From Exiguobacterium sp. s124 (GTDB lineage Bacteria; Bacillota; Bacilli; Exiguobacteriales; Exiguobacteriaceae), in NCBI RefSeq assembly GCF_018617485.1, contig NZ_JACSKH010000001.1, forward strand, positions 1,054,001 through 1,118,000: a stretch of 64,000 nucleotides of DNA, written 5' to 3'. Below, piece by piece: positions 1-64,000 of this stretch. A program made the position numbers and the translations under genes. Position 1 is the first letter of the stretch. Every line of letters starts with the position of its first letter. The notes below the pieces were generated by a model, which did no database searches, was not told the DNA's origin, and was given only the letters and a program-made list of their open reading frames with translations.

Positions 1-68
1 AAGGCGAGAAGACGTTCAATGCTTCTCTATATCTTGAAAAAGGTACGTTACGATTCGAGTTCAAATAA
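1..68 (+). CDS. C-terminal end of an unidentified protein (truncated by window edge)
   Basis: Reading from base 3, 21 codons run without a stop to TAA at 66-68, ending in Leu-Arg-Phe-Glu-Phe-Lys. A strong hairpin terminator follows immediately, as expected at a real gene end. The other two forward frames give less protein-like peptides. Too little is present to assign a family or function. Confidence 0.5.
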   Translation, partial: GEKTFNASLYLEKGTLRFEFK

Positions 69-69
69 A

Positions 70-99
70 AGAAGGGTCGCGAATTAGAGCGGCCCTTCT
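70..99. terminator. Bidirectional intrinsic terminator
   Basis: An 11-bp stem (70-80 with 89-99, one G-T pair) with an 8-base loop. T-rich tracts flank it on both strands (GTTTTGT after it on the plus strand, TTTTATTT on the minus strand). It can end both the truncated gene and the convergent small membrane protein, whose last codons lie inside the hairpin. Confidence 0.75.
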
Positions 100-275
100 G
101 TTTTGTCAGTCGTTTCTTTTTTCTGGTCGTCCTCGATGCGACGATTGATTTCGTCATAGTCGAGAACGATATCGTCTTTGTTATCTTTATAGGCATATCC
201 TTTTTGGATGACGACGATGGACGCGATGAGGACGAGTAAAATAATCAAGCCGCTGACGGCAAATATCCAGGCCAT
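84..275 (-). CDS. ytzI: Small single-span membrane protein, YtzI-like
   Basis: 63 residues. One hydrophobic segment covers about residues 3-23, followed by a KGYAYK motif and a highly charged, soluble C-terminal half rich in Asp, Glu and Lys. The KGYAYK motif after one membrane span is what I associate with Bacillus YtzI, a small protein of unknown function; this match is from memory and only moderate. A GTGAGGGG ribosome site precedes the ATG. It is transcribed alone and convergent with the truncated gene. Inferred location is the cytoplasmic membrane with the charged tail probably cytoplasmic. Confidence 0.6.
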   Translation of the reverse strand: MAWIFAVSGLIILLVLIASIVVIQKGYAYKDNKDDIVLDYDEINRRIEDDQKKETTDKTEGPL

Positions 276-420
276 AAGAACCCCTCACTTTCTCTCTTCA
301 GTATGCCAAATAGTAAGCCAGTTCTTCAACTAGAATGAACAAACGGCAATTTCGTCTGATAAATGAAAAGATATGGTACAATACGATGTAGAACATTATG
401 TAGAGAAGGAAGGGATAGAC

Positions 421-1533
421 ATGGCGATTTTGATTGTGGATGACGAACCGGTCAATACACTCGTTCTCGAGCAATTGCTTCACCAACACGACTATGAGAC
501 GGTCTCGGTCTCGAGCGGGGAAGAGGCACTCGACTTATTGATGGCCCCACAAGCCGCATCGCTGTATGATCTCGTCCTGTTGGATGTCGAGATGCCTGGA
601 ATTTCTGGGATTGAGACATGTAAACGAATTCGTCAGATGGCTGATTATGAAGAAATGCCAGTCATCATGGTTTCGGGTCGTACAGATGAAAAGCAGATTG
701 CAGAAGGACTAGATGCAGGAGCGTCAGATTATACGACGAAACCAATCAAAGTGACGGAGCTACTCGCGCGAATCCGCTCTGCTCTCCGCTATAAAGCGGC
801 CGTCGATGAGCGGAAAATTTATGAAGCCCGTCTTCAATACGATTTGGATCTTGCGCAAAAAATTCAACAAAGTGCACTTACACCACCGATCAGTAATGAA
901 GAAATTGACGTGCGTGCCCTCTATTTGCCATCAAAAAAATTGGCAGGGGATATGTATGCATGGTTCCAGGTCGCACCGGACCGATATGGCGTCATCATCT
1001 TTGATGTCATGGGACATGGGGTCTCTTCTGCACTCATCACGATGGGAATTCGTTCGATCTTACCGGGACTTGTCGGAAATGTGCAATATCCGGTGGACGT
1101 CATGACGGAGTTAAATCGTCAGATGACGTTCTTGTTCTCAGGTGATGATATGCATAGTTATTTTACAGCGGTGTATTGCTATATCGATACAACGAAGCGT
1201 CGAATCGAATATGTGAATGCGGGCCATCCGCCAGTCATTGTGTCGTCAAAAGAAGGAAACTGTCGTCTTGAGACGACCGGCGTACCAGTCGGCATGTTTG
1301 AAGAACCGAACTATGAGTCGAAAGAGATTGATATTACGACGGATATGACACTTCACATGTACACGGACGGGCTGATGGAATGTTACAGCAAAGATATCGA
1401 TGATGGGATTCGATGGCTTGAGAAGGATGTTGGCACGTACGGTCTCGACTATAGCCGTCACGTCGCAGAGCAACTCGTACCGAAAATTGAAATTGAGGAT
1501 GACCTTTGTCTCGTCACGGTCAAAATCACATAA
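421..1533 (+). CDS. Response regulator fused to PP2C-type (SpoIIE/RsbU) serine phosphatase
   Basis: 370 residues in two domains. A receiver domain occupies about residues 2-120, with acidic pocket D7/D8, phospho-acceptor D55 (in LDVEMPG) and K107. A linker helix follows, then a PP2C-like phosphatase from about 165 with metal-binding Asp residues in AGDMY (D177) and FDVMGHG (D195), and a late YTDGLME motif. Proteins of this build dephosphorylate an anti-anti-sigma factor or similar Ser/Thr-phosphorylated partner when the receiver is phosphorylated, often feeding a general stress pathway. No Rsb partner genes are adjacent, so the target is unknown. The ATG at 421 is chosen because GAAGGAAGGG lies 6 bases before it; the upstream ATG at 373 would add an unconserved tail. 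Confidence 0.9.
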   Translation: MAILIVDDEPVNTLVLEQLLHQHDYETVSVSSGEEALDLLMAPQAASLYDLVLLDVEMPGISGIETCKRIRQMADYEEMPVIMVSGRTDEKQIAEGLDAGASDYTTKPIKVTELLARIRSALRYKAAVDERKIYEARLQYDLDLAQKIQQSALTPPISNEEIDVRALYLPSKKLAGDMYAWFQVAPDRYGVIIFDVMGHGVSSALITMGIRSILPGLVGNVQYPVDVMTELNRQMTFLFSGDDMHSYFTAVYCYIDTTKRRIEYVNAGHPPVIVSSKEGNCRLETTGVPVGMFEEPNYESKEIDITTDMTLHMYTDGLMECYSKDIDDGIRWLEKDVGTYGLDYSRHVAEQLVPKIEIEDDLCLVTVKIT

Positions 1534-1535
1534 GA

Positions 1536-1569
1536 AAGAGCCTGACGTATGATGATGCGTCAGGCTCTT
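1536..1569. terminator. Bidirectional terminator between PP2C gene and corA
   Basis: A perfect 12-bp stem (1536-1547 with 1558-1569) around a 10-base loop, placed between two convergent stop codons. It is flanked by TTGTT on the plus side and TTTCTTA on the minus side. Confidence 0.8.
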
Positions 1570-1574
1570 GTTCG

Positions 1575-2510
1575 TTAGAAATATCGCTTTCGCCATAGGA
1601 TGTAAAAGGCGAGGCCAGAAAATCCGATCATCATTGCAATCGCCATGATGAAACCGAACGGCTGTCCTTCCCACGGGACTTGCACGTTCATTCCGAAGAT
1701 TCCAGAAATCATCGTCGGAATACTTAGGACGATGGTGATTGACGCCAAGAACTTCATGACGAAGTTGACGTTGTTCGAGATAATTGACCCGAATGCTTCC
1801 ATCTTAATGCTAATGATGTCGTTATAGATCGACGCCATTTCCATAGCCTGGCGGTGTTCGACGAAGACGTCTTCTAACAGTTCTTCATCTTCTTCATGTT
1901 TCTCCAAACTTGGTGTCTTGACGATTCGGTCTAAGACGCTATCGTTTGCTTTCAAAGATGTCATGAAGTAGACGAGGGATTTCTGAAGATTCATCAATTG
2001 AAAGATTTCTTGGTTTCGCATTGAACGTTGTAGTTCCTGTTCAAGTTCGTCCATTCTTCGGTCGATTTGTCGCAAAAAGCGTAAGTACGTCATACTTACC
2101 CGATGTAAAATCTGAAAGACGAAACGACTTCGATAGTTCGTCCGGAACAGTCGTGCTTTGCCGTTTGCGAACAAGTTCAGGACGTCTAATTCGCGAGAGC
2201 AGACGGTGATGAAATGTCGTCCGGTCACGATGATACCGAGCGGGATCGTATTGTAGGCTCGACCTGTATCATCTTCCTCCACATACGGGACGTCAATGAT
2301 CATCAGAAGTCCTTCATCATCTTTTTCAAAACGCGGTTTTTCTTCAATATCAAGTGGGTCATATACAAAGTCTTCTGGAATGCCGGACGCCTCGATGACT
2401 TGATCGGCCTCATCTTTTGTCGGATTCACGAGTTGAATCCAGCTTCCTTTATCAAAGTCTTCGATTTCATCCACATGGCCTGATGCGTCAGTACGGTAAA
2501 TCGTCAGCAT
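1575..2510 (-). CDS. corA: CorA-family magnesium/divalent metal transporter
   Basis: 311 residues, the usual length for CorA. A long soluble N-terminal funnel domain with coiled helices (about 1-245) precedes two C-terminal membrane spans. The signature GMN triplet of the selectivity filter sits at the end of the first span (SGIFGMN), followed by the short acidic periplasmic loop PWEGQ. CorA pentamers let Mg2+ into the cell and close when cytoplasmic Mg2+ binds the funnel. Both GMN and the loop are intact, so it should be functional. AGGAGGAAG precedes the ATG. It is monocistronic and divergent from the Hpt gene. Co2+ or Ni2+ transport cannot be excluded from sequence. Confidence 0.95.
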   Translation of the reverse strand: MLTIYRTDASGHVDEIEDFDKGSWIQLVNPTKDEADQVIEASGIPEDFVYDPLDIEEKPRFEKDDEGLLMIIDVPYVEEDDTGRAYNTIPLGIIVTGRHFITVCSRELDVLNLFANGKARLFRTNYRSRFVFQILHRVSMTYLRFLRQIDRRMDELEQELQRSMRNQEIFQLMNLQKSLVYFMTSLKANDSVLDRIVKTPSLEKHEEDEELLEDVFVEHRQAMEMASIYNDIISIKMEAFGSIISNNVNFVMKFLASITIVLSIPTMISGIFGMNVQVPWEGQPFGFIMAIAMMIGFSGLAFYILWRKRYF

Positions 2511-2588
2511 GCATCTTCCTCCTACCTTAACTCAATCTTATTATAGGTAGCCAAAAAGAAGAGTGCAATCCAAAGCAGGAGTTTTTTT

Positions 2589-2616
2589 GTTTTCTCCCGA
2601 AAACGTGTTACAGTGA
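2589..2616 (+). promoter_or_regulatory. Possible sigma-A promoter of the Hpt gene
   Basis: TTGTTT at 2589-2594 and TACAGT at 2611-2616, spaced 16 bases, lie 41 bases before the start codon. The match is only moderate; no operator is evident. Confidence 0.35.
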
Positions 2617-2656
2617 AAGGGAACGATTGGATATCGTTTATTGAGGAGGGGTTACA

Positions 2657-3028
2657 TTGACAAGAATGCCCGAAGATGCTCTGTTCAATGAAGATAAATT
2701 AGCGGAGCTCCACCAAATCGCAAATGGAAACATGGAATTTTTAAATAAAATTGCAACCACATATATTAAGCAGTTCGAGGCGAAATATCCTGAACTACAA
2801 GCAGCTGTTGAATCGAATGATTATTCACAAGTCGAACAACTCGCTCATTTACTAAAAGGAGCGTCTTATTCAGTCGGCTTGGAACAGACAGCGCTTCTTT
2901 TTCATGACCTTGAAGTTGCGGGCGAGAATGCACATCTTCATGGAGCAAATGAAACCCTTGCGACAATCGAGTCACACAGTAAGCGGTTTTTAATTGAATG
3001 GAACAATCATTTTGAACAGTTGACGTAA
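2657..3028 (+). CDS. Stand-alone histidine phosphotransfer (Hpt) domain protein
   Basis: 123 residues, an all-helical Hpt module and nothing else. The phospho-accepting histidine is H64 in LAHLLKGAS, matching the HxLKG pattern. Such proteins carry phosphate between a hybrid kinase and response regulators. A TTG start at 2657 is chosen because GGAGGGG sits 5-6 bases upstream; the ATG at 2666 would remove three residues and lie too far from the site. Receiver-bearing proteins lie on both sides (the PP2C regulator and CheV), so a local phosphorelay is possible, but no hybrid kinase is in this part of the window. Confidence 0.85.
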   Translation: MTRMPEDALFNEDKLAELHQIANGNMEFLNKIATTYIKQFEAKYPELQAAVESNDYSQVEQLAHLLKGASYSVGLEQTALLFHDLEVAGENAHLHGANETLATIESHSKRFLIEWNNHFEQLT

Positions 3029-3030
3029 AA

Positions 3031-3060
3031 AAAGTTTGCGACCGAGGAGTCGCAAACTTT
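3031..3060. terminator. Bidirectional terminator between Hpt gene and cheV
   Basis: A perfect 12-bp stem (3031-3042 with 3049-3060), with A-runs before and T-runs after, so it works in both directions for these convergent genes. Confidence 0.9.
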
Positions 3061-3065
3061 TTTTG

Positions 3066-3947
3066 TTACCCTACAAATTCGTCGAGCGTCGCAATCAAGA
3101 TCCCGATTTCGGGTTTCGTGATTTGGGCGTTGGCACCAACGGCCTCCCCCTTATGCTTCAAGTCATCTGAGATGAGAGAAGAGAAGATGATAATCGGAAG
3201 GGAAGCATAACGATCCATCTCCCGAAGGCGTTTTGTTAAATGGAGTCCGTCCATCTGTGGCATCTCGATGTCCGTGATGAGAAGGTCGCATTCCGCCCCA
3301 TCTTGTTCGAACGCATCAAGCGCTTCCTTCCCGTTATTGAAGACGGTCGTGTTGAAGTAGCCCGCATCATCCAACGTATCGAGGATGAGGGAGCGGAGCA
3401 TCTCGGAGTCTTCAGCAAGCCAAATGCTTTTGTTCGATCGCTCACGAGCACCGAGGCGTTTGACGGATTCGCGGGCCATGATGTCTTTACGAGAAAGCTC
3501 GAGTGCGATTCGTTCATAATCGAGTAAGATGATCATTTGGTCACCTGTTTTGACGACACCGTTCGTGATCCCTTGAACGCCGCGTGCAAGATCAGAAGGC
3601 GTGTCAATTTGCTCCCACGAGATGCGTTTAATCTCAGTCACCTGGTCGACACGAAGTACTGATTTTTCGCCGTTGAATTCACAGACGATCAAGCGATCGT
3701 CACTACCGACCTCACGTGGGTGATTGATGACCATCGGAAGATCGATGACGGTCATGACCTCGCCACGTAATTCGATGAGTCCCATGATTGCCTCTGGTGT
3801 ACCTGGAAGAGGTGTCAACGGAAGCATCGTGATGATTTCACGTACTTTCATGACGTTGATGCCGAATAAGAACGGTCCGGCTTGGAAGATGACGATTTCA
3901 AGTTCGTTCGTCCCAGCTTCAAGTAAAATATTATGATCAGTGCTCAA
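3066..3947 (-). CDS. cheV: Chemotaxis coupling protein CheV (CheW domain plus receiver)
   Basis: 293 residues, the usual size. A CheW-like domain spans about 12-155 and couples chemoreceptors to the kinase CheA. A receiver domain spans about 173-290 with acceptor D226 in ITDIEMP and a late lysine in TKPE. In Bacillus, phosphorylated CheV takes part in adaptation of the receptor array. The start is TTG at 3947, preceded by AGGAGG; no ATG nearby has a ribosome site. The minus strand upstream holds a weak flagellar sigma-D-like element (3984-4010). It stands alone, away from the main che operon. Confidence 0.93.
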   Translation of the reverse strand: MSTDHNILLEAGTNELEIVIFQAGPFLFGINVMKVREIITMLPLTPLPGTPEAIMGLIELRGEVMTVIDLPMVINHPREVGSDDRLIVCEFNGEKSVLRVDQVTEIKRISWEQIDTPSDLARGVQGITNGVVKTGDQMIILLDYERIALELSRKDIMARESVKRLGARERSNKSIWLAEDSEMLRSLILDTLDDAGYFNTTVFNNGKEALDAFEQDGAECDLLITDIEMPQMDGLHLTKRLREMDRYASLPIIIFSSLISDDLKHKGEAVGANAQITKPEIGILIATLDEFVG

Positions 3948-4064
3948 TGGTTGTCCCTCCTATTTCACGTACTCTCTTCTTTACTATCGGTCTCGAATCA
4001 TCAAATCTATAGTGAAAAGTTGTCGAACTCTCGTCAGAATTCACAAAAAGTTTCATAGTAACCG

Positions 4065-4094
4065 TTTACATCTTATAAACTGAATCGTTATAGT
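4065..4094 (+). promoter_or_regulatory. Probable sigma-A promoter of gapN with overlapping inverted repeat
   Basis: TTTACA (4065-4070) and TATAGT (4089-4094) are separated by 18 bases. An inverted repeat GTTTA-N7-TAAAC (4064-4080) overlaps the -35 element and could be an operator. The gene start is about 75 bases further on. Confidence 0.5.
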
Positions 4095-4169
4095 TGTCCA
4101 ATGCAAAAAAATCTGCATACAATGAGGTTGGCAACGAGATATTACACCTTACTCAGGAGGCAGATAGAG

Positions 4170-5606
4170 ATGATGAGTATAAACACATATCCATATTTAT
4201 TGAATGGTCAATGGCAGGAATCTTCAAGTCAGGAGACGATTGAACTCGTTTCACCATATAAAGACGAAGTCGTAGGTCGCGTTCAGGCGATGTCACGCGA
4301 CGAAGTCGACGAAGCCATTCATGGCGCAAAACGTGCACAACAAGAATGGGCGGCGCTTCCGGTCAACAAGCGCGCTGAATTGTTGTATGCCTGGGCAGAA
4401 AAACTCGAAGAACGCGTTGATGAGATCGGTCAAATCATCATGCAGGAAGTCGGGAAAAACTTGAACGACGCGAAAAAAGAAGTCGTTCGTACAGCTGAAA
4501 TCATCCGCTACACTGCGGAAGAAGGTATTCGTTTCAACGGTGGATTCATGCAAGGAGATTCGTTCCCAGGTGGTTCGAAAAACAAGATGGCCATCATCAA
4601 GAAAGAAGCACTTGGTGTCGTTCTCGCGATTTCACCGTTCAACTACCCGGTCAACTTGGCAGCGGCGAAAATTGCGCCGGCTCTCGTCACGGGTAATGCG
4701 GTCGTCTTCAAACCGGCAACTCAAGGTGCAATCAGTGGAATCAAGATGGTCGAAGCCCTTCATGATGCAGGTCTTCCAAAAGGTCTCTTAAATCTCGTGA
4801 CAGGACGCGGTTCGGTCATCGGAGATTATTTGACGTCTCACCCAGGGATTGACATGATCACATTCACAGGTGGAACAGGTACAGGTCAACACTTGTCGCA
4901 ACAAGCATCTATGGTACCGGTCGTGCTCGAACTCGGTGGAAAAGACCCTGCACTCGTCCTTGAAGATGCAGATTTGACACTCGCGGCAGATCAAATCGTC
5001 AGTGGTGCGTTCTCATATTCAGGTCAACGTTGTACAGCGATCAAGCGTGTCTTCGTTCTTGAAGAACAAGCAGATGAACTTGTCGGCATGTTGAAAGAAC
5101 GCGTCGCGAAACTTTCAGTCGGATCTCCTGAAGAGAACAGTTTCATCGTTCCTTTAGTCGATGCGAAGACGACGGATTACGTTCAAGGTTTGATTGACGA
5201 TGCGGTCAATAAAAAGGCGACGGTCGTTCACGGGAACGAACGTGAAGGAAACCTTATTTATCCGACATTGCTCGATCACGTGACGACAGACATGCGTGTC
5301 GCCTGGGAAGAACCGTTCGGACCAGTCCTTCCTGTCATCCGAGTGAAATCACTCGACGAGATGATTGAATTGACGAACGAATCTGAGTTCGGTCTTCAAG
5401 CGAGTGTCTTCACACAAAACGTGAACAGCGCCTTCACTGTTGCTGACAAGTTAGAAGTCGGTACGGTCCAAGTGAACGGGCGTACAGAACGTGGCCCAGA
5501 CCACTTCCCGTTCATCGGTGTGAAACAATCGGGACTCGGCGTTCAAGGGATTGGACGAAGCCTCGAGACGATGACGCGTGACAAAGTGACGGTCATCAAC
5601 TTATAA
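4170..5606 (+). CDS. gapN: NADP-dependent non-phosphorylating glyceraldehyde-3-phosphate dehydrogenase
   Basis: 478 residues, an aldehyde dehydrogenase-fold enzyme of typical GapN length. It oxidises glyceraldehyde 3-phosphate directly to 3-phosphoglycerate and makes NADPH without ATP. The catalytic cysteine is C288 in SGQRCTAIKRV, the general base E254 in LELGGK, and the oxyanion asparagine N158 in SPFNYP; the GQRCTAIKR context is characteristic of GapN rather than other ALDHs. The ATG at 4170 is chosen because AGGAGG lies 9 bases upstream; an upstream ATG at 4101 lacks one. It stands alone between a promoter and a hairpin terminator. The role is inferred as an NADPH supply route. Confidence 0.93.
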   Translation: MMSINTYPYLLNGQWQESSSQETIELVSPYKDEVVGRVQAMSRDEVDEAIHGAKRAQQEWAALPVNKRAELLYAWAEKLEERVDEIGQIIMQEVGKNLNDAKKEVVRTAEIIRYTAEEGIRFNGGFMQGDSFPGGSKNKMAIIKKEALGVVLAISPFNYPVNLAAAKIAPALVTGNAVVFKPATQGAISGIKMVEALHDAGLPKGLLNLVTGRGSVIGDYLTSHPGIDMITFTGGTGTGQHLSQQASMVPVVLELGGKDPALVLEDADLTLAADQIVSGAFSYSGQRCTAIKRVFVLEEQADELVGMLKERVAKLSVGSPEENSFIVPLVDAKTTDYVQGLIDDAVNKKATVVHGNEREGNLIYPTLLDHVTTDMRVAWEEPFGPVLPVIRVKSLDEMIELTNESEFGLQASVFTQNVNSAFTVADKLEVGTVQVNGRTERGPDHFPFIGVKQSGLGVQGIGRSLETMTRDKVTVINL

Positions 5607-5620
5607 GAATCAAATTTCGT

Positions 5621-5646
5621 GAGGGGGAGACATCCCCCTCTTTTTT
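5621..5646 (+). terminator. Intrinsic terminator after gapN
   Basis: An 8-bp G/C-rich stem (5621-5628 with 5633-5640), 4-base loop and six T residues. Confidence 0.9.
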
Positions 5647-5714
5647 GTTTGATTGAAAACGCATCTTTCAGACGGGTATAATGGAGAAAGACAGGAAGAA
5701 GGGGTGGTGATGAC

Positions 5715-6689
5715 GTGGCGGACTGGATTTCAAGCCAACTGGCAAGACTCGATATTCCGACACCGTTCGAAGTTGGAAACGTAAACGTATATATCGTTGA
5801 ACATATGAACCGCTTTTTTATGGTCGACTGTGGACCAGATACGGAAGAAGCGTGGACATCATTGAATCAGCAACTTGAAGAGCTTGAACTATCGTTGTCT
5901 GACATCGACTTTTTATTTTTGACGCATCATCATGCCGATCATGCAGGGCAGGCGTGGCGACTTCGCGATGCATCAATTCCCGTGTACGGGCACGAGAAGC
6001 TCGTTCGATACTTAGAACAGACCCCAAATTTTTTAAAGCGGGGCAACCACTTTTTACATGAACTAGTTCTCTCGTTCGGCGCACCAGAGCAACTCGTGGA
6101 AAAATTGCCAGATTATCGGGAAGCGTTACGTTGGATCGGACCGACGACCGTCACGATGACATTCAGTGACGGACAAGCCGTGACATCGGACGGGGCGTGG
6201 CAGACAATCCATTTGCCGGGACATGCGAGCGACCAGCTCGGGCTGATTGGTCCTGGCGGAGTCTTAATCGCGGGAGATCACTTGATTGATAAAGTCGAAC
6301 CGAATCCCCTCATCGAACAGCCGTATGATGATGAAGGATTTGCCTCACCGGTCATCCTCTATATCGATTCGCTCAAAAAATTGCGCGGAATCGATTTAAA
6401 ACTTGTCGTCAGTGGGCACGGTGAACCAATTCATCATCCGAACGATTTGATTGAGAGTCGAATTCGTCAGCGGTATGAGCGAAGTGAACAATTGCTTGCC
6501 GATTGGGAAGATGGTCTCAGTGTGTTTGACTGGTCGATGAAATTATATGGAAGAAAGATGCGAAGCGGTTTGCCGCTTGTCTTTAGCGAAGTGTTCGCAA
6601 GACTCAGTTTACTTGAGGAACGTGGCGACATCGAAAGGCGTCGAGATAACCAAAAATGGATTTATACAAAGAAAGAAGCGATGTCATGA
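5715..6689 (+). CDS. yqjP: Metallo-beta-lactamase-fold hydrolase, YqjP-like
   Basis: 324 residues. The metal-binding motif HHHADH is at 71-76 and further ligands appear in PGHASD and in SGHGEP. After the hydrolase domain (about 1-230) comes a C-terminal segment of about 90 residues that looks like a small winged helix, as in glyoxalase II-like and LACTB2-type hydrolases. Substrate is unknown. The next gene is a YqjQ-like SDR, the same order as yqjP-yqjQ in B. subtilis. The start is GTG at 5715 after a GGTGGTGA site. Its stop overlaps the next start by ATGA, and the run of coupled genes continues to 12464. Confidence 0.85.
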   Translation: MADWISSQLARLDIPTPFEVGNVNVYIVEHMNRFFMVDCGPDTEEAWTSLNQQLEELELSLSDIDFLFLTHHHADHAGQAWRLRDASIPVYGHEKLVRYLEQTPNFLKRGNHFLHELVLSFGAPEQLVEKLPDYREALRWIGPTTVTMTFSDGQAVTSDGAWQTIHLPGHASDQLGLIGPGGVLIAGDHLIDKVEPNPLIEQPYDDEGFASPVILYIDSLKKLRGIDLKLVVSGHGEPIHHPNDLIESRIRQRYERSEQLLADWEDGLSVFDWSMKLYGRKMRSGLPLVFSEVFARLSLLEERGDIERRRDNQKWIYTKKEAMS

Positions 6690-7429
6690 AACGGGTAGTC
6701 ATTACAGGTGCGTCAAGCGGGCTCGGTGCCGCATTGGCGCATTCTTTTTATGAACAAGGATATAACGTATTGTTGATTGGAAGAAATGAAGATCGATTAA
6801 AAACGATCGCGACGACGTGCGAGGGAGACTGGGTATGCGCAGATGTCACGAAATCGGAAGCTCTCGTTAATGAGGTAATCGAACGATTCGGAAAGTTTGA
6901 TGTATGGGTCAACAATGCAGGGATGGCCGAATTTGATTTCGTAACGGATCAATCAACCGATGTGATGGAAGAGACGATGCGTGTGAATGCGGTCGCCCCG
7001 ATGCTATTGTCGAGAGATGCTGCCAATGTGATAGAGCGTGGAGGCGTCATCGTAAATATTTGTTCGCAAGCAGGGAAAGTGCCGACACCGAAGTCCGCCG
7101 TCTACGCCGGTTCAAAGGCAGCACTCTTGCAATTCTCGAATGCATTGCGATTAGAATTGAAGCCACGTGGAATCCATGTCATGACCGTCAACCCGGGACC
7201 GATTGCCACGCCGTTCTTCGATCGAGCCGATAAGAGTGGTACATATGCCGATAGTGTTCAAGGAATTATGCTCGATCCAAAGCGATTGGCAGACGCGATT
7301 GTCAAAGGGGTTCGCAAGCGTAAACGCGAAATCAATGCCCCTTGGTGGATGAATGTTGGGGCGAATGTGTACGCAATCTGCCCAAACATGTTCGAAATGC
7401 TCGCAAAACGGGGATTTGAGAAAAAGTAA
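6686..7429 (+). CDS. yqjQ: Short-chain dehydrogenase/reductase, YqjQ-like
   Basis: 247 residues, Rossmann fold. The cofactor-binding TGASSGLG is near the N-terminus, NNAG in the middle, and the catalytic YxxxK is YAGSK with the usual upstream serine (ICSQAG). It should reduce or oxidise a small carbonyl or alcohol with NAD(P)(H); the substrate is unknown. The start at 6686 overlaps the yqjP stop as ATGA, which indicates translational coupling. A start 30 bases upstream is possible but lies inside yqjP without a ribosome site. Confidence 0.87.
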   Translation: MKRVVITGASSGLGAALAHSFYEQGYNVLLIGRNEDRLKTIATTCEGDWVCADVTKSEALVNEVIERFGKFDVWVNNAGMAEFDFVTDQSTDVMEETMRVNAVAPMLLSRDAANVIERGGVIVNICSQAGKVPTPKSAVYAGSKAALLQFSNALRLELKPRGIHVMTVNPGPIATPFFDRADKSGTYADSVQGIMLDPKRLADAIVKGVRKRKREINAPWWMNVGANVYAICPNMFEMLAKRGFEKK

Positions 7430-7443
7430 AAAGGGGGAGAACG

Positions 7444-8619
7444 ATGAAGAAATGGAGAATCTTGCTCGCAACGTGTATGCTCGCGTTTGTTGCAGCATGT
7501 GGGAATGAAGAGCAGGTCGAGTTCTCGGACTCATTTGAAGCGGCGACTGAGTCAGCAAAAGGGTCGACCGTCAATCTATATATGTGGGGTGGAGACGAGG
7601 GGATTAACAGCTACATTGATGACTACGTCGCCCCTCGCCTTGAGGAATCTTATGAGGTCGAATTGAATCGTGTCGCGATGGATACGGCCGAATTCATTCG
7701 ACAGCTCTCACTCGATCAAAAAGCGGATCGAGAGGTCGGGACGATCGATGTCGTCTGGATTAATGGCGATAATTTCCGAAATGCGAAAGAAGCTAAACTT
7801 TTGCGTGACGGATTGATGGAACGTATCCCAAACGCCAAATTGTTGAATGAGACGGCTCAACAATCAGATGCCGGCACGCCGACGGATGATTTGGAACTCG
7901 CATGGGGAAATGTACAGTTTATCTTGCATTATGACGCAGCGAAAGTCGATGATCCTCCGGAATCGTTTGAAGAATTACGTCGCTGGACCGAAGACAACCC
8001 AGGTCGTTTCACGTATCCTGAAGTCACCGATTTCACCGGCAATGCATTCGTTCGCCATCTTTTATATGAACGTTATGGAGATGAGTTAGACAAAAATGCA
8101 ACCATTGAGGAGTCGTTCTGGGATGACTTGAAAGTTTGGTCACCGAACTTATGGAAAGAAGGACAGACGTATCCGAAGACGCTCGAGCAACTCGATCAGT
8201 TATATGCATCCGGAGATGTTTGGATGACGATGGGATTCAATGAGCGCCGAGCCGAAGCGGAAGTGAAGGAAGGCATCTTCCCGAAAGAGACACGTGCCCT
8301 CGTCTTAGATCACTCGATTGCCTCGACGCACTTTTTGGCAATCCCGTTCAATGCTCCTAATCCGGATGGGGCACTCGTCCTCATTCAAGAATTATTGTCG
8401 CCTGAAGCACAGCTCGTCAAACAAGGACCTGACTATTGGGGAGATGGGACATCGCTCGATTTGACGAAGCTTGACGAGCGAGACCAGCAAGCGTTCGAAG
8501 AACTTGGAGATGGCGTGACGTATCCGGACCCTGAACAGTTACTCGAACGTTCGATTCCAGATTACGGACCAGACGTGATTGATACCGTCCGCGAGGAATG
8601 GCCACGTGTTGCGAAGTAG
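7444..8619 (+). CDS. ynjB: ABC importer substrate-binding lipoprotein, YnjB-like
   Basis: 391 residues. A lipoprotein signal with short positive start, hydrophobic core and lipobox VAAC places the lipidated cysteine at C19, so it is anchored outside the membrane. The mature part looks like an extracellular binding protein of the family that includes thiamine, iron and YnjB-type binders (WINGDN and NEVAWG-like segments). It begins 14 bases after yqjQ behind an AGGGGGAG site and is followed by two permeases and an ATPase. The transported ligand is not known for YnjBCD systems, and the assignment to YnjB rests on fold-level similarity and gene context. Confidence 0.8.
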   Translation: MKKWRILLATCMLAFVAACGNEEQVEFSDSFEAATESAKGSTVNLYMWGGDEGINSYIDDYVAPRLEESYEVELNRVAMDTAEFIRQLSLDQKADREVGTIDVVWINGDNFRNAKEAKLLRDGLMERIPNAKLLNETAQQSDAGTPTDDLELAWGNVQFILHYDAAKVDDPPESFEELRRWTEDNPGRFTYPEVTDFTGNAFVRHLLYERYGDELDKNATIEESFWDDLKVWSPNLWKEGQTYPKTLEQLDQLYASGDVWMTMGFNERRAEAEVKEGIFPKETRALVLDHSIASTHFLAIPFNAPNPDGALVLIQELLSPEAQLVKQGPDYWGDGTSLDLTKLDERDQQAFEELGDGVTYPDPEQLLERSIPDYGPDVIDTVREEWPRVAK

Positions 8620-9379
8620 TGTCGCATTAACAATTCTCGTATCCCTTTTGCCACTCGCCGCCCTCGTCTTTTTAGGGGTCGAATCAATCGGGACGGATTG
8701 GCGGGTGCTGTTGTCGGATGAGACGTGGCGAGATAGCTTATTCACGACATTTTATGTCGTCAGTGTGTCGACAGTCCTATCGCTCATCCTCGGAACGTGG
8801 TTCGCGCGAACGGTCGTTAAAAAAGGATGGCACCTCACATCGACCATACTGAAAATCCCGATGTTCGTCCCACATATCGCCGCTGCCTATTTGTTTTGGC
8901 TATTGTTTAGCGGGTCGGGCGGTATCGGGTGGATTGAAGCGAACGAGCGGAATTATGCGACGGTCATCCTCACATACATATGGAAGGAGACACCGTTTGT
9001 TTTTCTAATGATGCTCGGAACGTATGAACAGTTGAATCGGAGTTATGTAGAGACGGCGAAGACACTCCAACTCTCACCGCTTGACCAGTTTAAGCATGGA
9101 GAGCTCCCGTTTTTGATTAAACCGTTACTCGATTCGACATGGATTCTAGTCGCCTTTATCTCGTTCGCATACGAGGTGCCGGCATTACTTGGTGTGACCT
9201 ATCCGAAACTACTTGGCGTGCTCGCATACGAACGACTGTCTACAGGACTATATTTGGAGGCGACAGAGCCATACGCGGTAGCGCTCGTGTGGACATGTCT
9301 AGTCGGAATTGGCGTATTCACGACTTACTTCTTCACCGCATCCGTTCGGAGACGGATTGAACGGGGGGTGAGACGATGA
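8606..9379 (+). CDS. ABC importer permease subunit 1 (YnjC N-terminal half-like)
   Basis: 257 residues with about six membrane spans and an EAA-type cytoplasmic loop (YVETAKTLQLSPLDQF) that contacts the ATPase. The GTG at 8606 is chosen: GAGGA lies 8 bases upstream and the gene then overlaps the binding-protein stop by 14 bases. A TTG at 8579 would make the overlap 41 bases. It ends in an ATGA overlap with the second permease. In E. coli YnjC both permease halves are one polypeptide; here they are separate genes. Confidence 0.85.
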   Translation: MLRSSVALTILVSLLPLAALVFLGVESIGTDWRVLLSDETWRDSLFTTFYVVSVSTVLSLILGTWFARTVVKKGWHLTSTILKIPMFVPHIAAAYLFWLLFSGSGGIGWIEANERNYATVILTYIWKETPFVFLMMLGTYEQLNRSYVETAKTLQLSPLDQFKHGELPFLIKPLLDSTWILVAFISFAYEVPALLGVTYPKLLGVLAYERLSTGLYLEATEPYAVALVWTCLVGIGVFTTYFFTASVRRRIERGVRR

Positions 9380-10083
9380 TTCGTCAAGTGCTCATCATCT
9401 CACTGGTCTTAATCCCATTCGTCAGTCTGTTTTTAGCGATTCCGGCGATCGAATTTGAAAACAGAGAAGCTATTTTTCATTCGATTGGACTAATCGTCCT
9501 ATTATCCGCGATCAACGTGTGGCTCGCGACGGCATTTGCCTGGTGGCTCTTATGGACAGAATCGAAATGGCGGTACATTTTGGAATGGCTTGTATTTTTA
9601 CCGTTGTTCATTCCGATGCTCGCTACATTATTTGGTCTATATCTCATCTTGGCAGAAGCTGGGCTGATTGGAACGTATATCGGCGTCTCGCTCGGCTTGC
9701 TCGTCGTGACGTTACCTTATTCGATTCGTCTTGCCTATAACGGAATGGCCGTCATCGGTCGTCCACTCTTAGAACAGGCACGATTATTGCCGATGAGACG
9801 ACGCTTCGTTTACGTGTTGTTTCCGCTCTTCTCTCGAACAATGAGAACAATCGCCCTGTTCACGACCGTCATTTTGCTAAGCCAATTTGCGCTCATCCAG
9901 CTGATTGGCGCTGGGTTGATTCCGACGGTGACGACAGAACTATATCAATCTTATGCCGGAAACAATCTGAGCCTCGCGCTCTCGAACACATGGATGCTCA
10001 TCTTTTTCCCCGTCTTGATCTACTTCCTGCTCTCAGGATGGAGTCGGTGGATGGTGCGCATGTTGAAAGGACGTCTGCAATGA
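9376..10083 (+). CDS. ABC importer permease subunit 2 (YnjC C-terminal half-like)
   Basis: 235 residues, about six membrane spans. The EAA-like loop is LLEQARLLPMRRR. The ATG at 9376 overlaps the previous stop and its own stop overlaps the ATPase start, both as ATGA. It should pair with the first permease to form the membrane channel. The ligand is unknown. Confidence 0.85.
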   Translation: MIRQVLIISLVLIPFVSLFLAIPAIEFENREAIFHSIGLIVLLSAINVWLATAFAWWLLWTESKWRYILEWLVFLPLFIPMLATLFGLYLILAEAGLIGTYIGVSLGLLVVTLPYSIRLAYNGMAVIGRPLLEQARLLPMRRRFVYVLFPLFSRTMRTIALFTTVILLSQFALIQLIGAGLIPTVTTELYQSYAGNNLSLALSNTWMLIFFPVLIYFLLSGWSRWMVRMLKGRLQ

Positions 10084-10958
10084 GTTTGAATGTAAAAGCG
10101 ATACGGAAACAATTTGGAACAAGACAAATACTAAATAGTGTCGATTTTGAGGTTCAGCCTCATGATATTCATGCGATTGTCGGGGTGAGTGGCTCAGGCA
10201 AGTCGACGATTTTACGAATTATCGCAGGGTTAGAGACGACTGATGGGGGAGACGTATTGTGGAATAATAAATCTTTGCTTAATATCCCGGCACACAAGCG
10301 ACGCGTGACGATGCTATCGCAGTCTGCTTTGTTGTTTCCTCATCTGACGGTAGGAGAAAATGTCACGCTCGCGACACGTAGCCGTTCACGTAAACAAGCG
10401 GAAGAGTGGTTACAAGTCGTTCGCCTTGGTGACCGTTACGATGCCGAGATACACGAACTGTCTGGTGGCGAGCAGCAACGCGTCAGTCTCGCGCGAGCGC
10501 TAGCGGCAGAACCAGAACTTCTTTTACTGGATGAACCGTTCACAAACTTAGACCCAAAATTAAAAGTCGACCTGCAGCGCTTTATTCGTGATTTAGTGAA
10601 AGAACTCAAACTCACAGCGATTCTTGTCACCCATGACCGGGAAGAGGCGATGCTCATGGCAGACCGAGTGACGTTACTCGAATCAGGCGAAGTGACGAGG
10701 ACAGGAACAGTCGAGCAATTATACGACACCGCACCTGGCTTCGGAGATTTTGTGATGCTTGAGGGCGAACTGCGTCCGTTGGCTGAAGTCGAAGTATCTG
10801 AAACGGCCGGTGAACCGGTGCAACTGATGAAAAAAATTTATCGGTTCGGTCAGTGCTTCGGCGAATATCATTTTGAGGATGGACGGTCGGTCATGTTATC
10901 GACGGAAGAATCGTTCCAAATCGGAATGATGTATCGAATCAAACGAAAGGAGGGATAA
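10080..10958 (+). CDS. ynjD: ABC importer ATP-binding subunit, YnjD-like
   Basis: 292 residues. Walker A is GVSGSGKST (about 35-43), the signature LSGGEQQRVSLARAL, Walker B LLLLDEPF and switch histidine ILVTHD. About 80 residues follow the nucleotide-binding domain, so there is a short regulatory tail. The class is that of spermidine/iron/thiamine-type importers. The ATG at 10080 overlaps the permease stop as ATGA; an in-frame start at 9990 lies deep in the permease gene and is rejected. The next gene starts one base after the stop. Confidence 0.9.
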   Translation: MSLNVKAIRKQFGTRQILNSVDFEVQPHDIHAIVGVSGSGKSTILRIIAGLETTDGGDVLWNNKSLLNIPAHKRRVTMLSQSALLFPHLTVGENVTLATRSRSRKQAEEWLQVVRLGDRYDAEIHELSGGEQQRVSLARALAAEPELLLLDEPFTNLDPKLKVDLQRFIRDLVKELKLTAILVTHDREEAMLMADRVTLLESGEVTRTGTVEQLYDTAPGFGDFVMLEGELRPLAEVEVSETAGEPVQLMKKIYRFGQCFGEYHFEDGRSVMLSTEESFQIGMMYRIKRKEG

Positions 10959-10959
10959 T

Positions 10960-11541
10960 ATGCTCGATACGTACGGAAGTCGTTACGTACAACCTGTCAT
11001 AGAACGAGGCGCGGATCGACTGCTCAAGTGGAACTTCACACCGAATGAAGTGACGATCCTTGGTGGAATAATAGGAGTCTCAACAGGAATCTTTATTTAT
11101 AATGACATGCACTGGACTGCCGTCATCTTATTGTGGCTCTCTGGTTTGTTTGATGTATTAGACGGGACGATGGCCCGAAAATCTAAAACGAGTGGTTTTG
11201 GAACGGTACTCGACCTCGTGTTAGACCGGTTTGTCGAACTATCGGTCGTGATTGCCCTCGCACTTCGTTACCCGGAATATATGCCAATCTTTCTAATCTT
11301 GATTGCCTCGTTCGTCATTGCGATGACACTATTTTTAGCTGTCGGGGCAAGTAGTTCAAGGAAATCGGAAAAGACATTTTATTATCAACCAGGAATCATC
11401 GAACGAACAGAATGTTTCATCTTATTCACATTGATGATTCTCTTCCCGAACTGGGTTGGTGGAATCGCACTCATCTTTTTGTTGCTTGAAGTGATGACGA
11501 TTACACAACGTTTCATTGAGGCGCGGAGGATTTTGCGATGA
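10960..11541 (+). CDS. ynjF: CDP-alcohol phosphatidyltransferase family membrane enzyme, YnjF-like
   Basis: 193 residues, about six membrane spans. The family motif DxxDGxxAR...GxxxDxxxD is intact, with D65, D68, D85 and D89. Such enzymes transfer a phosphatidyl group from a CDP-linked lipid to an alcohol. The acceptor alcohol here is unknown; this is not the cell's PgsA, which is at 35804. E. coli has a homologous gene, ynjF, in the ynjBCD neighbourhood, so the link between this transporter and a lipid enzyme is conserved. It starts one base after the ATPase stop behind GGAGGG and overlaps the following gene by 4 bases. Confidence 0.85.
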   Translation: MLDTYGSRYVQPVIERGADRLLKWNFTPNEVTILGGIIGVSTGIFIYNDMHWTAVILLWLSGLFDVLDGTMARKSKTSGFGTVLDLVLDRFVELSVVIALALRYPEYMPIFLILIASFVIAMTLFLAVGASSSRKSEKTFYYQPGIIERTECFILFTLMILFPNWVGGIALIFLLLEVMTITQRFIEARRILR

Positions 11542-12464
11542 AACCAACATTAGTGTTGGCAGGACTTGGTCACGGTCAACTTGAGATTCTTGATCGTTTA
11601 GATGAGATTCAAGAGCACTACGAAGTTCGATTCATCGGAGGAAGACAGACGGTGTATACTGGTGCGTTTCCACAAGTCATTGCGAAACTGATGCCGACCG
11701 CCACTGTGAGGCCACCTCAACTTGAACCGGTCGCAAAACGGGTCATCTCGATTGATCCTCACGAGCAGACCGTACAAACGGAAAAGGGGTCGATTCTCTA
11801 CGATCAACTCGTGCTCGCGACGGGTGCAAAAAGCAGGGGAATTGGGACACCACTTAAACCGATGACACAAGCTCTACTCGAACAGATCGATTTGAGTCAG
11901 GAAGTGATAATCGTCGGTGGGGGGAAGGCTGGGGTGGAATTGGCGTTCACTTGCGCTCGGACGAAGAACGTGACGCTATATGCAAAACGGATCTTGCCAG
12001 AGGCGCCGGCTCACACTAGAAAACAAATCGAACGTCTTTTAGTGAAGTCAGGCATCATGGTCGTGAAACAACAGATTCAAAGTGACGAATCAGAAGGACT
12101 ATTACTAGATGCGACTGGCGTTGTTCCCGTTGAATGGTGGGCTGAGTCCGGACTCGCTAAACCAGACAGGTTCATCGAGACGGATGCATATTTGCGCCAT
12201 GACCAGTTCAGAACGATTTATGTGACCGGAGACATGGCATCTGATTTGAATGGGGGTGTCGATGCTGTCAGGTCGGGGCGTTATGTCGCCAAGCGGTTAC
12301 TCGGTGAAACGACCCGACCTTTTCGGAAGCGTCAATCGATGAATATTTTATTGACGACATCAGGACATGCATTGTTGACATTCGGACGATTCACGTGGCA
12401 TGGACGACTTCCATATTATTTGAAGCGATTCATCGACTCGCGATATGTACGTCATTATAATTAG
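11538..12464 (+). CDS. FAD/NAD(P)-dependent oxidoreductase resembling the N-terminal domain of SelD fusions
   Basis: 308 residues. An N-terminal dinucleotide-binding segment (VLAGLGHGQ), a second nucleotide motif in the middle (VIIVGGGKAGVELA) and a late FAD-contact TGDMAS define a pyridine nucleotide-disulfide oxidoreductase fold similar to type II NADH dehydrogenases. The N-terminus and the C-terminal end (ALLTFGRFTWHGRLPYY) resemble the family that elsewhere is fused to selenide, water dikinase. No redox-active CxxC pair is seen. It is coupled (ATGA) to the phosphatidyltransferase gene and is the last gene of the operon. Electron donor and acceptor are unknown. Confidence 0.78.
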   Translation: MKPTLVLAGLGHGQLEILDRLDEIQEHYEVRFIGGRQTVYTGAFPQVIAKLMPTATVRPPQLEPVAKRVISIDPHEQTVQTEKGSILYDQLVLATGAKSRGIGTPLKPMTQALLEQIDLSQEVIIVGGGKAGVELAFTCARTKNVTLYAKRILPEAPAHTRKQIERLLVKSGIMVVKQQIQSDESEGLLLDATGVVPVEWWAESGLAKPDRFIETDAYLRHDQFRTIYVTGDMASDLNGGVDAVRSGRYVAKRLLGETTRPFRKRQSMNILLTTSGHALLTFGRFTWHGRLPYYLKRFIDSRYVRHYN

Positions 12465-12480
12465 TGGATGGTGAGATGTT

Positions 12481-12840
12481 TCATTCACTCGGCAAATAAC
12501 CGATCACTTCGTTTGATTCAGGATCGACGAGCACGTGTGGAATTTCAATCGTGCGCTGCGAATCAGTTGGAAATGTGATGAGCCAAGCGTGTGTTTCTTT
12601 AAATTGTGAGTCGAGTAGCTCATAACGATCATCGACCTTGATCGATTGAATCGTGGCTTGTTTCGAATCTTCATTTCCCGGCAGCCAGTCCATCTGCTCC
12701 AAAAATAAAACGGCACTTTTGATGGCGTCCGCTTCATCATCAGAATATGTAGATGACGAAGTCGATGGGTGCATACAACCGGTTAACATCAAAATGGTCA
12801 AACATAACCCTGTGAAAAAGCGAGTACTTGTCATATTCAT
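12481..12840 (-). CDS. Small lipoprotein of unknown function
   Basis: 119 residues. A clear lipoprotein signal ends in the lipobox LTGC (cysteine at 22), so the mature protein of about 98 residues is attached to the outer face of the membrane. The mature part starts Ser/Thr-rich and then forms a small domain with no motif I recognise. A GAGAGTGGTGA site precedes the ATG at 12840; a second ATG two codons in is also possible. It is convergent with the flavoprotein gene. Confidence 0.65.
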   Translation of the reverse strand: MNMTSTRFFTGLCLTILMLTGCMHPSTSSSTYSDDEADAIKSAVLFLEQMDWLPGNEDSKQATIQSIKVDDRYELLDSQFKETHAWLITFPTDSQRTIEIPHVLVDPESNEVIGYLPSE

Positions 12841-12899
12841 TCACCACTCTCGTTTGGATATTTCTTACAGTATAATCGAAAATGACAGATGCGTGTACA

Positions 12900-12929
12900 A
12901 AAAATCCTGCAGCCGAATGGTCTGCAGGA
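12900..12929 (-). terminator. Intrinsic terminator after the thioredoxin-like gene
   Basis: An 8-bp stem (12905-12912 with 12922-12929) followed on the minus strand by six T residues. It lies 6 bases beyond the stop codon. Confidence 0.85.
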
Positions 12930-12935
12930 ATCAGG

Positions 12936-13250
12936 TCATGCTTGAATCGTATCGAGGAATGAACGGATTTGCATCTCCGTCTTGGCGTTCGCCGAGTGGA
13001 GGTGTTCTTGTTTTACCCCGTCTTTATAATAAAGAAGTGAAGGGATGCCGCGAACTTCTTGTGCATCAGATAATTCTGGGAGTTCGTCGCGGTCGACGAC
13101 ATGCCAGTTAAACTGTGGATAGTCTTTGACGAGCTCGTCGACATACATGTCCAGACGTTTGCAGTCCGGGCACCATGATGTGGTGAAGACCACCATTCCA
13201 TGATTTTTAGTAGCTTCGTCAAATTGTTGTGATGAATGAATCGGTTGCAT
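12936..13250 (-). CDS. Thioredoxin-family protein with a WCPDC active site
   Basis: 104 residues, one thioredoxin fold. The redox motif is WCPDCKR rather than the classic WCGPC, as in small YtpP/YdbP-like proteins of Bacillales. The cis-proline region GIPSLLYYKDG is present. It probably reduces disulfides or supports a peroxidase in the cytoplasm; no signal peptide is visible. The ATG at 13250 is chosen because AAAGGAG lies 8 bases upstream; an in-frame TTG at 13256 is too close to that site. Confidence 0.85.
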   Translation of the reverse strand: MQPIHSSQQFDEATKNHGMVVFTTSWCPDCKRLDMYVDELVKDYPQFNWHVVDRDELPELSDAQEVRGIPSLLYYKDGVKQEHLHSANAKTEMQIRSFLDTIQA

Positions 13251-13379
13251 AGACAACTCTCCTTTCTTCTATCTATTTTGTCGGGTTTTAAACGAGTCGT
13301 CAACAGATTGGCATTCTCGAATCCATAGAAGAATGTGATACACTTATAAAAATAGCATGATAAGGAAAAGGTGATGGAT

Positions 13380-13922
13380 ATGGCGTTACGTCACGCATTG
13401 CTCGGGTTATTGACCCATCAGCCTGCGACCGGGTACGCCCTGAACGCGACGTTCAAGGCGCAGATGATTCATTTTTGGAACGCACATCATACACAGATTT
13501 ATCGGGAACTGTTAAAGATGGAAGAAGATGCACTTGTCTCAGCGGAGCATATTTCGCAACAGGAGTTGCCAGATAAGAAAATATATTCGATCACGGATCA
13601 AGGACGTGAAGAGTTGATCAATTGGCTTCGGCAACCGACATCGTTTCAACCAAAAATGAAAGATGAGAATCTGTTGCGAGTCAGTTTGCTTCAATTGTTA
13701 CCGGTCGAAGAAGCGGTTCGATATATCGAAGAGACAAAAGCCCATCACGAACAAGTCGCTCAACAAATTCGGATGTTTCAGGAAGAACATCAATCCGATG
13801 AAGATACGCTCGGCTATTTGTTAACGAGTGAATATGCGATTCGGATGATGGAAAACTATGCCGGATGGGCAGACTGGGCGATTGAACAGATTAAAGCGCG
13901 TAATGAAAAACACGTGACCTGA
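13380..13922 (+). CDS. PadR-family transcriptional regulator
   Basis: 180 residues. An N-terminal winged helix (about 1-80) begins LRHALLGLLTHQPATGYAL and contains the PadR pattern of a helix then a basic wing (KKIYSITDQGREEL). A C-terminal helical dimerisation domain follows, so it is the longer Vir/PadR_C type. PadR proteins usually repress efflux pumps or phenolic acid enzymes and are released by a small ligand. No target gene is adjacent. ATG codons occur at 13374 and 13380 and a GTG at 13371; 13380 best fits AAGGTGAT and the family's usual start. Confidence 0.85.
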   Translation: MALRHALLGLLTHQPATGYALNATFKAQMIHFWNAHHTQIYRELLKMEEDALVSAEHISQQELPDKKIYSITDQGREELINWLRQPTSFQPKMKDENLLRVSLLQLLPVEEAVRYIEETKAHHEQVAQQIRMFQEEHQSDEDTLGYLLTSEYAIRMMENYAGWADWAIEQIKARNEKHVT

Positions 13923-13943
13923 ACAGATCAGGTCACGTGTTTT
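13907..13943. terminator. Bidirectional terminator containing both stop codons
   Basis: A perfect 16-bp stem (13907-13922 with 13928-13943) with a 5-base loop. The PadR stop (13920-13922) and the convergent aldo/keto reductase stop (13928-13930) both lie in the stem. Confidence 0.85.
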
Positions 13944-14758
13944 GTATAAGGATGAATCGGTAGACGGGCGAGTAGTCGGTCTAGCACTTCTTCATCGACT
14001 TCAGTCTCGAATGCACGAATCGTCTCCTTCAACTGCTTGACTGAAGAGGCACCGGGCAAGACGACGTCACAGAAGCGTTTCGCGGCTGCGAGTGCATACG
14101 CCTGAATCGGTTTAGGCATCATCGCCAATTCACTTGCAAGTTCCTCTTTTCGCCACGCCTCGAATCCTTTATCGCCTAGACGTGTCTCCCATTCATCTGT
14201 CAAGAGTCCTTTGGCAAGAACACCACGTCCAACGATAGGAATCGACGTCTCAAGCGTTTCTGGTCGTCGGTCAAGAACTGAATATGGCGTCATGAGCACA
14301 TCGAGAGCACCGGACTCGACCCAATAGTTGATGACATTCGGTCGAATCGATGAGAGTCCGATTTGTCGGATGAGACCATCGTGCTTTTGTTTTTGTGCCC
14401 ATTCAATCGTTGCGTCGAGGTCATCCTCAAGCGTACCGCCGTGAATATAGTATAAATCGAGGTAATCTGTTTGCAATCGTTCGAGCGATCCGTGTAACGC
14501 TTCCTCTAAGTAGGATGGATTAGGATTCCAGCGCATGCCGTCCTCGGTCAGTTCGTTTCCGCCTTTACTCGCTAAAAAAAGGTGTTTTCGTTCCTGACCT
14601 AATGTTTCCCCGATCACGCGCTCGACAGCTTGTCGTGCATAGACATCTGCTGTATCGATATGGCGAATGCCGGACTGAATCGCAGTCTCCAGAATTTTCT
14701 TCGCCTCAGTCTCTCCATGCTTCAAAATCGTCATCGTTCCGAGTCCGAGTTCACTCAT
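13928..14758 (-). CDS. yqkF: Aldo/keto reductase, YqkF-like
   Basis: 276 residues, TIM-barrel aldo/keto reductase. The catalytic Asp and Tyr lie in HIDTADVYA, a lysine in ASKGG, and the later DLYYIHGG strand carries the histidine. It reduces aldehydes or ketones with NADPH; the natural substrate is unknown. In B. subtilis yqkF is also next to nudF. The ATG at 14758 is chosen because AAGGAGGAAT precedes it; a longer frame to 14947 would overlap nudF and adds an unrelated tail. It is divergent from nudF with about 70 bases between starts. Confidence 0.87.
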   Translation of the reverse strand: MSELGLGTMTILKHGETEAKKILETAIQSGIRHIDTADVYARQAVERVIGETLGQERKHLFLASKGGNELTEDGMRWNPNPSYLEEALHGSLERLQTDYLDLYYIHGGTLEDDLDATIEWAQKQKHDGLIRQIGLSSIRPNVINYWVESGALDVLMTPYSVLDRRPETLETSIPIVGRGVLAKGLLTDEWETRLGDKGFEAWRKEELASELAMMPKPIQAYALAAAKRFCDVVLPGASSVKQLKETIRAFETEVDEEVLDRLLARLPIHPYTKHVT

Positions 14759-14830
14759 ATGGATTCCTCCTTGTTCGAAATGTTGGTTTGACTCATAATC
14801 AGAGTATATCGAAAAGTGAGGAGTAATCAT

Positions 14831-15361
14831 ATGGAAGAAAAAACGATTGAGCGGGAAGTCATCTATCAAGGTAAGATTTTCGATGTGGAAAAGCACGTCG
14901 TCTCCCTTCCGAATGGAAACACGTCTGTGCGTGAACTCGTCTATCACAATGGGGCCGTCGCCGTGCTCGTCATCGATGAATCGGACAACATCGTCATGGT
15001 GGAGCAGTATCGTAAGGCGTTCGAGTCGATGTCACTTGAAATCCCTGCCGGAAAACTCGAAAAGGGAGAAGATCCGGTGGCGAGTGCCGAACGTGAATTA
15101 GCAGAAGAGACCGGATATTCGGCAGAGTCGCTTGAAAAAATCTTTTCTTTCTATGGGGCACCAGGTTTTTGCAGTGAACGCGTCGATGTCTTTGTCGCAA
15201 AGGGATTATCAGCTGGCGAGATGAATTTAGATGAAGATGAATTTTTAAATGTGAAACGTTATAGCTTTGATGAGGTCGTCGATTTGCTAGACAGAGGGAT
15301 CATCACTGATGCGAAGACAATCATGGCGATTCAATGGTGGCAATTGTCCAGATTAAAATAA
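14831..15361 (+). CDS. nudF: ADP-ribose pyrophosphatase (Nudix hydrolase)
   Basis: 176 residues. The Nudix box runs from G74 to about 96 with the core RELAEETGY, and a conserved proline-rich tract (YGAPGFCSER) lies about 16 residues beyond it, as expected for ADP-ribose hydrolases. It splits ADP-ribose to AMP and ribose 5-phosphate in the cytoplasm. GTGAGGAG precedes the ATG at 14831. The next gene is fur, the same neighbourhood as in B. subtilis. Confidence 0.92.
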   Translation: MEEKTIEREVIYQGKIFDVEKHVVSLPNGNTSVRELVYHNGAVAVLVIDESDNIVMVEQYRKAFESMSLEIPAGKLEKGEDPVASAERELAEETGYSAESLEKIFSFYGAPGFCSERVDVFVAKGLSAGEMNLDEDEFLNVKRYSFDEVVDLLDRGIITDAKTIMAIQWWQLSRLK

Positions 15362-15473
15362 TTCTAATCTAAATTTTTATATGGTAAACTTACATAGTAA
15401 TGATTTTAAATTGAAAATTGATTAAAACTTCGGTATGCTTTGTGTAGTGAACTATGTAAAGAGGGGGCGCCTT

Positions 15474-15953
15474 ATGGAAACGCGAATTGAACGAATTAAA
15501 CAGCAATTGAGCGCCAAAGGATATAAATTGACACCACAACGTGAATCGACGGTTCGCATCTTACTTGAGAATGAGAGTGACCATTTGAGTGCGGAGAACG
15601 TCTTTATGCTCGTCAAGAGCATCGCACCAGAAATCGGACTCGCCACAGTATATCGAACACTCGAGTTACTGACCGAGCTTGGTGTCGTGGATAAAGTCAA
15701 TTTCGGCGACGGGGTCGCACGCTTTGACTTGCGTCCGGAAGGCGCGAATCATTCGCACCACCATCTCGTCTGTGTCGAATGCGGATCGGTCGAGGAAATC
15801 ATGGAAGACTTGCTCGTCGATGTCGAGAAAAAAGTCGAGAGCAAATACGAATTTCTCATTAAAGACCATCGCTTGACGTTTCATGGCATCTGTAAAGTAT
15901 GCCAAGCAAAAGGCGTCACGCTTGAAGGTCATAAAGCAGTCATCAACGGTTAA
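15474..15953 (+). CDS. fur: Ferric uptake regulator Fur
   Basis: 159 residues. An N-terminal winged helix with the recognition helix region IGLATVYRTLELL is followed by a dimerisation domain. Metal-binding features are HSHHH (93-97), CVEC (C100, C103) and CKVC (C140, C143), the two-CxxC structural zinc site typical of Bacillus Fur and PerR. The placement between nudF and xerD matches Bacillus fur rather than perR. It represses iron-uptake genes when loaded with Fe2+. The ATG at 15474 follows GAGGGGG; an earlier ATG at 15435 lacks a site. No clear Fur box was found before it. Confidence 0.93.
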   Translation: METRIERIKQQLSAKGYKLTPQRESTVRILLENESDHLSAENVFMLVKSIAPEIGLATVYRTLELLTELGVVDKVNFGDGVARFDLRPEGANHSHHHLVCVECGSVEEIMEDLLVDVEKKVESKYEFLIKDHRLTFHGICKVCQAKGVTLEGHKAVING

Positions 15954-15964
15954 TCTTACATGCA

Positions 15965-15991
15965 AACCATCCTTGAATGAGGATGGTTTTT
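15965..15991 (+). terminator. Intrinsic terminator after fur
   Basis: A 9-bp stem (15965-15973 with 15980-15988), 6-base loop and a T run. Confidence 0.88.
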
Positions 15992-16131
15992 TGTTGTACT
16001 CATAAGAAAAAATAGTCACTGTTATTTTGTCACAAAAAAGTGATTAAAAAATGAGGTCAGACATCTTCACAACAGTTTACATAAGTGATATGCTGTAAGC
16101 GTATTCAGGTGAAACGAGGAAGGAGGAGGGT

Positions 16132-17019
16132 ATGATGCGTTCGCATATCGAGTCATTTCTTCAGTACATGACGGTTGAAAAGCGGATGTCCGCAAACACG
16201 AGACAGGCGTATGCGAGCGATTTGACGCAGTACGCATCGACCTTGACCCAGTTGGGGGTGGAAGATTGGAACGATGTGACGCGTTCCCATATCGTCAAAC
16301 ATATCGAAGAACTGTCACAGGCTGGTCGTGCCTCGTCGTCGTTAAGACGGGCCGTCAGTTCAATCCGGATGTTCCATCATCATCTAAAAATGACTGGGGT
16401 CACAACGACCGATCCATCTCTTTATCTAGAGTCGCCAAAAGCAGAGAAACACCTTCCCGATACTTGGTCGCAAGGGGAAGTAGAACGTCTCTTGGATAGT
16501 GTACCGACATCCGATCCGCTCTCGCTTCGAGACCGGGCGATGCTCGAGCTACTTTATGGTACAGGAATGCGGGTCAGTGAACTTTTAGGTCTTGATTTGG
16601 ATGATTTGCAGTTCGAATTGGGGTATCTACAATGTGAAGGGAAAGGCGAGCGCGCTCGAATCATTCCGGTCTCGTCCGTCGCGCAAGGGTTTGTCGAGCG
16701 ATATATTCAACAAGCTCGTAACGGTCTTGGCGGCAGAGAAACCGAAGCGCTCTTTTTAAATGGCAGAGGAGGACGGCTCAGTCGTCAAGGATTTTGGAAG
16801 ATGATCAAACGACGTGCCAAGCTTGCTGGAATCGACAAGGAGATCACACCTCACGTACTCCGTCATTCCTTTGCGACACACTTACTCGAGAACGGTGCGG
16901 ACTTACGTGCCATTCAACAGATGCTCGGTCATGCGGATTTAGCGACGACGCAAGTGTACACACACGTCAATAAATCGCGGTTACATGATGTGTATCGCAA
17001 GCATCACCCTCGTGCTTAG
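16132..17019 (+). CDS. xerD: Site-specific tyrosine recombinase XerD
   Basis: 295 residues. An N-terminal SAM-like DNA-binding domain (1-100) and a catalytic domain with all six residues: R147, K171, H241, R244, H267 and Y276. With XerC it resolves chromosome dimers at dif. The position between fur and deoB is that of B. subtilis ripX/xerD. GGAGGAGGG precedes two adjacent ATG codons. The gap to deoB is only 23 bases with no terminator, so it probably begins the nucleoside-salvage transcript. Confidence 0.95.
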
Positions 17020-17042
17020 ACACCGAAAAGGAGGAATTTTTT

Positions 17043-18209
17043 GTGAAGAAGTTTAAACGTATATTCTTAGTCGTCATGGACTCGGTTGGGATCGGTGAAG
17101 CACCAGATGCCGAACAATTCGGTGACAAAGGGGCGGACACGCTCGGACATATCGCTCGTGAGCATAACGGGTTGAACATGCCGAACATGGGAAAACTCGG
17201 ACTCGCGAACATTAAGCCGATTCAAGGGATCGACGCATCGGAGACACCGAGTGCATATGGTCGTATGGAAGAAATCTCGGCTGGTAAAGATACGATGACA
17301 GGTCACTGGGAAATCATGGGCCTTCATATCGAGACACCGTTCCGTGTCTTTGAAGAGTTTCCGGATGATTTGATTCATCGTCTTGAAGAGTTCAGTGGCC
17401 GTAAAGTGATCGGGAACAAACCGGCATCGGGGACAGCTATCTTAGACGAGCTCGGCGAAGAACATGTCGAGACAGGTGCGCTCATCGTTTATACATCTGC
17501 AGACTCGGTTCTACAAATCGCTGCACATGAAGAAATTGTGCCGATCGACGAGTTGTACCGAATTTGTGAATACGCGCGTGAAATCACACGTGAAGATCCA
17601 TATATGCTCGGCCGCATTATCGCTCGTCCGTTCATCGGCACGCCAGGTGCTTGGGTACGTACGGCAAATCGTCATGACTACGCACTCAAACCTTTTGGTA
17701 AGACAGTCATGAACACGCTTGAAGAAGCAGGGAAAGATGTGATCGCCCTCGGCAAAATCAGTGATATCTACGATGGCGAAGGCGTGACGAAAGCAATCCG
17801 TACGAAATCGAACATGGACGGGATGGACAAGTTGGTCGATTCCCTCGAGGAAGACTTCGAAGGACTTTGCTTCTTGAACTTGGTAGACTTTGACGCTTTG
17901 TTCGGTCATCGTCGTGATCCTGAAGGCTATGCGATTGCCCTTGAAGAATACGATGCTCGTCTACCAGAAGTAATGGAACGTCTTCGTGAAGACGATTTAC
18001 TCATCATCACTGCGGACCATGGGAACGATCCAGTACACGCTGGAACTGATCACACACGTGAATACGTCCCGCTCATCGTTCATCACAATGGAGCGAAAGC
18101 AGTTGATTTAGGCATTCGTGGTACGTTCGCAGATATCGGTGCGACAGTGGCTGACAACTTTGACGTTGAAGCACCATCAAACGGAAAGAGTTTCTTAAAC
18201 GAAATTTGA
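17043..18209 (+). CDS. deoB: Phosphopentomutase
   Basis: 388 residues. An alkaline-phosphatase superfamily enzyme that interconverts (deoxy)ribose 1- and 5-phosphate. Metal ligands appear in [11 protein letters not shown] near the N-terminus and in ADHGNDP and GTDHTRE near the C-terminus; the phospho-accepting threonine is in KDTMTGHWE. The GTG at 17043 follows an AAGGAGG site. It feeds sugar phosphates released by the two phosphorylases encoded next into central metabolism. Confidence 0.96.
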
Positions 18210-18222
18210 GGAGGCAACATTC

Positions 18223-19032
18223 ATGGTAAATTGGAACGAAACAAAAGCGTTTTTGCAGGAGCGTATGGGTGATACACCAGAAATCGGACTTATTCTCGGG
18301 TCAGGTCTTGGGGTCCTTGCGGACGAAATTGAGAACCCGGTTGCAATCCCTTACGAGGAGATTCCGCACTTCCCGGTATCAACCGTCGAAGGACATGCAG
18401 GACAACTCGTGTTCGGGGAACTTGAAGGAAAGCGCGTCGTCGCGATGCAAGGACGGTTCCACTTCTATGAAGGATACTCGATGGAACAAGTCACGTTCCC
18501 GGTTCGTGTCCTCAAATTGATCGGTGTCGAGACACTCATCGTCACGAACGCTGCGGGCGCTTGTAACGAGTCGTTCAATCCTGGAGATTTGATGATTATC
18601 ACAGATCACATCAACTTCTTCGGAACGAGCCCACTCATCGGGAAAAATGCGAGCGAATTCGGAACGCGCTTCCCAGATATGTCGGAAGCGTATGATAAAG
18701 AACTCGTGAAATTGACAGAGCGCGTCGCTTCAGACCTCGGTCTCTCCGTACAAAAAGGGGTTTACTTCGGGAACACGGGTCCGACTTACGAGACGCCAGC
18801 CGAAGTAAAAATGGCACGTCTTCTCGGTGGAGATGTCGTCGGAATGTCGACGGTCCCAGAAGTCATCGTTGCACGTCACTCGGATATGCGCGTCCTCGGG
18901 ATTTCGTGTGTATCGAACATGGCAGCTGGTATTTTAGATCAACCACTTAACCATGAAGAAGTCATTGAAACGACAGAACGTGTTCGTCAAGACTTCCTTT
19001 CACTCGTTCGCGGCACGATTAAAAGTATGTAA
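18223..19032 (+). CDS. punA: Purine-nucleoside phosphorylase (trimeric type)
   Basis: 269 residues. The phosphate-binding GSGLG lies early, the base-pocket motif NTGPTYETPAE in the middle, and MSTVPEV follows; these mark the trimeric class I enzyme that cleaves inosine and guanosine nucleosides. It starts 13 bases after deoB behind GGAGG. The product ribose 1-phosphate is the substrate of DeoB. Confidence 0.95.
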   Translation: MVNWNETKAFLQERMGDTPEIGLILGSGLGVLADEIENPVAIPYEEIPHFPVSTVEGHAGQLVFGELEGKRVVAMQGRFHFYEGYSMEQVTFPVRVLKLIGVETLIVTNAAGACNESFNPGDLMIITDHINFFGTSPLIGKNASEFGTRFPDMSEAYDKELVKLTERVASDLGLSVQKGVYFGNTGPTYETPAEVKMARLLGGDVVGMSTVPEVIVARHSDMRVLGISCVSNMAAGILDQPLNHEEVIETTERVRQDFLSLVRGTIKSM

Positions 19033-19060
19033 GTAACTTATTTCTAGGAGGACGACAGCT

Positions 19061-20362
19061 ATGCGTATGGTCGATTTGATTTTGAAAAAACGTAACGGTG
19101 GAGAATTGAACGAAGAGGAGATTCGCTTCGTCGTGGAAGGGTTTACGAACGAAACGATTCCTGACTATCAGATGTCGGCATTGTCGATGGCCATCTACTT
19201 CAATGGGATGACTGAAAACGAGACGGCAGCCTTGACGATGGAAATGGTGAAGTCAGGCGATACGATCGATCTTTCGAACATCGAAGGGAAGAAAGTCGAT
19301 AAACACTCAACGGGCGGAGTCGGTGACAAGATCAGCTTGATCGTCGCACCACTCGTTGCGTCAATCGGAATTCCAGTTGCCAAAATGAGTGGTCGTGGTC
19401 TCGGTCATACAGGTGGTACGATCGATAAACTCGAATCATTCCCAGGCTTTAACGTAGAATTGACAGAAGAACAATTCACAAAACAAGTAAACGACATTAA
19501 GATGTCGATTATCGGTCAAACAGGGAACTTGACGCCTGCGGACAAACGTCTCTATGCACTCCGTGATGTAACGGCGACGGTTGAGTCGATTCCGCTCATC
19601 GCTAGCTCGATCATGTCGAAAAAGATTGCGGCTGGAGCTGACAGTATTGTCCTCGACGTCAAGACGGGTTCTGGTGCGTTCATGAAGTCGTTCGATGATG
19701 CGAAAGCTCTTGCAGAAGAGATGGTCGCAATCGGGAAGAATGTCGGTCGGAAGACAGTCGCTGTCATCACAGACATGGACCAACCACTCGGTTTTGAAAT
19801 CGGGAATGCAAACGAAGTGAAGGAAGCGATTGAAGTCCTCTCGGGCAAAGAAGTAGAAGACTTGAAAACAATCGCACTCACAATCGCGGGACACATGGCC
19901 GTACTTGGTGAGTTCTATCCGACGTTCGAAGAAGCGTATGCAGACCTCGAAAAACGGATTGCTGACGGGCATGCCCTCGAGGTGTTCCGTAAGTTCGTCG
20001 AAGCACAAGGTGGAGATTCGTCACTCGTCGATGACGTGTCAAAATTACCACAAGCATCATTTGAGACGACGTTCGTCGCAAAAGAAGCGGGTTACGTCGA
20101 ATCGATCATTGCTGACGAAGTCGGTGTCGCAGCGATGCTCCTCGGAGCTGGTCGGGCGACGAAGGAAGATAAAATCGATTTCGCGGCAGGTATCACGCTC
20201 GAGAAGAAAGTCGGCGACCGTGTCGAGGCGGGCGATGTAATTGCTGTACTCCGCTCGAACATCGAAGACATGTCTTCAGCAGTCGAACGTTTAGATCACG
20301 CGTACACGATTGGTGCGACAAAACCAGAAGCACGTCCGCTCGTTCACGCTGTCATTCAATAA
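19061..20362 (+). CDS. pdp: Pyrimidine-nucleoside phosphorylase
   Basis: 433 residues, the standard length. The family signature around KHSTGGVGDK and SGRGLGHTGGT in the alpha/beta lobe, the phosphate-binding KTGSGAFM, and a C-terminal barrel-like domain are present. It cleaves uridine, deoxyuridine and thymidine. AGGAGG precedes the ATG at 19061. In B. subtilis pdp sits in the dra-nupC-pdp operon; here it completes deoB-punA, giving a combined purine and pyrimidine salvage unit. Confidence 0.95.
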   Translation: MRMVDLILKKRNGGELNEEEIRFVVEGFTNETIPDYQMSALSMAIYFNGMTENETAALTMEMVKSGDTIDLSNIEGKKVDKHSTGGVGDKISLIVAPLVASIGIPVAKMSGRGLGHTGGTIDKLESFPGFNVELTEEQFTKQVNDIKMSIIGQTGNLTPADKRLYALRDVTATVESIPLIASSIMSKKIAAGADSIVLDVKTGSGAFMKSFDDAKALAEEMVAIGKNVGRKTVAVITDMDQPLGFEIGNANEVKEAIEVLSGKEVEDLKTIALTIAGHMAVLGEFYPTFEEAYADLEKRIADGHALEVFRKFVEAQGGDSSLVDDVSKLPQASFETTFVAKEAGYVESIIADEVGVAAMLLGAGRATKEDKIDFAAGITLEKKVGDRVEAGDVIAVLRSNIEDMSSAVERLDHAYTIGATKPEARPLVHAVIQ

Positions 20363-20368
20363 GGCAGA

Positions 20369-20411
20369 ACGTCTGTTTCCACAAAAAAAGTGGAGACAGA
20401 CGTGTTTTTTT
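20369..20411 (+). terminator. Intrinsic terminator after pdp
   Basis: A 14-bp stem (20369-20382 with 20390-20403, one T-G pair), a 7-A loop and a run of seven T residues. Confidence 0.92.
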
Positions 20412-20477
20412 GATAAGATGGGTAATGTGAGTGTAAAACAGTAGGATACATATTTTGATAAAGGGGTTGCTTGAAAC

Positions 20478-20918
20478 ATGAAAAAAGGTTCTATGAAACT
20501 TGAAAACGGCGAAATGATTGAATTTGATTTATTCCACAACGAGGCGCCGATTACAGTCGAAAACTTCGAAAAGCTTGCAAACAGCGGATTTTATAACGGA
20601 TTGACGTTCCACCGTGTCATTCCTGGTTTCGTCAGCCAAGGCGGTTGCCCACAAGGAACAGGAATGGGTGGCGCAGGTTACACGATTCCGTGTGAGACGT
20701 CGACATCTTTCCCACACAAACACGAAGCGGGATCACTCTCGATGGCACACGCTGGACGTAACACAGGATCTTCACAGTTCTTCATCGTCCATGAGCCACA
20801 ACCACACTTGGACGGTGTCCACACAGTGTTCGGTAAAGTGACATCTGGTCTTGAGCACGCCGTCAAACTTCGTCAAGGAACGAAGATGGCAGAAGTGAAG
20901 GTTTGGGACGAGAATTGA
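20478..20918 (+). CDS. ppiB: Cyclophilin-type peptidyl-prolyl cis-trans isomerase
   Basis: 146 residues, a compact cytoplasmic cyclophilin without signal peptide. The catalytic arginine is in FHRVIPGF, and the active-site SSQFFI and [10 protein letters not shown] segments are complete. It speeds proline isomerisation during protein folding. AAAGGGG precedes the ATG. It leads into ribT, a neighbourhood similar to B. subtilis ppiB and the rib genes. Confidence 0.94.
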
Positions 20919-21007
20919 TTTTTGCCTGAAGGTTATGGCACAATGAACCATGTCTCTCACGTCTTCACACCGTGAAACTTGAATGACTAAAGGTGGTGAA
21001 CCCAGCG

Positions 21008-21364
21008 ATGCTGGTCAAATATAAACGTTCTTATGAAAAGACGGCGATGGGTCTACTCGCATTTTCATGCAGTGACAAATCTCCGCTTAGCTTGCTTGAA
21101 CTCGTCCGATTGTACGACGAGGAGGAGTCGAAGTTCCTCTATTTGTGGAAAGTCGATGAAGACTTCGTTGGCATCATTGGAATGGAGCAGCAAGGAACGA
21201 CGATGGTCATCGACCATATCGCCTTGTCGCCATCATTCCGTGGCGAGAAACGTTCTTACGAGCTCCTAGACGAGGTGAGAAACGTACTTCCACTTGATTT
21301 GACGTTAACCGGTACAGGCAAGACGGGCGATTTATTGGATAAATGGAATCAATTAGTCGTCTGA
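21008..21364 (+). CDS. ribT: RibT-like GNAT-family acetyltransferase
   Basis: 118 residues. It begins MLVKYKRSYEKTAMGLLAF, the opening I recall for B. subtilis RibT, and has a GNAT-type beta strand and cofactor turn (HIALSPSFRGEKRS). The acceptor substrate is unknown. In B. subtilis ribT is the last gene of the riboflavin operon; here no ribDEAH genes precede it. The ATG at 21008 is chosen for the AGGTGGTGA site 7 bases upstream; two GTG codons at 20993 and 20996 form part of that site. Confidence 0.75.
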   Translation: MLVKYKRSYEKTAMGLLAFSCSDKSPLSLLELVRLYDEEESKFLYLWKVDEDFVGIIGMEQQGTTMVIDHIALSPSFRGEKRSYELLDEVRNVLPLDLTLTGTGKTGDLLDKWNQLVV

Positions 21365-21369
21365 CGATA

Positions 21370-21408
21370 AAAACCCCCGCAATCACAAAGCGTGACTGCG
21401 GGGGTTTT
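21370..21408 (+). terminator. Intrinsic terminator after ribT
   Basis: A 17-bp stem with one mismatch, built on AAAACCCCCGC and its complement, ending in TTTT. Confidence 0.9.
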
Positions 21409-21505
21409 ACATGTTGCAGAGTGCGATCACGACAACACGGTAAATGAGGTGAATTCATGAATCGAGTCACGCTGGATGAACAGAATGCTCGTCAGCAGTT
21501 TCACT

Positions 21506-21973
21506 TTAACTCCTCGCTCTTTGACGTTCTAAAAGTGCCAACTCCCGTTCTGTGATGACTTCACTGCGGTCGCGATGCAAATGCTTATGAACCAATTCCT
21601 CGAAAGACAGGTCCGTCGTCGGGAACGTCGGTTTCAATGATTCGACCGTCTCACGAACGTTTTGTGTTAAGGGAAGCGTCGTCTGTAGTGGCCATTCATC
21701 AAGTTGGGAGATGAACGAATCGACATCAAGACCAAGCTCACTTAAAAAAGGGGCAGCGACGTCGATCTTTCGACGTAAGAGTCGCAAGCTTTTTTTCGCA
21801 CCGATGAGATTGTCTCGCCGAAGATGATAGTGAATGACAGCGTATTGGATGAGTGCCGCATAGCCGTGATGACGACGCCCGTCTGCCTGCCACGCCTCTT
21901 CTAATACCTCATGACATTCGAAATAATCGGCATGACATTCAAAAAGCAACGTATAATGAATAAAAGGGGTCAT
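21506..21973 (-). CDS. ypuF: DUF309 family protein, YpuF-like
   Basis: 155 residues, mostly helical, with the family motif FECHEVLEEAW near residue 18. DUF309 proteins have no established biochemical role. In B. subtilis ypuF lies between ribT and scpA in the same orientation; here it keeps the position but is on the opposite strand. AAAGGAGAA precedes the ATG. It is divergent from scpA. Confidence 0.82.
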   Translation of the reverse strand: MTPFIHYTLLFECHADYFECHEVLEEAWQADGRRHHGYAALIQYAVIHYHLRRDNLIGAKKSLRLLRRKIDVAAPFLSELGLDVDSFISQLDEWPLQTTLPLTQNVRETVESLKPTFPTTDLSFEELVHKHLHRDRSEVITERELALLERQRARS

Positions 21974-22056
21974 GAATCAATTTTCTCCTTTCGTGTCCAC
22001 GGTGTTATAAAACATGTTATACTAAAGCGCAAAAATGTAAAATGGCAGGTGTCTCT

Positions 22057-22824
22057 ATGGAAGCCTATAACGTTAAAATCGATACGTTCGAAGGTCCACT
22101 CGACTTGTTGCTCCATTTGATCGGAAAAATGGAGATTGATATCGTCGACATTTCCGTGGCAGAAGTCACTGACCAGTATGTCGGCTATATTCGCACGATG
22201 CAAAAATTTGAACTCGACGTGGCCAGTGAATATTTGGTCATGGCGGCGACGTTGCTCCAGTTAAAGAGTAAGCAGTTACTACCGCCTGTTCAGGTCGAGG
22301 ATGAAGATGTCCCAGACTTCAGCGAAGAACCGACGCGTGAGGGACTCATTCGTCAATTGATTGAATACAAAGCATATAAAGAAGCAGTCGTTTTCATGCG
22401 TGAGCAGGAAGAACATCGTCTTGAACTGTATACGCGACCGGGTGAAGACTTGACGAACTACATGTCAGAAGAGGTGTCGAAATATGACGGACCACTCAAC
22501 TTCTCGGATCTTCTCCACGCCTATTCCAAAATGATTGAGCGAAAGCGTTGGAAAGAGCGGCGCAAAAAGACGATCAAACGTGAAGAGCGGACTCTTGAAG
22601 AACAGATGACAAGACTTCATGAACATGTGTCCTCAACACGACAAACCTCGTTTTTCGCCTTTTTTGTAGAACGACCGAACGTCTCGGATCTCGTGGTAAC
22701 GTTTATGGCGCTTCTTGAGCTGATCAAGCTACGGGTCGTCGAAACGAAACAACTTGACCAAGACATTCAAATCTCGTTCATCGAATCATCAAAGAAAGGG
22801 GATGAAGCGGTTGCTGTCTTATGA
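22057..22824 (+). CDS. scpA: Segregation and condensation protein A
   Basis: 255 residues, the kleisin subunit of the bacterial SMC condensin. The opening [13 protein letters not shown] and the C-terminal winged-helix region are typical. It bridges the two SMC heads and binds ScpB, compacting and separating chromosomes. The ATG at 22057 is preferred to 22042 because the GGCAGGTG site falls between them. The end overlaps scpB. Confidence 0.94.
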
Positions 22825-23395
22825 AACGATTATTGAAGGATTATTGTTTGTCGTCGGCGACGAAGGAATGGAAGTCCGTGCGCTCGCGGAGACGCTCGAT
22901 ATTTCAGAGGCTGCTGCGAGAGAACAACTCAGTAAATTAGAAGCTTCTTTCAAAACTTCGAACCGCCCGTTCCAACTGATGGAGTCGGCAGGCGTGTACA
23001 AACTCGTGACCGTTCCGGAAGTGTCCCCATACATTCAAAAATATGTTGGGACGATGGCCGAGCAGGCACTTTCACGCGCGGCGATGGAGACGCTCGTCAT
23101 CATCGCCTATAAGCAACCGGTCACGCGAGCGGATATCGAGGAGATTCGTGGCGTCAAAGTAGAGCGAGTCATTCATACGCTATTGTCAAAAGGGTTGATT
23201 GAATCGGCAGGCCGTGCCAAAACGATTGGTCGTGCGAAGTTGTATCGCACGACAGAGCATTTCCTCGACCATTTCGGATTTAATTCGCTCGAGGAACTAC
23301 CACCATTAACATTTGAGGATGAACTGACAGACGAAGGCGATTTGTTCTTCGGTCAGGAATCACCGAAGCAAGAAGAGAGATTGGAGAAGGATTAA
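22811..23395 (+). CDS. scpB: Segregation and condensation protein B
   Basis: 194 residues from the chosen start. Two winged-helix domains; [13 protein letters not shown] and the later [16 protein letters not shown] motif are characteristic. It forms a dimer on ScpA. The start is ambiguous: TTG at 22811 has AAAGGGG at the right distance (9 bases), while an ATG at 22802 abuts that site directly. Either way it overlaps the scpA end, so the two are translationally coupled. Confidence 0.93.
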
Positions 23396-23399
23396 TCAT

Positions 23400-24158
23400 A
23401 TGGAACGTTTGCAAAAAGTAATCGCACAAGCGGGGGTCGCCTCGCGTCGAAAAGCAGAAGAAATGATTTTGGATGGTCGCGTTCGCGTCAATGGAAAAGT
23501 AGTACGTGAACTCGGGACGAAGGTCGGACCGAAGTCAGAGATCGAGGTTGACGGCGTCAAAATCGAACAAGAAGAGCATGTCTACTACTTACTCTACAAA
23601 CCGAGTGGCTATGTGTCGACGGTAGATGATGATAAAGGACGTAAAGTGATCACAGACCTCGTACCACCAGGCGCGCGTGTTTTCCCGGTCGGACGTCTTG
23701 ACTATAACACGACAGGACTCATCATCTTGACGAACGATGGAGAGTTCTCGAACATGATGACCCACCCGAAATATAAAATCCAAAAGCGCTATGTGGCAAA
23801 AGTGAAGAATATCCCATCTTATTTGGCGATCAAACAACTTGAGTCAGGCGTTCAGCTCGATGACGGATTTAAAACGGGTAGCGCGAAAGTGAAAATGAAG
23901 TCTGTGGACCAGAAAAAGAACACGGCAATTCTTGAAATCGTCATCTCGGAAGGACATAATCGTCAAATCCGTCGCATGGTCGAGGCAATCGGTTCGGAGG
24001 TCATCAAATTGAAGCGTGAACAATTCGGTTTCTTGACGCTCGACGGTCTCAACACAGGCGATTGGCGTGAACTCTCGCATAAGGAAATCAGTAAACTTCG
24101 TGAACTTGCGAACCCGACTGTTCCACCGAAACCACGAGGCAAAAAGAAGAAAAAATAA
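23400..24158 (+). CDS. rluB: 23S rRNA pseudouridine synthase RluB
   Basis: 252 residues. An N-terminal S4 RNA-binding domain (LQKVIAQAGVASRRKAEEMI) and a catalytic domain with the aspartate in GRLDYNTTGL. The family (RsuA/RluB) modifies a uridine in the peptidyl-transferase region of 23S rRNA. The lysine-rich tail (KPRGKKKKK) is common. It starts 4 bases after scpB; in B. subtilis dacB, spmA and spmB lie between scpB and rluB and are absent here. Confidence 0.92.
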   Translation: MERLQKVIAQAGVASRRKAEEMILDGRVRVNGKVVRELGTKVGPKSEIEVDGVKIEQEEHVYYLLYKPSGYVSTVDDDKGRKVITDLVPPGARVFPVGRLDYNTTGLIILTNDGEFSNMMTHPKYKIQKRYVAKVKNIPSYLAIKQLESGVQLDDGFKTGSAKVKMKSVDQKKNTAILEIVISEGHNRQIRRMVEAIGSEVIKLKREQFGFLTLDGLNTGDWRELSHKEISKLRELANPTVPPKPRGKKKKK

Positions 24159-24162
24159 CAAC

Positions 24163-24193
24163 AAAAAATCGTCCTGAAATGGGATGATTTTTT
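24163..24193 (+). terminator. Intrinsic terminator after rluB
   Basis: An A/T-rich stem (24163-24174 with 24181-24192) with a 6-base loop and a 7-T tail, separating rluB from the res genes. Confidence 0.8.
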
Positions 24194-24294
24194 TGATTGT
24201 GTAGATTGTGTGACAAAAAAATGAAAAAAGTCTGTTAATGTGCGTTTTTAATGTTTTTTCAGTACAATAGCAACTGAAGGATGGTGTGAAAACG

Positions 24295-24876
24295 ATGACA
24301 AAAGATCAAAACAAAGACGACCGGATGGAACAAGCGGTCGCGAAAAAGAAAAAGAGGTCATTTTGGCGCTTGATGATTATGACGGTCGTTCTCTTTGCGG
24401 GAGCCATCACCGTCATGCAATTGTTCGACCAAGCCGGTAATGACGGACGGATCGAGGCAGGGGACGAGGCACCGAATTTCAAACTCGTTACACTCGACGG
24501 CTCGACTCTTTATGAGCGAGACAACTACGAAGGGAAAGGGATGCTCTTGAACTTCTGGGGTACGTTCTGTGAACCGTGTAAGAAAGAGATGCCAGTCGTT
24601 CAAGAAAATTACGCAACACTTCAAGATATGGGCGTCGATTTTTGGGCGGTGAACGTCGGTGAAACGCCGCTACGTGTCGATAACTTTATTAACGACCTAG
24701 GTGTCGGTCTTGACTATCCAATCTTGATGGACACGAAGAGCGAAGTCGAGAAAGCCTATGGCATTTATAATTTACCTGTCACATTCGTCATCGATGGTGA
24801 AGGGAATGTAATTGAAAAGTATGAAGGTGAACTCACGAAAGAGAAATTGATGGAGCTAGCCGAGAAGTCATTGTAA
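24295..24876 (+). CDS. resA: Membrane-anchored thiol-disulfide oxidoreductase ResA
   Basis: 193 residues. One membrane anchor (about 24-43) exports a thioredoxin domain with the active site C92-E-P-C95, the same dipeptide as B. subtilis ResA. It reduces the cysteine pair of apocytochrome c before haem attachment. The ATG at 24295 has AAGGATGG upstream; a GTG at 24286 is too close to that site. A TACAAT element lies at 24263-24268, but no good -35 is visible. It is followed by resB and resC. Confidence 0.94.
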   Translation: MTKDQNKDDRMEQAVAKKKKRSFWRLMIMTVVLFAGAITVMQLFDQAGNDGRIEAGDEAPNFKLVTLDGSTLYERDNYEGKGMLLNFWGTFCEPCKKEMPVVQENYATLQDMGVDFWAVNVGETPLRVDNFINDLGVGLDYPILMDTKSEVEKAYGIYNLPVTFVIDGEGNVIEKYEGELTKEKLMELAEKSL

Positions 24877-24895
24877 GCGAACGGGGGACGCACAG

Positions 24896-26440
24896 ATGCT
24901 AGATATGAAATATGAAGGCGCTGATTTACGGTCGAAGCGTCGTCCAAAATCGGTCATTGACCGGGTGTGGAACTTCTTCGCATCGGTCAAAGTGGGATTG
25001 TGGTTGATTGCGCTGATTATTGTCGGTTCAGCAATCGGGACGATCTTCCCGCAAGAAATGTATATCCCACAACAGTTGCCTCCAGAACAATATTATTTGG
25101 AGGAGTACGGGACGCCAGGTTCAATTTATTATGCACTTGGATTCCATAACCTATACACATCGTGGTGGTATATCGGTCTCATCGTCATGTTGACACTCTC
25201 ACTCATCGTCGTATCGATTGACCGTGGAGTTCCTCTCTATAAAGCGCTCAAGAATCAACCGGTTAGACGGACAGAACGCTTTATGAAAGGACAACGACTC
25301 TTCGGACAAGGCGAAGGGACGGAAGCACAAATTGATGAGATGGAAGCTTCGCTCAAGAAAAAACGCTACAATGTCAAACGGGATGGAGATGCCTTATTGG
25401 CGGAAAAACACCGTTTCGGTCGTTGGGGTCCATACGTGAACCACGTTGGTCTCGTCATCTTTTTCCTCGGGGCGATGCTCCGTGTATTCCCGGCATTCCA
25501 TACGGATACGCTTGAATGGGTGCGAGAAGGAGATACCGTTTCGTTAGAGGCGACTGATGGAGAGTACTACTTACGGAATGACCAGTTTATTCTGGAGATG
25601 TATGACCCGGAAAATAACGAGGAAGATGCGAAATTCGCAGCTGCCATTGAAAAAGCAGGAGCCGTACCGAAAAATTATGAGACGGAACTGACATTATTTA
25701 AGAAAACGGGAACGAACGAGGACGGATCGCCGCAACTCGAACAAGTCGATGTCGGTTCGACGAAAGTCAACCACCCGTTTAAGTTCGAAAAATATGAAGT
25801 GTATCAAGAGCAATACTCAAGTCGTCCGGAGTTCTTGTCGATGTCGTTCATGCTCGCCGATAAACAGACAGGTGACGAGTATGGACCGTTCAAGGTCGAC
25901 CTCGAGAATCCAGAAAAATCGTATGACTTGAATGGCGTCACAGTCACTTTGAAAGACTTGTATCCTGATTTCGAAGTGAAGGACGGACAACCGAACACGA
26001 AATCACCACGTGCCCTGAATCCTGCCTTCTTCTTCAATGTCGAATCACCAGAAGGTGAAACAGAGTCAAACTTGATCGGTATTCGTCTCAACGTCGCCGA
26101 TGAGGAGAACCGCTATGAGGTGCAATTCGCTGGTACAGAGATGGCAAGTACGAGCGGTCTACGTGTGAAGAGTGACTCCACGTATCCGATTCTGATTGTC
26201 GGTGCGACAATCTTCATGATTGGTATTGTGATGGGGATGTATTGGCCGCATCGACGCGTCTGGATTCGTCGTCACGAAGATGAGGTGCTCGTCGCAGGAT
26301 TTACGAATAAAAACCCGTCCTCGCTCCGACGAGAGGTTTCGCCGTTACTAGAACAGACCGGTTTACCGATGTGGGAAGACCAGGCGAGATTCACTTCGAA
26401 GCCGGAAAACGAGTCAACAGATGAAAGAGGGGAATCTTGA
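24896..26440 (+). CDS. resB: Cytochrome c biogenesis protein ResB
   Basis: 514 residues. Three N-terminal membrane spans, a large extracytoplasmic domain (about 210-425) and one more span before a cytoplasmic tail, the usual ResB/Ccs1 layout. With ResC it forms the system II haem exporter and ligation complex. It starts 19 bases after resA behind GGGGGACG and its stop overlaps the resC start by one base (TGATG). Confidence 0.94.
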   Translation: MLDMKYEGADLRSKRRPKSVIDRVWNFFASVKVGLWLIALIIVGSAIGTIFPQEMYIPQQLPPEQYYLEEYGTPGSIYYALGFHNLYTSWWYIGLIVMLTLSLIVVSIDRGVPLYKALKNQPVRRTERFMKGQRLFGQGEGTEAQIDEMEASLKKKRYNVKRDGDALLAEKHRFGRWGPYVNHVGLVIFFLGAMLRVFPAFHTDTLEWVREGDTVSLEATDGEYYLRNDQFILEMYDPENNEEDAKFAAAIEKAGAVPKNYETELTLFKKTGTNEDGSPQLEQVDVGSTKVNHPFKFEKYEVYQEQYSSRPEFLSMSFMLADKQTGDEYGPFKVDLENPEKSYDLNGVTVTLKDLYPDFEVKDGQPNTKSPRALNPAFFFNVESPEGETESNLIGIRLNVADEENRYEVQFAGTEMASTSGLRVKSDSTYPILIVGATIFMIGIVMGMYWPHRRVWIRRHEDEVLVAGFTNKNPSSLRREVSPLLEQTGLPMWEDQARFTSKPENESTDERGES

Positions 26441-27624
26441 TGGAATGGATTGAATGGAGCAGCCGTATGCTGTTTATCGCGTTCTTCCTATACGCAATCT
26501 CGACGGTTCTCTTTACAATTGCCGTTAGTGGTATGCGTAAGGATCGGAACGTTAACCGTGTCGCCTATGGGAAGTATGCCTTCATCTTGGCGATTATCGG
26601 ATTTGTCGCCCAAATGACATATTTCTTTATGCGTTGGGCAGGTGTCGGCTATGCGCCGGTATCAAACTTATATGAATATACGACGTTCTTCGGCATGATG
26701 ATGGTGCTCGGGTTTCTTGTCGTATACGGGATTTATAAAAATGATGTACTCGGATTGTTCGCGATGCCGGTGGCGTTACTCGTCATCGCATTCGCCTCGA
26801 TGTTCTCGAGTGAAGTCGCACCGCTCATTCCTGCACTTAACAGTGTATGGTTAAAAATTCACGTTACGACGGCAGCGCTCGGACAAGGAATTTTGGCAAT
26901 CAGCTTTGCGTCAGGTCTCATTTTCTTATTGAATGAGACCTCGATGAAAGAACAGTCTAAATCACGGACTTGGCTTGAAGTGACGATGTTCGTACTTATG
27001 TGTACGCTCGGGTTTATCATCGTGTCGATGCTCTTTAAAGGAATCGGTGCTGGTGGTGTCGTCGAATTTACGAATGACCGTGGCCAGGCCGAGACGTATG
27101 AATACTTCATGCCAATCCTATTCGTACCAGAAGGGGCGCAACTGTTGTCGGGCGCAAGCGGCTTATCACTTGAACTTCCGAACTGGATCAATACGCTCAA
27201 GTTGAACACGCTCATTTGGTCCGTCATTGGCGGAATTGTGATTTATGTGTTGCTCCGCTTCGTCATTTTGCGTAAACGTGTCGCTGAAGCGCTTCAACCA
27301 CTTGCGAAAAAAGTCGACCTTGACCTTGCTGACGAGATCAGCTATCGCTCGATCGCGATCGGATTACCGGTCTTCATCCTTGGTGGTTTGATTTTTGCGA
27401 TGATCTGGGCTCAGATTGCCTGGAACCGTTTCTGGGGTTGGGATCCGAAAGAAGTATGGGCATTGATTACGATGCTCACGTATATTTACTACTTGCATAT
27501 GCGGATTCAGCGTGGCTGGACCGGAACGAAAGCAGCTTGGCTTTGTGTCGGAGGATTTGGGATTATCATGTTTAACCTCGTCTTTGTAAACTTGGTCATC
27601 GCCGGTCTTCATTCATATGCATAA
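26440..27624 (+). CDS. resC: Cytochrome c biogenesis protein ResC (CcsA type)
   Basis: 394 residues with about eight membrane spans. The tryptophan-rich haem-binding motif WNRFWGWDPKEVWAL is intact, as are flanking histidines on the outer face. It moves haem across the membrane and helps attach it to cytochrome c. The ATG at 26440 fits the GAGGGG site best; an adjacent TTG at 26437 is less likely. Confidence 0.95.
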   Translation: MEWIEWSSRMLFIAFFLYAISTVLFTIAVSGMRKDRNVNRVAYGKYAFILAIIGFVAQMTYFFMRWAGVGYAPVSNLYEYTTFFGMMMVLGFLVVYGIYKNDVLGLFAMPVALLVIAFASMFSSEVAPLIPALNSVWLKIHVTTAALGQGILAISFASGLIFLLNETSMKEQSKSRTWLEVTMFVLMCTLGFIIVSMLFKGIGAGGVVEFTNDRGQAETYEYFMPILFVPEGAQLLSGASGLSLELPNWINTLKLNTLIWSVIGGIVIYVLLRFVILRKRVAEALQPLAKKVDLDLADEISYRSIAIGLPVFILGGLIFAMIWAQIAWNRFWGWDPKEVWALITMLTYIYYLHMRIQRGWTGTKAAWLCVGGFGIIMFNLVFVNLVIAGLHSYA

Positions 27625-27629
27625 AGCGA

Positions 27630-27655
27630 AAGAAGTCACAATTGTGACTTCTTTT
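27630..27655. terminator. Intrinsic terminator between resC and resD
   Basis: A self-complementary run, AAGAAGTCACAA and its complement, ending in TTTTT. The centre CACAATTGTG recurs at 27730, after the resD promoter. Confidence 0.75.
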
Positions 27656-27678
27656 TCATTTGGTCCATCAAATCATCG

Positions 27679-27708
27679 TTGTGAAGCGAAATAATAGAGT
27701 GGTATAGT
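27679..27708 (+). promoter_or_regulatory. Probable promoter of resDE
   Basis: TTGTGA (27679-27684) and TATAGT (27703-27708) are 18 bases apart. A CACAATTGTG palindrome at 27730-27739 lies just downstream of the expected start of transcription. Confidence 0.55.
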
Positions 27709-27784
27709 TATGGCAGGGAGTGGAATGTTCACAATTGTGCAACATTCGCTACAACTCGTAATGGGTCTTAGGAGGGTTTCAAGT

Positions 27785-28501
27785 ATGGCTGAGAAAACGA
27801 AGATTTTAGTAGTCGACGATGAAGAGAGAATTCGCCGACTTTTGAAAATGTACTTAGAACGCGAACAATATGTGATTGAAGAAGCAGTCAATGGAGAAGA
27901 GGCGCTTGCCCTTGCTCTTGAGAATGAATATGACGTCATCCTGCTCGATTTGATGATGCCGAAGATGGATGGTGTCGAAGTGTGTACAGAACTTCGGAAA
28001 ACGAAAGCGACACCGGTCATCATGCTCACGGCGAAAGGTGAAGAAATTGATCGTGTCCAAGGATTTGAAGTCGGAGCAGACGATTATATCGTCAAACCGT
28101 TCAGTCCTCGTGAAGTCGTCCTTCGCGTCAAGGCGCTCCTTCGTCGTTCTGGCTCGACTAAGTTCATGCAGACGAGTGAGAAATCGAAAGATTTGATCGT
28201 ATTCCCACATTTGACGATCGACAATGATGCTCACCGTGTCACGGTCGATGGGGAAGAGATTGCTCTCACACCGAAAGAATATGAACTACTGTTCTTCCTT
28301 GCGAAGCAAGTTGATAAAGTCTTTTCACGTGAACAGTTGTTGAAAGAAGTATGGAACTATGAATTTTTCGGAGACCTTCGGACCGTCGATACGCATGTGA
28401 AACGTCTTCGTGAGAAATTGAACCGTGTCTCACCGGATGCGGCTCATATGATCACGACCGTATGGGGTGTCGGGTACAAGTTCGAAGCTGCGAGTGAATG
28501 A
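27785..28501 (+). CDS. resD: Response regulator ResD (OmpR family)
   Basis: 238 residues. A receiver domain (1-120) with acidic pair D11/D12, acceptor D55 (LLDLMMP) and lysine in VKPF, then an OmpR-type winged helix with RTVDTHVKRLREK. In Bacillus ResD activates aerobic and anaerobic respiratory genes, including resABC and ctaA. TAGGAGGG precedes the ATG at 27785. Its stop overlaps resE. Confidence 0.94.
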   Translation: MAEKTKILVVDDEERIRRLLKMYLEREQYVIEEAVNGEEALALALENEYDVILLDLMMPKMDGVEVCTELRKTKATPVIMLTAKGEEIDRVQGFEVGADDYIVKPFSPREVVLRVKALLRRSGSTKFMQTSEKSKDLIVFPHLTIDNDAHRVTVDGEEIALTPKEYELLFFLAKQVDKVFSREQLLKEVWNYEFFGDLRTVDTHVKRLREKLNRVSPDAAHMITTVWGVGYKFEAASE

Positions 28502-30207
28502 TGATTCGTCGAAACAGCATCGTCACGAAACTGTGGCTGACGATTCTCGTTTTGGTCAGTGTCATCTTATTCATCGTCTCGGTATTGATGCTTGAATTTT
28601 TCAATTCTTTTCACATCGACCAAGAGCGTGGTCATCTCGCAAAACTGGGGGGACAGGTTCAGTCGGTATTGTTGAATGAAGGTGATACGTCCCAGACGAT
28701 CGATCAAATCATCGAAGTATATGGTGCGAACTATATATTAGAAAACGGTACTGTACGATCGAACTTTGGAAATGAAGTGGACGGGCTGATGGTCGAATTG
28801 GAACGTCAAGATTGGGAATCCTATCAGGCGGTCGGTGAGACGGCCATTGGCAATTTCTCTTCATTTGATGATCAAGCCGCACTTGCTTACCGGACGACGT
28901 TCTCATTATCGACCGGTCAATATACGCTCTACTTATTCGAACCGCTCGATGCGATCTCGAGTGCGAATGCCGGTGCTCGAACAATCATTCTTTGGACGGT
29001 CGCTTCGGCCATCATCGTGACGACTGTATTTGCCTTCTTCTTATCGACACGAATCACGGCACCGCTTCGAGCGATGCGAGATGCGGTCAATAAGACGGGG
29101 GAAGGTCAATTTGACTTGCGTCTTGAGACGAAGACACGAGACGAAATCGGAGAACTCGCCGCTTCCTTCAACGCAATGAGTAGTCAACTGGCGAAATATG
29201 TCGATGCGTTAGACCGAGAACGGCTGCAACTTGCCTCCATCCTTCGATCGATGGCGGACGGCGTCATCACGCTCGATCGTCATGCCAACGTGATCGTCAC
29301 GAATCCGCAGGCTAGTCCATTACTTCAAGACGGCCAGCCACATGAAGTTGTTCTGTCACTCTATGAAGAAGTGATGGAAGGGACGGCAGAGAAGACGATT
29401 GAAGTGAAACAAGATGACCGTTATTATACGTTGACGGTCACGCCGCTCATCGGAGAAGACGATTTTGAGGGAGCCGTCGTTGTCATTCGTGACACATCTG
29501 AAAGTCATCGTCTCGATAAGATGCGGACCGACTTCGTTGCAAATATTAGTCATGAACTTCGGACACCGCTCGTGACGCTACAAGGTTATTCAGAGGCGAT
29601 TATCGATGGGATGACAGAGAGTGACGAGGCGACGAAAGAGTTTGCATCGATCATTTATGATGAATCACTTCGACTTGCCCGTCTCGTCAACGACTTGCTT
29701 GATTTAGCTCGCATTGAATCGGGTAAAGAAACGATGCACTTCACTTCGTTCGATATCGGTGACTTCCTTCCACGTGTCATGCGGAAATTCAATCAAATGG
29801 CAGCTGAGAAAGAGATTCGATTACAGACGGATGTACCACATCGACTGATTGAGGCAGACGGAGACCGACTCGAGCAAGTGTTCACGAACTTGATCGGTAA
29901 CGCGATTGCCCATACCGATTCCGGAGAAATTCGAATCAAGGCGACTGAAGGAACTGACGGATTACAGATTCGATTGACCGACACGGGTCACGGTATCCCG
30001 AAAGAAGACTTACCGTTCGTGTTCGAGCGATTTTATAAAGCCGACAAGGCGCGAACGAGTGGGTCGAAGACGGGTACGGGGATTGGTCTCGCCATCGTGA
30101 AGAACGTGGTCGATGCCCATCATGGGACGGTCAGCGTATCGAGTACACTTGGTGTCGGAACGACGTTTGAGATTTACTTACCATTTGAACAACCACACAA
30201 TACATAA
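28498..30207 (+). CDS. resE: Sensor histidine kinase ResE
   Basis: 569 residues. Two membrane spans (about 11-33 and 162-183) flank an outer sensor domain; a HAMP linker, a PAS domain (about 243-335), the phospho-accepting H352 in NISHELRTP, and an ATPase domain with GNAIAHT, DTGHGIP and GTGIGLAI follow. It phosphorylates ResD in response to redox or oxygen limitation. It starts in an ATGA overlap with resD. Confidence 0.94.
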   Translation: MMIRRNSIVTKLWLTILVLVSVILFIVSVLMLEFFNSFHIDQERGHLAKLGGQVQSVLLNEGDTSQTIDQIIEVYGANYILENGTVRSNFGNEVDGLMVELERQDWESYQAVGETAIGNFSSFDDQAALAYRTTFSLSTGQYTLYLFEPLDAISSANAGARTIILWTVASAIIVTTVFAFFLSTRITAPLRAMRDAVNKTGEGQFDLRLETKTRDEIGELAASFNAMSSQLAKYVDALDRERLQLASILRSMADGVITLDRHANVIVTNPQASPLLQDGQPHEVVLSLYEEVMEGTAEKTIEVKQDDRYYTLTVTPLIGEDDFEGAVVVIRDTSESHRLDKMRTDFVANISHELRTPLVTLQGYSEAIIDGMTESDEATKEFASIIYDESLRLARLVNDLLDLARIESGKETMHFTSFDIGDFLPRVMRKFNQMAAEKEIRLQTDVPHRLIEADGDRLEQVFTNLIGNAIAHTDSGEIRIKATEGTDGLQIRLTDTGHGIPKEDLPFVFERFYKADKARTSGSKTGTGIGLAIVKNVVDAHHGTVSVSSTLGVGTTFEIYLPFEQPHNT

Positions 30208-30234
30208 TGGTGACTCGTCTGAGTCACCATTTGT
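30206..30234 (+). terminator. Weak intrinsic terminator after resE
   Basis: A perfect 11-bp stem (30206-30216 with 30221-30231) with a 4-base loop, but only a short T tail, so readthrough into the next gene is possible. Confidence 0.55.
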
Positions 30235-30255
30235 GGCATTTTGAGGGGGAGCCGA

Positions 30256-30807
30256 ATGAAACGATATACACGCACGGGTGACACGGGTGAAACGTCTTTG
30301 ATTGGGAGCCGTGTCGACAAACATCATCCTCAAATCGAAGCGATGGGACTTCTCGATGAATTGAACAGTCACATCGGATTGGCGATTGCGCATCAGACCG
30401 ACACGTCGCTCCGCGAACAGTTGACGAAGATTCAACACGACCTGTTCGACCTCGGGTCAGAGCTGATGTATACGGATTCGCCTCCAAAAACAGTCGACTT
30501 GTCGATTGTGACGGAACTTGAGCGATGGATGGACGATTGGGAGAAGTCTTGTCCGGAACTCGTTCGGTTCATCTTACCAGGAGGAAGCGTGGAGTCGGCG
30601 AGCTTACATATGGCACGTTCCGTTTGCCGTCGTGTCGAACGGGATTTGACAGCACTCGGTGTCGCTGACCGACAGCTCCCATATTTCAACCGATTGAGTG
30701 ACTATTTGTTTACGGTCGCACGTTATGCGAATGTTGTCGCTGGCGTACCAGACCAAGAATATGCACGCGGCGCTGCCGTGTTTCAACCAAAACGAAAAAA
30801 GGAGTGA
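30256..30807 (+). CDS. Cob(I)alamin adenosyltransferase, PduO type
   Basis: 183 residues, a five-helix bundle. The N-terminal YTRTGDTGETSLIG and the C-terminal RSVCRRVERDL and NRLSDYLF motifs are the PduO-type signature; B. subtilis YvqK is the likely counterpart. It moves adenosyl from ATP to cob(I)alamin to make coenzyme B12. No B12 synthesis or B12-dependent enzyme is nearby. GAGGGGGAG precedes the ATG. It ends 7 bases before the ymfF gene, so it may be co-transcribed. Confidence 0.9.
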   Translation: MKRYTRTGDTGETSLIGSRVDKHHPQIEAMGLLDELNSHIGLAIAHQTDTSLREQLTKIQHDLFDLGSELMYTDSPPKTVDLSIVTELERWMDDWEKSCPELVRFILPGGSVESASLHMARSVCRRVERDLTALGVADRQLPYFNRLSDYLFTVARYANVVAGVPDQEYARGAAVFQPKRKKE

Positions 30808-30814
30808 TCGGCTG

Positions 30815-32053
30815 ATGAAAGGAATCGAACAGTTCCAACATCAATTGCACTATTCGGTCTATCCGACCAAAAAATTTAAAACGACGACGTGCCTCGTCTC
30901 GTTTGCGGCTCCGCTGTCTGAAGACACGGTGGCAGACCGAGCACTACTTCCATTCATCATGGAAAAATCGACGGAAGCATATCCATCCATTGAATTATTT
31001 CACACACCGCTAGAAGACTTGTACGATACAAACCTTTACGCAGGTGCATCAAAAATTGGCAAAGAGCATGTCATTCAATTCCAGCTCGAAGTCGTCAATG
31101 ACCATCTCGTTGGAGAAGACGTTCTTAGTCAGGCGATTCAATTGCTCGAAGAAGTACTGTTGCGTCCGAACGTCTATGACGGCGCGTTCCAACCGCTCAT
31201 TGTGGAGCAAGAACGTCGATTGCAGCGCCAGCGAATCGAATCTGTCTATGATGACAAGATGCGCTTCGCCCAGCAACGTCTTCAAGAGATGCTCGGAGGC
31301 GAACTCGCCATCCCTTCACTCGGAACGCTCGAACAGCTCGACCACGTAACACCGAAATCGCTTTTCGATGCCTATCAATCGATGATTCAAAACGACCGTG
31401 TCGACATTTATGTCGTTGGCGATGTCGACCGTGCACAGGTCGAACAGGCATTCAACCCGCTCGAATCGCTCGGGACGCGTCAACCGCGACGTTTACCTGA
31501 ACCAAGTCGGGGAGAATTCAAGCGTTTAGAAGAACATCAAAACATCAAACAAAGTAAACTTCATCTCGCCTATGCGCTTGATGTCGGCCCTCGCACAGAA
31601 GATGCGATTCGTATGCAAGTCGTGAATGGATTGTTCGGTGGCTTCCCGCATTCGAAGCTGTTCATGAACGTCCGTGAAAAAGAGAGTTTGGCGTATTATG
31701 CTGCTTCGCAGTATAGCTCACTCAGTCGAAAGTTATTCGTCTATGCAGGAATCGATGCATCGAATCAGCAGAAGACCGAGCAAATCATCGAAGAACAATT
31801 GAAAGCTCTTCAGGCGGGTGAGTTTGAGGACGAGACGTTGCAACAGACGAAAGAACTGTTATTCCACCAACGTCGTCAGCTCGGAGATAGTCCACGCCAG
31901 TTGATCGGGTGGATGAGTGGCGCAGACATACGGCCGTTTTCGCTCGACGAAGAGGTTGCGATCATCGAAAATACGACACGCGACCACGTCATCGCGCTTG
32001 CGAATGAGATCACGCTCGAAGCTGTCTATTGCTTGAAAGGAGGAGAAGCATGA
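30815..32053 (+). CDS. ymfF: M16-family peptidase-like protein YmfF (no zinc motif)
   Basis: 412 residues, two M16 (insulinase) half-domains. The place of the HxxEH zinc motif reads LLPFIMEKST, so the metal site is missing; it is probably the non-catalytic partner of YmfH. B. subtilis YmfF and YmfH are genetically linked with YmfI, which acts on elongation factor P. The ATG at 30815 has GGAGTGAT 6 bases upstream. It overlaps ymfH as ATGA. Confidence 0.87.
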   Translation: MKGIEQFQHQLHYSVYPTKKFKTTTCLVSFAAPLSEDTVADRALLPFIMEKSTEAYPSIELFHTPLEDLYDTNLYAGASKIGKEHVIQFQLEVVNDHLVGEDVLSQAIQLLEEVLLRPNVYDGAFQPLIVEQERRLQRQRIESVYDDKMRFAQQRLQEMLGGELAIPSLGTLEQLDHVTPKSLFDAYQSMIQNDRVDIYVVGDVDRAQVEQAFNPLESLGTRQPRRLPEPSRGEFKRLEEHQNIKQSKLHLAYALDVGPRTEDAIRMQVVNGLFGGFPHSKLFMNVREKESLAYYAASQYSSLSRKLFVYAGIDASNQQKTEQIIEEQLKALQAGEFEDETLQQTKELLFHQRRQLGDSPRQLIGWMSGADIRPFSLDEEVAIIENTTRDHVIALANEITLEAVYCLKGGEA

Positions 32054-33309
32054 AACTAGATTTCCCAAACGTTGGAGAGACATTACATCACTACGTTCTT
32101 GATAACGGCCTCTCCGTATATTTATTGAAGAAGACTGGATATGAAAAAACGTTCGCGACGTTCACGACGAAATACGGTTCAATTGATCGTCGCTTCAAAT
32201 TAGAGGATTGGATAGAGGTACCAGACGGCATTGCTCACTTCTTAGAGCATAAAATGTTCGAGAAAGAAGATGGCGACGTCTTCCAGCAGTTCGGCCGCCA
32301 AGGAGCATCGGCGAACGCCTTCACCTCATTCACGAGGACGGCCTACTTGTTCGGCGCGACATCGAACGTCCCGGAGAATGTTCAAACACTACTCAATTTC
32401 GTTCAGGAACCATACTTCACGAAAGAATCGGTCGAGAAAGAGAAAGGCATTATCGGTCAGGAGATTCAAATGTATCAAGACAATCCGGGATGGCGTCTTT
32501 ATTTCGGATTGATTGAAGCGATGTATGTGACACATCCAGTCAAAATCGATATCGCCGGTACAATCGAATCGATTTCAAAAATCACCGCAGAAGATTTGTA
32601 TACGTGTCATCGGGCGTTCTATCACCCGAGCAACATGGCGTTGTTCGTAGTCGGGAACATCGAGCCAGATGAGATGCTCGAGCTGATTCAAAGCAATCAG
32701 GCCGCAAAATCATTTGACGCACCACCGTTGAGTGCTCGTGAGACGATAGATGAACCGGTCACGGTTCGTCTATCAGAGCGCGTCATTGAGATGGACGTCT
32801 CGGTCCCGAAAGTGATGATTGGCTATAAAGATGTCCCGCAAGCAGGGGAAGCCGGCCTCAAACAAGAGTTGACGGTGGAACTCCTCATGCATGCACTCTT
32901 CGACACGACAGCCCCGCTCTACACGGAACTGTATGCGGAAGGTTTGATTGATGATGCGTTCTCATTTGACTATACGTCAGAAGAATCATTCGCTTTTGCC
33001 GCCTTGTCGATGGAAACGTCTCAAGTCGATGCTTTTGTCGAGCGTGTCACGAGTGCATTAGAACGTCCACTCGAGCTCAATCAAGAAACGCTCGATCGTA
33101 AGAAGCGGATGATGCAAGGGCAATTTTTAAAAGCGTTGAATTCACCAGAGTTTATTGCGAACCAGTTCTCACGCTATGCCCTCAATGATGGAAACTTGTT
33201 CGATATTCCGAATTTGATTGATGCGATTACATTAGATGAACTTTACGAATCATACGAGAGTTTGTTCCGCCGCGAACAACGTACGGTATGTGTCGTCAAA
33301 AAGCCATGA
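32050..33309 (+). CDS. ymfH: M16-family zinc peptidase YmfH
   Basis: 419 residues. The inverted zinc motif HFLEH is at 63-67 with a downstream glutamate in the EKGIIGQEIQM helix, so the site looks catalytic. Together with YmfF it forms a likely active/inactive pair as in other two-chain M16 enzymes. NCBI-style names call the pair EF-P 5-aminopentanol modification-associated; the peptide substrate is not known to me. GGAGGAG precedes the ATG at 32050. Confidence 0.9.
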   Translation: MKLDFPNVGETLHHYVLDNGLSVYLLKKTGYEKTFATFTTKYGSIDRRFKLEDWIEVPDGIAHFLEHKMFEKEDGDVFQQFGRQGASANAFTSFTRTAYLFGATSNVPENVQTLLNFVQEPYFTKESVEKEKGIIGQEIQMYQDNPGWRLYFGLIEAMYVTHPVKIDIAGTIESISKITAEDLYTCHRAFYHPSNMALFVVGNIEPDEMLELIQSNQAAKSFDAPPLSARETIDEPVTVRLSERVIEMDVSVPKVMIGYKDVPQAGEAGLKQELTVELLMHALFDTTAPLYTELYAEGLIDDAFSFDYTSEESFAFAALSMETSQVDAFVERVTSALERPLELNQETLDRKKRMMQGQFLKALNSPEFIANQFSRYALNDGNLFDIPNLIDAITLDELYESYESLFRREQRTVCVVKKP

Positions 33310-34001
33310 AGACGTTGATTGTTGGAGCGAGCGGTGCCATTGGACGTGCCGTCTCGCTCGCTTTTCGTGAAGACCATCTTCTCCTGCATGCGAATCAAGG
33401 TCATGTAACGATCAGTCGCATGATTGAGTCGGAAAGGTTACAGGCGGAACTCGTCACTTGTGACTTATCCGACCGTGAAGCAGTAGAGAAATGGATAAAG
33501 TCGATTGATACCGTTGATCGAATCATTTATGTAGCAGGCCACGCGGTACATGGTCTCGTCGTCGACCAATCGATTGATGAGCTGGACCATCTCTATGAGG
33601 TGCATGTACGCGCCATGGTTCGATTGATTCAAGCCACCGTAGCCTGTAAACCGTATGACCATCCACTCGATATCGTCATTGTCTCGAGTGTTTGGGGCGA
33701 AGTCGGAGCAGCGGCTGAAGTATTTTACTCTACGGTCAAGGCGGCTCAAATCGGGTTCGTTAAAGCGTTCGCGCGTGAAGCGGGACCGTTCCATGTTCGG
33801 ATCAATGCCGTGACGCCAGGGTGGATTGATACGCCAATGAATGATACGGTAGAAGAGTCGAAACAAACCGTGATGGACGACATTCCTCTTGGACGTCTCG
33901 GTTCCACTGAGGACGTGGCGAAGACGATTCGTTTTTTATGTTCATCGGATGCTTCATATATGACTGGCACCGTGTTGCGCATTGATGGCGGTTGGCAATG
34001 A
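33306..34001 (+). CDS. ymfI: SDR-family EF-P 5-aminopentanone reductase YmfI
   Basis: 231 residues. The cofactor motif is GASGAIG at about residue 8, NNAG is replaced by YVAGHA, and the catalytic YxxxK is YSTVK with an upstream serine pair (VSSVWG). In B. subtilis YmfI reduces the aminopentanone on a lysine of elongation factor P to aminopentanol, which affects swarming motility. The start overlaps ymfH as ATGA, the same gene order as Bacillus, so orthology is likely. Confidence 0.88.
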   Translation: MKTLIVGASGAIGRAVSLAFREDHLLLHANQGHVTISRMIESERLQAELVTCDLSDREAVEKWIKSIDTVDRIIYVAGHAVHGLVVDQSIDELDHLYEVHVRAMVRLIQATVACKPYDHPLDIVIVSSVWGEVGAAAEVFYSTVKAAQIGFVKAFAREAGPFHVRINAVTPGWIDTPMNDTVEESKQTVMDDIPLGRLGSTEDVAKTIRFLCSSDASYMTGTVLRIDGGWQ

Positions 34002-34094
34002 TCTCGGCATGATGCAGAAACCAGTTCTTTTCAATTCTTCTAAAATAATTTAAAATAGGCTAGGTAGCAAACTCGCTCGAAAGGATGGTTGGGG

Positions 34095-34871
34095 ATGGAA
34101 CATAAATTCGAAGAGTGGTATCTCGAGTATGAATTGTGTCAAAATCGACCGGGTATCCTTGGAGACATCGCATCTCTCATGGGGATGCTTCAAATCTCCA
34201 TCGTCACCATTAACGGCGTCGACCTCCAGCGTCGAGGCATGTTGCTCAAAGCTCCTGCAGCTGATCACGTCCATCGACTCGAGCATATTTTAAAACGAAT
34301 GGAAGCCATCGCCGTGATCAAGTTGCGTCGCCCGAAGTTACGGGACCGAATTGCGATTCGACACGGGAGATACATCGACCATGACAGTGATGATAAGAAA
34401 ACGTTCCGTTTCGTCCGAGAAGACTTAGGGATTCTCGTAGATTTTGTCGCAGAGCTGATGAAAGAAGAGCGTCATCTGTTGATTGGCGTACGGGGAAACC
34501 CGCGTGTCGGCAAGACAGAGTCAATTGTCGCAGCAAGTGTGTGTGCGAACAAACGGTGGCTATTCTTGTCATCGACACTGATGAAACAGACCGTCCGGAC
34601 CTCTTTATTTGAAGAAGAGCGTGAAGGCGATCATGTATACATAATCGATGGAGCTGTCTCTACGCGTACGATGGATGAGCGACATCGTCAACTGATCCGT
34701 GAGGTCATGCGGTTGCCTGCCGTAAAAGTCATTGAACACCCAGACCTTTACGTCCGAAACACCGATTGCGTGTACGAAGACTTTGATTATATTATTGAAT
34801 TGAGAAACAATCCGGATGAGACAATCATCATCCCACAAGAAACACATCGTGAGTCAGAATGGTTTGAATAA
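34095..34871 (+). CDS. ymfK: YmfK/DUF3388 protein with ACT-like and P-loop-like parts
   Basis: 258 residues. The N-terminal 75 residues look like an ACT ligand-binding domain (RPGILGDIASLMGMLQISI). The rest carries a Walker A-like GNPRVGKT (about residue 138) and a hydrophobic strand ending in acid (VYIIDGA). Function is unknown. The ATG at 34095 has AAGGATGG upstream; a TTG at 34089 is too close. It starts its own unit after a 93-base gap and precedes rodZ. Confidence 0.85.
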   Translation: MEHKFEEWYLEYELCQNRPGILGDIASLMGMLQISIVTINGVDLQRRGMLLKAPAADHVHRLEHILKRMEAIAVIKLRRPKLRDRIAIRHGRYIDHDSDDKKTFRFVREDLGILVDFVAELMKEERHLLIGVRGNPRVGKTESIVAASVCANKRWLFLSSTLMKQTVRTSLFEEEREGDHVYIIDGAVSTRTMDERHRQLIREVMRLPAVKVIEHPDLYVRNTDCVYEDFDYIIELRNNPDETIIIPQETHRESEWFE

Positions 34872-34898
34872 TTATGTGAATGGAAGGTGTGGACCCCT

Positions 34899-35771
34899 GT
34901 GACAGAACTAGGGACTTTTTTGAAACAAAAGCGTGAGGAGAGCGGATTAACGCTCGACCAAATCCAGCAGACGACGAAGATTCAAAAGCGCTATATCATC
35001 GCGATCGAGGAAGGTGATTACAAAAATCTCCCTGGCTCTTTCTATGCACGGGCGTTCATTAAAACGTATGCGGAGTCACTCGGTCTCGATGTGGATGAAC
35101 TATATGAGACATACGCTAAAGACCTACCAAAAATCGAAGCACAACCCTCCGTTCAACTTTCTCGGAAAAAGACGTATTCAAAAGCGTCAGAGTCGACAAG
35201 TCGGGTGTCGAGATGGGTTCCGAAAGTACTGCTTGCCCTCACGGTATTCTTGCTCATTACAGCAGTTTATTTTGCGGTGAGAAGTATCGACTTCGGCGGA
35301 CAAGAAGCGAGTCCGGCCGAGCCGCCGAGTTCTGGTGTCACAGTCGACCAGAATGAAGACGTCCCGGCGGATGAACCAGCCGAGGAGGAACCGGCTTCAG
35401 AAGAGCCGGCTGAAGAAGAACCGCCAGTAGAGTCTGGTCCGATTGCGGTAACAGAATCGAACGGTGCGGACATCACTTATGAGATAGCGACGAGTGATAA
35501 GCTGTCGACCGAGATTTATGTGAAAGAATCACCAGCCTCATATGTCGGTGTTCGTGATACTTCACTAGAAGGTCCGTTCCTTGCTCCTGAGTATCCGAAC
35601 CAATCGAAACAGAACCCGATTGTCATTGAAGACGCTGAAACGGATACGCTACGTATCCGAATCGGACTGATCGCAGGTGTTGAGAAAATCGTCGTCAACG
35701 GTCGCGAGCTCGAGCTTCAAGAGTCTCCGGTCACACAAAATATTTTCGTAAAGAGAGTCGACGCAGAATAA
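34899..35771 (+). CDS. rodZ: RodZ-like cytoskeletal membrane protein (YmfM)
   Basis: 290 residues. A cytoplasmic helix-turn-helix domain (about 1-70; LGTFLKQKREESGLTLDQI, YARAFIKTYAESLGL), one membrane span (about 108-130), an extracytoplasmic acidic proline-rich linker with repeated EEPA units, and a C-terminal beta domain (DUF4115 type). RodZ links MreB to the wall-synthesis machinery and sets rod shape. The start is GTG at 34899 with AAGGTG upstream; another GTG at 34887 lies inside that site. Confidence 0.9.
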   Translation: MTELGTFLKQKREESGLTLDQIQQTTKIQKRYIIAIEEGDYKNLPGSFYARAFIKTYAESLGLDVDELYETYAKDLPKIEAQPSVQLSRKKTYSKASESTSRVSRWVPKVLLALTVFLLITAVYFAVRSIDFGGQEASPAEPPSSGVTVDQNEDVPADEPAEEEPASEEPAEEEPPVESGPIAVTESNGADITYEIATSDKLSTEIYVKESPASYVGVRDTSLEGPFLAPEYPNQSKQNPIVIEDAETDTLRIRIGLIAGVEKIVVNGRELELQESPVTQNIFVKRVDAE

Positions 35772-35803
35772 GTCGACTCTCCTTCTAAGAGGAGGCGTTC
35801 TAC

Positions 35804-36382
35804 ATGAACCTACCTAACCGATTGACGATGCTACGCGTGGTCTTGATCCCCGTATTCGTCGTCTTACTCGCTGTTGATTTTGATTGGGGAAACATCGCCT
35901 TTTTAGGTGCTGATATCCCACTTCACCAATTTATCGCTGGTGTCATCTTTACCATCGCGGCCATTACAGACTGGTTGGACGGTCACTTGGCGCGAAAACA
36001 CAATTTGGTCACGAACTTCGGGAAATTTATGGACCCGCTTGCGGACAAGTTACTCGTTACAGCGGCACTCGTGTTGCTCGTCGAGATGGACCTCGTTGCC
36101 GCATGGGTGGTTGTCGTGATTCTTTCTCGTGAGTTTGCGGTCACAGGTCTACGACTAGTCGCTGCCGACGAAGGGATTGTCGTTGCGGCAGGTAAGTCGG
36201 GTAAAGCAAAAACATGGGTGCAATTGTTCGCCATCATTTTCTTACTATTCGGTAATCCGATTTTCAGCTATGTCGGTATCCCGTTCGGGGAATGGGCGAT
36301 GTGGTTGGCACTCGCACTAACGATTTACTCCGGAGCCGAGTATTTCGCACAAAACTACAAGATTATTGTGAAGTCGATGTAA
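35804..36382 (+). CDS. pgsA: CDP-diacylglycerol-glycerol-3-phosphate 3-phosphatidyltransferase
   Basis: 192 residues, multi-span membrane enzyme. The CDP-alcohol transferase motif is complete: DWLDGHLAR, then GKFMDPLADK. It makes phosphatidylglycerol phosphate, the first committed step to phosphatidylglycerol and cardiolipin. The order rodZ-pgsA-cinA-recA is the conserved Bacillus one. GAGGAGG precedes the ATG. Confidence 0.95.
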   Translation: MNLPNRLTMLRVVLIPVFVVLLAVDFDWGNIAFLGADIPLHQFIAGVIFTIAAITDWLDGHLARKHNLVTNFGKFMDPLADKLLVTAALVLLVEMDLVAAWVVVVILSREFAVTGLRLVAADEGIVVAAGKSGKAKTWVQLFAIIFLLFGNPIFSYVGIPFGEWAMWLALALTIYSGAEYFAQNYKIIVKSM

Positions 36383-36390
36383 GTCGACAG

Positions 36391-36424
36391 AGACGAGTTG
36401 GTTGATCTAGCTCGTCTTTTTTTT
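36391..36424 (+). terminator. Intrinsic terminator after pgsA
   Basis: A 7-8 bp stem (36391-36398 with 36410-36417), an 11-base loop and eight or more T residues. Confidence 0.75.
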
Positions 36425-36444
36425 GAAGTCGAGGAGGAAATAAG

Positions 36445-37671
36445 ATGAAACGAGCCGAAATCATTGCGGTAGGAAGCGAGTTGCTCTTAGGGGAAATCGT
36501 CAATACAAATGCGAGTTACATATCGGAACAACTATCGAAATACGGTGTCTCCGTCCTGTATCATCAAGTTGTCGGCGATAACGCGGAACGGATGCGTGAG
36601 ACGTTTGAGATGGCGCGTCGTCGTTCAGACCTCGTAATCGTCACAGGTGGGCTCGGGCCGACGGCAGATGATGTCACGAAGACGGTCCTTTCAGATTTGC
36701 TTGAGCGCCCGATTGTACGAGATGAAGAAGCATTTCATACGATTCAACAATTCCTTCGTTCACGTAACCGTGAGATGAATGAAGGGGACGCTCGTCAGGC
36801 GGATGTCTTGGCTGGTGCTGATGTTTTACAAAATCCGGTCGGTCTCGCTCCTGGGATGTGGATTGAAGGGGAGACGACGTGGATGCTCCTACCAGGTGTG
36901 CCTCGTGAAATGCGAGCGCTCGTCGATGTGACGTTTCCAAAAAAGTTTTCAGGCGCGACGCTCGTCTCGGAATCGCTACGATTTTATGAGATTGGAGAAT
37001 CTGCACTCGATGATGCCGTCAAAGACTTATTGAACGGATCGAATCCGACCGTTGCACCATATGCCGAAACGGGAGAGGCGAGACTGCGAATCAGTGCTCG
37101 TGCGATTAATGAGACGGTTGCAAGAGCGATGATCCAGGAAATGAAAGCTGAAATTTTAAGTCGCGTCGGTTCTTATTATTTCGGATCGGATGATGAGACG
37201 ATTGCCTCATACCTCGTGCAATCATTGACACGTCATCATCAAACACTCGCAATCGCCGAATCGTTGACCGGTGGAGAAGTTCAGTCGATGATTACATCGA
37301 CCCCGGGAGCATCGGCTGTCTTTTTAGGTGGTGTCGTTACCTATTCAGATGAGCTAAAAAATAGGTATTTGGGGGTTGCTCTTGATACAATTGAACAGCA
37401 CTCAGTCGTCTCAAAAGAAGTTGCTTATGAGATGGTAGATGGATTAGCCGATCAAACAAATGCGGACTACGCACTCTCCTTTACAGGTGAAGCCGGACCA
37501 ACCTCGAGCTCGGGACGTCCTGTCGGTACGGTATATATCGGCGTGAAGACGCCGAGAGGAATCGAGGTCATCGAACGGATGTATCCGCATCAAGAACGTA
37601 ACGTCATCCGTATGCGAGCTGCGAAAGATGGGTTATGGGCACTGATTCAACGAATGAAAAAAGGCGAATAA
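36445..37671 (+). CDS. cinA: CinA-family protein (competence/damage-inducible)
   Basis: 408 residues. The N-terminal MoCF-like domain (about 1-170, TGGLGPTADD) hydrolyses nucleotides such as ADP-ribose in relatives; the C-terminal CinA domain (about 245-405, AESLTGGEVQSMI) resembles nicotinamide mononucleotide deamidases. It probably serves pyridine nucleotide recycling and is often co-transcribed with recA. GAGGAGG precedes the ATG. Its last codons overlap the LexA-like box upstream of recA. Confidence 0.93.
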   Translation: MKRAEIIAVGSELLLGEIVNTNASYISEQLSKYGVSVLYHQVVGDNAERMRETFEMARRRSDLVIVTGGLGPTADDVTKTVLSDLLERPIVRDEEAFHTIQQFLRSRNREMNEGDARQADVLAGADVLQNPVGLAPGMWIEGETTWMLLPGVPREMRALVDVTFPKKFSGATLVSESLRFYEIGESALDDAVKDLLNGSNPTVAPYAETGEARLRISARAINETVARAMIQEMKAEILSRVGSYYFGSDDETIASYLVQSLTRHHQTLAIAESLTGGEVQSMITSTPGASAVFLGGVVTYSDELKNRYLGVALDTIEQHSVVSKEVAYEMVDGLADQTNADYALSFTGEAGPTSSSGRPVGTVYIGVKTPRGIEVIERMYPHQERNVIRMRAAKDGLWALIQRMKKGE

Positions 37672-37678
37672 ATGTTCG
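37665..37678 (+). promoter_or_regulatory. LexA (SOS) box upstream of recA
   Basis: CGAATAAATGTTCG matches the Bacillus consensus CGAAC-N4-GTTCG at all but one position. It spans the cinA stop codon and ends 8 bases before the recA -35 element. Confidence 0.75.
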
Positions 37679-37686
37679 TAAAAAAC

Positions 37687-37715
37687 TTGTGTATCGCTAT
37701 TTGTTCACGTATAAT
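37687..37715 (+). promoter_or_regulatory. recA promoter
   Basis: TTGTGT (37687-37692) and a perfect TATAAT (37710-37715) are 17 bases apart. The start codon is 33 bases downstream. Confidence 0.8.
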
Positions 37716-37747
37716 GAAAGTATCAATTAAAGGAGGCTCATTTATCT

Positions 37748-38797
37748 ATGAGTGATCGTAAACAAGCGTTAGAAATGGCATTACGCCAAATTGAGAAACA
37801 ATTCGGTAAAGGCTCGATTATGCGCCTTGGTGAAAATACAGACCAGCAAGTATCGGTCATCCCTTCTGGGTCTATTGCCCTCGACGTCGCACTTGGAGCA
37901 GGCGGATATCCACGCGGTCGTGTCATTGAAGTGTACGGACCAGAATCTTCAGGTAAGACGACTGTTGCCCTTCATGCGATTGCAGAAGTTCAAAAGCGTG
38001 GTGGTCAAGCTGCATTCGTCGATGCTGAGCACGCACTCGATCCAAAGTATGCGAAAAATCTTGGCGTCAACATTGATGAGTTGTTACTCTCTCAACCAGA
38101 TACAGGGGAACAAGCGCTAGAGATCGCTGAAGCGCTCGTTCGTTCGGGAGCAGTTGATATCCTCGTTGTCGACTCGGTTGCGGCACTCGTACCGAAAGCC
38201 GAAATCGAAGGGGAAATGGGAGACTCGCACGTCGGTCTTCAAGCTCGTTTGATGTCACAGGCTCTTCGTAAATTGTCTGGTGCAACGAACAAGTCGAAAA
38301 CGATTGTCATCTTCATCAACCAAATCCGTGAGAAAATTGGGATTATGTTCGGTAACCCAGAAACAACACCTGGTGGTCGTGCCTTGAAGTTCTACTCTTC
38401 AGTACGTCTCGAAGTACGTCGTGCGGAGACACTCAAGCAAGGTCAAGACATGGTCGGGAACCGTACGAAGATCAAGATTGTAAAAAACAAGATCGCACCA
38501 CCGTTCAAGACGGCGGAAGTCGACATCATGTACGGTGAAGGGATCTCACGTGAAGGGGAGCTCATCGACATCGGTGCAGACCTCGATATCGTGCAAAAGA
38601 GCGGTGCTTGGTACTCGTTCAATGAGGAACGTCTCGGTCAAGGTCGTGAAAACGCGAAGCAATACATGAAAGAAAATCCAGCAATCGCTGCTGAGGTGGA
38701 ACGACAAATTCGTGACCACTACGGCTTGAACGGCGAAAAAACGGTCACAGTTGAAGGGGAAGACGACGAAGTTCTCTCGCTTCTTGATGACGAATAA
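37748..38797 (+). CDS. recA: Recombinase RecA
   Basis: 349 residues. Walker A GPESSGKT (64-71), Walker [10 protein letters not shown] and the L2-loop region (GNPETTPGG) are intact. It forms filaments on single-stranded DNA for homologous recombination and triggers LexA self-cleavage. AAGGAGG precedes the ATG. A LexA-like box and a strong promoter lie directly upstream. Confidence 0.97.
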
Positions 38798-38805
38798 GTA
38801 CACGG

Positions 38806-38838
38806 TCTCACTCGAAATCATTCGAGTGAGATTTTTTT
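38806..38838 (+). terminator. Intrinsic terminator after recA
   Basis: A perfect 11-bp stem (38806-38816 with 38821-38831), 4-base loop and a 7-T tail. Confidence 0.93.
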
Positions 38839-38882
38839 AGTATAATTTTTTAGGCAATTGGTAGTTCTATCCTGTCCGTGCA

Positions 38883-38911
38883 TTGCATTCTCCTGCTTAA
38901 ATAAGTACAAT
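38883..38911 (+). promoter_or_regulatory. rny promoter
   Basis: TTGCAT (38883-38888) and TACAAT (38906-38911) with 17-base spacing, 75 bases before the start codon. The leader between them and the gene has no obvious riboswitch. Confidence 0.65.
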
Positions 38912-38985
38912 AAAGTTATGCGCGGGCTTGCCTGCGTTACTCACTTATTAAAAAAATAAAATAACCTTGCGAAAGGGAGGTGAAC

Positions 38986-40548
38986 ATGATGGAATGGCAA
39001 TATATGCTTATTCTGATCCTCCTTTTGCCGATAGCTTTTGTTGCAGGTTTTTTTGTGCGTAAATCGATCGCCGAAGCGAAGATTCAAGGTGCCGAGACGG
39101 AAGCGACCAAGATTGTAGAGCAAGCAAAACAACAATCGGAAGCGATGCAAAAAGAAGCACGGCTTGAAGTAAAAGAAGAGATGATTCAACTTCGTAATGA
39201 GACGGAACAAGAATTACGTGAACGTCGCGAAGACCAGAAAGTGAAAGAGAATCGCCTCGTTCAAAAAGAAGAGCTTCTCGACCGCAAAGCAGACATGCTC
39301 GAGCGGAAAGAAGATTCGCTGGATGAACAGGAGCGCGGGCTCGAAAAACGCAAGCGTGAAGCAGAAATGCTCGAAAGCAAAGTGGAGGAACTATACGAAG
39401 AGGCACGCCAAGAACTTGTACGCGTGGCATCCCTCTCGAAAGATGAAGCACGTACCATCATCATGGACGAAGCGAAGCAGGAAGCGCTTCACGATGCTGC
39501 TCTCCTTCAAAAAGAAATCGAGCAAAAAGCAAAACAAGAAGCGGATAAAAAAGCGAAACACCTCTTATCTCTCACGATGCAACGATACGCTGCTGAACAT
39601 GTCGCGGAGACGACGGTATCCGTTGTCAACTTACCGAGTGATGAGATGAAAGGTCGCATCATCGGGCGTGAAGGACGTAACATCCGTACGCTTGAGACGT
39701 TGACTGGGATTGACCTCATCATTGATGACACGCCAGAAGCTGTCATTTTGTCAGGTTTCGACCCGGTTCGCCGTGAAATCGCCAAAATGACGCTTGAAAA
39801 ACTCGTTCAAGACGGTCGGATTCACCCGGCTCGAATTGAAGAGATGGTTGAGAAGTCTCGTCGTGAAGTGGACGAACGCATTCGTGAATACGGGGAAGAG
39901 GCTACTTTCGAAGCCGGTATTCACGGACTTCATCCAGACCTCGTCAAGACGCTCGGTCGCATGCGCTATCGTACGAGTTACGGTCAGAACGTCTTGTCTC
40001 ACTCGGTCGAGGTGGCACACCTTGCCGGGATGATGGCAGCGGAACTCGGTGAGGACGTCACGCTCGCGAAGCGGGCTGGACTCTTACACGATATCGGGAA
40101 AGCGATTGACCACGAAGTCGAAGGCAGTCACGTCGAGATCGGTGTAGAGCTCGCGACGAAGTACAAAGAGCATCCGGTCGTCATCAATTCGATTGCTTCC
40201 CATCACGGGGACGTCGAAGCGACATCAACGATTGCGGTACTTGTTGCAGCGGCTGACGCATTGTCAGCGGCTCGCCCAGGGGCCCGTCAAGAGACACTTG
40301 AAAGCTACATTCGCCGTCTCGAGCGACTCGAGTCGATTTGTGAGTCGTTTGAAGGTGTCGAGAAATCGTATGCGATTCAAGCAGGACGCGAAGTCCGTAT
40401 TATCGTTCGCCCAGATGTCGTCGACGATGTCGTCGCTGGTAAGATGGCACGCGATATTTGTAAACGAATCGAGGATGAGCTTGACTATCCTGGACAAATT
40501 AAAGTGACGGTCATTCGTGAAACACGTTCCGTCGATTATGCGAAGTAA
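38986..40548 (+). CDS. rny: Ribonuclease Y
   Basis: 520 residues. One N-terminal membrane span (about 6-24), a long charged coiled coil (about 30-200), a KH RNA-binding domain ([18 protein letters not shown]) and an HD phosphohydrolase domain ([12 protein letters not shown]). This membrane-tethered endonuclease starts decay of many mRNAs. The ATG at 38986 or 38989 follows GGGAGG; a GTG at 38980 overlaps that site. Confidence 0.96.
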
Positions 40549-40550
40549 AC

Positions 40551-40575
40551 AAAGCGGAGAATTTCTCCGCTTTTT
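40551..40575 (+). terminator. Intrinsic terminator after rny
   Basis: A hairpin AAAGCGGAGAA with its complement (40551-40573) followed by T residues. It leaves only about 20 bases to the ymdB start, so ymdB may depend on readthrough or a promoter inside the region. Confidence 0.8.
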
Positions 40576-40596
40576 CTGTTTGAGGGAGGATTTTAT

Positions 40597-41391
40597 ATGA
40601 AAATTTTATTTATCGGTGATGTGGTCGGTAAACCAGGTCGAGATATTTTAAGCAATCAGATTGGACGATTGAAAGACAAATACAATCCGACGTTCATGCT
40701 CGTGAACGGGGAGAACGCGGCCAATGGGCGCGGCATCACGAAAAAGATTTATCAACAGTTTTTAGAGCTCGGCTTTCATGGAGTGACGATGGGGAACCAT
40801 ACGTGGGATAATCGCGACATCTTTGATTGGATTGACGATGCCGACCGAATCGTCCGCCCGGCCAACTATCCTGACGGAACTCCTGGAGTCGGAGTGATGA
40901 AATTGAAGCAGAATGGGAAGAAACTTGCCGTGATCAACGTCATGGGTAATGTGTTCTTACCATCTCTCGACTGCCCGTTCCGTACTGTCGATCGTCTCAT
41001 CGAAGAAGTGCGAGACGAGGTCGATGCGATCTTCGTTGATGTTCACGCTGAGGCGACAAGTGAGAAGATTGCGATGGGTTATCATCTTGACGGGCGTGCC
41101 CAAGTCGTCGTCGGGACGCACACACACGTACAGACGGCAGATGAGCGTGTTCTGCCGAACGGAACGGCCTATATTACAGACGTTGGGATGACCGGCCCGC
41201 TTGACGGGGTGCTCGGAATGGATGCGTCGGTCGTTTTAAAAAAATTTATGACACAACTCCCAGTTCGGTTTGAAGTTGCCGAGGGACGGGAACAACTTAA
41301 TGGAGTTTTCATTACAATCGATGATCAGACGAAACGAGCGACAAAAATCGAACGAATACACCTAGATGATCAGACCGTCTGGTTTGATTGA
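40597..41391 (+). CDS. ymdB: Metallophosphoesterase YmdB
   Basis: 264 residues, calcineurin-like. Metal ligands appear in FIGDVVG, NGENAA, GNHTWDN and GTHTHVQTAD. B. subtilis YmdB hydrolyses 2',3'-cyclic nucleotides and influences the choice between motility and biofilm. GAGGGAGG precedes the ATG. It is followed by spoVS, as in Bacillus. Confidence 0.94.
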   Translation: MKILFIGDVVGKPGRDILSNQIGRLKDKYNPTFMLVNGENAANGRGITKKIYQQFLELGFHGVTMGNHTWDNRDIFDWIDDADRIVRPANYPDGTPGVGVMKLKQNGKKLAVINVMGNVFLPSLDCPFRTVDRLIEEVRDEVDAIFVDVHAEATSEKIAMGYHLDGRAQVVVGTHTHVQTADERVLPNGTAYITDVGMTGPLDGVLGMDASVVLKKFMTQLPVRFEVAEGREQLNGVFITIDDQTKRATKIERIHLDDQTVWFD

Positions 41392-41417
41392 ACAACCTAC
41401 CCGAGGGGGAAACAAGA

Positions 41418-41678
41418 ATGGACGTACTCAAAGTTTCGGCAAAATCGAACCCTAACTCCGTTGCGGGTGCTTTAGCGGGTGTGCTACGTGAAAAAGGAAC
41501 GTGTGAGATACAGGCGATTGGGGCAGGTGCACTGAATCAGTCCATCAAAGCCGTCGCGATTGCCAGAGGCTTCGTCGCGCCAAGCGGTCTCGATTTGATT
41601 TGCATTCCAGCCTTTACCGATATTATGATTGACGGAGAGGAACGCACTGCCATCAAGCTCATCATCGAGCCACGGTGA
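41418..41678 (+). CDS. spoVS: Stage V sporulation protein S
   Basis: 86 residues, a single Alba-like fold with the very conserved VSAKSNPNSVAGALAG opening. In B. subtilis SpoVS affects septation and late spore development, but homologues occur in non-sporulating bacteria too. GAGGGGGAA precedes the ATG at 41418; a longer frame from 41388 overlaps ymdB and is rejected. Confidence 0.95.
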   Translation: MDVLKVSAKSNPNSVAGALAGVLREKGTCEIQAIGAGALNQSIKAVAIARGFVAPSGLDLICIPAFTDIMIDGEERTAIKLIIEPR

Positions 41679-41707
41679 GCGGTCGGGACATAGGTCCTAT
41701 TCTTGTG

Positions 41708-41741
41708 AAGAGGAGCCATCGGCGCGGATGGCTCCTCTTTT
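41708..41741 (+). terminator. Intrinsic terminator after spoVS
   Basis: A perfect 13-bp stem (41708-41720 with 41727-41739), 6-base loop and a T run. Confidence 0.92.
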
Positions 41742-41768
41742 TATGACGAAGTCAAAGGAGTGATTAAG

Positions 41769-42389
41769 GTGTTGCAGTTATATATTGTCAGACATGGGCA
41801 GACAGAGTGGAATAAAGAAGGACGTCTACAAGGGCGACAGAATTCGCAGTTAACGAGTGAGGGGGTACTGAATGCGGAAAAGTTAGGTAACCGACTTCGA
41901 ACGATTAAATTCGAGTCTGTTTATGTGAGCCCAAGTGGTCGAGCCGTTCAAACGTTAGAAGCGATGAACGTATCTTTAGATACACCTGTACATATCTTAG
42001 ATGACTTGAATGAAATCTCATTTGGTGATTGGGAAGGGAAGGCTGAGCATGAAATCGAACGAATGGATGTATTCGAAACTTTTTGGTCAAATCCAAGTCA
42101 ATATGATCCTCAATCGAATCAAGGGGAAGAACTGATAGCTTTTACGAGTCGTATTTCGAAAGTGATTCATCAAATCATTCAGTCGAACGAACACGGCAAT
42201 GTTCTGATTGTGACACACGGAATGGTGATTCAGGCAATATTGAGGGAAGTGCGACAAGTCAATCTGTCCGAATTGTGGTTCGATGACGAAATCGAAGGAA
42301 CGAGCTTATCGATTATTGAGTTTTCAACGCAAGGATTTAAAGAAATGCTGATTGGAGACACCTCCCATCAACTGAGTGGAACATATTAA
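41769..42389 (+). CDS. Histidine phosphatase (phosphoglycerate mutase-like)
   Basis: 206 residues. The phospho-accepting RHG lies in YIVRHGQTEWN at the N-terminus; E in EISFGDWEG and the second histidine in VTHGMVIQ complete the site. Without more specific motifs the substrate could be a sugar phosphate or nucleotide. The GTG at 41769 has AAAGGAG 8 bases upstream. Its codons look richer in A and T than those of neighbouring core genes. It stands alone between a terminator and the tdh leader. Confidence 0.83.
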   Translation: MLQLYIVRHGQTEWNKEGRLQGRQNSQLTSEGVLNAEKLGNRLRTIKFESVYVSPSGRAVQTLEAMNVSLDTPVHILDDLNEISFGDWEGKAEHEIERMDVFETFWSNPSQYDPQSNQGEELIAFTSRISKVIHQIIQSNEHGNVLIVTHGMVIQAILREVRQVNLSELWFDDEIEGTSLSIIEFSTQGFKEMLIGDTSHQLSGTY

Positions 42390-42400
42390 GACTAGACATC

Positions 42401-42457
42401 AGAAGAATGTCATAAAAAAATCATGATGCATCTTCTCAGTTTCGTCATTTTATGACA
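42401..42457 (+). promoter_or_regulatory. Leader region of tdh with inverted repeats
   Basis: An imperfect hairpin spans 42401-42435. TGTCATAAAA (42408-42417) recurs in inverted form as TTTTATGACA (42448-42457), which overlaps the perfect palindrome GTCAT-TTT-ATGAC (42444-42456). The set looks like an operator or attenuator for tdh-kbl; the regulator is unknown. Confidence 0.4.
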
Positions 42458-42511
42458 AGATGATAAAGAACGTATCGTTCGATCATAAGAGACAAGAGGG
42501 GGACGTTTTCA

Positions 42512-43588
42512 ATGGAACAACTCGTGTCAACCACAGAGACGGAAACAACGACACCAGTAATGAAAGCGATTCAAAAACACACGGCCGGGTTTGGGGCAAA
42601 GCTAGTCGAAGTACCCGTTCCGACACCGGGACCTGGAGAGGTACTCATTCAAGTCAAAGCGACATCGATTTGCGGGACCGATGTCCACATCTATGAGTGG
42701 GATGAGTGGTCACAGAGCCGCGTTAAACCACCGTACGTATTCGGTCATGAGTTTTCGGGAGAAGTCGTGGCACTCGGGGAAGGGACGAAGCGCATCAAAG
42801 TCGGACAGACAGTGTCCGCTGAGACGCATATCGTCTGTCATCAATGTAAACAATGCTTACGTGGACAATATCACATCTGTAAAAACACAAAAATCATTGG
42901 TGTGGATACGCAAGGCTGTTTCGCAGAATATGTCGTCATGCCTGAAGAGAACCTTTGGGTGAACCCGGAAACGATGCCGGCAAAACTCGCATCCATTCAA
43001 GAACCGCTCGGAAACGCGGTGCATACTGTGCTAGCGAGTGACGTATCCGCCAAATCGGTCGCCATCGTCGGATGTGGACCAATCGGTCTCATGGCAGTCG
43101 GCGTTGCCAAAGCAGCTGGCGCGAGTCGCGTTTATGCGATTGATGTCAACCCGTATCGTTTGAAACTTGCTGAAGAGATGGGAGCGGATGTCGTCATCAA
43201 CAGCTTAGAAGAGAATCCGCTCGAATTGATCGAACGCGAAACAGATGGAGATGGAATCGACGTCGTCTGTGAGATGAGCGGACACCCAATCGCCATCGAC
43301 CAAGCGTTCAAAATGGTCACGGCAGGTGGGGACGTTAACGTCTTGTCACTTCCAGCTCGTCCGGTCGCCATCGACCTCACACGGGATGTCGTCTTTAAAG
43401 GCGTCCGTGTACAAGGTATCACGGGACGTAAGATGTACGAGACGTGGGGCCAAGTCTCGACGATGCTCGCGACGGGTCAATTGAATGTCGAACCAATCAT
43501 CACACACGTCTTCAAGCTTGAAGAGTTTGAAAAAGGATTCGAACTCATGCGGGCAGGGAAATGTGGAAAGGTCGTCTTACTACCATAA
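42512..43588 (+). CDS. tdh: L-threonine 3-dehydrogenase
   Basis: 358 residues, zinc-dependent MDR alcohol dehydrogenase. Catalytic zinc ligands are in SICGTDVH and FGHEFSGE, and the structural zinc is bound by CHQCKQC plus a later cysteine. It oxidises threonine to 2-amino-3-oxobutyrate with NAD+. The first ATG is used because GAGGGGGAC precedes it; this adds 16 residues before the usual family start at MKAIQK. The next gene, kbl, takes the unstable product. Confidence 0.93.
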   Translation: MEQLVSTTETETTTPVMKAIQKHTAGFGAKLVEVPVPTPGPGEVLIQVKATSICGTDVHIYEWDEWSQSRVKPPYVFGHEFSGEVVALGEGTKRIKVGQTVSAETHIVCHQCKQCLRGQYHICKNTKIIGVDTQGCFAEYVVMPEENLWVNPETMPAKLASIQEPLGNAVHTVLASDVSAKSVAIVGCGPIGLMAVGVAKAAGASRVYAIDVNPYRLKLAEEMGADVVINSLEENPLELIERETDGDGIDVVCEMSGHPIAIDQAFKMVTAGGDVNVLSLPARPVAIDLTRDVVFKGVRVQGITGRKMYETWGQVSTMLATGQLNVEPIITHVFKLEEFEKGFELMRAGKCGKVVLLP

Positions 43589-43601
43589 AGGGGGAAACAA
43601 C

Positions 43602-44783
43602 ATGGCATTTGAACATATTACAGAAGCAATCAATGAGATGAAAGAACAAGGGACGTTTCGTAAGCTCGTCCCGCTCGAATCGGCACAAGGGAACGAAGTG
43701 ACAATCGACGGGAAATCACTCGTCCAGTTGTCATCAAACAACTATCTCGGACTTGCGAACCATCCGCGATTAAAACAAGCGGCAGTTGAAGCGGTCGAAC
43801 AGTACGGTGCGGGAACAGGATCGGTTCGGACGATTGCCGGTACGTTCGAGATGCACGAAGCGTTCGAGCGCGAACTTGCAGAGTTCAAGCATACAGAAGC
43901 ATCACTCGTCTTCCAATCAGGGTTCGCGACGAACCTTGGGGTCTTGTCTGCACTTCTCGGACCAGAGGATGTCGTCATCAGTGACGCACTCAACCATGCG
44001 TCGATTATCGACGGGATTCGTCTTACGAAAGCAGCGCGACGCATTTATAAGCACGTCGACCTTGAAGACTTGGAGAAGGCGTTGAAAGAAACACAGGACT
44101 ACCGGACGCGTCTCGTCGTAACGGACGGTGTGTTCTCGATGGACGGGAACATCGCACCACTTCCGGCGATTGTCGAACTCGCAGAGAAATATGATGCTGC
44201 GGTCATGGTAGATGATGCTCACGCATCTGGCGTTCTCGGGAAGAACGGTCGCGGAACGGTCAACCACTTCGGTTTGGACGGTCGTGTCGCGTTACAAGTC
44301 GGGACGCTTTCAAAAGCGATTGGAGTCCTTGGCGGTTACGTCGCCTGTTCACAAGACGTACGGGATTACTTGATTCATAAAGGTCGTCCGTTCCTCTTCT
44401 CGACTTCACATCCACCGGCAGTCGTTGCGGCGAACCGTGAGGCAATCCGTGTCATGAAAGAGGAAGAAGAGTTGTTCGACAAACTATGGGCGAACACGGA
44501 ATTCTTCAAGAACGGACTACGCGACCTCGGCTTCGATATCGGACATGCGACAACACCGATCACACCGGTCATGCTCGGTGAAGAGACGCTCGCGCATACG
44601 TTCTCGGACAAGTTGAAGGAGCACGGCGTATTCGCACAGAGTATCGCCTTCCCAACAGTTGAGCGCGGAAAAGCACGCATCCGGACCATCGTCACAGCGG
44701 AGCATACGCGAGATGACCTCGAACGCGCGCTTGAGGCGTTCAAAACGGTAGCGGAAGAGTTGAATGTGACACTACACGCATGA
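43602..44783 (+). CDS. kbl: Glycine C-acetyltransferase (2-amino-3-ketobutyrate CoA ligase)
   Basis: 393 residues, alpha-oxoamine synthase family with PLP. The PLP lysine is in GTLSKAIGVLGGY and the cofactor aspartate in MVDDAHASG. It splits 2-amino-3-oxobutyrate with CoA into glycine and acetyl-CoA. It starts 13 bases after tdh behind AAGGGGG, so the two enzymes form the threonine-to-glycine operon. Confidence 0.94.
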   Translation: MAFEHITEAINEMKEQGTFRKLVPLESAQGNEVTIDGKSLVQLSSNNYLGLANHPRLKQAAVEAVEQYGAGTGSVRTIAGTFEMHEAFERELAEFKHTEASLVFQSGFATNLGVLSALLGPEDVVISDALNHASIIDGIRLTKAARRIYKHVDLEDLEKALKETQDYRTRLVVTDGVFSMDGNIAPLPAIVELAEKYDAAVMVDDAHASGVLGKNGRGTVNHFGLDGRVALQVGTLSKAIGVLGGYVACSQDVRDYLIHKGRPFLFSTSHPPAVVAANREAIRVMKEEEELFDKLWANTEFFKNGLRDLGFDIGHATTPITPVMLGEETLAHTFSDKLKEHGVFAQSIAFPTVERGKARIRTIVTAEHTRDDLERALEAFKTVAEELNVTLHA

Positions 44784-44789
44784 ATGAGG

Positions 44790-44818
44790 ACTGCAGACGA
44801 TTTGTCTGCAGTTTTTTG
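44790..44818 (+). terminator. Intrinsic terminator after kbl
   Basis: A perfect 9-bp stem (44790-44798 with 44804-44812), 5-base loop and six T residues. Confidence 0.92.
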
Positions 44819-44921
44819 ATGGAACCATAGTGAAATACCGAAACAAATTATTTATATTTCAATTACCGTAATTTGATTAATAGGTTTTCATGCATAAAAG
44901 AAGCAAAGCGCAATGCTTTGC

Positions 44922-45470
44922 TTAAATCACGAGTATTCCTCTAAATCCTCGAGCCGCATAATAAGAGTCTGCACCATTGTGATAGACGAAGGTGTGATCA
45001 TAGCGACGGTCGCAGAACAGGGCGCCACCTTTTTGACGAATGGTGTCCGGTGTGTGAATCCAACTCGACGTCTTCAAATCGAATGCACCGAGTGTTTGTA
45101 AGTGTCGGTATGTTTCTTCGTCGAGAAGGGTTATGCCCATCTGTTCAGATAAGGCGACCGCGCTTCCGACGGGCTTATTCTTTTTACGTGCCTCAAGAGC
45201 TGGTTCGTCATAACAGAGGCTTCGTCGACCGCTCGGACTCTCGACTGAGCAGTCGCAAAAAGCGAGATCTCCGTTAGGGAGTCGAATCACGTCGGGTTCG
45301 CCTCCTGTCTGTTCCATTCGAAATAAGGACAGAAGCTTTTCTTCGGCAGTCTCAATTTTTGTTGAAATGCCAGACCATGACACATTTTCGTGTCGCTCTG
45401 GATGGTCCTCAAAACGCACCTTCAGTATGATTAATAGTTCAGAGACTTGCTCTTGTGAAAGTTTAAACAT
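44922..45470 (-). CDS. DUF4256 family protein
   Basis: 182 residues, cytoplasmic, no membrane span. Typical family features are visible: LPNGDLAFCDCSVESPSGRRSLCYDE and the C-terminal ALFCDRRYDHTFVYHNGADSYYAARGFRG. The conserved Cys, His and Arg residues suggest an enzyme, but the function is unknown. It is convergent with kbl and stands alone. Confidence 0.8.
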   Translation of the reverse strand: MFKLSQEQVSELLIILKVRFEDHPERHENVSWSGISTKIETAEEKLLSLFRMEQTGGEPDVIRLPNGDLAFCDCSVESPSGRRSLCYDEPALEARKKNKPVGSAVALSEQMGITLLDEETYRHLQTLGAFDLKTSSWIHTPDTIRQKGGALFCDRRYDHTFVYHNGADSYYAARGFRGILVI

Positions 45471-45558
45471 GGAGAATCCACTCCTTGTGTTATTTTTACT
45501 TAAGTATAAGCTACATTCACGATGAATACTTCTCGATTTAAGAAAATATGAGTAATAA

Positions 45559-45583
45559 GGCGCCCTCTCTTAGAGAAGGCGCC
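45559..45583. terminator. Hairpin after the MFS gene
   Basis: GGCGCC-based 11-bp stem with one mismatch (45559-45569 with 45573-45583) just beyond the MFS stop codon. The T tail on the minus strand is weak (TTATTACTC). Confidence 0.55.
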
Positions 45584-45589
45584 TGCTGC

Positions 45590-46747
45590 TTATACAGATG
45601 ATACGGTTAACATGGACTGTTCAGTCAATCGCCCGATCCAAATCAATGGAAGGGTCAAAAGAGCTCCGAAAAGGTAAACCGAATCGATCGGTAGGCCGTC
45701 CGCAAGAAGACCGAACAATAAACTTCCTATACTGAATGCGAGGGCGTATCCTGTTTGTTGCACACTATATACATAAGGAAGCTGTGTAGCCGGGATCTGG
45801 TCTTGAATGACTGTATTTGTCTGAATGATCCGCATTTGTGTGGCTGCCCCTTGAATGACTAACGCCAGAATCGCAAACGCGAGATGTGCAGTCATGCCGA
45901 ACAAAATGGCAGCGACAATGGATAAGATGGCAGTCGACGATAGCGAGGGTGCGTATCGTGATCGATAAAGGTAGGCACTCACCGCAATCATGCTGATCAA
46001 AAAGGATGCGTTAAGCGTTCCCCACCAGCCCGTATCAACTTGTAAATGTCGCTCGAGATAGACGAGAAGCAAGGCGGAAATCCAAAGTGTACTGACGAAG
46101 GATTCATACGTGACAAACCAGGTCACGCGACGTGCGAATGGTGACGTCTTTACATAAGTGAGGCTTTCAAGTAAGGAAATCGATTCATCCGTTTCGTCAT
46201 CCATCACGTCTTCCGTAAGCGATTGATTGAAGTAAAACGTCACGATTGTGGAGAGGCTGAAAAGAATGAGCGAAACGATTAACGCAAAGGCACTCGACAT
46301 GAGAGAGACGAGCATCGTGCCAATTGGCCACATCGCGAGTTGGATGAACTGATTGGACCCTTGAACTAGGCTGTTCGCTTGTTGACGATTCGTCGTCAAT
46401 CTTGGGATAAATGACGCTTGGATCGGACGCGCGAACCCATCGAGGAATGCAATCAACACGACAAGTCCGAGAACAAGAATCGAATCCGTGAAGAGAACGA
46501 GTACAAGGGTGATCGTCTTCATCAGTTGTGACAGGACGAGCGTTTTTCCGAGCGAGCAGCGACTGAGGATGCGGGCGAAAAAGAGTCCGCTGAGCGTCAT
46601 ACCGGCAGTCACGGCAATCGGAAAGCTAGCCGCCATGAGAGCGGACCCAGTTTGTTGATACAGCAAGGCAATGAGCGCGACGATGTATAGGACATCGCCA
46701 ATGTTTGCGAGCCATTGGCTAACGAGCAGTGTGTAAAACGATTTCAT
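45590..46747 (-). CDS. MFS transporter, probable drug efflux type
   Basis: 385 residues with about 12 membrane spans and the central cytoplasmic loop (LTEDVMDDETDESIS). An N-terminal MFS pattern with QWLANIGD at the first span and a loop 2-3 region LSRCSLGKTL resemble macrolide-type (MFS_3) exporters; substrate is unknown. The ATG at 46747 follows GGAGGAG; a GTG at 46750 is too close. Confidence 0.83.
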   Translation of the reverse strand: MKSFYTLLVSQWLANIGDVLYIVALIALLYQQTGSALMAASFPIAVTAGMTLSGLFFARILSRCSLGKTLVLSQLMKTITLVLVLFTDSILVLGLVVLIAFLDGFARPIQASFIPRLTTNRQQANSLVQGSNQFIQLAMWPIGTMLVSLMSSAFALIVSLILFSLSTIVTFYFNQSLTEDVMDDETDESISLLESLTYVKTSPFARRVTWFVTYESFVSTLWISALLLVYLERHLQVDTGWWGTLNASFLISMIAVSAYLYRSRYAPSLSSTAILSIVAAILFGMTAHLAFAILALVIQGAATQMRIIQTNTVIQDQIPATQLPYVYSVQQTGYALAFSIGSLLFGLLADGLPIDSVYLFGALLTLPLIWIGRLTEQSMLTVSSV

Positions 46748-46904
46748 CACAAATCTCCTCCGAATCTATTCAATTAGGTGGGTTGGACGAATCGTTTTTA
46801 CACATTTTCACCTCTTCATAAAATGATATAAAAATAATTATACAAAATTTGATGAATTCTGTAAACTTGTCATATGGGTGAAATTGTCATAGTGGGAGGA
46901 TGAA

Positions 46905-47855
46905 ATGATTCAACAAGCTTTGAAACTCGTAGGTAAAAAGAAGTTGGAGTGGGTTACAACACGAATACCGACTCTTGAGGCGGATCAGGTTTTGATTGAA
47001 ACCATCGCTACTGCCATTAGCATTGGTGCAGAGATTCCCCAATTTGAAGCAACGGATTTGACTGATGCAAGTCCGATCTATCCTCGTAAAGTGGGATATG
47101 AGAGTTATGGAAGGGTTGTAGATAAGGGTGAGAATGTCACAACACTCCATGTTGGCGACCGAGTAATTGCCTTTTATGGGCAACAAACGTATGGGATTGT
47201 CTCTGAACAAAAAGCGTTTTATGTTCCACCTGAAGTAGACTATGAAACAGCGTTGTTAGCGATTTTATCTTGCGATGCAGCGAAAGGAGTTAGAAAATTA
47301 GCACCATCTTCTACCGATTCGGTCATTGTTTCCGGTCTGGGAACGATAGGGTTACTCGCGATCTATTATCTACGCACCTATTATGGTGTGACGATGATTG
47401 ATGCGATTGAGCCAGATTCGAATCGAAAAGAACTGGCTCATACGTTTGGAGCTGGCTGTGTATATACCCCGAATGAGGTGAAAGAGAGCTTTTATGATTA
47501 CGGCATTGAATGTTCGGCTCGCAATGATGGATTCATGAACCTTCAAGAAGCTGTTAAGCCGAATGGATCGATCTGTATTTTATCAGACGGTAATCGAGAA
47601 GAATTGGTGCTACAACCTCAATTTTATGAGAAAGAACTACATATTGTTGGGTCTAGTGATGGCTGGGATTATACAGAACACTTCAGCTGGTATTTTGAAG
47701 CGAGTCGACAAACTCCATACATAAAAGAGATTTTTGAGTTAGACATTGAACAAGATAGCTTGATTGGTACGTTTCAAGAATTAAGTGAAGGTGTCATCAA
47801 CCCAATTAAAGTTTCCGTGACATATAGAAACGAAAATACATCATTTGATGAGTGA
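46905..47855 (+). CDS. MDR-family oxidoreductase lacking zinc ligands
   Basis: 316 residues. A GroES-like N-terminal domain and a Rossmann domain (VSGLGTIGLLA). Where zinc dehydrogenases have CGTD this protein has SIGAEIP, and GHE is replaced by GYES; no structural four-Cys lobe is seen, so it is probably a zinc-free NAD(P)H-linked reductase. Substrate unknown. GGGAGGA precedes the ATG. Codons look richer in A and T than core genes, suggesting acquisition. Confidence 0.8.
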   Translation: MIQQALKLVGKKKLEWVTTRIPTLEADQVLIETIATAISIGAEIPQFEATDLTDASPIYPRKVGYESYGRVVDKGENVTTLHVGDRVIAFYGQQTYGIVSEQKAFYVPPEVDYETALLAILSCDAAKGVRKLAPSSTDSVIVSGLGTIGLLAIYYLRTYYGVTMIDAIEPDSNRKELAHTFGAGCVYTPNEVKESFYDYGIECSARNDGFMNLQEAVKPNGSICILSDGNREELVLQPQFYEKELHIVGSSDGWDYTEHFSWYFEASRQTPYIKEIFELDIEQDSLIGTFQELSEGVINPIKVSVTYRNENTSFDE

Positions 47856-47870
47856 GAAGGATGGATTCAT

Positions 47871-48419
47871 ATGCTTGATTATAAAATAAATGACGATATA
47901 ACACTGAGAATGTTTAATGTAGAGGACGCGGAAGCATTATTTCAACTGACGATGGAATCGAAACCTTACCTAAGAGAGTGGCTGGGGTGGCTTGATTATA
48001 TCGAGTCAGTAGAGGATTCAAAGCAGAACATAGAAGGACGAATCAAAGGATTGATTGAAACGGGTGGATTCCCGAAATCGTTCGCTTTGATGTATAAAGG
48101 CGTGCTTGCCGGGACGATCGGATTCAACGAAATCGACCGTGGTATCAAATGTGGTACGATCGGTTACTGGCTCGGACAAAATTTTCAAGGTAAGGGAATC
48201 ATGAGTCAGGCACTCGAGACAATCATCGAATATGGATTCTGTGATCTTAATCTAAATAAAATTGAGATTCGAGTCGCGACAGAGAACTTGAAGAGTCGGG
48301 CTCTCCCTGAACGCTTTGGCTTTAAAGAAGAAGGGGTCATTCGAGATGCGGAATGGCTATATGATCGTTATGTCGACCATGTCGTTTACGGGTTGCTACG
48401 GAATGAATGGGTAAGATAA
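47871..48419 (+). CDS. GNAT acetyltransferase of the RimJ/RimL type
   Basis: 182 residues. An acetyl-CoA loop GQNFQGKGIMSQAL and the IGYWLG strand before it are clear, and the C-terminal ENLKSRALPERFGFKEEG matches RimL/YdaF-like ribosomal protein serine or N-terminal acetyltransferases. Target is unknown. It starts 15 bases after the MDR gene behind AAGGA, so it is likely in the same transcript. A strong hairpin follows. Confidence 0.85.
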   Translation: MLDYKINDDITLRMFNVEDAEALFQLTMESKPYLREWLGWLDYIESVEDSKQNIEGRIKGLIETGGFPKSFALMYKGVLAGTIGFNEIDRGIKCGTIGYWLGQNFQGKGIMSQALETIIEYGFCDLNLNKIEIRVATENLKSRALPERFGFKEEGVIRDAEWLYDRYVDHVVYGLLRNEWVR

Positions 48420-48426
48420 AAATAGG

Positions 48427-48462
48427 AAGGACATTCTCTCTTGATGGGAGAATGTCCTTTTT
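48427..48462. terminator. Bidirectional terminator between GNAT and marR genes
   Basis: A 12-bp stem (48427-48438 with 48448-48459), then TTTTT on the plus strand; it separates two convergent genes. Confidence 0.85.
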
Positions 48463-48467
48463 GCAAG

Positions 48468-48887
48468 TCAATAATCGGTTTGTATGATAATTTCTAATGA
48501 CTTTTTTAAAATTTCCACATCTCGATCCGATAAATGGTCGAAAACTTTTTCATTCAGTTCGATTGTCGCAGCTTCGATTCCACTTCTCAATTCTTCAGCT
48601 TTTTGAGTAGGTACAACCAATACGTTTCTACGATTATCAGGGTCAATCGAACGCTCGACGAGTCCTGCCTTTTGCATTTTATCGAGTATTCCTGAAATTG
48701 TCGGAGCCTCTAAATATAACTTTTCTGCAATCTGTTTCGGGGAAAGTTGTCCTTCCCTCCATAAACAATTCAATACCCCATATTGAGCTGGAGTCACTTC
48801 ATATTCTTCTAGTAGCTTGCTGAAATATTTAAAAACCTTATTCTGGCTTGCGCTTAGTAAAAAGTTAATACAATCTTTCAATTCCAT
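48468..48887 (-). CDS. MarR-family transcriptional regulator
   Basis: 139 residues, winged helix-turn-helix. The helix pair LSPKQIAEKLYLEAPTISG and the wing DPDNRRNVL are the family core. It is divergent from a crotonase pair, so it probably represses that operon and itself. GGAGAG precedes the ATG, and a plausible promoter (TTTCAC-17-TATGAT) lies on the minus strand upstream. The effector is unknown; an acyl-CoA or aromatic acid is a guess from context. Confidence 0.87.
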   Translation of the reverse strand: MELKDCINFLLSASQNKVFKYFSKLLEEYEVTPAQYGVLNCLWREGQLSPKQIAEKLYLEAPTISGILDKMQKAGLVERSIDPDNRRNVLVVPTQKAEELRSGIEAATIELNEKVFDHLSDRDVEILKKSLEIIIQTDY

Positions 48888-48975
48888 ATCGTTCTCTCCT
48901 TATCTTGACACTACTTATCATATCATGTTAAATTTCGTGGTGAAACAGTTTTGGTACAAAACAATTTGATGTACG

Positions 48976-48990
48976 AATCTAGATTTGACA
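48976..48990 (+). promoter_or_regulatory. Possible MarR operator overlapping a -35 element
   Basis: The palindrome AATCTAGATT (48976-48985) abuts TTGACA (48985-48990), 55 bases before the enoyl-CoA hydratase start. A matching -10 is poor. Confidence 0.4.
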
Positions 48991-49045
48991 GCTAGAAATC
49001 AACTTCATGATGAAACGTAATGCAAAATGAGGAGGACAACAAAAA

Positions 49046-49843
49046 ATGAGTAATGAAAAACAATTTTCAAATTGCCATGTAAAAGTCGAAAATCACGTAG
49101 CCTATCTTTTCGTCAATAATCCACCAGCAAACGTAATCAGTTCAGAGACGGTTAGTGGATTATCAGCTTGCGTTGATTATGTCGCGAATGATTCAGAGAT
49201 CAAGGCAGTCGTGATTACAGGGGAAGGAAAATTTTTCATTGCGGGTGCTGATATCAAAGAGTTTGTATCTGCGTTCGATAGTGAAGATAAAGGAAAATTA
49301 CTATCTGTAGAAGCACAAGCTGTCTTAAACAAGATCGAACAATTAAACAAACCTGTCATTGCTGCGATTAATGGAGCTTGCTTAGGTGGAGGTTTGGAGC
49401 TTGCAATGAGTTGTCACATGCGGATTGCTGCAGACGAAGCCAAACTTGGACAACCTGAACTGAACTTAGGATTAATACCGGGCTTTGGAGGAACACAGCG
49501 GTTGGCACGGCTCACAAATAAATCGAAGGCTCTTGAAATGATTTTGACTAGTAAAGTCATTGGTGGGAAAGAAGCGGAATCGATTGGCTTAGTCAACAAA
49601 TCAGTGCCCCTTGTCGAGTTGATGAATGAAGCGAAACAACTTGCCGAAGCCATTGCACTTAAAAAGAGTCGATTATCGATTGCGGCAACGATAGAGGCGG
49701 TAAATAAAGGGTTGGAAACAACATTAGACGAAGGTTTCGCAATTGAAGCGGACCTCTGGGCGAAGTTATTTACAACGGAAGACATGAAAGAAGGAGTCAA
49801 TGCTTTTATCGAAAAACGTGAGGCAGAATTCCAAGATAAATAA
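49046..49843 (+). CDS. Enoyl-CoA hydratase (crotonase family)
   Basis: 265 residues. Both catalytic glutamates of hydratases are present, E118 in GGGLELAMSC and E138 in GQPELNLGLIPGFGGTQRL; the oxyanion hole lies in IAGADIKEF and GACLGGG. It hydrates 2-enoyl-CoA in fatty or branched acid breakdown. GAGGAGG precedes the ATG. Followed 83 bases later by a hydrolase of the same fold. Confidence 0.88.
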   Translation: MSNEKQFSNCHVKVENHVAYLFVNNPPANVISSETVSGLSACVDYVANDSEIKAVVITGEGKFFIAGADIKEFVSAFDSEDKGKLLSVEAQAVLNKIEQLNKPVIAAINGACLGGGLELAMSCHMRIAADEAKLGQPELNLGLIPGFGGTQRLARLTNKSKALEMILTSKVIGGKEAESIGLVNKSVPLVELMNEAKQLAEAIALKKSRLSIAATIEAVNKGLETTLDEGFAIEADLWAKLFTTEDMKEGVNAFIEKREAEFQDK

Positions 49844-49926
49844 TGATTGGATCATTTCAACCTGTTTTCAGCAAGTTTATGTTGTGTAGTAGTCATATTA
49901 ACCTATACTCAAGGCGGTGATCGATA

Positions 49927-50982
49927 GTGGATACTCGAGAAAGTGTCGTCACAGAAGTTCAAAATGGGATTGGATGGATCAAGCTGAATCGCCCCCGTGC
50001 GTTAAACTCTTTAAATGTTGACATGGTAGATACGATGAATGAACGGTTAAAGCAATGGAAGTCAGATGACCGTGTGTCATTGATATGCATCTATGGAGAA
50101 GGCGAAAAGGGTTTTTGTGCAGGTGGGGATATGCGAACCTTATACGATTTAAAAGAAAAAGGTAATGAAGCGTACGCCAATCAGTTCTTTTCGCTTGAGT
50201 ACGGATTAGACAATGCAATTCATCATTATCCAAAACCAGTCGTCGTATTGATGGATGGTGTAGTTATGGGAGGTGGCGTTGGCCTCTCCATTGGTGCCTC
50301 ACATCGGATTGTCACCGAGTCATCAAAGTGGGCAATGCCTGAAATGAACATCGGTTTTTTCCCTGATGTCGGGGCAAGTTATTTTTTGAATCGAATGCCT
50401 GGTTTGGTTGGTACTTACGTCGCGCTAACCGCTAGTGTCATACATGCAACCGATGTACTTTACGTTGGAGCGGCTGACTATTATATGGAGAGCAAAGATT
50501 GGCCGGGATTAAAAGAAAGCATGATGGAAAAACATTGGACGCCAAATGCAGTTGAAACAGAACTCAATCAACTATTGCAGTCATTTCGAAGCCCTGTTTC
50601 TCTTCCTTCGTCAATATCATCGATACAAGACAAAATTGATCATCACTTTCGGTTTGAAACGATTGAAGAAATCATTTCATCACTCCAGGTATCTGCAAAT
50701 CAAGGTGATGAATGGGCAGGAATCACGATGAGGACACTTCTATCTAAATCACCGACGTCACTAAAAGTAACCCTTCGTCAAATTCAGAAAGGGAAGGGGC
50801 TATCTCTTCAAGCGTGTTTTGATATGGAACAAAACCTCGCATTGAATTTTATGAAATGTCATGATTTCTATGAAGGGGTTCGTTCAGTTCTAGTTGATAA
50901 AGATCGTTCTCCAAAATGGAGTCCTACTACACTTGACGAAGTGACAGAACAGCAAGTTGAATCTTTTTTTAAAACGGTATAG
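49927..50982 (+). CDS. 3-hydroxyisobutyryl-CoA hydrolase-like (crotonase family)
   Basis: 351 residues, the longer size of this subgroup. The motifs KGFCAGGDMR, GGGVGLS and MPEMNIGFFPDVGASYFL match 3-hydroxyisobutyryl-CoA hydrolases of valine breakdown, with the Glu and Asp of PEM...PDVG in place. The GTG at 49927 has AAGGCGGTGA upstream. With the hydratase it would cover two consecutive steps from methacrylyl-CoA to 3-hydroxyisobutyrate; no dehydrogenase for the next step is here. Confidence 0.85.
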   Translation: MDTRESVVTEVQNGIGWIKLNRPRALNSLNVDMVDTMNERLKQWKSDDRVSLICIYGEGEKGFCAGGDMRTLYDLKEKGNEAYANQFFSLEYGLDNAIHHYPKPVVVLMDGVVMGGGVGLSIGASHRIVTESSKWAMPEMNIGFFPDVGASYFLNRMPGLVGTYVALTASVIHATDVLYVGAADYYMESKDWPGLKESMMEKHWTPNAVETELNQLLQSFRSPVSLPSSISSIQDKIDHHFRFETIEEIISSLQVSANQGDEWAGITMRTLLSKSPTSLKVTLRQIQKGKGLSLQACFDMEQNLALNFMKCHDFYEGVRSVLVDKDRSPKWSPTTLDEVTEQQVESFFKTV

Positions 50983-51015
50983 CTCAGGATTGTTGACGCT
51001 TAATGACAGAACTAA

Positions 51016-51040
51016 ACCCGCCCTTCACGAGAGGGCGGGT
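51016..51040. terminator. Hairpin between crotonase and recombinase-like genes
   Basis: An 8-bp G/C stem (51016-51023 with 51033-51040) with 9-base loop between convergent genes; the T tails are short. The minus-strand stop codon lies inside it. Confidence 0.6.
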
Positions 51041-52029
51041 CTTTCGTCTGATTCGAATAATTCAGTTCCGAACTCTTCATACGCCTGTTCATAGCGACGT
51101 AATGAAGATTCTTTATGCATACACGTAAGGTTCATCCGCTCAGATGGCGTCATGTCGGTCGCATATGTCTTTAATACATGGGCGTTTCGTAGCATTGACG
51201 GGGTGACCGAACGCGCGAGTCCGCTCCGTTCGTTTAGCTGCCGCATCATCTTCGTGATCATGACGATCGTCAATTGCTTCGGTTGATTTTTCGCATACAC
51301 CCAGCGGAACGTCATGCGTGCGAAATCGAATGAGACGAAGACTGGGTCTTCCGAGTACCAACGTGGTCGTACTGGTGTAGGGATATCAGCCAAATAATTC
51401 ATGAGTAACGATTGGTCTTCCTGTGACAGTTTCAAGGTGAACTGATTCCCGAGACGATCATATACGTCAAAGGTGTGGTCGGCCAGATGCAGGTCGCTCA
51501 TTCGCAAACGAATGATGTGATGGACGCGCAAGCCGTATTTATAGAAGAGCGTCACGATCAGTTCATTCCGATTGACGAGATAGGGATGGGCTTGCAACTG
51601 ATTCTCGCTCAATCCTCTCGTCGAACGAATCGTATGAACGAGTCGGTCAAATTCAGACTCGAGCGCGATCTGGTCGACGGACAACGTATGTGCCGGTTGC
51701 GAGTAGGCTAGCATTTTTTTTCGTAATGGATTTAAAAAGTGGGTCAGGCTATTGATGACCGTGACGATTCGGGCGACGGTCGCCTGTTGATAATGCTTTT
51801 CTTCGATTAGAAAATCATTCACGAACGTTTTCCATGATTCGATTGGAACGTCTAACCAGTCCGTCGGTTCGTTCAATTCGACATTGTGGTCGTGAAAGTA
51901 CTTGTGCACATCAATCAAGTCGTAGCGATAGCGTTTAAGCGTCGAGGGTTGACGGCCGCTTGCTCCGAGATGATACAAGTATGTTTCGATAAATTCGGGG
52001 AGCGGATAGTCTTTTCTACGTTTCGTCAT
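51025..52029 (-). CDS. Tyrosine recombinase-like protein with altered active site
   Basis: 334 residues. An N-terminal SAM-like DNA-binding domain (about 1-110) and a catalytic-type domain. R168 (KYGLRVHH) is at the first arginine position, R281 at the second, H305 at the last His position and Y313 at the nucleophile. The first His of HxLRH is serine (TPSMLRN) and the second is asparagine. It is alone, with no excisionase, att repeat or phage gene beside it. It may be a low-activity recombinase or a DNA-binding protein. AAGGAGG precedes the ATG. Confidence 0.75.
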   Translation of the reverse strand: MTKRRKDYPLPEFIETYLYHLGASGRQPSTLKRYRYDLIDVHKYFHDHNVELNEPTDWLDVPIESWKTFVNDFLIEEKHYQQATVARIVTVINSLTHFLNPLRKKMLAYSQPAHTLSVDQIALESEFDRLVHTIRSTRGLSENQLQAHPYLVNRNELIVTLFYKYGLRVHHIIRLRMSDLHLADHTFDVYDRLGNQFTLKLSQEDQSLLMNYLADIPTPVRPRWYSEDPVFVSFDFARMTFRWVYAKNQPKQLTIVMITKMMRQLNERSGLARSVTPSMLRNAHVLKTYATDMTPSERMNLTCMHKESSLRRYEQAYEEFGTELFESDERPALS

Positions 52030-52130
52030 GGTCGAGCCTCCTTCTTCCTTTATCCTACCACAAACGGACGTTCTCTATACGCTGATTCGTGGTAAGATGA
52101 AAGGTGAGACTTTATGGAATGAGGGATTAC

Positions 52131-53378
52131 ATGATAGAACGTGAAAAAGTTGTCATCGTCGGCTGTCAGTTACCGAATGTCGATGATTGGACATATGAAC
52201 AGTCGATGGGCGAGCTCGTCGAACTCGTGGATACGGCGCAAGGTGAAGTCGTCGCTCGGCTCGACCAAAAACGTCAACAAGTCGACCGTCGTACCTTTAT
52301 CGGGAAAGGGAAAATTGAGGAGCTCGCGATGCTCGTCGAACAGTTCGAGCCGGATTTGTTAATCTTCAACGCCGAGTTGACACCGGCGCAGTCGAAGAAC
52401 ATTCGCATCGCCTTGAACGACCCGGATGAGATGAAGCTGATCGATCGCACGCAGCTCATCTTAGACATCTTTGCGAGCCGTGCGCAATCGCGCGAAGGGA
52501 AATTGCAGGTCGAACTCGCGCAGATGAACTATTTACTACCACGTCTCATCGGACAAGGGACACAGTTATCGCGACTCGGTGGTGGAATCGGGACACGTGG
52601 ACCGGGTGAGACAAAACTTGAGTCGGACCGTCGCCACATCAAGCGTCGTATCGATGAGATTACGAAACAACTCGAAGGAACGGTCGCACACCGGGATCGC
52701 TACCGGGAACGTCGGAAAGAAAACCGCGTGTTCCAGGTAGCGCTCGTCGGGTATACGAATGCCGGGAAATCGACAATCTTTAACCGATTGACGGATGCAG
52801 ATACGTATGAACAGGATGAGTTGTTCGCAACACTTGACCCCTTGACGCGTGAACTCGAACTTCCACGCGGTGGGAAAGTGCTGATTACCGATACGGTCGG
52901 ATTTATCCGTGATTTACCGACGAAACTCGTTGCCGCCTTCCGTTCTACTTTGGAAGAAGTGGTCGGTGCCGATTTGATCCTTCATGTCATCGATGCGTCG
53001 AACCCACATTATTTGAACCAAATCGATACGACGAATGCGGTATTGGAAGAACTCGGTGCGAGTGAGGTCCCACAACTCGAGGTATATAATAAGAAAGACC
53101 GTCTTACGGAAGACTTCGTCGGTGGACCCCTGTTGATCTCGGCAATTGCACCAGAAGATATCGAACAGTTGATTGGTGCACTCGAAGATAAAATCTCGGA
53201 CATTTTGACAAAAGTCCACGTCGTCTTACCGGTTACGGCTTTTGAACATTATCACCCGGCGAAAGAGGCGATGTATCGTCTTGAGGAGAGTTTCTTAGAT
53301 GACGGCTCGGTCGAGTTGATCGGTTATATGAGAGAAGACACGCGTCTATATGCGACGCTAAAACAATTTGAGGTGTAA
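52131..53378 (+). CDS. hflX: Ribosome-associated GTPase HflX
   Basis: 415 residues. An N-terminal HflX domain with the signature GGGIGTRGPGETKLE, a coiled coil, then a GTPase domain with G1 GYTNAGKS (207-214), DTVGFI and NKKD. It splits stalled ribosomes in stress. GAGGGA precedes the ATG at 52131. It is followed two bases later by the ynbB-like gene, the Bacillus order ynbA-ynbB-glnRA. Confidence 0.94.
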   Translation: MIEREKVVIVGCQLPNVDDWTYEQSMGELVELVDTAQGEVVARLDQKRQQVDRRTFIGKGKIEELAMLVEQFEPDLLIFNAELTPAQSKNIRIALNDPDEMKLIDRTQLILDIFASRAQSREGKLQVELAQMNYLLPRLIGQGTQLSRLGGGIGTRGPGETKLESDRRHIKRRIDEITKQLEGTVAHRDRYRERRKENRVFQVALVGYTNAGKSTIFNRLTDADTYEQDELFATLDPLTRELELPRGGKVLITDTVGFIRDLPTKLVAAFRSTLEEVVGADLILHVIDASNPHYLNQIDTTNAVLEELGASEVPQLEVYNKKDRLTEDFVGGPLLISAIAPEDIEQLIGALEDKISDILTKVHVVLPVTAFEHYHPAKEAMYRLEESFLDDGSVELIGYMREDTRLYATLKQFEV

Positions 53379-53380
53379 GT

Positions 53381-54679
53381 ATGTGGCAAGAAAAGATTGA
53401 GCATTATGATGCACTCGCGCCGTACGTGAAAAAGGCCGAGGAGCGAGTGAAACCATTTTTTGAAAAGATTGAAGAGACGGCTGAGTTCAACCAGTATCGT
53501 GTTCTCGAATCGTTTAAAAAGCATAAAGTGTCGGATTTTCATTTCAACCCGACGACGGGGTATGGATATGATGATCTCGGTCGTGACACGCTCGAGTCGA
53601 TTTATGCAGACGTGTTCGGAGCAGAGCTCGCATTATGCCGACCGCAAATCATCTCGGGTACCCACGCAATTGGGATTGCCTTGTTCGGTGTCCTGTTACC
53701 GGGTGACGAATTACTGTATATCACAGGTAAACCGTACGACACGCTCGAGGAAATCGTCGGTATTCGTGGAGACGGTCGTGGTTCATTAAAAGAACTTGGT
53801 GTCCATTACGATACCGTCGAATTAAAAGAGGATCGTGAAATCGACATCGACCGCGTTCTTGAACGGATTCGTCCGGAGACGAAACTCGTCGGGATTCAGC
53901 GTTCGAAAGGATATGCGAATCGTCGCAGTATTCCTGTCGGAGAGATCAAAGTCGCGATCGAACGGATCAAAGCGGCACATCCGCACGTATATGTGTTCGT
54001 TGACAACTGTTACGGGGAGTTCGTCGAGACGATCGAGCCGACGCATGTCGGGGCAGATTTGATGGCTGGTTCTCTCATTAAAAACCCGGGTGGTGGATTG
54101 GCGAAAACGGGTGGTTACATTGCTGGAACAAAAGAATTGATTGAACGTTGTTCGTTCCGGATGACAACACCAGGTATCGGTAGTGAGGCAGGTCCCTCAC
54201 TCTATTCGCTTCAGGAGATGTATCAAGGTTTCTATATGGCCCCACACACTGTGGCGCAGGCGCTCAAAGGAGCTCACTTGACAGCTAGTCTCCTGTCTTT
54301 GATTGGATTTGAGACAGACCCGCACTATACGACTCCTCGAACGGACTTGATTCAATCGGTGACGTTCCGCGACCGCGAGAAGATGATTGCATTTTGTCAA
54401 AGCATCCAAATGGCATCGCCGGTAAACGCACATGCGTTACCCGTCCCGGCCTATATGCCGGGATACGAAGACGATGTCATCATGGCGGCTGGAACGTTCA
54501 TTCAAGGTTCGTCGATCGAGCTATCAGCGGATGGCCCGCTTCGGGCACCTTATACAGCGTACGTTCAAGGTGGTCTGACGTATGCTCACGTAAAAGTCGC
54601 TCTCATGTTGGCGTTGAGCCAATTACACGACAAAGGATTGGTCGAATTCAACGATCAAAATCAACACACGCATTTGTAA
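53381..54679 (+). CDS. ynbB: PLP-dependent methionine gamma-lyase-family protein YnbB
   Basis: 432 residues, aspartate aminotransferase fold type I. The PLP lysine is in MAGSLIKNPGGG and the cofactor aspartate in VFVDNCYGEF. The subgroup was once called aluminium-resistance protein; its substrate is unproven. TGAGGTG precedes the ATG. Probably co-transcribed with hflX. Confidence 0.88.
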   Translation: MWQEKIEHYDALAPYVKKAEERVKPFFEKIEETAEFNQYRVLESFKKHKVSDFHFNPTTGYGYDDLGRDTLESIYADVFGAELALCRPQIISGTHAIGIALFGVLLPGDELLYITGKPYDTLEEIVGIRGDGRGSLKELGVHYDTVELKEDREIDIDRVLERIRPETKLVGIQRSKGYANRRSIPVGEIKVAIERIKAAHPHVYVFVDNCYGEFVETIEPTHVGADLMAGSLIKNPGGGLAKTGGYIAGTKELIERCSFRMTTPGIGSEAGPSLYSLQEMYQGFYMAPHTVAQALKGAHLTASLLSLIGFETDPHYTTPRTDLIQSVTFRDREKMIAFCQSIQMASPVNAHALPVPAYMPGYEDDVIMAAGTFIQGSSIELSADGPLRAPYTAYVQGGLTYAHVKVALMLALSQLHDKGLVEFNDQNQHTHL

Positions 54680-54690
54680 CCATTCTGTCA

Positions 54691-54707
54691 TGTTAACTTT
54701 CTTAACA
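54691..54707 (+). promoter_or_regulatory. GlnR/TnrA box upstream of glnRA
   Basis: TGTTA-N7-TAACA fits the consensus TGTNA-N7-TNACA perfectly. It lies just upstream of the promoter. Confidence 0.8.
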
Positions 54708-54711
54708 TCTA

Positions 54712-54740
54712 TTGACAGGATTGTTGTCATGTATTATTCT
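54712..54740 (+). promoter_or_regulatory. glnRA promoter overlapped by a second, weaker GlnR-like site
   Basis: TTGACA (54712-54717) and TATTCT (54735-54740) with 17-base spacing. TGACA-N7-TGTCA (54713-54729) covers the -35 and is centred 22 bases from the first box, two helical turns. Confidence 0.6.
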
Positions 54741-54771
54741 CACATTGTGAGACAGAAAAGGAGGGGTAAGG

Positions 54772-55176
54772 ATGGCTGATCAATTTCGTCGCTCCAACCC
54801 GTTGTTTCCGATTGGAATCGTCCAAGATCTGACGCAACTGACTGGTAGACAGATTCGGTATTATGAAGAACAGGGTCTGATTTCGCCTAGTCGGACGGAA
54901 TCGAAACGACGGCTTTATTCCTTTAATGATGTCGAACGTCTACTCGCAATCAAGGATTACATTGACCAAGGCTTTAATTTGGCGGCAATTCGCCACATGT
55001 TAGAGCAAGAAGGTGAGAAAGAAGCGGAAACGACTGCTCCGACTGCACCGGTCAATGAAGCACCAAAGGTTTCGGAAAAAGAGTTACATCAATTATTGAA
55101 AACACAGCTTCAAGAAGCCGGTCGTTTCAATAAGACGTCGCTCATTCAAGGCGAGCTTTCACGTTTTTATCGATAA
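54772..55176 (+). CDS. glnR: Nitrogen-metabolism repressor GlnR (MerR family)
   Basis: 134 residues. A MerR-type winged helix (about 12-80; [15 protein letters not shown]) and a short C-terminal tail that senses feedback-inhibited glutamine synthetase. It represses glnRA when nitrogen is plentiful. AGGAGGGG precedes the ATG. Two GlnR-type sites lie in its own promoter, so it is autoregulated. Confidence 0.95.
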
Positions 55177-55223
55177 CACCGCACACATCAACCATTACAC
55201 AATGTGAGAGGGGACATTTTACC

Positions 55224-56564
55224 ATGGCCAGAAAAACGTTCACAAAAGAAGACATTAAACGCATCGCACAAGAGGAAGACGTACGCTTTATTCGACTTCA
55301 ATTCACGGACATCCTCGGAACAATCAAAAACGTCGAGGTGCCGATCAGCCAATTGGACAAAGCACTTGATAACAAGATGATGTTTGACGGATCGTCAATC
55401 GAAGGATTCGTCCGCATCGAGGAATCAGACATGTACTTATATCCAGACCTCAACACATGGGTTGTCTTCCCGTGGACAGATGGCAGCGGAAAAGTCGCTC
55501 GCTTAATTTGTGATATTTATAACCCAGACGGTACACCGTTCAGCGGTGACCCACGCGGTACACTCAAACGCAACCTTGAGAAAATGCAAAAACTCGGTTT
55601 CTCAGCGTTCAACGTTGGGCCAGAGCCAGAGTTCTTCTTGTTCAAGAAAGACGCATCAGGCCGTCCGACACTTGAGCTCAACGACCAAGGTGGATACTTC
55701 GACTTGGCACCAGTTGACCTCGGTGAGAACTGCCGTAAAGAAATCGTGATCGAACTTGAAAACATGGGCTTTGAAATCGAAGCATCACACCACGAAGTTG
55801 CACCAGGACAACATGAAATCGACTTCAAATACGCGGATGCTGTCACAACGGCAGATAACATCCAAACGTTCAAGCTCGTCGTTAAGACGATTGCTGCGAA
55901 GTATGGTCTTCACGCGACATTCATGCCGAAGCCACTCTTTGGTGTAAACGGTTCAGGAATGCACGCGAACATGTCACTCTTCAAAGGTGATACGAACGTC
56001 TTCTACGATCCAAATGGCGACATGGAACTTTCAGACACAGCTCGCGCATTCACAGCTGGTATTTTGGAGCACGCTCGTGCGTTCACGGCAGTATGTAACC
56101 CGACTGTGAACTCTTACAAGCGTCTCGTACCAGGCTACGAAGCACCTTGCTACGTTGCATGGAGCGCACGTAACCGTTCACCGCTCGTGCGTGTTCCAGC
56201 AGCACGTGGTCTCTCGACTCGTATCGAAGTACGTTCGGTTGACCCAGCGGCGAACCCGTACCTTGCTCTTGCTGCCCTCTTGGCTTCAGGTCTTGACGGA
56301 ATCGAAAAAGATTTGAACGCACCAAAACCAATCGACAGCAACATCTACGTGATGGACAAGCCAGAGCGTGTAGCGAACGGAATCGACGATCTCCCAGCAA
56401 CACTCTTTGATGCACTCGAAGTCCTTCGTGCGGATAAAGTCGTGATGGATTCACTTGGTGAGCACATCGGCGAACATTTCCTCGAATTGAAAGAAATCGA
56501 GTGGGATATGTTCCGTATGCAAGTAACGGAGTGGGAGCGCGATCAGTACATGACGCTCTACTAA
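55224..56564 (+). CDS. glnA: Glutamine synthetase type I
   Basis: 446 residues, close to the Bacillus enzyme throughout. Visible motifs: FDGSSIEGF, the metal-binding GPEPEFF, NGSGMH and the ATP-binding [10 protein letters not shown], and [13 protein letters not shown]. There is no adenylylation-site segment, as in the alpha subtype regulated by feedback and GlnR. It makes glutamine from glutamate and ammonia. It lies 47 bases after glnR. Confidence 0.97.
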
Positions 56565-56579
56565 TAATAGAAGTATGCA

Positions 56580-56634
56580 AAAGAGCAATGGATGACCTTC
56601 TTCAGAAGGGTCGTTCATTGCTCTTTTTGTTGTG
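56580..56634 (+). terminator. Intrinsic terminator after glnA
   Basis: A long imperfect hairpin: AAGAGCAATG pairs with CATTGCTCTT (outer) and TGACC with GGTC-A/G pairs inside, followed by T residues. Confidence 0.85.
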
Positions 56635-56657
56635 CTTCAGATGAAGCAGATATATAT

Positions 56658-56697
56658 AAAGGACCACCTTCCGTGATCAGTCGGAAGGTGGTCCTTT
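56658..56697. terminator. Hairpin terminator after the DUF2227 gene
   Basis: A stem of about 15 bp (56658-56673 with 56682-56696) built on AAGGACCACCTTCCG, just after the minus-strand stop codon. Confidence 0.75.
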
Positions 56698-56703
56698 CGT
56701 CGG

Positions 56704-57144
56704 TCAAAATGCTTTTTTTATAAATGTCGATGTATAGTCGAGTGCCGTATGCAATGTCGTCGCGAATACGAGTCCTAGAAAGAACGGCATGCCGTGAACG
56801 TCCACCCATGACCGAATCTCCGCCTCATATGCCGTAAAAGGTAATAGCATGATGAGCGGAAAGCCGATGTATGCAATCCGAATCACATCACTCAGACCAG
56901 GTAAATGCGAGAAGAGCGAGCGGTGCGGCATGAGCTTCACATAAGGTAGCCATATCAATTTAAGTGGACCCCATCGATAATAGGCATCTGATTTTAAATC
57001 GAGGTCCGGGGAGAGCCAGAGTGTGCCGATAATCGCACCGATGATCAATGCGAACGGAACATCGATTTCAAGAAAAGGCGTGGCAACCGCAAGTGCTCCG
57101 GTTGCCACGAGATTCGTTCGAGTATGTGTCTTGCCACTAGCCAT
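56704..57144 (-). CDS. DUF2227-family integral membrane metal-binding protein
   Basis: 146 residues with about four membrane spans. Conserved His and Asp residues (TH near the start, SPDLDL, PHRSLFSH, HTALDY) suggest a membrane metal-dependent hydrolase-like site. Function is unknown. It starts in a one-base overlap (TAATG) with lexA, so it is translationally coupled to lexA and probably SOS-regulated. Confidence 0.82.
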   Translation of the reverse strand: MASGKTHTRTNLVATGALAVATPFLEIDVPFALIIGAIIGTLWLSPDLDLKSDAYYRWGPLKLIWLPYVKLMPHRSLFSHLPGLSDVIRIAYIGFPLIMLLPFTAYEAEIRSWVDVHGMPFFLGLVFATTLHTALDYTSTFIKKAF

Positions 57145-57764
57145 TAGTGAATCGTCCGGTATACACCGATAACCTTCCCTAAAATCGAAACATTGTCAAA
57201 ATACATCGCTTCTAACTCATCATTTTCCGGTTGGAGACGAACTTTTGAAGCTTCTTTATAGATTCGTTTCACCGTCGCCTCACCCTCATCGGTCATAGCG
57301 ACGACAATCTCTCCATTGTCGGCCGTGCTCTGCTGGCGGACGAGCACGCGGTCTCCGTCCAAAATCCCAGCGTTAATCATCGAATCCCCAGAAACCGACA
57401 ACATGTATACATTATCTGAACCAACGATATGTGCCGGGAGCGGGAAGTGTTCTTCCACGTTCTCGATGGCGGTAATCGGTGTCCCGGCGGTAACTTTCCC
57501 GATAACCGGTACGTACATGACGGACTCTTGTTCTTCCATTGCCGGCATATCTTCAGTCAAAATCTCAATCGCGCGAGGCTTCGTCTTGTCCCGACGAATC
57601 AACCCGCGTTTTTCTAGACGATCTAGGTGACCGTGTACGGTCGAACTAGAAGCAAGGCCGACGGCTTCTCCAATTTCACGAACAGAAGGTGGATATCCCT
57701 TTGCCCGAACTTCATCTTTGATGAAATCAAGAATCTGTTGTTGTCGCGCTGACATTTTTTTCAT
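57144..57764 (-). CDS. lexA: SOS repressor LexA
   Basis: 206 residues. An N-terminal winged helix (about 1-70), then the self-cleaving domain with cleavage bond A93-G94, nucleophile S128 in SGDSM and K166. RecA filaments stimulate its self-cleavage. The ATG at 57764 follows GAGGTGA; the GTG nine bases upstream is inside that site. LexA boxes lie before it, one across its -35 region. Confidence 0.96.
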
Positions 57765-57845
57765 TATGTTCACCTCGATGTAATCGAATAACCTGCAAAC
57801 GCATCCTATTCTTTATGTGTCTAGTGTAACACAAGAACACATGAG

Positions 57846-57946
57846 CGTACAAACATTCGTTCGTTATTTTCTGTTGACCGAACACGGGTTCTTGTTTTAT
57901 GATGAGAACAGATAAACGAACAAACGTTCTAACGAACATATATTCT
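57846..57946. promoter_or_regulatory. Cluster of LexA boxes between lexA and the small membrane protein
   Basis: CGAACACGGGTTCT (57879-57892), CGAACAAACGTTCT (57917-57930) and CGAACATATATTCT (57933-57946) each match CGAAC-N4-GTTCG at 12 or 13 of the 14 positions. CGTACAAACATTCG (57846-57859) is weaker and overlaps a TTGTAC element that, with TACACT 18 bases on, forms a minus-strand lexA promoter. Confidence 0.85.
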
Positions 57947-57967
57947 TATACAGGAGGCAATGCAATT

Positions 57968-58204
57968 ATGAAAGATACACTCAACGGAATCATTTTAGTC
58001 GGAATGCTCTTGGTCGGGATGTTCGCTTTTTATTTGGCAGGAGAGATGCGGGGGGAACCGGCAGCGGTTGAACCAGTCGTCACATCGGAACGCACGATTG
58101 AAGAAGAGGTCGCGTATGTCCAGGCAGAATCACTCGAAGCACAGATCATGGCGGAGCGAGAAGAGCATAACGAACGTAAAACAAAATGGTATGCCGCTGA
58201 GTGA
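57968..58204 (+). CDS. Small SOS-regulated membrane protein in the yneA position
   Basis: 78 residues. One membrane span (about 6-24) followed by an acidic then charged tail predicted to be helical. It lies between LexA boxes and a yneB-like gene, exactly where B. subtilis has yneA, the SOS division inhibitor. YneA has a membrane span plus a LysM domain; no LysM is visible here and the protein is shorter. So it may be an analogue or a divergent relative; division inhibition is inference. GGAGG precedes the ATG at 57968; an upstream ATG at 57899 would start inside the operators. Confidence 0.8.
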   Translation: MKDTLNGIILVGMLLVGMFAFYLAGEMRGEPAAVEPVVTSERTIEEEVAYVQAESLEAQIMAEREEHNERKTKWYAAE

Positions 58205-58245
58205 TCGTTCATCATTGCGTACCGTTCTCGAACTGTGTATCGTAA

Positions 58246-58920
<675 letters not shown>

Positions 58921-58980
58921 TTCTTCCTCTCTGATTTTGTAAAGTATAAGAACAAATTCACTAGAGAGGGGGCGAGTCAG

Positions 58981-59214
58981 ATGTTAGCACCAGGACAATT
59001 GGAGCGAATCAATTTCCTCGCCAACAAAGCGAAGACAGAAGGACTGTCTCAAGATGAAATGAACGAGCAACAAAACCTACGCCAAGAATATTTGAAGGCG
59101 TTCCGTCAATCGTTCAAGTCGCAAATGATGGGCATGAAAGTCGTGGATCCAGATGGCAACGACGTCACGCCTGAGAAATTGAAAGAAGATCAAAAACGCT
59201 ATCGTGGCGAGTGA
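58981..59214 (+). CDS. ynzC: YnzC (UPF0291/DUF896) small protein
   Basis: 77 residues, two helices in the N-terminal half (LERINFLANKAKTEGL, then EQQNLRQEYLKAFR) and a flexible tail. The family is common in Firmicutes; function is unknown. Position in the SOS operon after yneB matches B. subtilis. GAGGGGGCG precedes the ATG. Confidence 0.93.
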   Translation: MLAPGQLERINFLANKAKTEGLSQDEMNEQQNLRQEYLKAFRQSFKSQMMGMKVVDPDGNDVTPEKLKEDQKRYRGE

Positions 59215-59219
59215 TGCTG

Positions 59220-59255
59220 AATGCACATCCTATTTCGTATAGGATGTGCATTTTT
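59220..59255 (+). terminator. Intrinsic terminator after ynzC
   Basis: A stem of about 14 bp (59220-59233 with 59238-59251) and a T-rich tail. Confidence 0.88.
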
Positions 59256-59350
59256 GTTATACACGAACGCTCATCAGACGAACGGATTTCGGTTCATTTC
59301 ATGCAATTGAAGGAAACGATTTCAATGAATGTGTTATACTAATTAATTAG

Positions 59351-59379
59351 TTGTGACACACGAATGAGTGTGATAAAAT
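59351..59379 (+). promoter_or_regulatory. tkt promoter
   Basis: TTGTGA (59351-59356) and TAAAAT (59374-59379) with 17-base spacing. A second -10-like TATACT lies just upstream. The ACAC...GTGT repeat in the spacer is noted but not assigned. Confidence 0.6.
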
Positions 59380-59422
59380 ATGACGGGTAGAAAACCTTCT
59401 TAACACAGAGAGGATGAAATTA

Positions 59423-61405
59423 GTGGAAACAACTACTAAAGAATTATTAGCGATTAACTCGATCCGGACGCTCTCAATTGATGCGGTCCAAAAAGCGAAC
59501 TCTGGTCACCCAGGGATGCCGATGGGTGCTGCACCTATGGCGTTTACACTTTGGACAGACAAAATGCGTCATAACCCGAAAAACCCGAACTGGTTCAACC
59601 GTGACCGTTTCGTACTTTCGGCAGGCCATGGATCGATGCTCTTGTATTCGCTCCTTCACTTGTCTGGATATGATTTGTCGATGGACGACCTTAAATCATT
59701 CCGTCAAATGGACTCGAAGACTCCTGGTCACCCAGAGTACCGTCATACGGCTGGTGTAGATGCGACGACGGGACCGCTTGGACAAGGGATTGCGATGGCT
59801 GTCGGGATGGCCATGGCAGAGAAGCATTTAGAAGCGACTTACAACCGCGACGAGTTCAACGTCGTTGACCACTACACGTTCGGGATTTGCGGAGATGGAG
59901 ATTTGATGGAAGGTGTTTCAGCGGAAGCAGCATCACTCGCTGGTCACTTGAAGCTCGGTAAACTTGTTGTGCTTTACGATTCAAATGATATCTCGCTCGA
60001 TGGCGATCTTCACAAGTCGTTCTCTGAAAGCGTAGAAGACCGTTTCAACGCATACGGATGGCAAGTCATTCGTGTTGAAGACGGAACAGATATCGATTCA
60101 ATCGCAAAAGCAATCGACGCAGCGAAAGCTGAGACGTCAAAACCAACATTGATTGAAGTGAAAACGGTCATCGGATTCGGTTCACCGAACAAGTCAGGGA
60201 AATCAGCCTCACACGGTGCACCACTTGGAGACGCTGAAATCGAATTGACGAAACAGTTCTATAAATGGGAAGGCGAGTCGTTCTACGTGCCGAACGAAGT
60301 ATACGACTTGTTCAACGAGAAAGTTGTCGAGCCTGGCGCAAAATACGAGTCAGACTGGAACGAACTCGTAGAAGCATATAAATCGGCACACCCAGAACTC
60401 GGTGCACAGTTCGAGCGTGCGATGAACAACGAACTTCCTGAAGGTTGGGACAGTGAGTTGCCGACATTCGAAATCGGTTCGAAAAAAGCAACACGTCAAA
60501 CGAGCGGTGAAGTGTTGAACGCAATCGCAAAAGCAGTACCGACACTCTTCGGTGGATCGGCTGACCTTGCCGGTTCAAACAACTCGATGATTAAGGGTGC
60601 AGTGGACTTCGATGAAGATCCAGCTGGACGTAACATCTGGTTCGGTGTTCGTGAGTTCGCAATGGCGGCAGCTGTAAACGGAATGGCACTTCACGGTGGC
60701 GTACTTCCTTACGGTGCGACATTCTTCGTCTTCTCGGATTACCTTCGCCCGGCAGTCCGTCTTGCTGCACTCATGGGACTCCCATCGACGTTCATCTTGA
60801 CGCACGACTCAATCGCAGTCGGTGAAGATGGTCCGACACACGAGCCGGTTGAACACTTGATGAGCTTCCGTGCGATGCCAAACCTCTCTGTCCTTCGCCC
60901 GGCAGACGGTAAAGAAACGATTGCTGCTTGGAAACAAGCTGTGACATCGAAAACGACACCGTCACTTCTCGTCTTGACTCGTCAAGCGTTGCCTGAGCTT
61001 GAAGGCACATCGATTGAAACGGCAGGAAAAGGAGCATATGTCGTTGCAGGAGAATCGAAAGATGCAGACGTCCTCTTACTCGGAACAGGTTCGGAAGTAC
61101 ACGTTCTCGTCGAAGCGCGTGAACAGCTCGCGTCAGAAGGTGTGAATGCGGCAGTTGTTTCAATGCCATCATGGGAACTCTTTGAAGCTCAATCTGCTGA
61201 ATATAAAGAGTCTGTCCTTCCATCTTCAATCACGAAGCGTGTATCACTTGAAGCGGGTGCGACACTTGGATGGTACAAATATGTAGGATTCGGTGGAAAA
61301 GTACTCGGAATCGACAAGTTCGGAGCTTCTGCACCTGGAGACCTTCTTATGAAGGAATACGGGATGTCAGTCGACAACGTCGTCAATGCAGTGAAATCAC
61401 TTTAA
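59423..61405 (+). CDS. tkt: Transketolase
   Basis: 660 residues. The thiamine pyrophosphate motif [14 protein letters not shown], the early [14 protein letters not shown], the middle [10 protein letters not shown] and the pyrimidine-domain GVREFAM are present. It moves two-carbon units in the pentose phosphate pathway. The GTG at 59423 is chosen because GAGAGG lies about 9 bases upstream; an ATG at 59414 abuts that site. It lies after ynzC as in B. subtilis. Confidence 0.95.
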
Positions 61406-61422
61406 TTGAATGCTAGAATGTT

Positions 61423-61455
61423 GTGGCGGTCGCTCATTTGGCCGTCACTTTTTTT
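61423..61455 (+). terminator. Intrinsic terminator after tkt
   Basis: A 9-bp stem with G-T pairs (61423-61431 with 61440-61448) and a 7-T tail. Confidence 0.85.
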
Positions 61456-61530
61456 CTGCACGACTAGCGAAGTTGTTCAATTTAGTGTATAGTAAAAAAC
61501 GATGTTTCATATGGTAGAGGAGGTAAAGCC

Positions 61531-61764
61531 TTGAGTACATTATTCTGGATTCTTCTTGTCGTGGCAGCACTCATCGGGGGTATCGCGATTGGATTCTTCA
61601 TCGCGCGTAAATACATGATGAACTACCTTGAACAGAACCCGCCAATCAATGAAGATATGATTCGTACGTTGATGATGCAAATGGGTCAAAAGCCATCACA
61701 GAAGAAAGTCAACCAAGTGATGCGCGCCATGAACGTGCAGATGAAAAACGAAAAGAAATCATAA
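61531..61764 (+). CDS. yneF: YneF (UPF0154) small membrane protein
   Basis: 77 residues. One N-terminal membrane span (about 5-25) ending in ARKYMMNYL and a charged tail with [20 protein letters not shown], the family signature. Function unknown. The start is TTG at 61531 after GAGGAGG, 8 bases upstream. It is in the Bacillus position after tkt. Confidence 0.93.
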
Positions 61765-61773
61765 TCAGTCATG

Positions 61774-61803
61774 AAAGCACTTCGGTCTCCGAAGTGCTTT
61801 TTT
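61774..61803 (+). terminator. Intrinsic terminator after yneF
   Basis: A 12-bp stem on AAAGCACTTCGG (61774-61785) with its complement from 61789, and a T run. Confidence 0.9.
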
Positions 61804-61888
61804 GCTTCCTCTTTTTGTTAGACAATCGAACAAACTTTCGCTACGATTAATGAATAATCTTCATGTGAAGACAAAGGGGGCGTTTCAC

Positions 61889-63643
61889 ATTCGTGTATTT
61901 AAACAATTATCTTGGTTTTTACGTCTCGAGTGGAGGACGTATGCACTTGGCATCGTCTTACTCGTATTCGTAGCGGGATTAGAATTAATTCCACCGCGCA
62001 TCATCGGACGAATCGTCGATGAAATCAACCGGGGTTCACTTTCGTCGAACACGCTTTGGATGTTGCTAGGCGGTCTGGCTGCCGTCGGAATCGGAAATTA
62101 TGTCGCCCGCTTCTTTTGGCGCTATTTTATCTTCGGCGCTTCAATTCGACTGGGGAGAATGCTTCGAAGCCAACTGTATCGGCACTTTACCGATCTTGAT
62201 CAACGATTTTACAAAAAGTCACGTGTCGGCGACCTGATGGCTCACGCGACAAACGATGTACAAGCCGTATCCATGACGGCAGGGGCAGGGATTTTAACAC
62301 TTGTCGATAGCGTGACGCTTGGAACGTTCGTCATCATCACGATGATTACAACAATCAGTTGGAAGCTCACGCTCGTCGCCTTGCTCCCACTCCCGATCAT
62401 GGTCGCTCTGACGACACGATATGGGAAGATGTTACATAGCCGATTTGGGGTCGCCCAAGCGGCATTTTCAGAATTGAATGACAAAGTACAGGAAAGTGTG
62501 AGTGGGGTTCGTGTCTTGAAGTCGACCGGGGAAGTCGAACGAGACGTAGACTCGTTCGAGAACTTATCGAGTGAGGTCATGGCAAAAAACGTACGGGTTG
62601 CCAAAATCGATGCCCTGTATGATCCAACTATCTTTGGTATTGTCGGTTTGTCGTATATCCTTTCAGTTGGCTATGGGGCGGTCTTGATTGAACAAGGTGA
62701 ATTGACAATCGGACAAATTGTAAGCTTCACTGCCTATTTGGCACTATTGACGTGGCCGATGTTAGCTTTTGGATGGCTCTTCAACATCGTCGAGCGTGGA
62801 CGGGCGTCATACGACCGGATTGAACGAATGCTCGCCGTCAAACCAGAGATTCAAGATGACCGGATGGCCGCCACGACACTTGCACACTCAGAGGTGGAAG
62901 TCGATGTGCGAAACTTTGCGTATGACGATACGGTTGTACTCCATGATGTCCATTTTCGGATTGAGCGTGGGAAGACAATCGGGATTGTTGGAAGGACAGG
63001 TGCAGGTAAGACGACGATTGTCCGTCTGTTGACCCGTGAGTATGACGTAAAAGATGGAAAGATTAAAATCGGAGGCATCAATATCCGCCAAGTGAAAAAA
63101 TCACTGTTAATGGACAAAATTGCGGTCGTGCCACAAGACCATTTCTTATTCTCGGATTCGATTGCGAACAACATCGCTTTCGGAAAACCTGAGGCGAGCA
63201 TGGAGGAAATCATCGAGGCGGCCAAAGTCGCTGAGGTGCATGAAGATATCGTCCGTCTCCCTGAAGGGTATGCGACACTCGTTGGGGAACGTGGAGTGAC
63301 CTTGTCAGGTGGACAGAAACAACGTATATCCATTGCGCGTGCGCTCATGACTGAAGCGGATGTCTTAATCTTAGATGATGCGCTATCTGCCGTAGATGCG
63401 AAGACGGAAGAGTCCATCATCGAACACTTCCGTGTCGGAAATCCTGATCAAGCTCGTGTCATCGTTGCGCATCGCCTCTCTGCTGTGGAACACGCGGATG
63501 AGGTCCTTGTGATCGAAGACGGGAAAATCGTACAGCGTGGGCGTCACGACGAATTGCTTAGAGAAGCAGGTTGGTATCGTGAAACGTATGATCGCCAACA
63601 ACTTGAAGCGATTGTAGAAGGGGGTGGACATGATGAAGCATGA
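61889..63643 (+). CDS. yheI: Heterodimeric multidrug ABC exporter subunit, YheI/BmrC-like
   Basis: 584 residues if translated from ATT at 61889. Six membrane spans (about 1-300) and an ATP-binding domain: Walker A GRTGAGKTT (368-376), signature LSGGQ (472-476), Walker B ILDD with D497 where active sites have Glu, and H-loop VAHRLS. The Asp marks the weak site of a heterodimer, as in B. subtilis BmrC (YheI, 585 residues from memory). Ribosome site AAAGGGGG ends 8 bases before ATT; ATG 61850 and GTG 61865 have none. It probably exports drugs with the next gene's product. Confidence 0.85.
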   Translation: MRVFKQLSWFLRLEWRTYALGIVLLVFVAGLELIPPRIIGRIVDEINRGSLSSNTLWMLLGGLAAVGIGNYVARFFWRYFIFGASIRLGRMLRSQLYRHFTDLDQRFYKKSRVGDLMAHATNDVQAVSMTAGAGILTLVDSVTLGTFVIITMITTISWKLTLVALLPLPIMVALTTRYGKMLHSRFGVAQAAFSELNDKVQESVSGVRVLKSTGEVERDVDSFENLSSEVMAKNVRVAKIDALYDPTIFGIVGLSYILSVGYGAVLIEQGELTIGQIVSFTAYLALLTWPMLAFGWLFNIVERGRASYDRIERMLAVKPEIQDDRMAATTLAHSEVEVDVRNFAYDDTVVLHDVHFRIERGKTIGIVGRTGAGKTTIVRLLTREYDVKDGKIKIGGINIRQVKKSLLMDKIAVVPQDHFLFSDSIANNIAFGKPEASMEEIIEAAKVAEVHEDIVRLPEGYATLVGERGVTLSGGQKQRISIARALMTEADVLILDDALSAVDAKTEESIIEHFRVGNPDQARVIVAHRLSAVEHADEVLVIEDGKIVQRGRHDELLREAGWYRETYDRQQLEAIVEGGGHDEA

Positions 63644-64000
63644 TGTTCAAGAATGGGAAGTCATCAAACGGTTACTCAGCTATGCGAAGCGTTACGGAAA
63701 GTCACTCAGTGTCGCCTTCGTTTTTCTATTGATTGCGACAGGTGCTAAGTTGGCTGGTCCTTTTTTAATCAAAGTATTCATCGATGAATTTGTCACTCCC
63801 GGTGTCTACCCGACGAACTGGGTCATTGCACTCTTCACGGTCTATATGGTTCTTCACTTATCGGCGATCTTATTTGACTATCTGCAATCCATCTCATTCC
63901 AGAAGATTGCATTGAAGATTGTTCAAAACATACGAATGGATATTTTCCGCCACGTCATGGGGATGCGGCTCGCTTATTTTGATCGAACACCAGCGGGCGT
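63630..64000 (+). CDS. yheH: Heterodimeric ABC exporter second subunit, YheH/BmrD-like (truncated by window edge)
   Basis: The first 123 residues only. An N-terminal stretch then at least two membrane spans (about 27-50 and 67-95) of an ABC exporter, and the coupling region IRMDIFRHVMGMRLAYFDRTPAG. It overlaps the yheI end by 14 bases behind GGGGGTGG, with two adjacent ATG codons. As partner of YheI it should supply the catalytic ATP site; that part lies beyond the window. Confidence 0.85.
   Translation, partial: MMKHDVQEWEVIKRLLSYAKRYGKSLSVAFVFLLIATGAKLAGPFLIKVFIDEFVTPGVYPTNWVIALFTVYMVLHLSAILFDYLQSISFQKIALKIVQNIRMDIFRHVMGMRLAYFDRTPAG

Follow-up and report, generated by a model that had tools for sequence, protein, structure and literature searches.

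The window examined here is the whole 64,000-nucleotide stretch of Exiguobacterium sp. s124 DNA. At positions 5715 to 12464 it carries eight genes that are read in one direction and are tightly packed. A first-pass annotation had listed eight genes with the same contents, and both its coordinates and its families proved right. The features are:

5621..5640, + strand, terminator-like hairpin followed by a T run, 3' of the upstream gapN-like gene (8 pairs, 6 of them G-C; consensus only)
5653..5682, + strand, sigma-70-like promoter TTGAAA-18-TATAAT (11/12 matches, the top of the scan; consensus only)
5715..6689, + strand, MBL-fold metallo-hydrolase, GTG start (PF00753, 72 bits)
6686..7429, + strand, short-chain dehydrogenase/reductase, SDR (PF00106, 157 bits)
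7444..8619, + strand, YnjB-family substrate-binding lipoprotein (NF008633, 377 bits, cut-off 203, residues 7-388)
8606..9379, + strand, ABC permease 1, GTG start (PF00528, 44 bits)
9376..10083, + strand, ABC permease 2 (PF00528, 23.0 bits, under the gathering score of 26.4)
10080..10958, + strand, ABC ATPase, YnjD-like (PF00005, 123 bits)
10960..11541, + strand, CDP-alcohol phosphatidyltransferase, YnjF-like (PF01066, 58.3 bits, gathering score 22)
11538..12464, + strand, FAD/NAD(P) flavoprotein (PF07992, 65 bits; best NCBIfam match TIGR03169, 69.3 bits)
12481..12840, - strand, convergent downstream neighbour gene

Organisation of the operon

The junctions from gene 1 to gene 8 are an ATGA overlap, a gap of 14 bases, an overlap of 14 bases, two ATGA overlaps, a gap of 1 base and a final ATGA overlap, so that the four ATGA overlaps, the 14-base overlap and both gaps of the annotation were read in the DNA. 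The site at 5653..5682 is likely the promoter of the operon; the scan as a whole was not above chance, with 7 promoter-like sites against 9.1 expected and 9 terminator-like sites against 7.0 expected. Since the downstream gene is convergent, the eight genes likely form one transcription unit. Their order was kept in 23/23 Exiguobacteriaceae loci read, with the exception of the last gene in the sister genus, where a NUDIX gene replaces the flavoprotein. Compared with eight further Exiguobacterium genomes, pairwise dN/dS lay at 0.01-0.19 for every one of the eight genes wherever it was computable, the synonymous sites being saturated in many pairs. The kept order and these ratios argue that the arrangement is more than chance. 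An in-frame TAG was seen inside the binding-protein gene of one Exiguobacterium genome (G012).

The flavoprotein scored best with TIGR03169, below the cut-off of 310 bits, and by sequence resemblance appears to be a divergent relative of the SelD-N-terminus family rather than a member. Flavoproteins of this type recur near the importer and the lipid enzyme, both in further genera and on a plasmid of enterobacteria; four Bacillales proteins near the importer reached 257-284 bits and one from a Klebsiella plasmid 287 bits, all under the same cut-off.

YnjBCD and YnjF of E. coli are uncharacterised. Their identities to the window proteins are 33% for YnjB, 34% for YnjD and 31% for YnjF, and the C-terminal half of YnjC (311-509) is 27% identical to permease 2. 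The annotation had held that E. coli keeps the importer and the lipid enzyme together. Both are indeed found within 10 kb, but ynjF of E. coli K-12 lies on the opposite strand, behind ynjE and outside the ynjBCD operon. The E. coli region also has TVP38/DedA genes, the AhpD-like YnjA, the rhodanese YnjE and one long permease, whereas the window has two permeases, the MBL hydrolase, the SDR and the flavoprotein, all on the same strand. Of the seven VTT-domain (TVP38/DedA) genes in the window's genome, none is within the operon. The window operon thus differs in gene set and order from an E. coli-type ynj operon, and it is one variant of a system that is widespread and uncharacterised. Marinococcus halophilus (L151), Alkalicoccus saliphilus (L133) and Pseudooceanicola algae (L218) have, like the window, a single same-strand run that holds the importer, the CDP enzyme and an FAD oxidoreductase, the oxidoreductase of M. 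halophilus being of the SelD-N-terminus type. They differ from the window by a MerA-like reductase and by the absence of the MBL and SDR genes; L133 and L218 also have TVP38, in L218 as a single fusion gene, unlike the window operon.

Association of the importer with the lipid enzyme

The pairing was followed in 398 genomes of the phylum, where at most four (YnjB) or eight (YnjF) first-look candidates were scored per genome. The YnjF type was found in 23 genomes (at least 168 bits; next best 76) and YnjB over its cut-off in 30. Both were present in 21 genomes, against 1.7 expected (Fisher P 8e-26, with shared descent ignored), and these spread over 14 family codes; kinship was addressed by this count and by the binding-protein tree only. 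In 20 of the 21 genomes the two genes lie at most 3.6 kb apart, and in the 21st they are on different contigs. The proposed link between importer and lipid enzyme is thus supported well outside E. coli, since 21 of the 23 enzyme genomes have the importer. The other two are G296 and G119, whose binding-protein gene is in pieces. The importer occurred without the enzyme in 9 of 30 genomes. An enzyme that is rarely without the importer and an importer that does occur without the enzyme are expected if the enzyme depends on import. A literature search, with subscription journals mostly outside its scope, found no paper on the YnjBCD-YnjF pairing.

Further loci came from a contig search, as the best 80 of at least 590, skewed to Bacillales. 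Of all loci gathered, with nine duplicates dropped, 74 lie outside the Exiguobacteriaceae at a limit of 400 bits (450 leaves out E. coli). Their genes were assigned with profiles built in this analysis, with a limit of 80 bits for the CDP enzyme and of only 45 for the flavoprotein. In 55/74 loci the CDP enzyme stands at most 6 kb from the importer, and it was not seen once in the 434 kb further out; in 13 of the 55, namely E. coli plus 12 loci from Planococcus and its relatives, the enzyme is on the strand opposite the importer. Among the 19 loci without it, 10 have an enzyme of the APH/choline-kinase family, an assignment for which two enzymes were tested. The two types do not overlap in the 74 loci, and 9 loci have neither. 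This frequent replacement of a missing YnjF-like enzyme fits the alcohol acceptor that the annotation had suggested. The co-occurrence of all eight families, by which it was to be checked, was not found outside the Exiguobacteriaceae: the SDR is within 6 kb of the importer in 0/74 other loci and the metallo-hydrolase near it in 4/74, about 5.6 kb away. Both enzymes are mostly local to the Exiguobacteriaceae, and with the SDR missing from the other loci the proposed step in which the compound is oxidised or reduced is not general.

The partner enzyme has switched repeatedly. Over a tree of 109 binding proteins, 16 changes of the partner label were counted, against a mean of 27.8 after shuffling, and the CDP label changed at least 9 times over branches with support of at least 95 (quick tree, SH-aLRT only). 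For this tree a low limit of 35 bits sufficed for the nucleoside-hydrolase label; locus L089, which has the kinase as well as the CDP enzyme, was given the CDP label; and 8 partnerless loci whose flanks were short were left out. The repeated changes indicate that closely related binding proteins have different alcohol-modifying enzymes as partners; the clustering of the labels indicates that plain descent explains part of the pattern.

The pair is found again in Pseudomonadota and Fusobacteriota, where TVP38/DedA proteins, FAD oxidoreductases or a rhodanese frequently accompany it, and thus spans at least these two phyla and Bacillota. In Deinococcus taeanensis a lysophospholipid acyltransferase gene overlaps the binding-protein gene, in Pseudoalteromonas a PF04116 hydroxylase follows the CDP enzyme, and in Roseivivax PqiA/MlaD genes are directly 5' of it. 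Sixteen plasmid regions were read, of which 3 had been fetched via CDP matches and 2 (Metabacillus, Cetobacterium) were positives known beforehand; the 11 regions chosen blind had the CDP enzyme in 5 cases. In genome G046 (84% complete), one open frame codes for most of the CDP enzyme and then the binding protein (L080, counted among the 55). We do not take this as proof of a gene fusion, as the last helix of the enzyme is missing and the frame was seen once; a deletion or faulty assembly could account for it.

Fold and acceptor site of the YnjF-like enzyme

The PF01066 score, the motif residues and the predicted fold place the window enzyme in the CDP-alcohol phosphatidyltransferase superfamily. 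D65, D68, G69, A72, R73, G81, D85 and D89 (protein numbering) were found in 41/41 aligned sequences. The predicted model matched the fold of phosphatidylinositol-phosphate synthase (PIPS) with Z 20.8 and 2.0 A over 180 residues at 24% identity, and has the motif aspartates and an equivalent of R195 in common with PIPS (PDB 6wmv, 6h59, 5d92). The family scores are different: the best NCBIfam match was NF040950 (archaetidylinositol phosphate synthase) with 88.6 bits for a cut-off of 180, and the PIPS family NF045883 gave 73.7 bits for a cut-off of 170.

R155 and R195 are described as the inositol-phosphate-binding arginines of Mt PIPS (PMC4634129). In a profile alignment of 41 rows the R155 position is Gly, Thr or Cys in all 41 and never Arg, the R195 position is Arg in all 41, the S132 place is Gly or Ser, and the K135 place is never Lys. 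The loss at R155 makes an unphosphorylated alcohol a plausible acceptor as judged from the alignment; with the R195 place kept, a phosphorylated acceptor is possible. A search of 25 genomes, all of them carriers of the CDP enzyme, found inositol-1-phosphate synthase (PF01658) in 3; it had no match in the window's genome and in four other Exiguobacteriaceae, and was not found in 18 of 21 sampled genomes carrying the CDP enzyme. Phosphatidylinositol phosphate from endogenous inositol-1-phosphate was rejected as the product, because the synthase is missing in the window's genome and most others and R155 is lost.

The binding protein has a lipobox-like cysteine, C19. Its predicted model (pLDDT 92.6) is of the MalE/UgpB/PotD fold class, and its matches include polyamine, thiamine, iron and sugar binding proteins alike. 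The fold does not choose a ligand, since binding proteins for sugar, sulfoquinovosyl-glycerol, glycerophosphocholine and polyamine all gave Z 26-28. It scored 19.9 bits with the PotD family (NF007048, cut-off 582) and is not a member; the match to PotD chains in the PDB was limited to a stretch of 36 positions.

Possible functions of the module

The data reduce YnjBCD and YnjF to one question, namely the identity of the solute bound by YnjB and whether YnjF phosphatidylates it. The likeliest reading, to which we give slightly less than an even chance, is that YnjBCD imports a polyol-like solute and YnjF joins it to a phosphatidyl group. The binding lipoprotein, the two permeases and the ATPase would import a small hydroxyl-bearing solute, probably polyol- or sugar-like, and a hydroxyl of this solute would accept the phosphatidyl group from CDP-diacylglycerol at YnjF. 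The product would be a phospholipid whose head group comes from outside the cell. TVP38/DedA or flippase-like proteins, where present, might distribute the lipid between the leaflets. The FAD oxidoreductases, and in the Exiguobacteriaceae also the SDR and the MBL hydrolase, may adjust or turn over the solute or the lipid. If this is true, both the phospholipid and the kind of lipid salvage would be new.

It is rather doubtful that the imported solute is a neutral polyol which an importer-dependent YnjF takes as the free alcohol, so that the head group of the phospholipid is not endogenous. A candidate acceptor is then free inositol or a cyclitol resembling it, given the fold of an inositol-phosphate enzyme and the loss of one of the two phosphate-binding arginines. 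In this case an ABC importer would set the membrane lipid composition. The trait would also have reached enterobacterial plasmids, in an island between transposase genes; on one such plasmid the island holds a complete module together with a sigma factor and a gene of the carboxymuconolactone-decarboxylase type. This island suggests that the module is a self-contained trait.

The same island would fit an envelope-stress module without a substrate link, in which YnjF makes a special phospholipid from an endogenous alcohol, the importer serves a separate need during that stress, TVP38/DedA and flavoproteins guard or reshape the membrane, and joint induction is what keeps the genes together. E. 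coli ydjXYZ-ynjABCD stands in an FNR regulon table, direct activation by FNR is stated for ynjE (PMC3688515), and ynjA and ynjB are in a BaeR regulon table with 1.6 and 1.4 fold (PMC2731931). PqiA, which precedes the CDP enzyme in Roseivivax, is named for paraquat induction. However, co-induction does not predict that the enzyme is almost never without the importer (2/23), nor the CDP-SBP-permease-ATPase sets of Rhodobacterales, where the TVP38 and flavoprotein genes are missing from the same run. We consider this explanation unlikely.

That the module takes up and processes a compound of sulfur, selenium or a metal(loid), with the lipid enzyme storing or detoxifying the element in the membrane, is improbable. 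The rhodanese, the SelD-N-terminus-like flavoprotein and the MerA-like, YedE-like and TusA-like neighbours would handle the element, and such genes do recur in the 74 loci: MerA-like reductase in 34, YnjE-like rhodanese in 14, a dicluster protein in 10, YedE-like in 8, TusA-like in 7 and one LysR group in 5. Two dicluster proteins were above the cut-off of NF045663, which is named for nearby selenium genes. Single members of the other groups stayed below theirs (YedE 99 of 350, TusA-like 57 of 148, LysR 244 of 250 bits), as did one rhodanese for ExtH of the selenite/tellurite operon (97 of 200) and for mercaptopyruvate sulfurtransferase (128 of 250). The NCBI selenium names rest on association, and the rhodanese, YedE and TusA genes are all missing from many loci, the window included. 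A selenophosphate route in the window's genome was rejected, as no selD was found above the cut-off; two weaker matches were judged, by size and by how near they lie to each other, to be purine-synthesis genes.

Clostridial loci have genes related to the families with NCBI selenium-metabolism names, which a phosphatidylated import solute leaves unexplained. Near clostridial importers TIGR04282/TIGR04283 glycosyltransferases, a nucleoside hydrolase and TVP38 had prompted the idea of an arsenosugar lipid pathway. This was rejected, since ArsS (TIGR04167) was above the cut-off in 0/32 importer-bearing genomes, the window's included, which also speaks against metalloid processing.

Finally, the importer might take up nucleosides or sugars for carbon salvage, with the CDP enzyme as a side use or a chance neighbour. 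A nucleoside hydrolase lies within 6 kb of the importer in 7/74 loci and adjoins it on Paracoccus, Marinovum and Peptoclostridium plasmids, where no lipid gene was found; the first two also have sugar isomerase-like, aldolase and kinase genes by the importer. In these relatives the solute may simply be eaten. As a general explanation carbon salvage is very improbable, as the CDP enzyme accompanies the importer in 55/74 loci and 5/11 blind plasmid regions and its gene is under strong selection, with dN/dS of 0.01-0.08 where computable.

Organisation and conservation of the operon

The first-pass annotation had described eight tightly packed genes at 5715-12464, and both the gene set and the packing were borne out. 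On the + strand follow a metallo-hydrolase, an SDR, a YnjB-type binding protein, two permeases, an ATPase, a YnjF-type CDP-alcohol phosphatidyltransferase (CDP enzyme) and a SelD-N-terminus-like flavoprotein. When the seven junctions were read in the DNA, they were in order an ATGA overlap, a 14-base gap, a 14-base overlap, ATGA, ATGA, a 1-base gap and ATGA. The gene next downstream is convergent, and neither RNA families at the gathering threshold nor tRNAs were found in the window. A motif scan, overall not above chance, gave two features in front of the operon:

5621-5640, terminator-like hairpin 3' of the upstream gapN-like gene
5653-5682, promoter-like TTGAAA-18-TATAAT

Within the Exiguobacteriaceae, YnjB was over the cut-off in 37/37 genomes searched and the CDP enzyme was present in 38/38. 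The binding protein matched records named Exiguobacterium by up to 91% among the matches listed. Loci were read from 15 of 18 other genomes of the genus and from 7 of 18 sister-genus genomes; together with the window this makes 23, all of which kept the order from the metallo-hydrolase to the CDP enzyme. The eighth gene encodes the flavoprotein in the 16 loci of the window's genus and is replaced at the operon end by a NUDIX gene in the 7 sister-genus loci (L073-L079); the single NUDIX protein tested, that of L073, resembles isopentenyl-diphosphate isomerase with a score below the cut-off. Pairwise dN/dS against eight same-genus genomes was 0.01-0.19 for all eight genes where computable, many pairs having saturated synonymous sites; the CDP enzyme (0.01-0.08) and the metallo-hydrolase (0.03-0.09) had the lowest values. 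The operon is both genuine and conserved. One Exiguobacterium genome has a binding-protein gene with an in-frame TAG (G012:C1:1638354-1639496).

Pairing of the importer with the CDP enzyme

Among 398 genomes sampled from the phylum, 30 had the YnjB family NF008633 over the cut-off and 23 a YnjF-type enzyme, with a score gap from 168 to 76 bits beneath. Both occurred together in 21 genomes spanning 14 family codes, versus 1.7 expected (Fisher P 8e-26, kinship ignored), at most 3.6 kb apart in 20 and on different contigs in one. Genomes with the enzyme seldom lacked an intact importer (G296, and also G119, where the binding-protein gene is in pieces), and the converse was commoner (9 genomes), a pattern as if the enzyme depended on import.

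The neighbourhood was examined in 100 distinct loci from outside the family. Flanks of 6 kb or more on both sides were available in 73 of the 74 counted, and the remaining one, E. coli K-12, has 4 kb at one end; the other 26 have shorter flanks.

Genes within 6 kb of the binding protein in the 74 loci
TVP38/DedA: 60
CDP enzyme: 55
MerA-like reductase: 34
SelD-N-terminus-like flavoprotein (low 45-bit limit, profile built from the window's relatives): 24
Rhodanese: 14
APH/choline-kinase-type kinase: 10
Nucleoside hydrolase: 7
Metallo-hydrolase relative: 4 (all Planococcus, L168, L170, L171 and L175; about 5.6 kb off, same strand, possibly by chance)
SDR: 0

Three of the 24 flavoproteins were checked together with that of L128, 6.9 kb away, and their best family was TIGR03169 (257-284 bits). 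The heart of the operon is a widespread pair, the YnjBCD importer and the YnjF-type phosphatidyltransferase; a flavoprotein often joins as a third member, and the metallo-hydrolase and SDR were for the most part added locally. No CDP enzyme was found in 434 kb beyond the 6 kb. The CDP enzyme and the kinase never occurred together in the 74 loci, and one short-flank locus (L089) has both; a MerA-like reductase with a rhodanese was found in none of the 100.

In clostridia-type importers (L083, L085, L087, L090, L094, L097, L184, L194) the APH-type kinase replaces the CDP enzyme, often accompanied by glycosyltransferases (TIGR04283 and TIGR04282) or a nucleoside hydrolase. Both kinases tested belonged to the APH/choline kinase family. 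Several such loci have nearby genes related to families that take their name from selenium metabolism.

A quick tree was made of 109 binding proteins labelled by partner; the label changed 16 times on it, versus a shuffled mean of 27.8. Since the labels cluster, descent explains part of the partner pattern. The CDP label changed 14 times, at least 9 of them over branches with support of at least 95; similar binding proteins are thus paired time after time with different alcohol-acting enzymes.

The parallel drawn earlier with E. coli ynjBCD-ynjF holds in that the genes share one region, but it is looser than claimed because ynjF lies on the other strand from ydjXYZ-ynjABCD-ynjE in K-12. A list of the FNR regulon includes ydjXYZ-ynjABCD (PMC3688515), and work on Marinobacter describes YnjBCD as uncharacterised (PMC9207381). 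Closest to the window in packing is Pseudooceanicola, where successive genes overlap by 4 bases in the order TVP38/oxidoreductase fusion, CDP enzyme, binding protein, permease, ATPase and FAD oxidoreductase.

Possible acceptor and imported solute

The predicted model of the CDP enzyme (pLDDT 87.5) matched structures of phosphatidylinositol-phosphate synthase (PIPS) at Z 20.8. R155 of Mt PIPS belongs to a pair of arginines regarded as binding inositol phosphate; mutating them leaves the enzyme severely impaired (PMC4634129). In a profile alignment of 41 rows, the R155 place was Gly, Thr or Cys and the R195 place Arg in all 41, Gly or Ser filled the S132 place, and Lys was absent from the K135 place. 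Inositol-1-phosphate synthase was present in 3 of 25 genomes with the CDP enzyme and was not found in the window's genome. With these site residues and the synthase mostly absent, home-made inositol-1-phosphate is an unlikely acceptor. A free alcohol is plausible, and a phosphorylated acceptor could still serve.

Structural matches of the binding protein model (pLDDT 92.6) included binding proteins for sugars, glycerophosphodiesters and sulfoquinovosyl-glycerol at Z 26-28, together with one for polyamines at Z 26; Foldseek also gave high ranks to proteins that bind iron, thiamine or polyamines. With so many ligand classes matched, the fold does not single out one ligand. YnjB is entered as a polyamine binding protein in a review table (PMC9397018). 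The best reading, offered tentatively at slightly under even chances, is that the YnjBCD-type importer would take up a polyol-like solute, which the YnjF-type enzyme would then attach to a phosphatidyl group.

Plasmids and other phyla

YnjB was found in 75 records of the plasmid collection and the CDP enzyme in at least 15, the query being the window's sequence, which misses divergent ones. The enzyme adjoined the importer in 10 of 16 distinct annotated regions read (Roseivivax, Ilyobacter, Pseudoalteromonas, Aliiroseovarius, Klebsiella, Metabacillus, Qingshengfaniella, Pseudooceanicola, Cetobacterium, Rhodobacteraceae SC52); one further region is without annotation. The first three came from CDP hits, and in Metabacillus and Cetobacterium the enzyme was known beforehand; among the 11 regions chosen blind it was present in 5. 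The six regions without it were two from Deinococcus (in one, a lysophospholipid acyltransferase gene overlaps that of the binding protein), Paracoccus, Marinovum and Peptoclostridium, all three with a nucleoside hydrolase, and the thinly annotated Sinorhizobium meliloti. The Paracoccus and Marinovum plasmids (L211, L214) also carry a sugar isomerase-like gene, an aldolase, a DhaK-type kinase and an aldehyde dehydrogenase, a set suggestive of the catabolism of a nucleoside- or sugar-type ligand. In five spirochaete assemblies (L178, L181, L182, L195, L196) a divergent CDP enzyme is encoded close to the importer; where aligned, it shares 22-28% identity with the enzyme of the window.

A Klebsiella plasmid (L208:4059-12713) and a Salmonella IncC plasmid (L216) share one island containing the whole module: a TVP38/FAD-oxidoreductase fusion, a SelD-N-terminus-type flavoprotein, a YnjB-type binding protein, permease, ATPase and CDP enzyme. 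The island also carries a carboxymuconolactone-decarboxylase-type gene, a sigma factor and DUF2282-DUF692-DoxX genes, and in the Salmonella record it is flanked by IS110-type and Tn3 transposase genes. On one Rhodobacterales plasmid (L203), PqiA and MlaD/MCE-type genes for lipid transport lie immediately 5' of the CDP enzyme; on another (L220) they are on the opposite strand, separated from it by two genes. In one genome (G046, 84% complete) a single open frame, L080:8786-10456, encodes most of a YnjF-type enzyme and then a YnjB-type binding protein; it seems to lack the enzyme's final helix and the greater part of the signal peptide, and such a frame was seen once.
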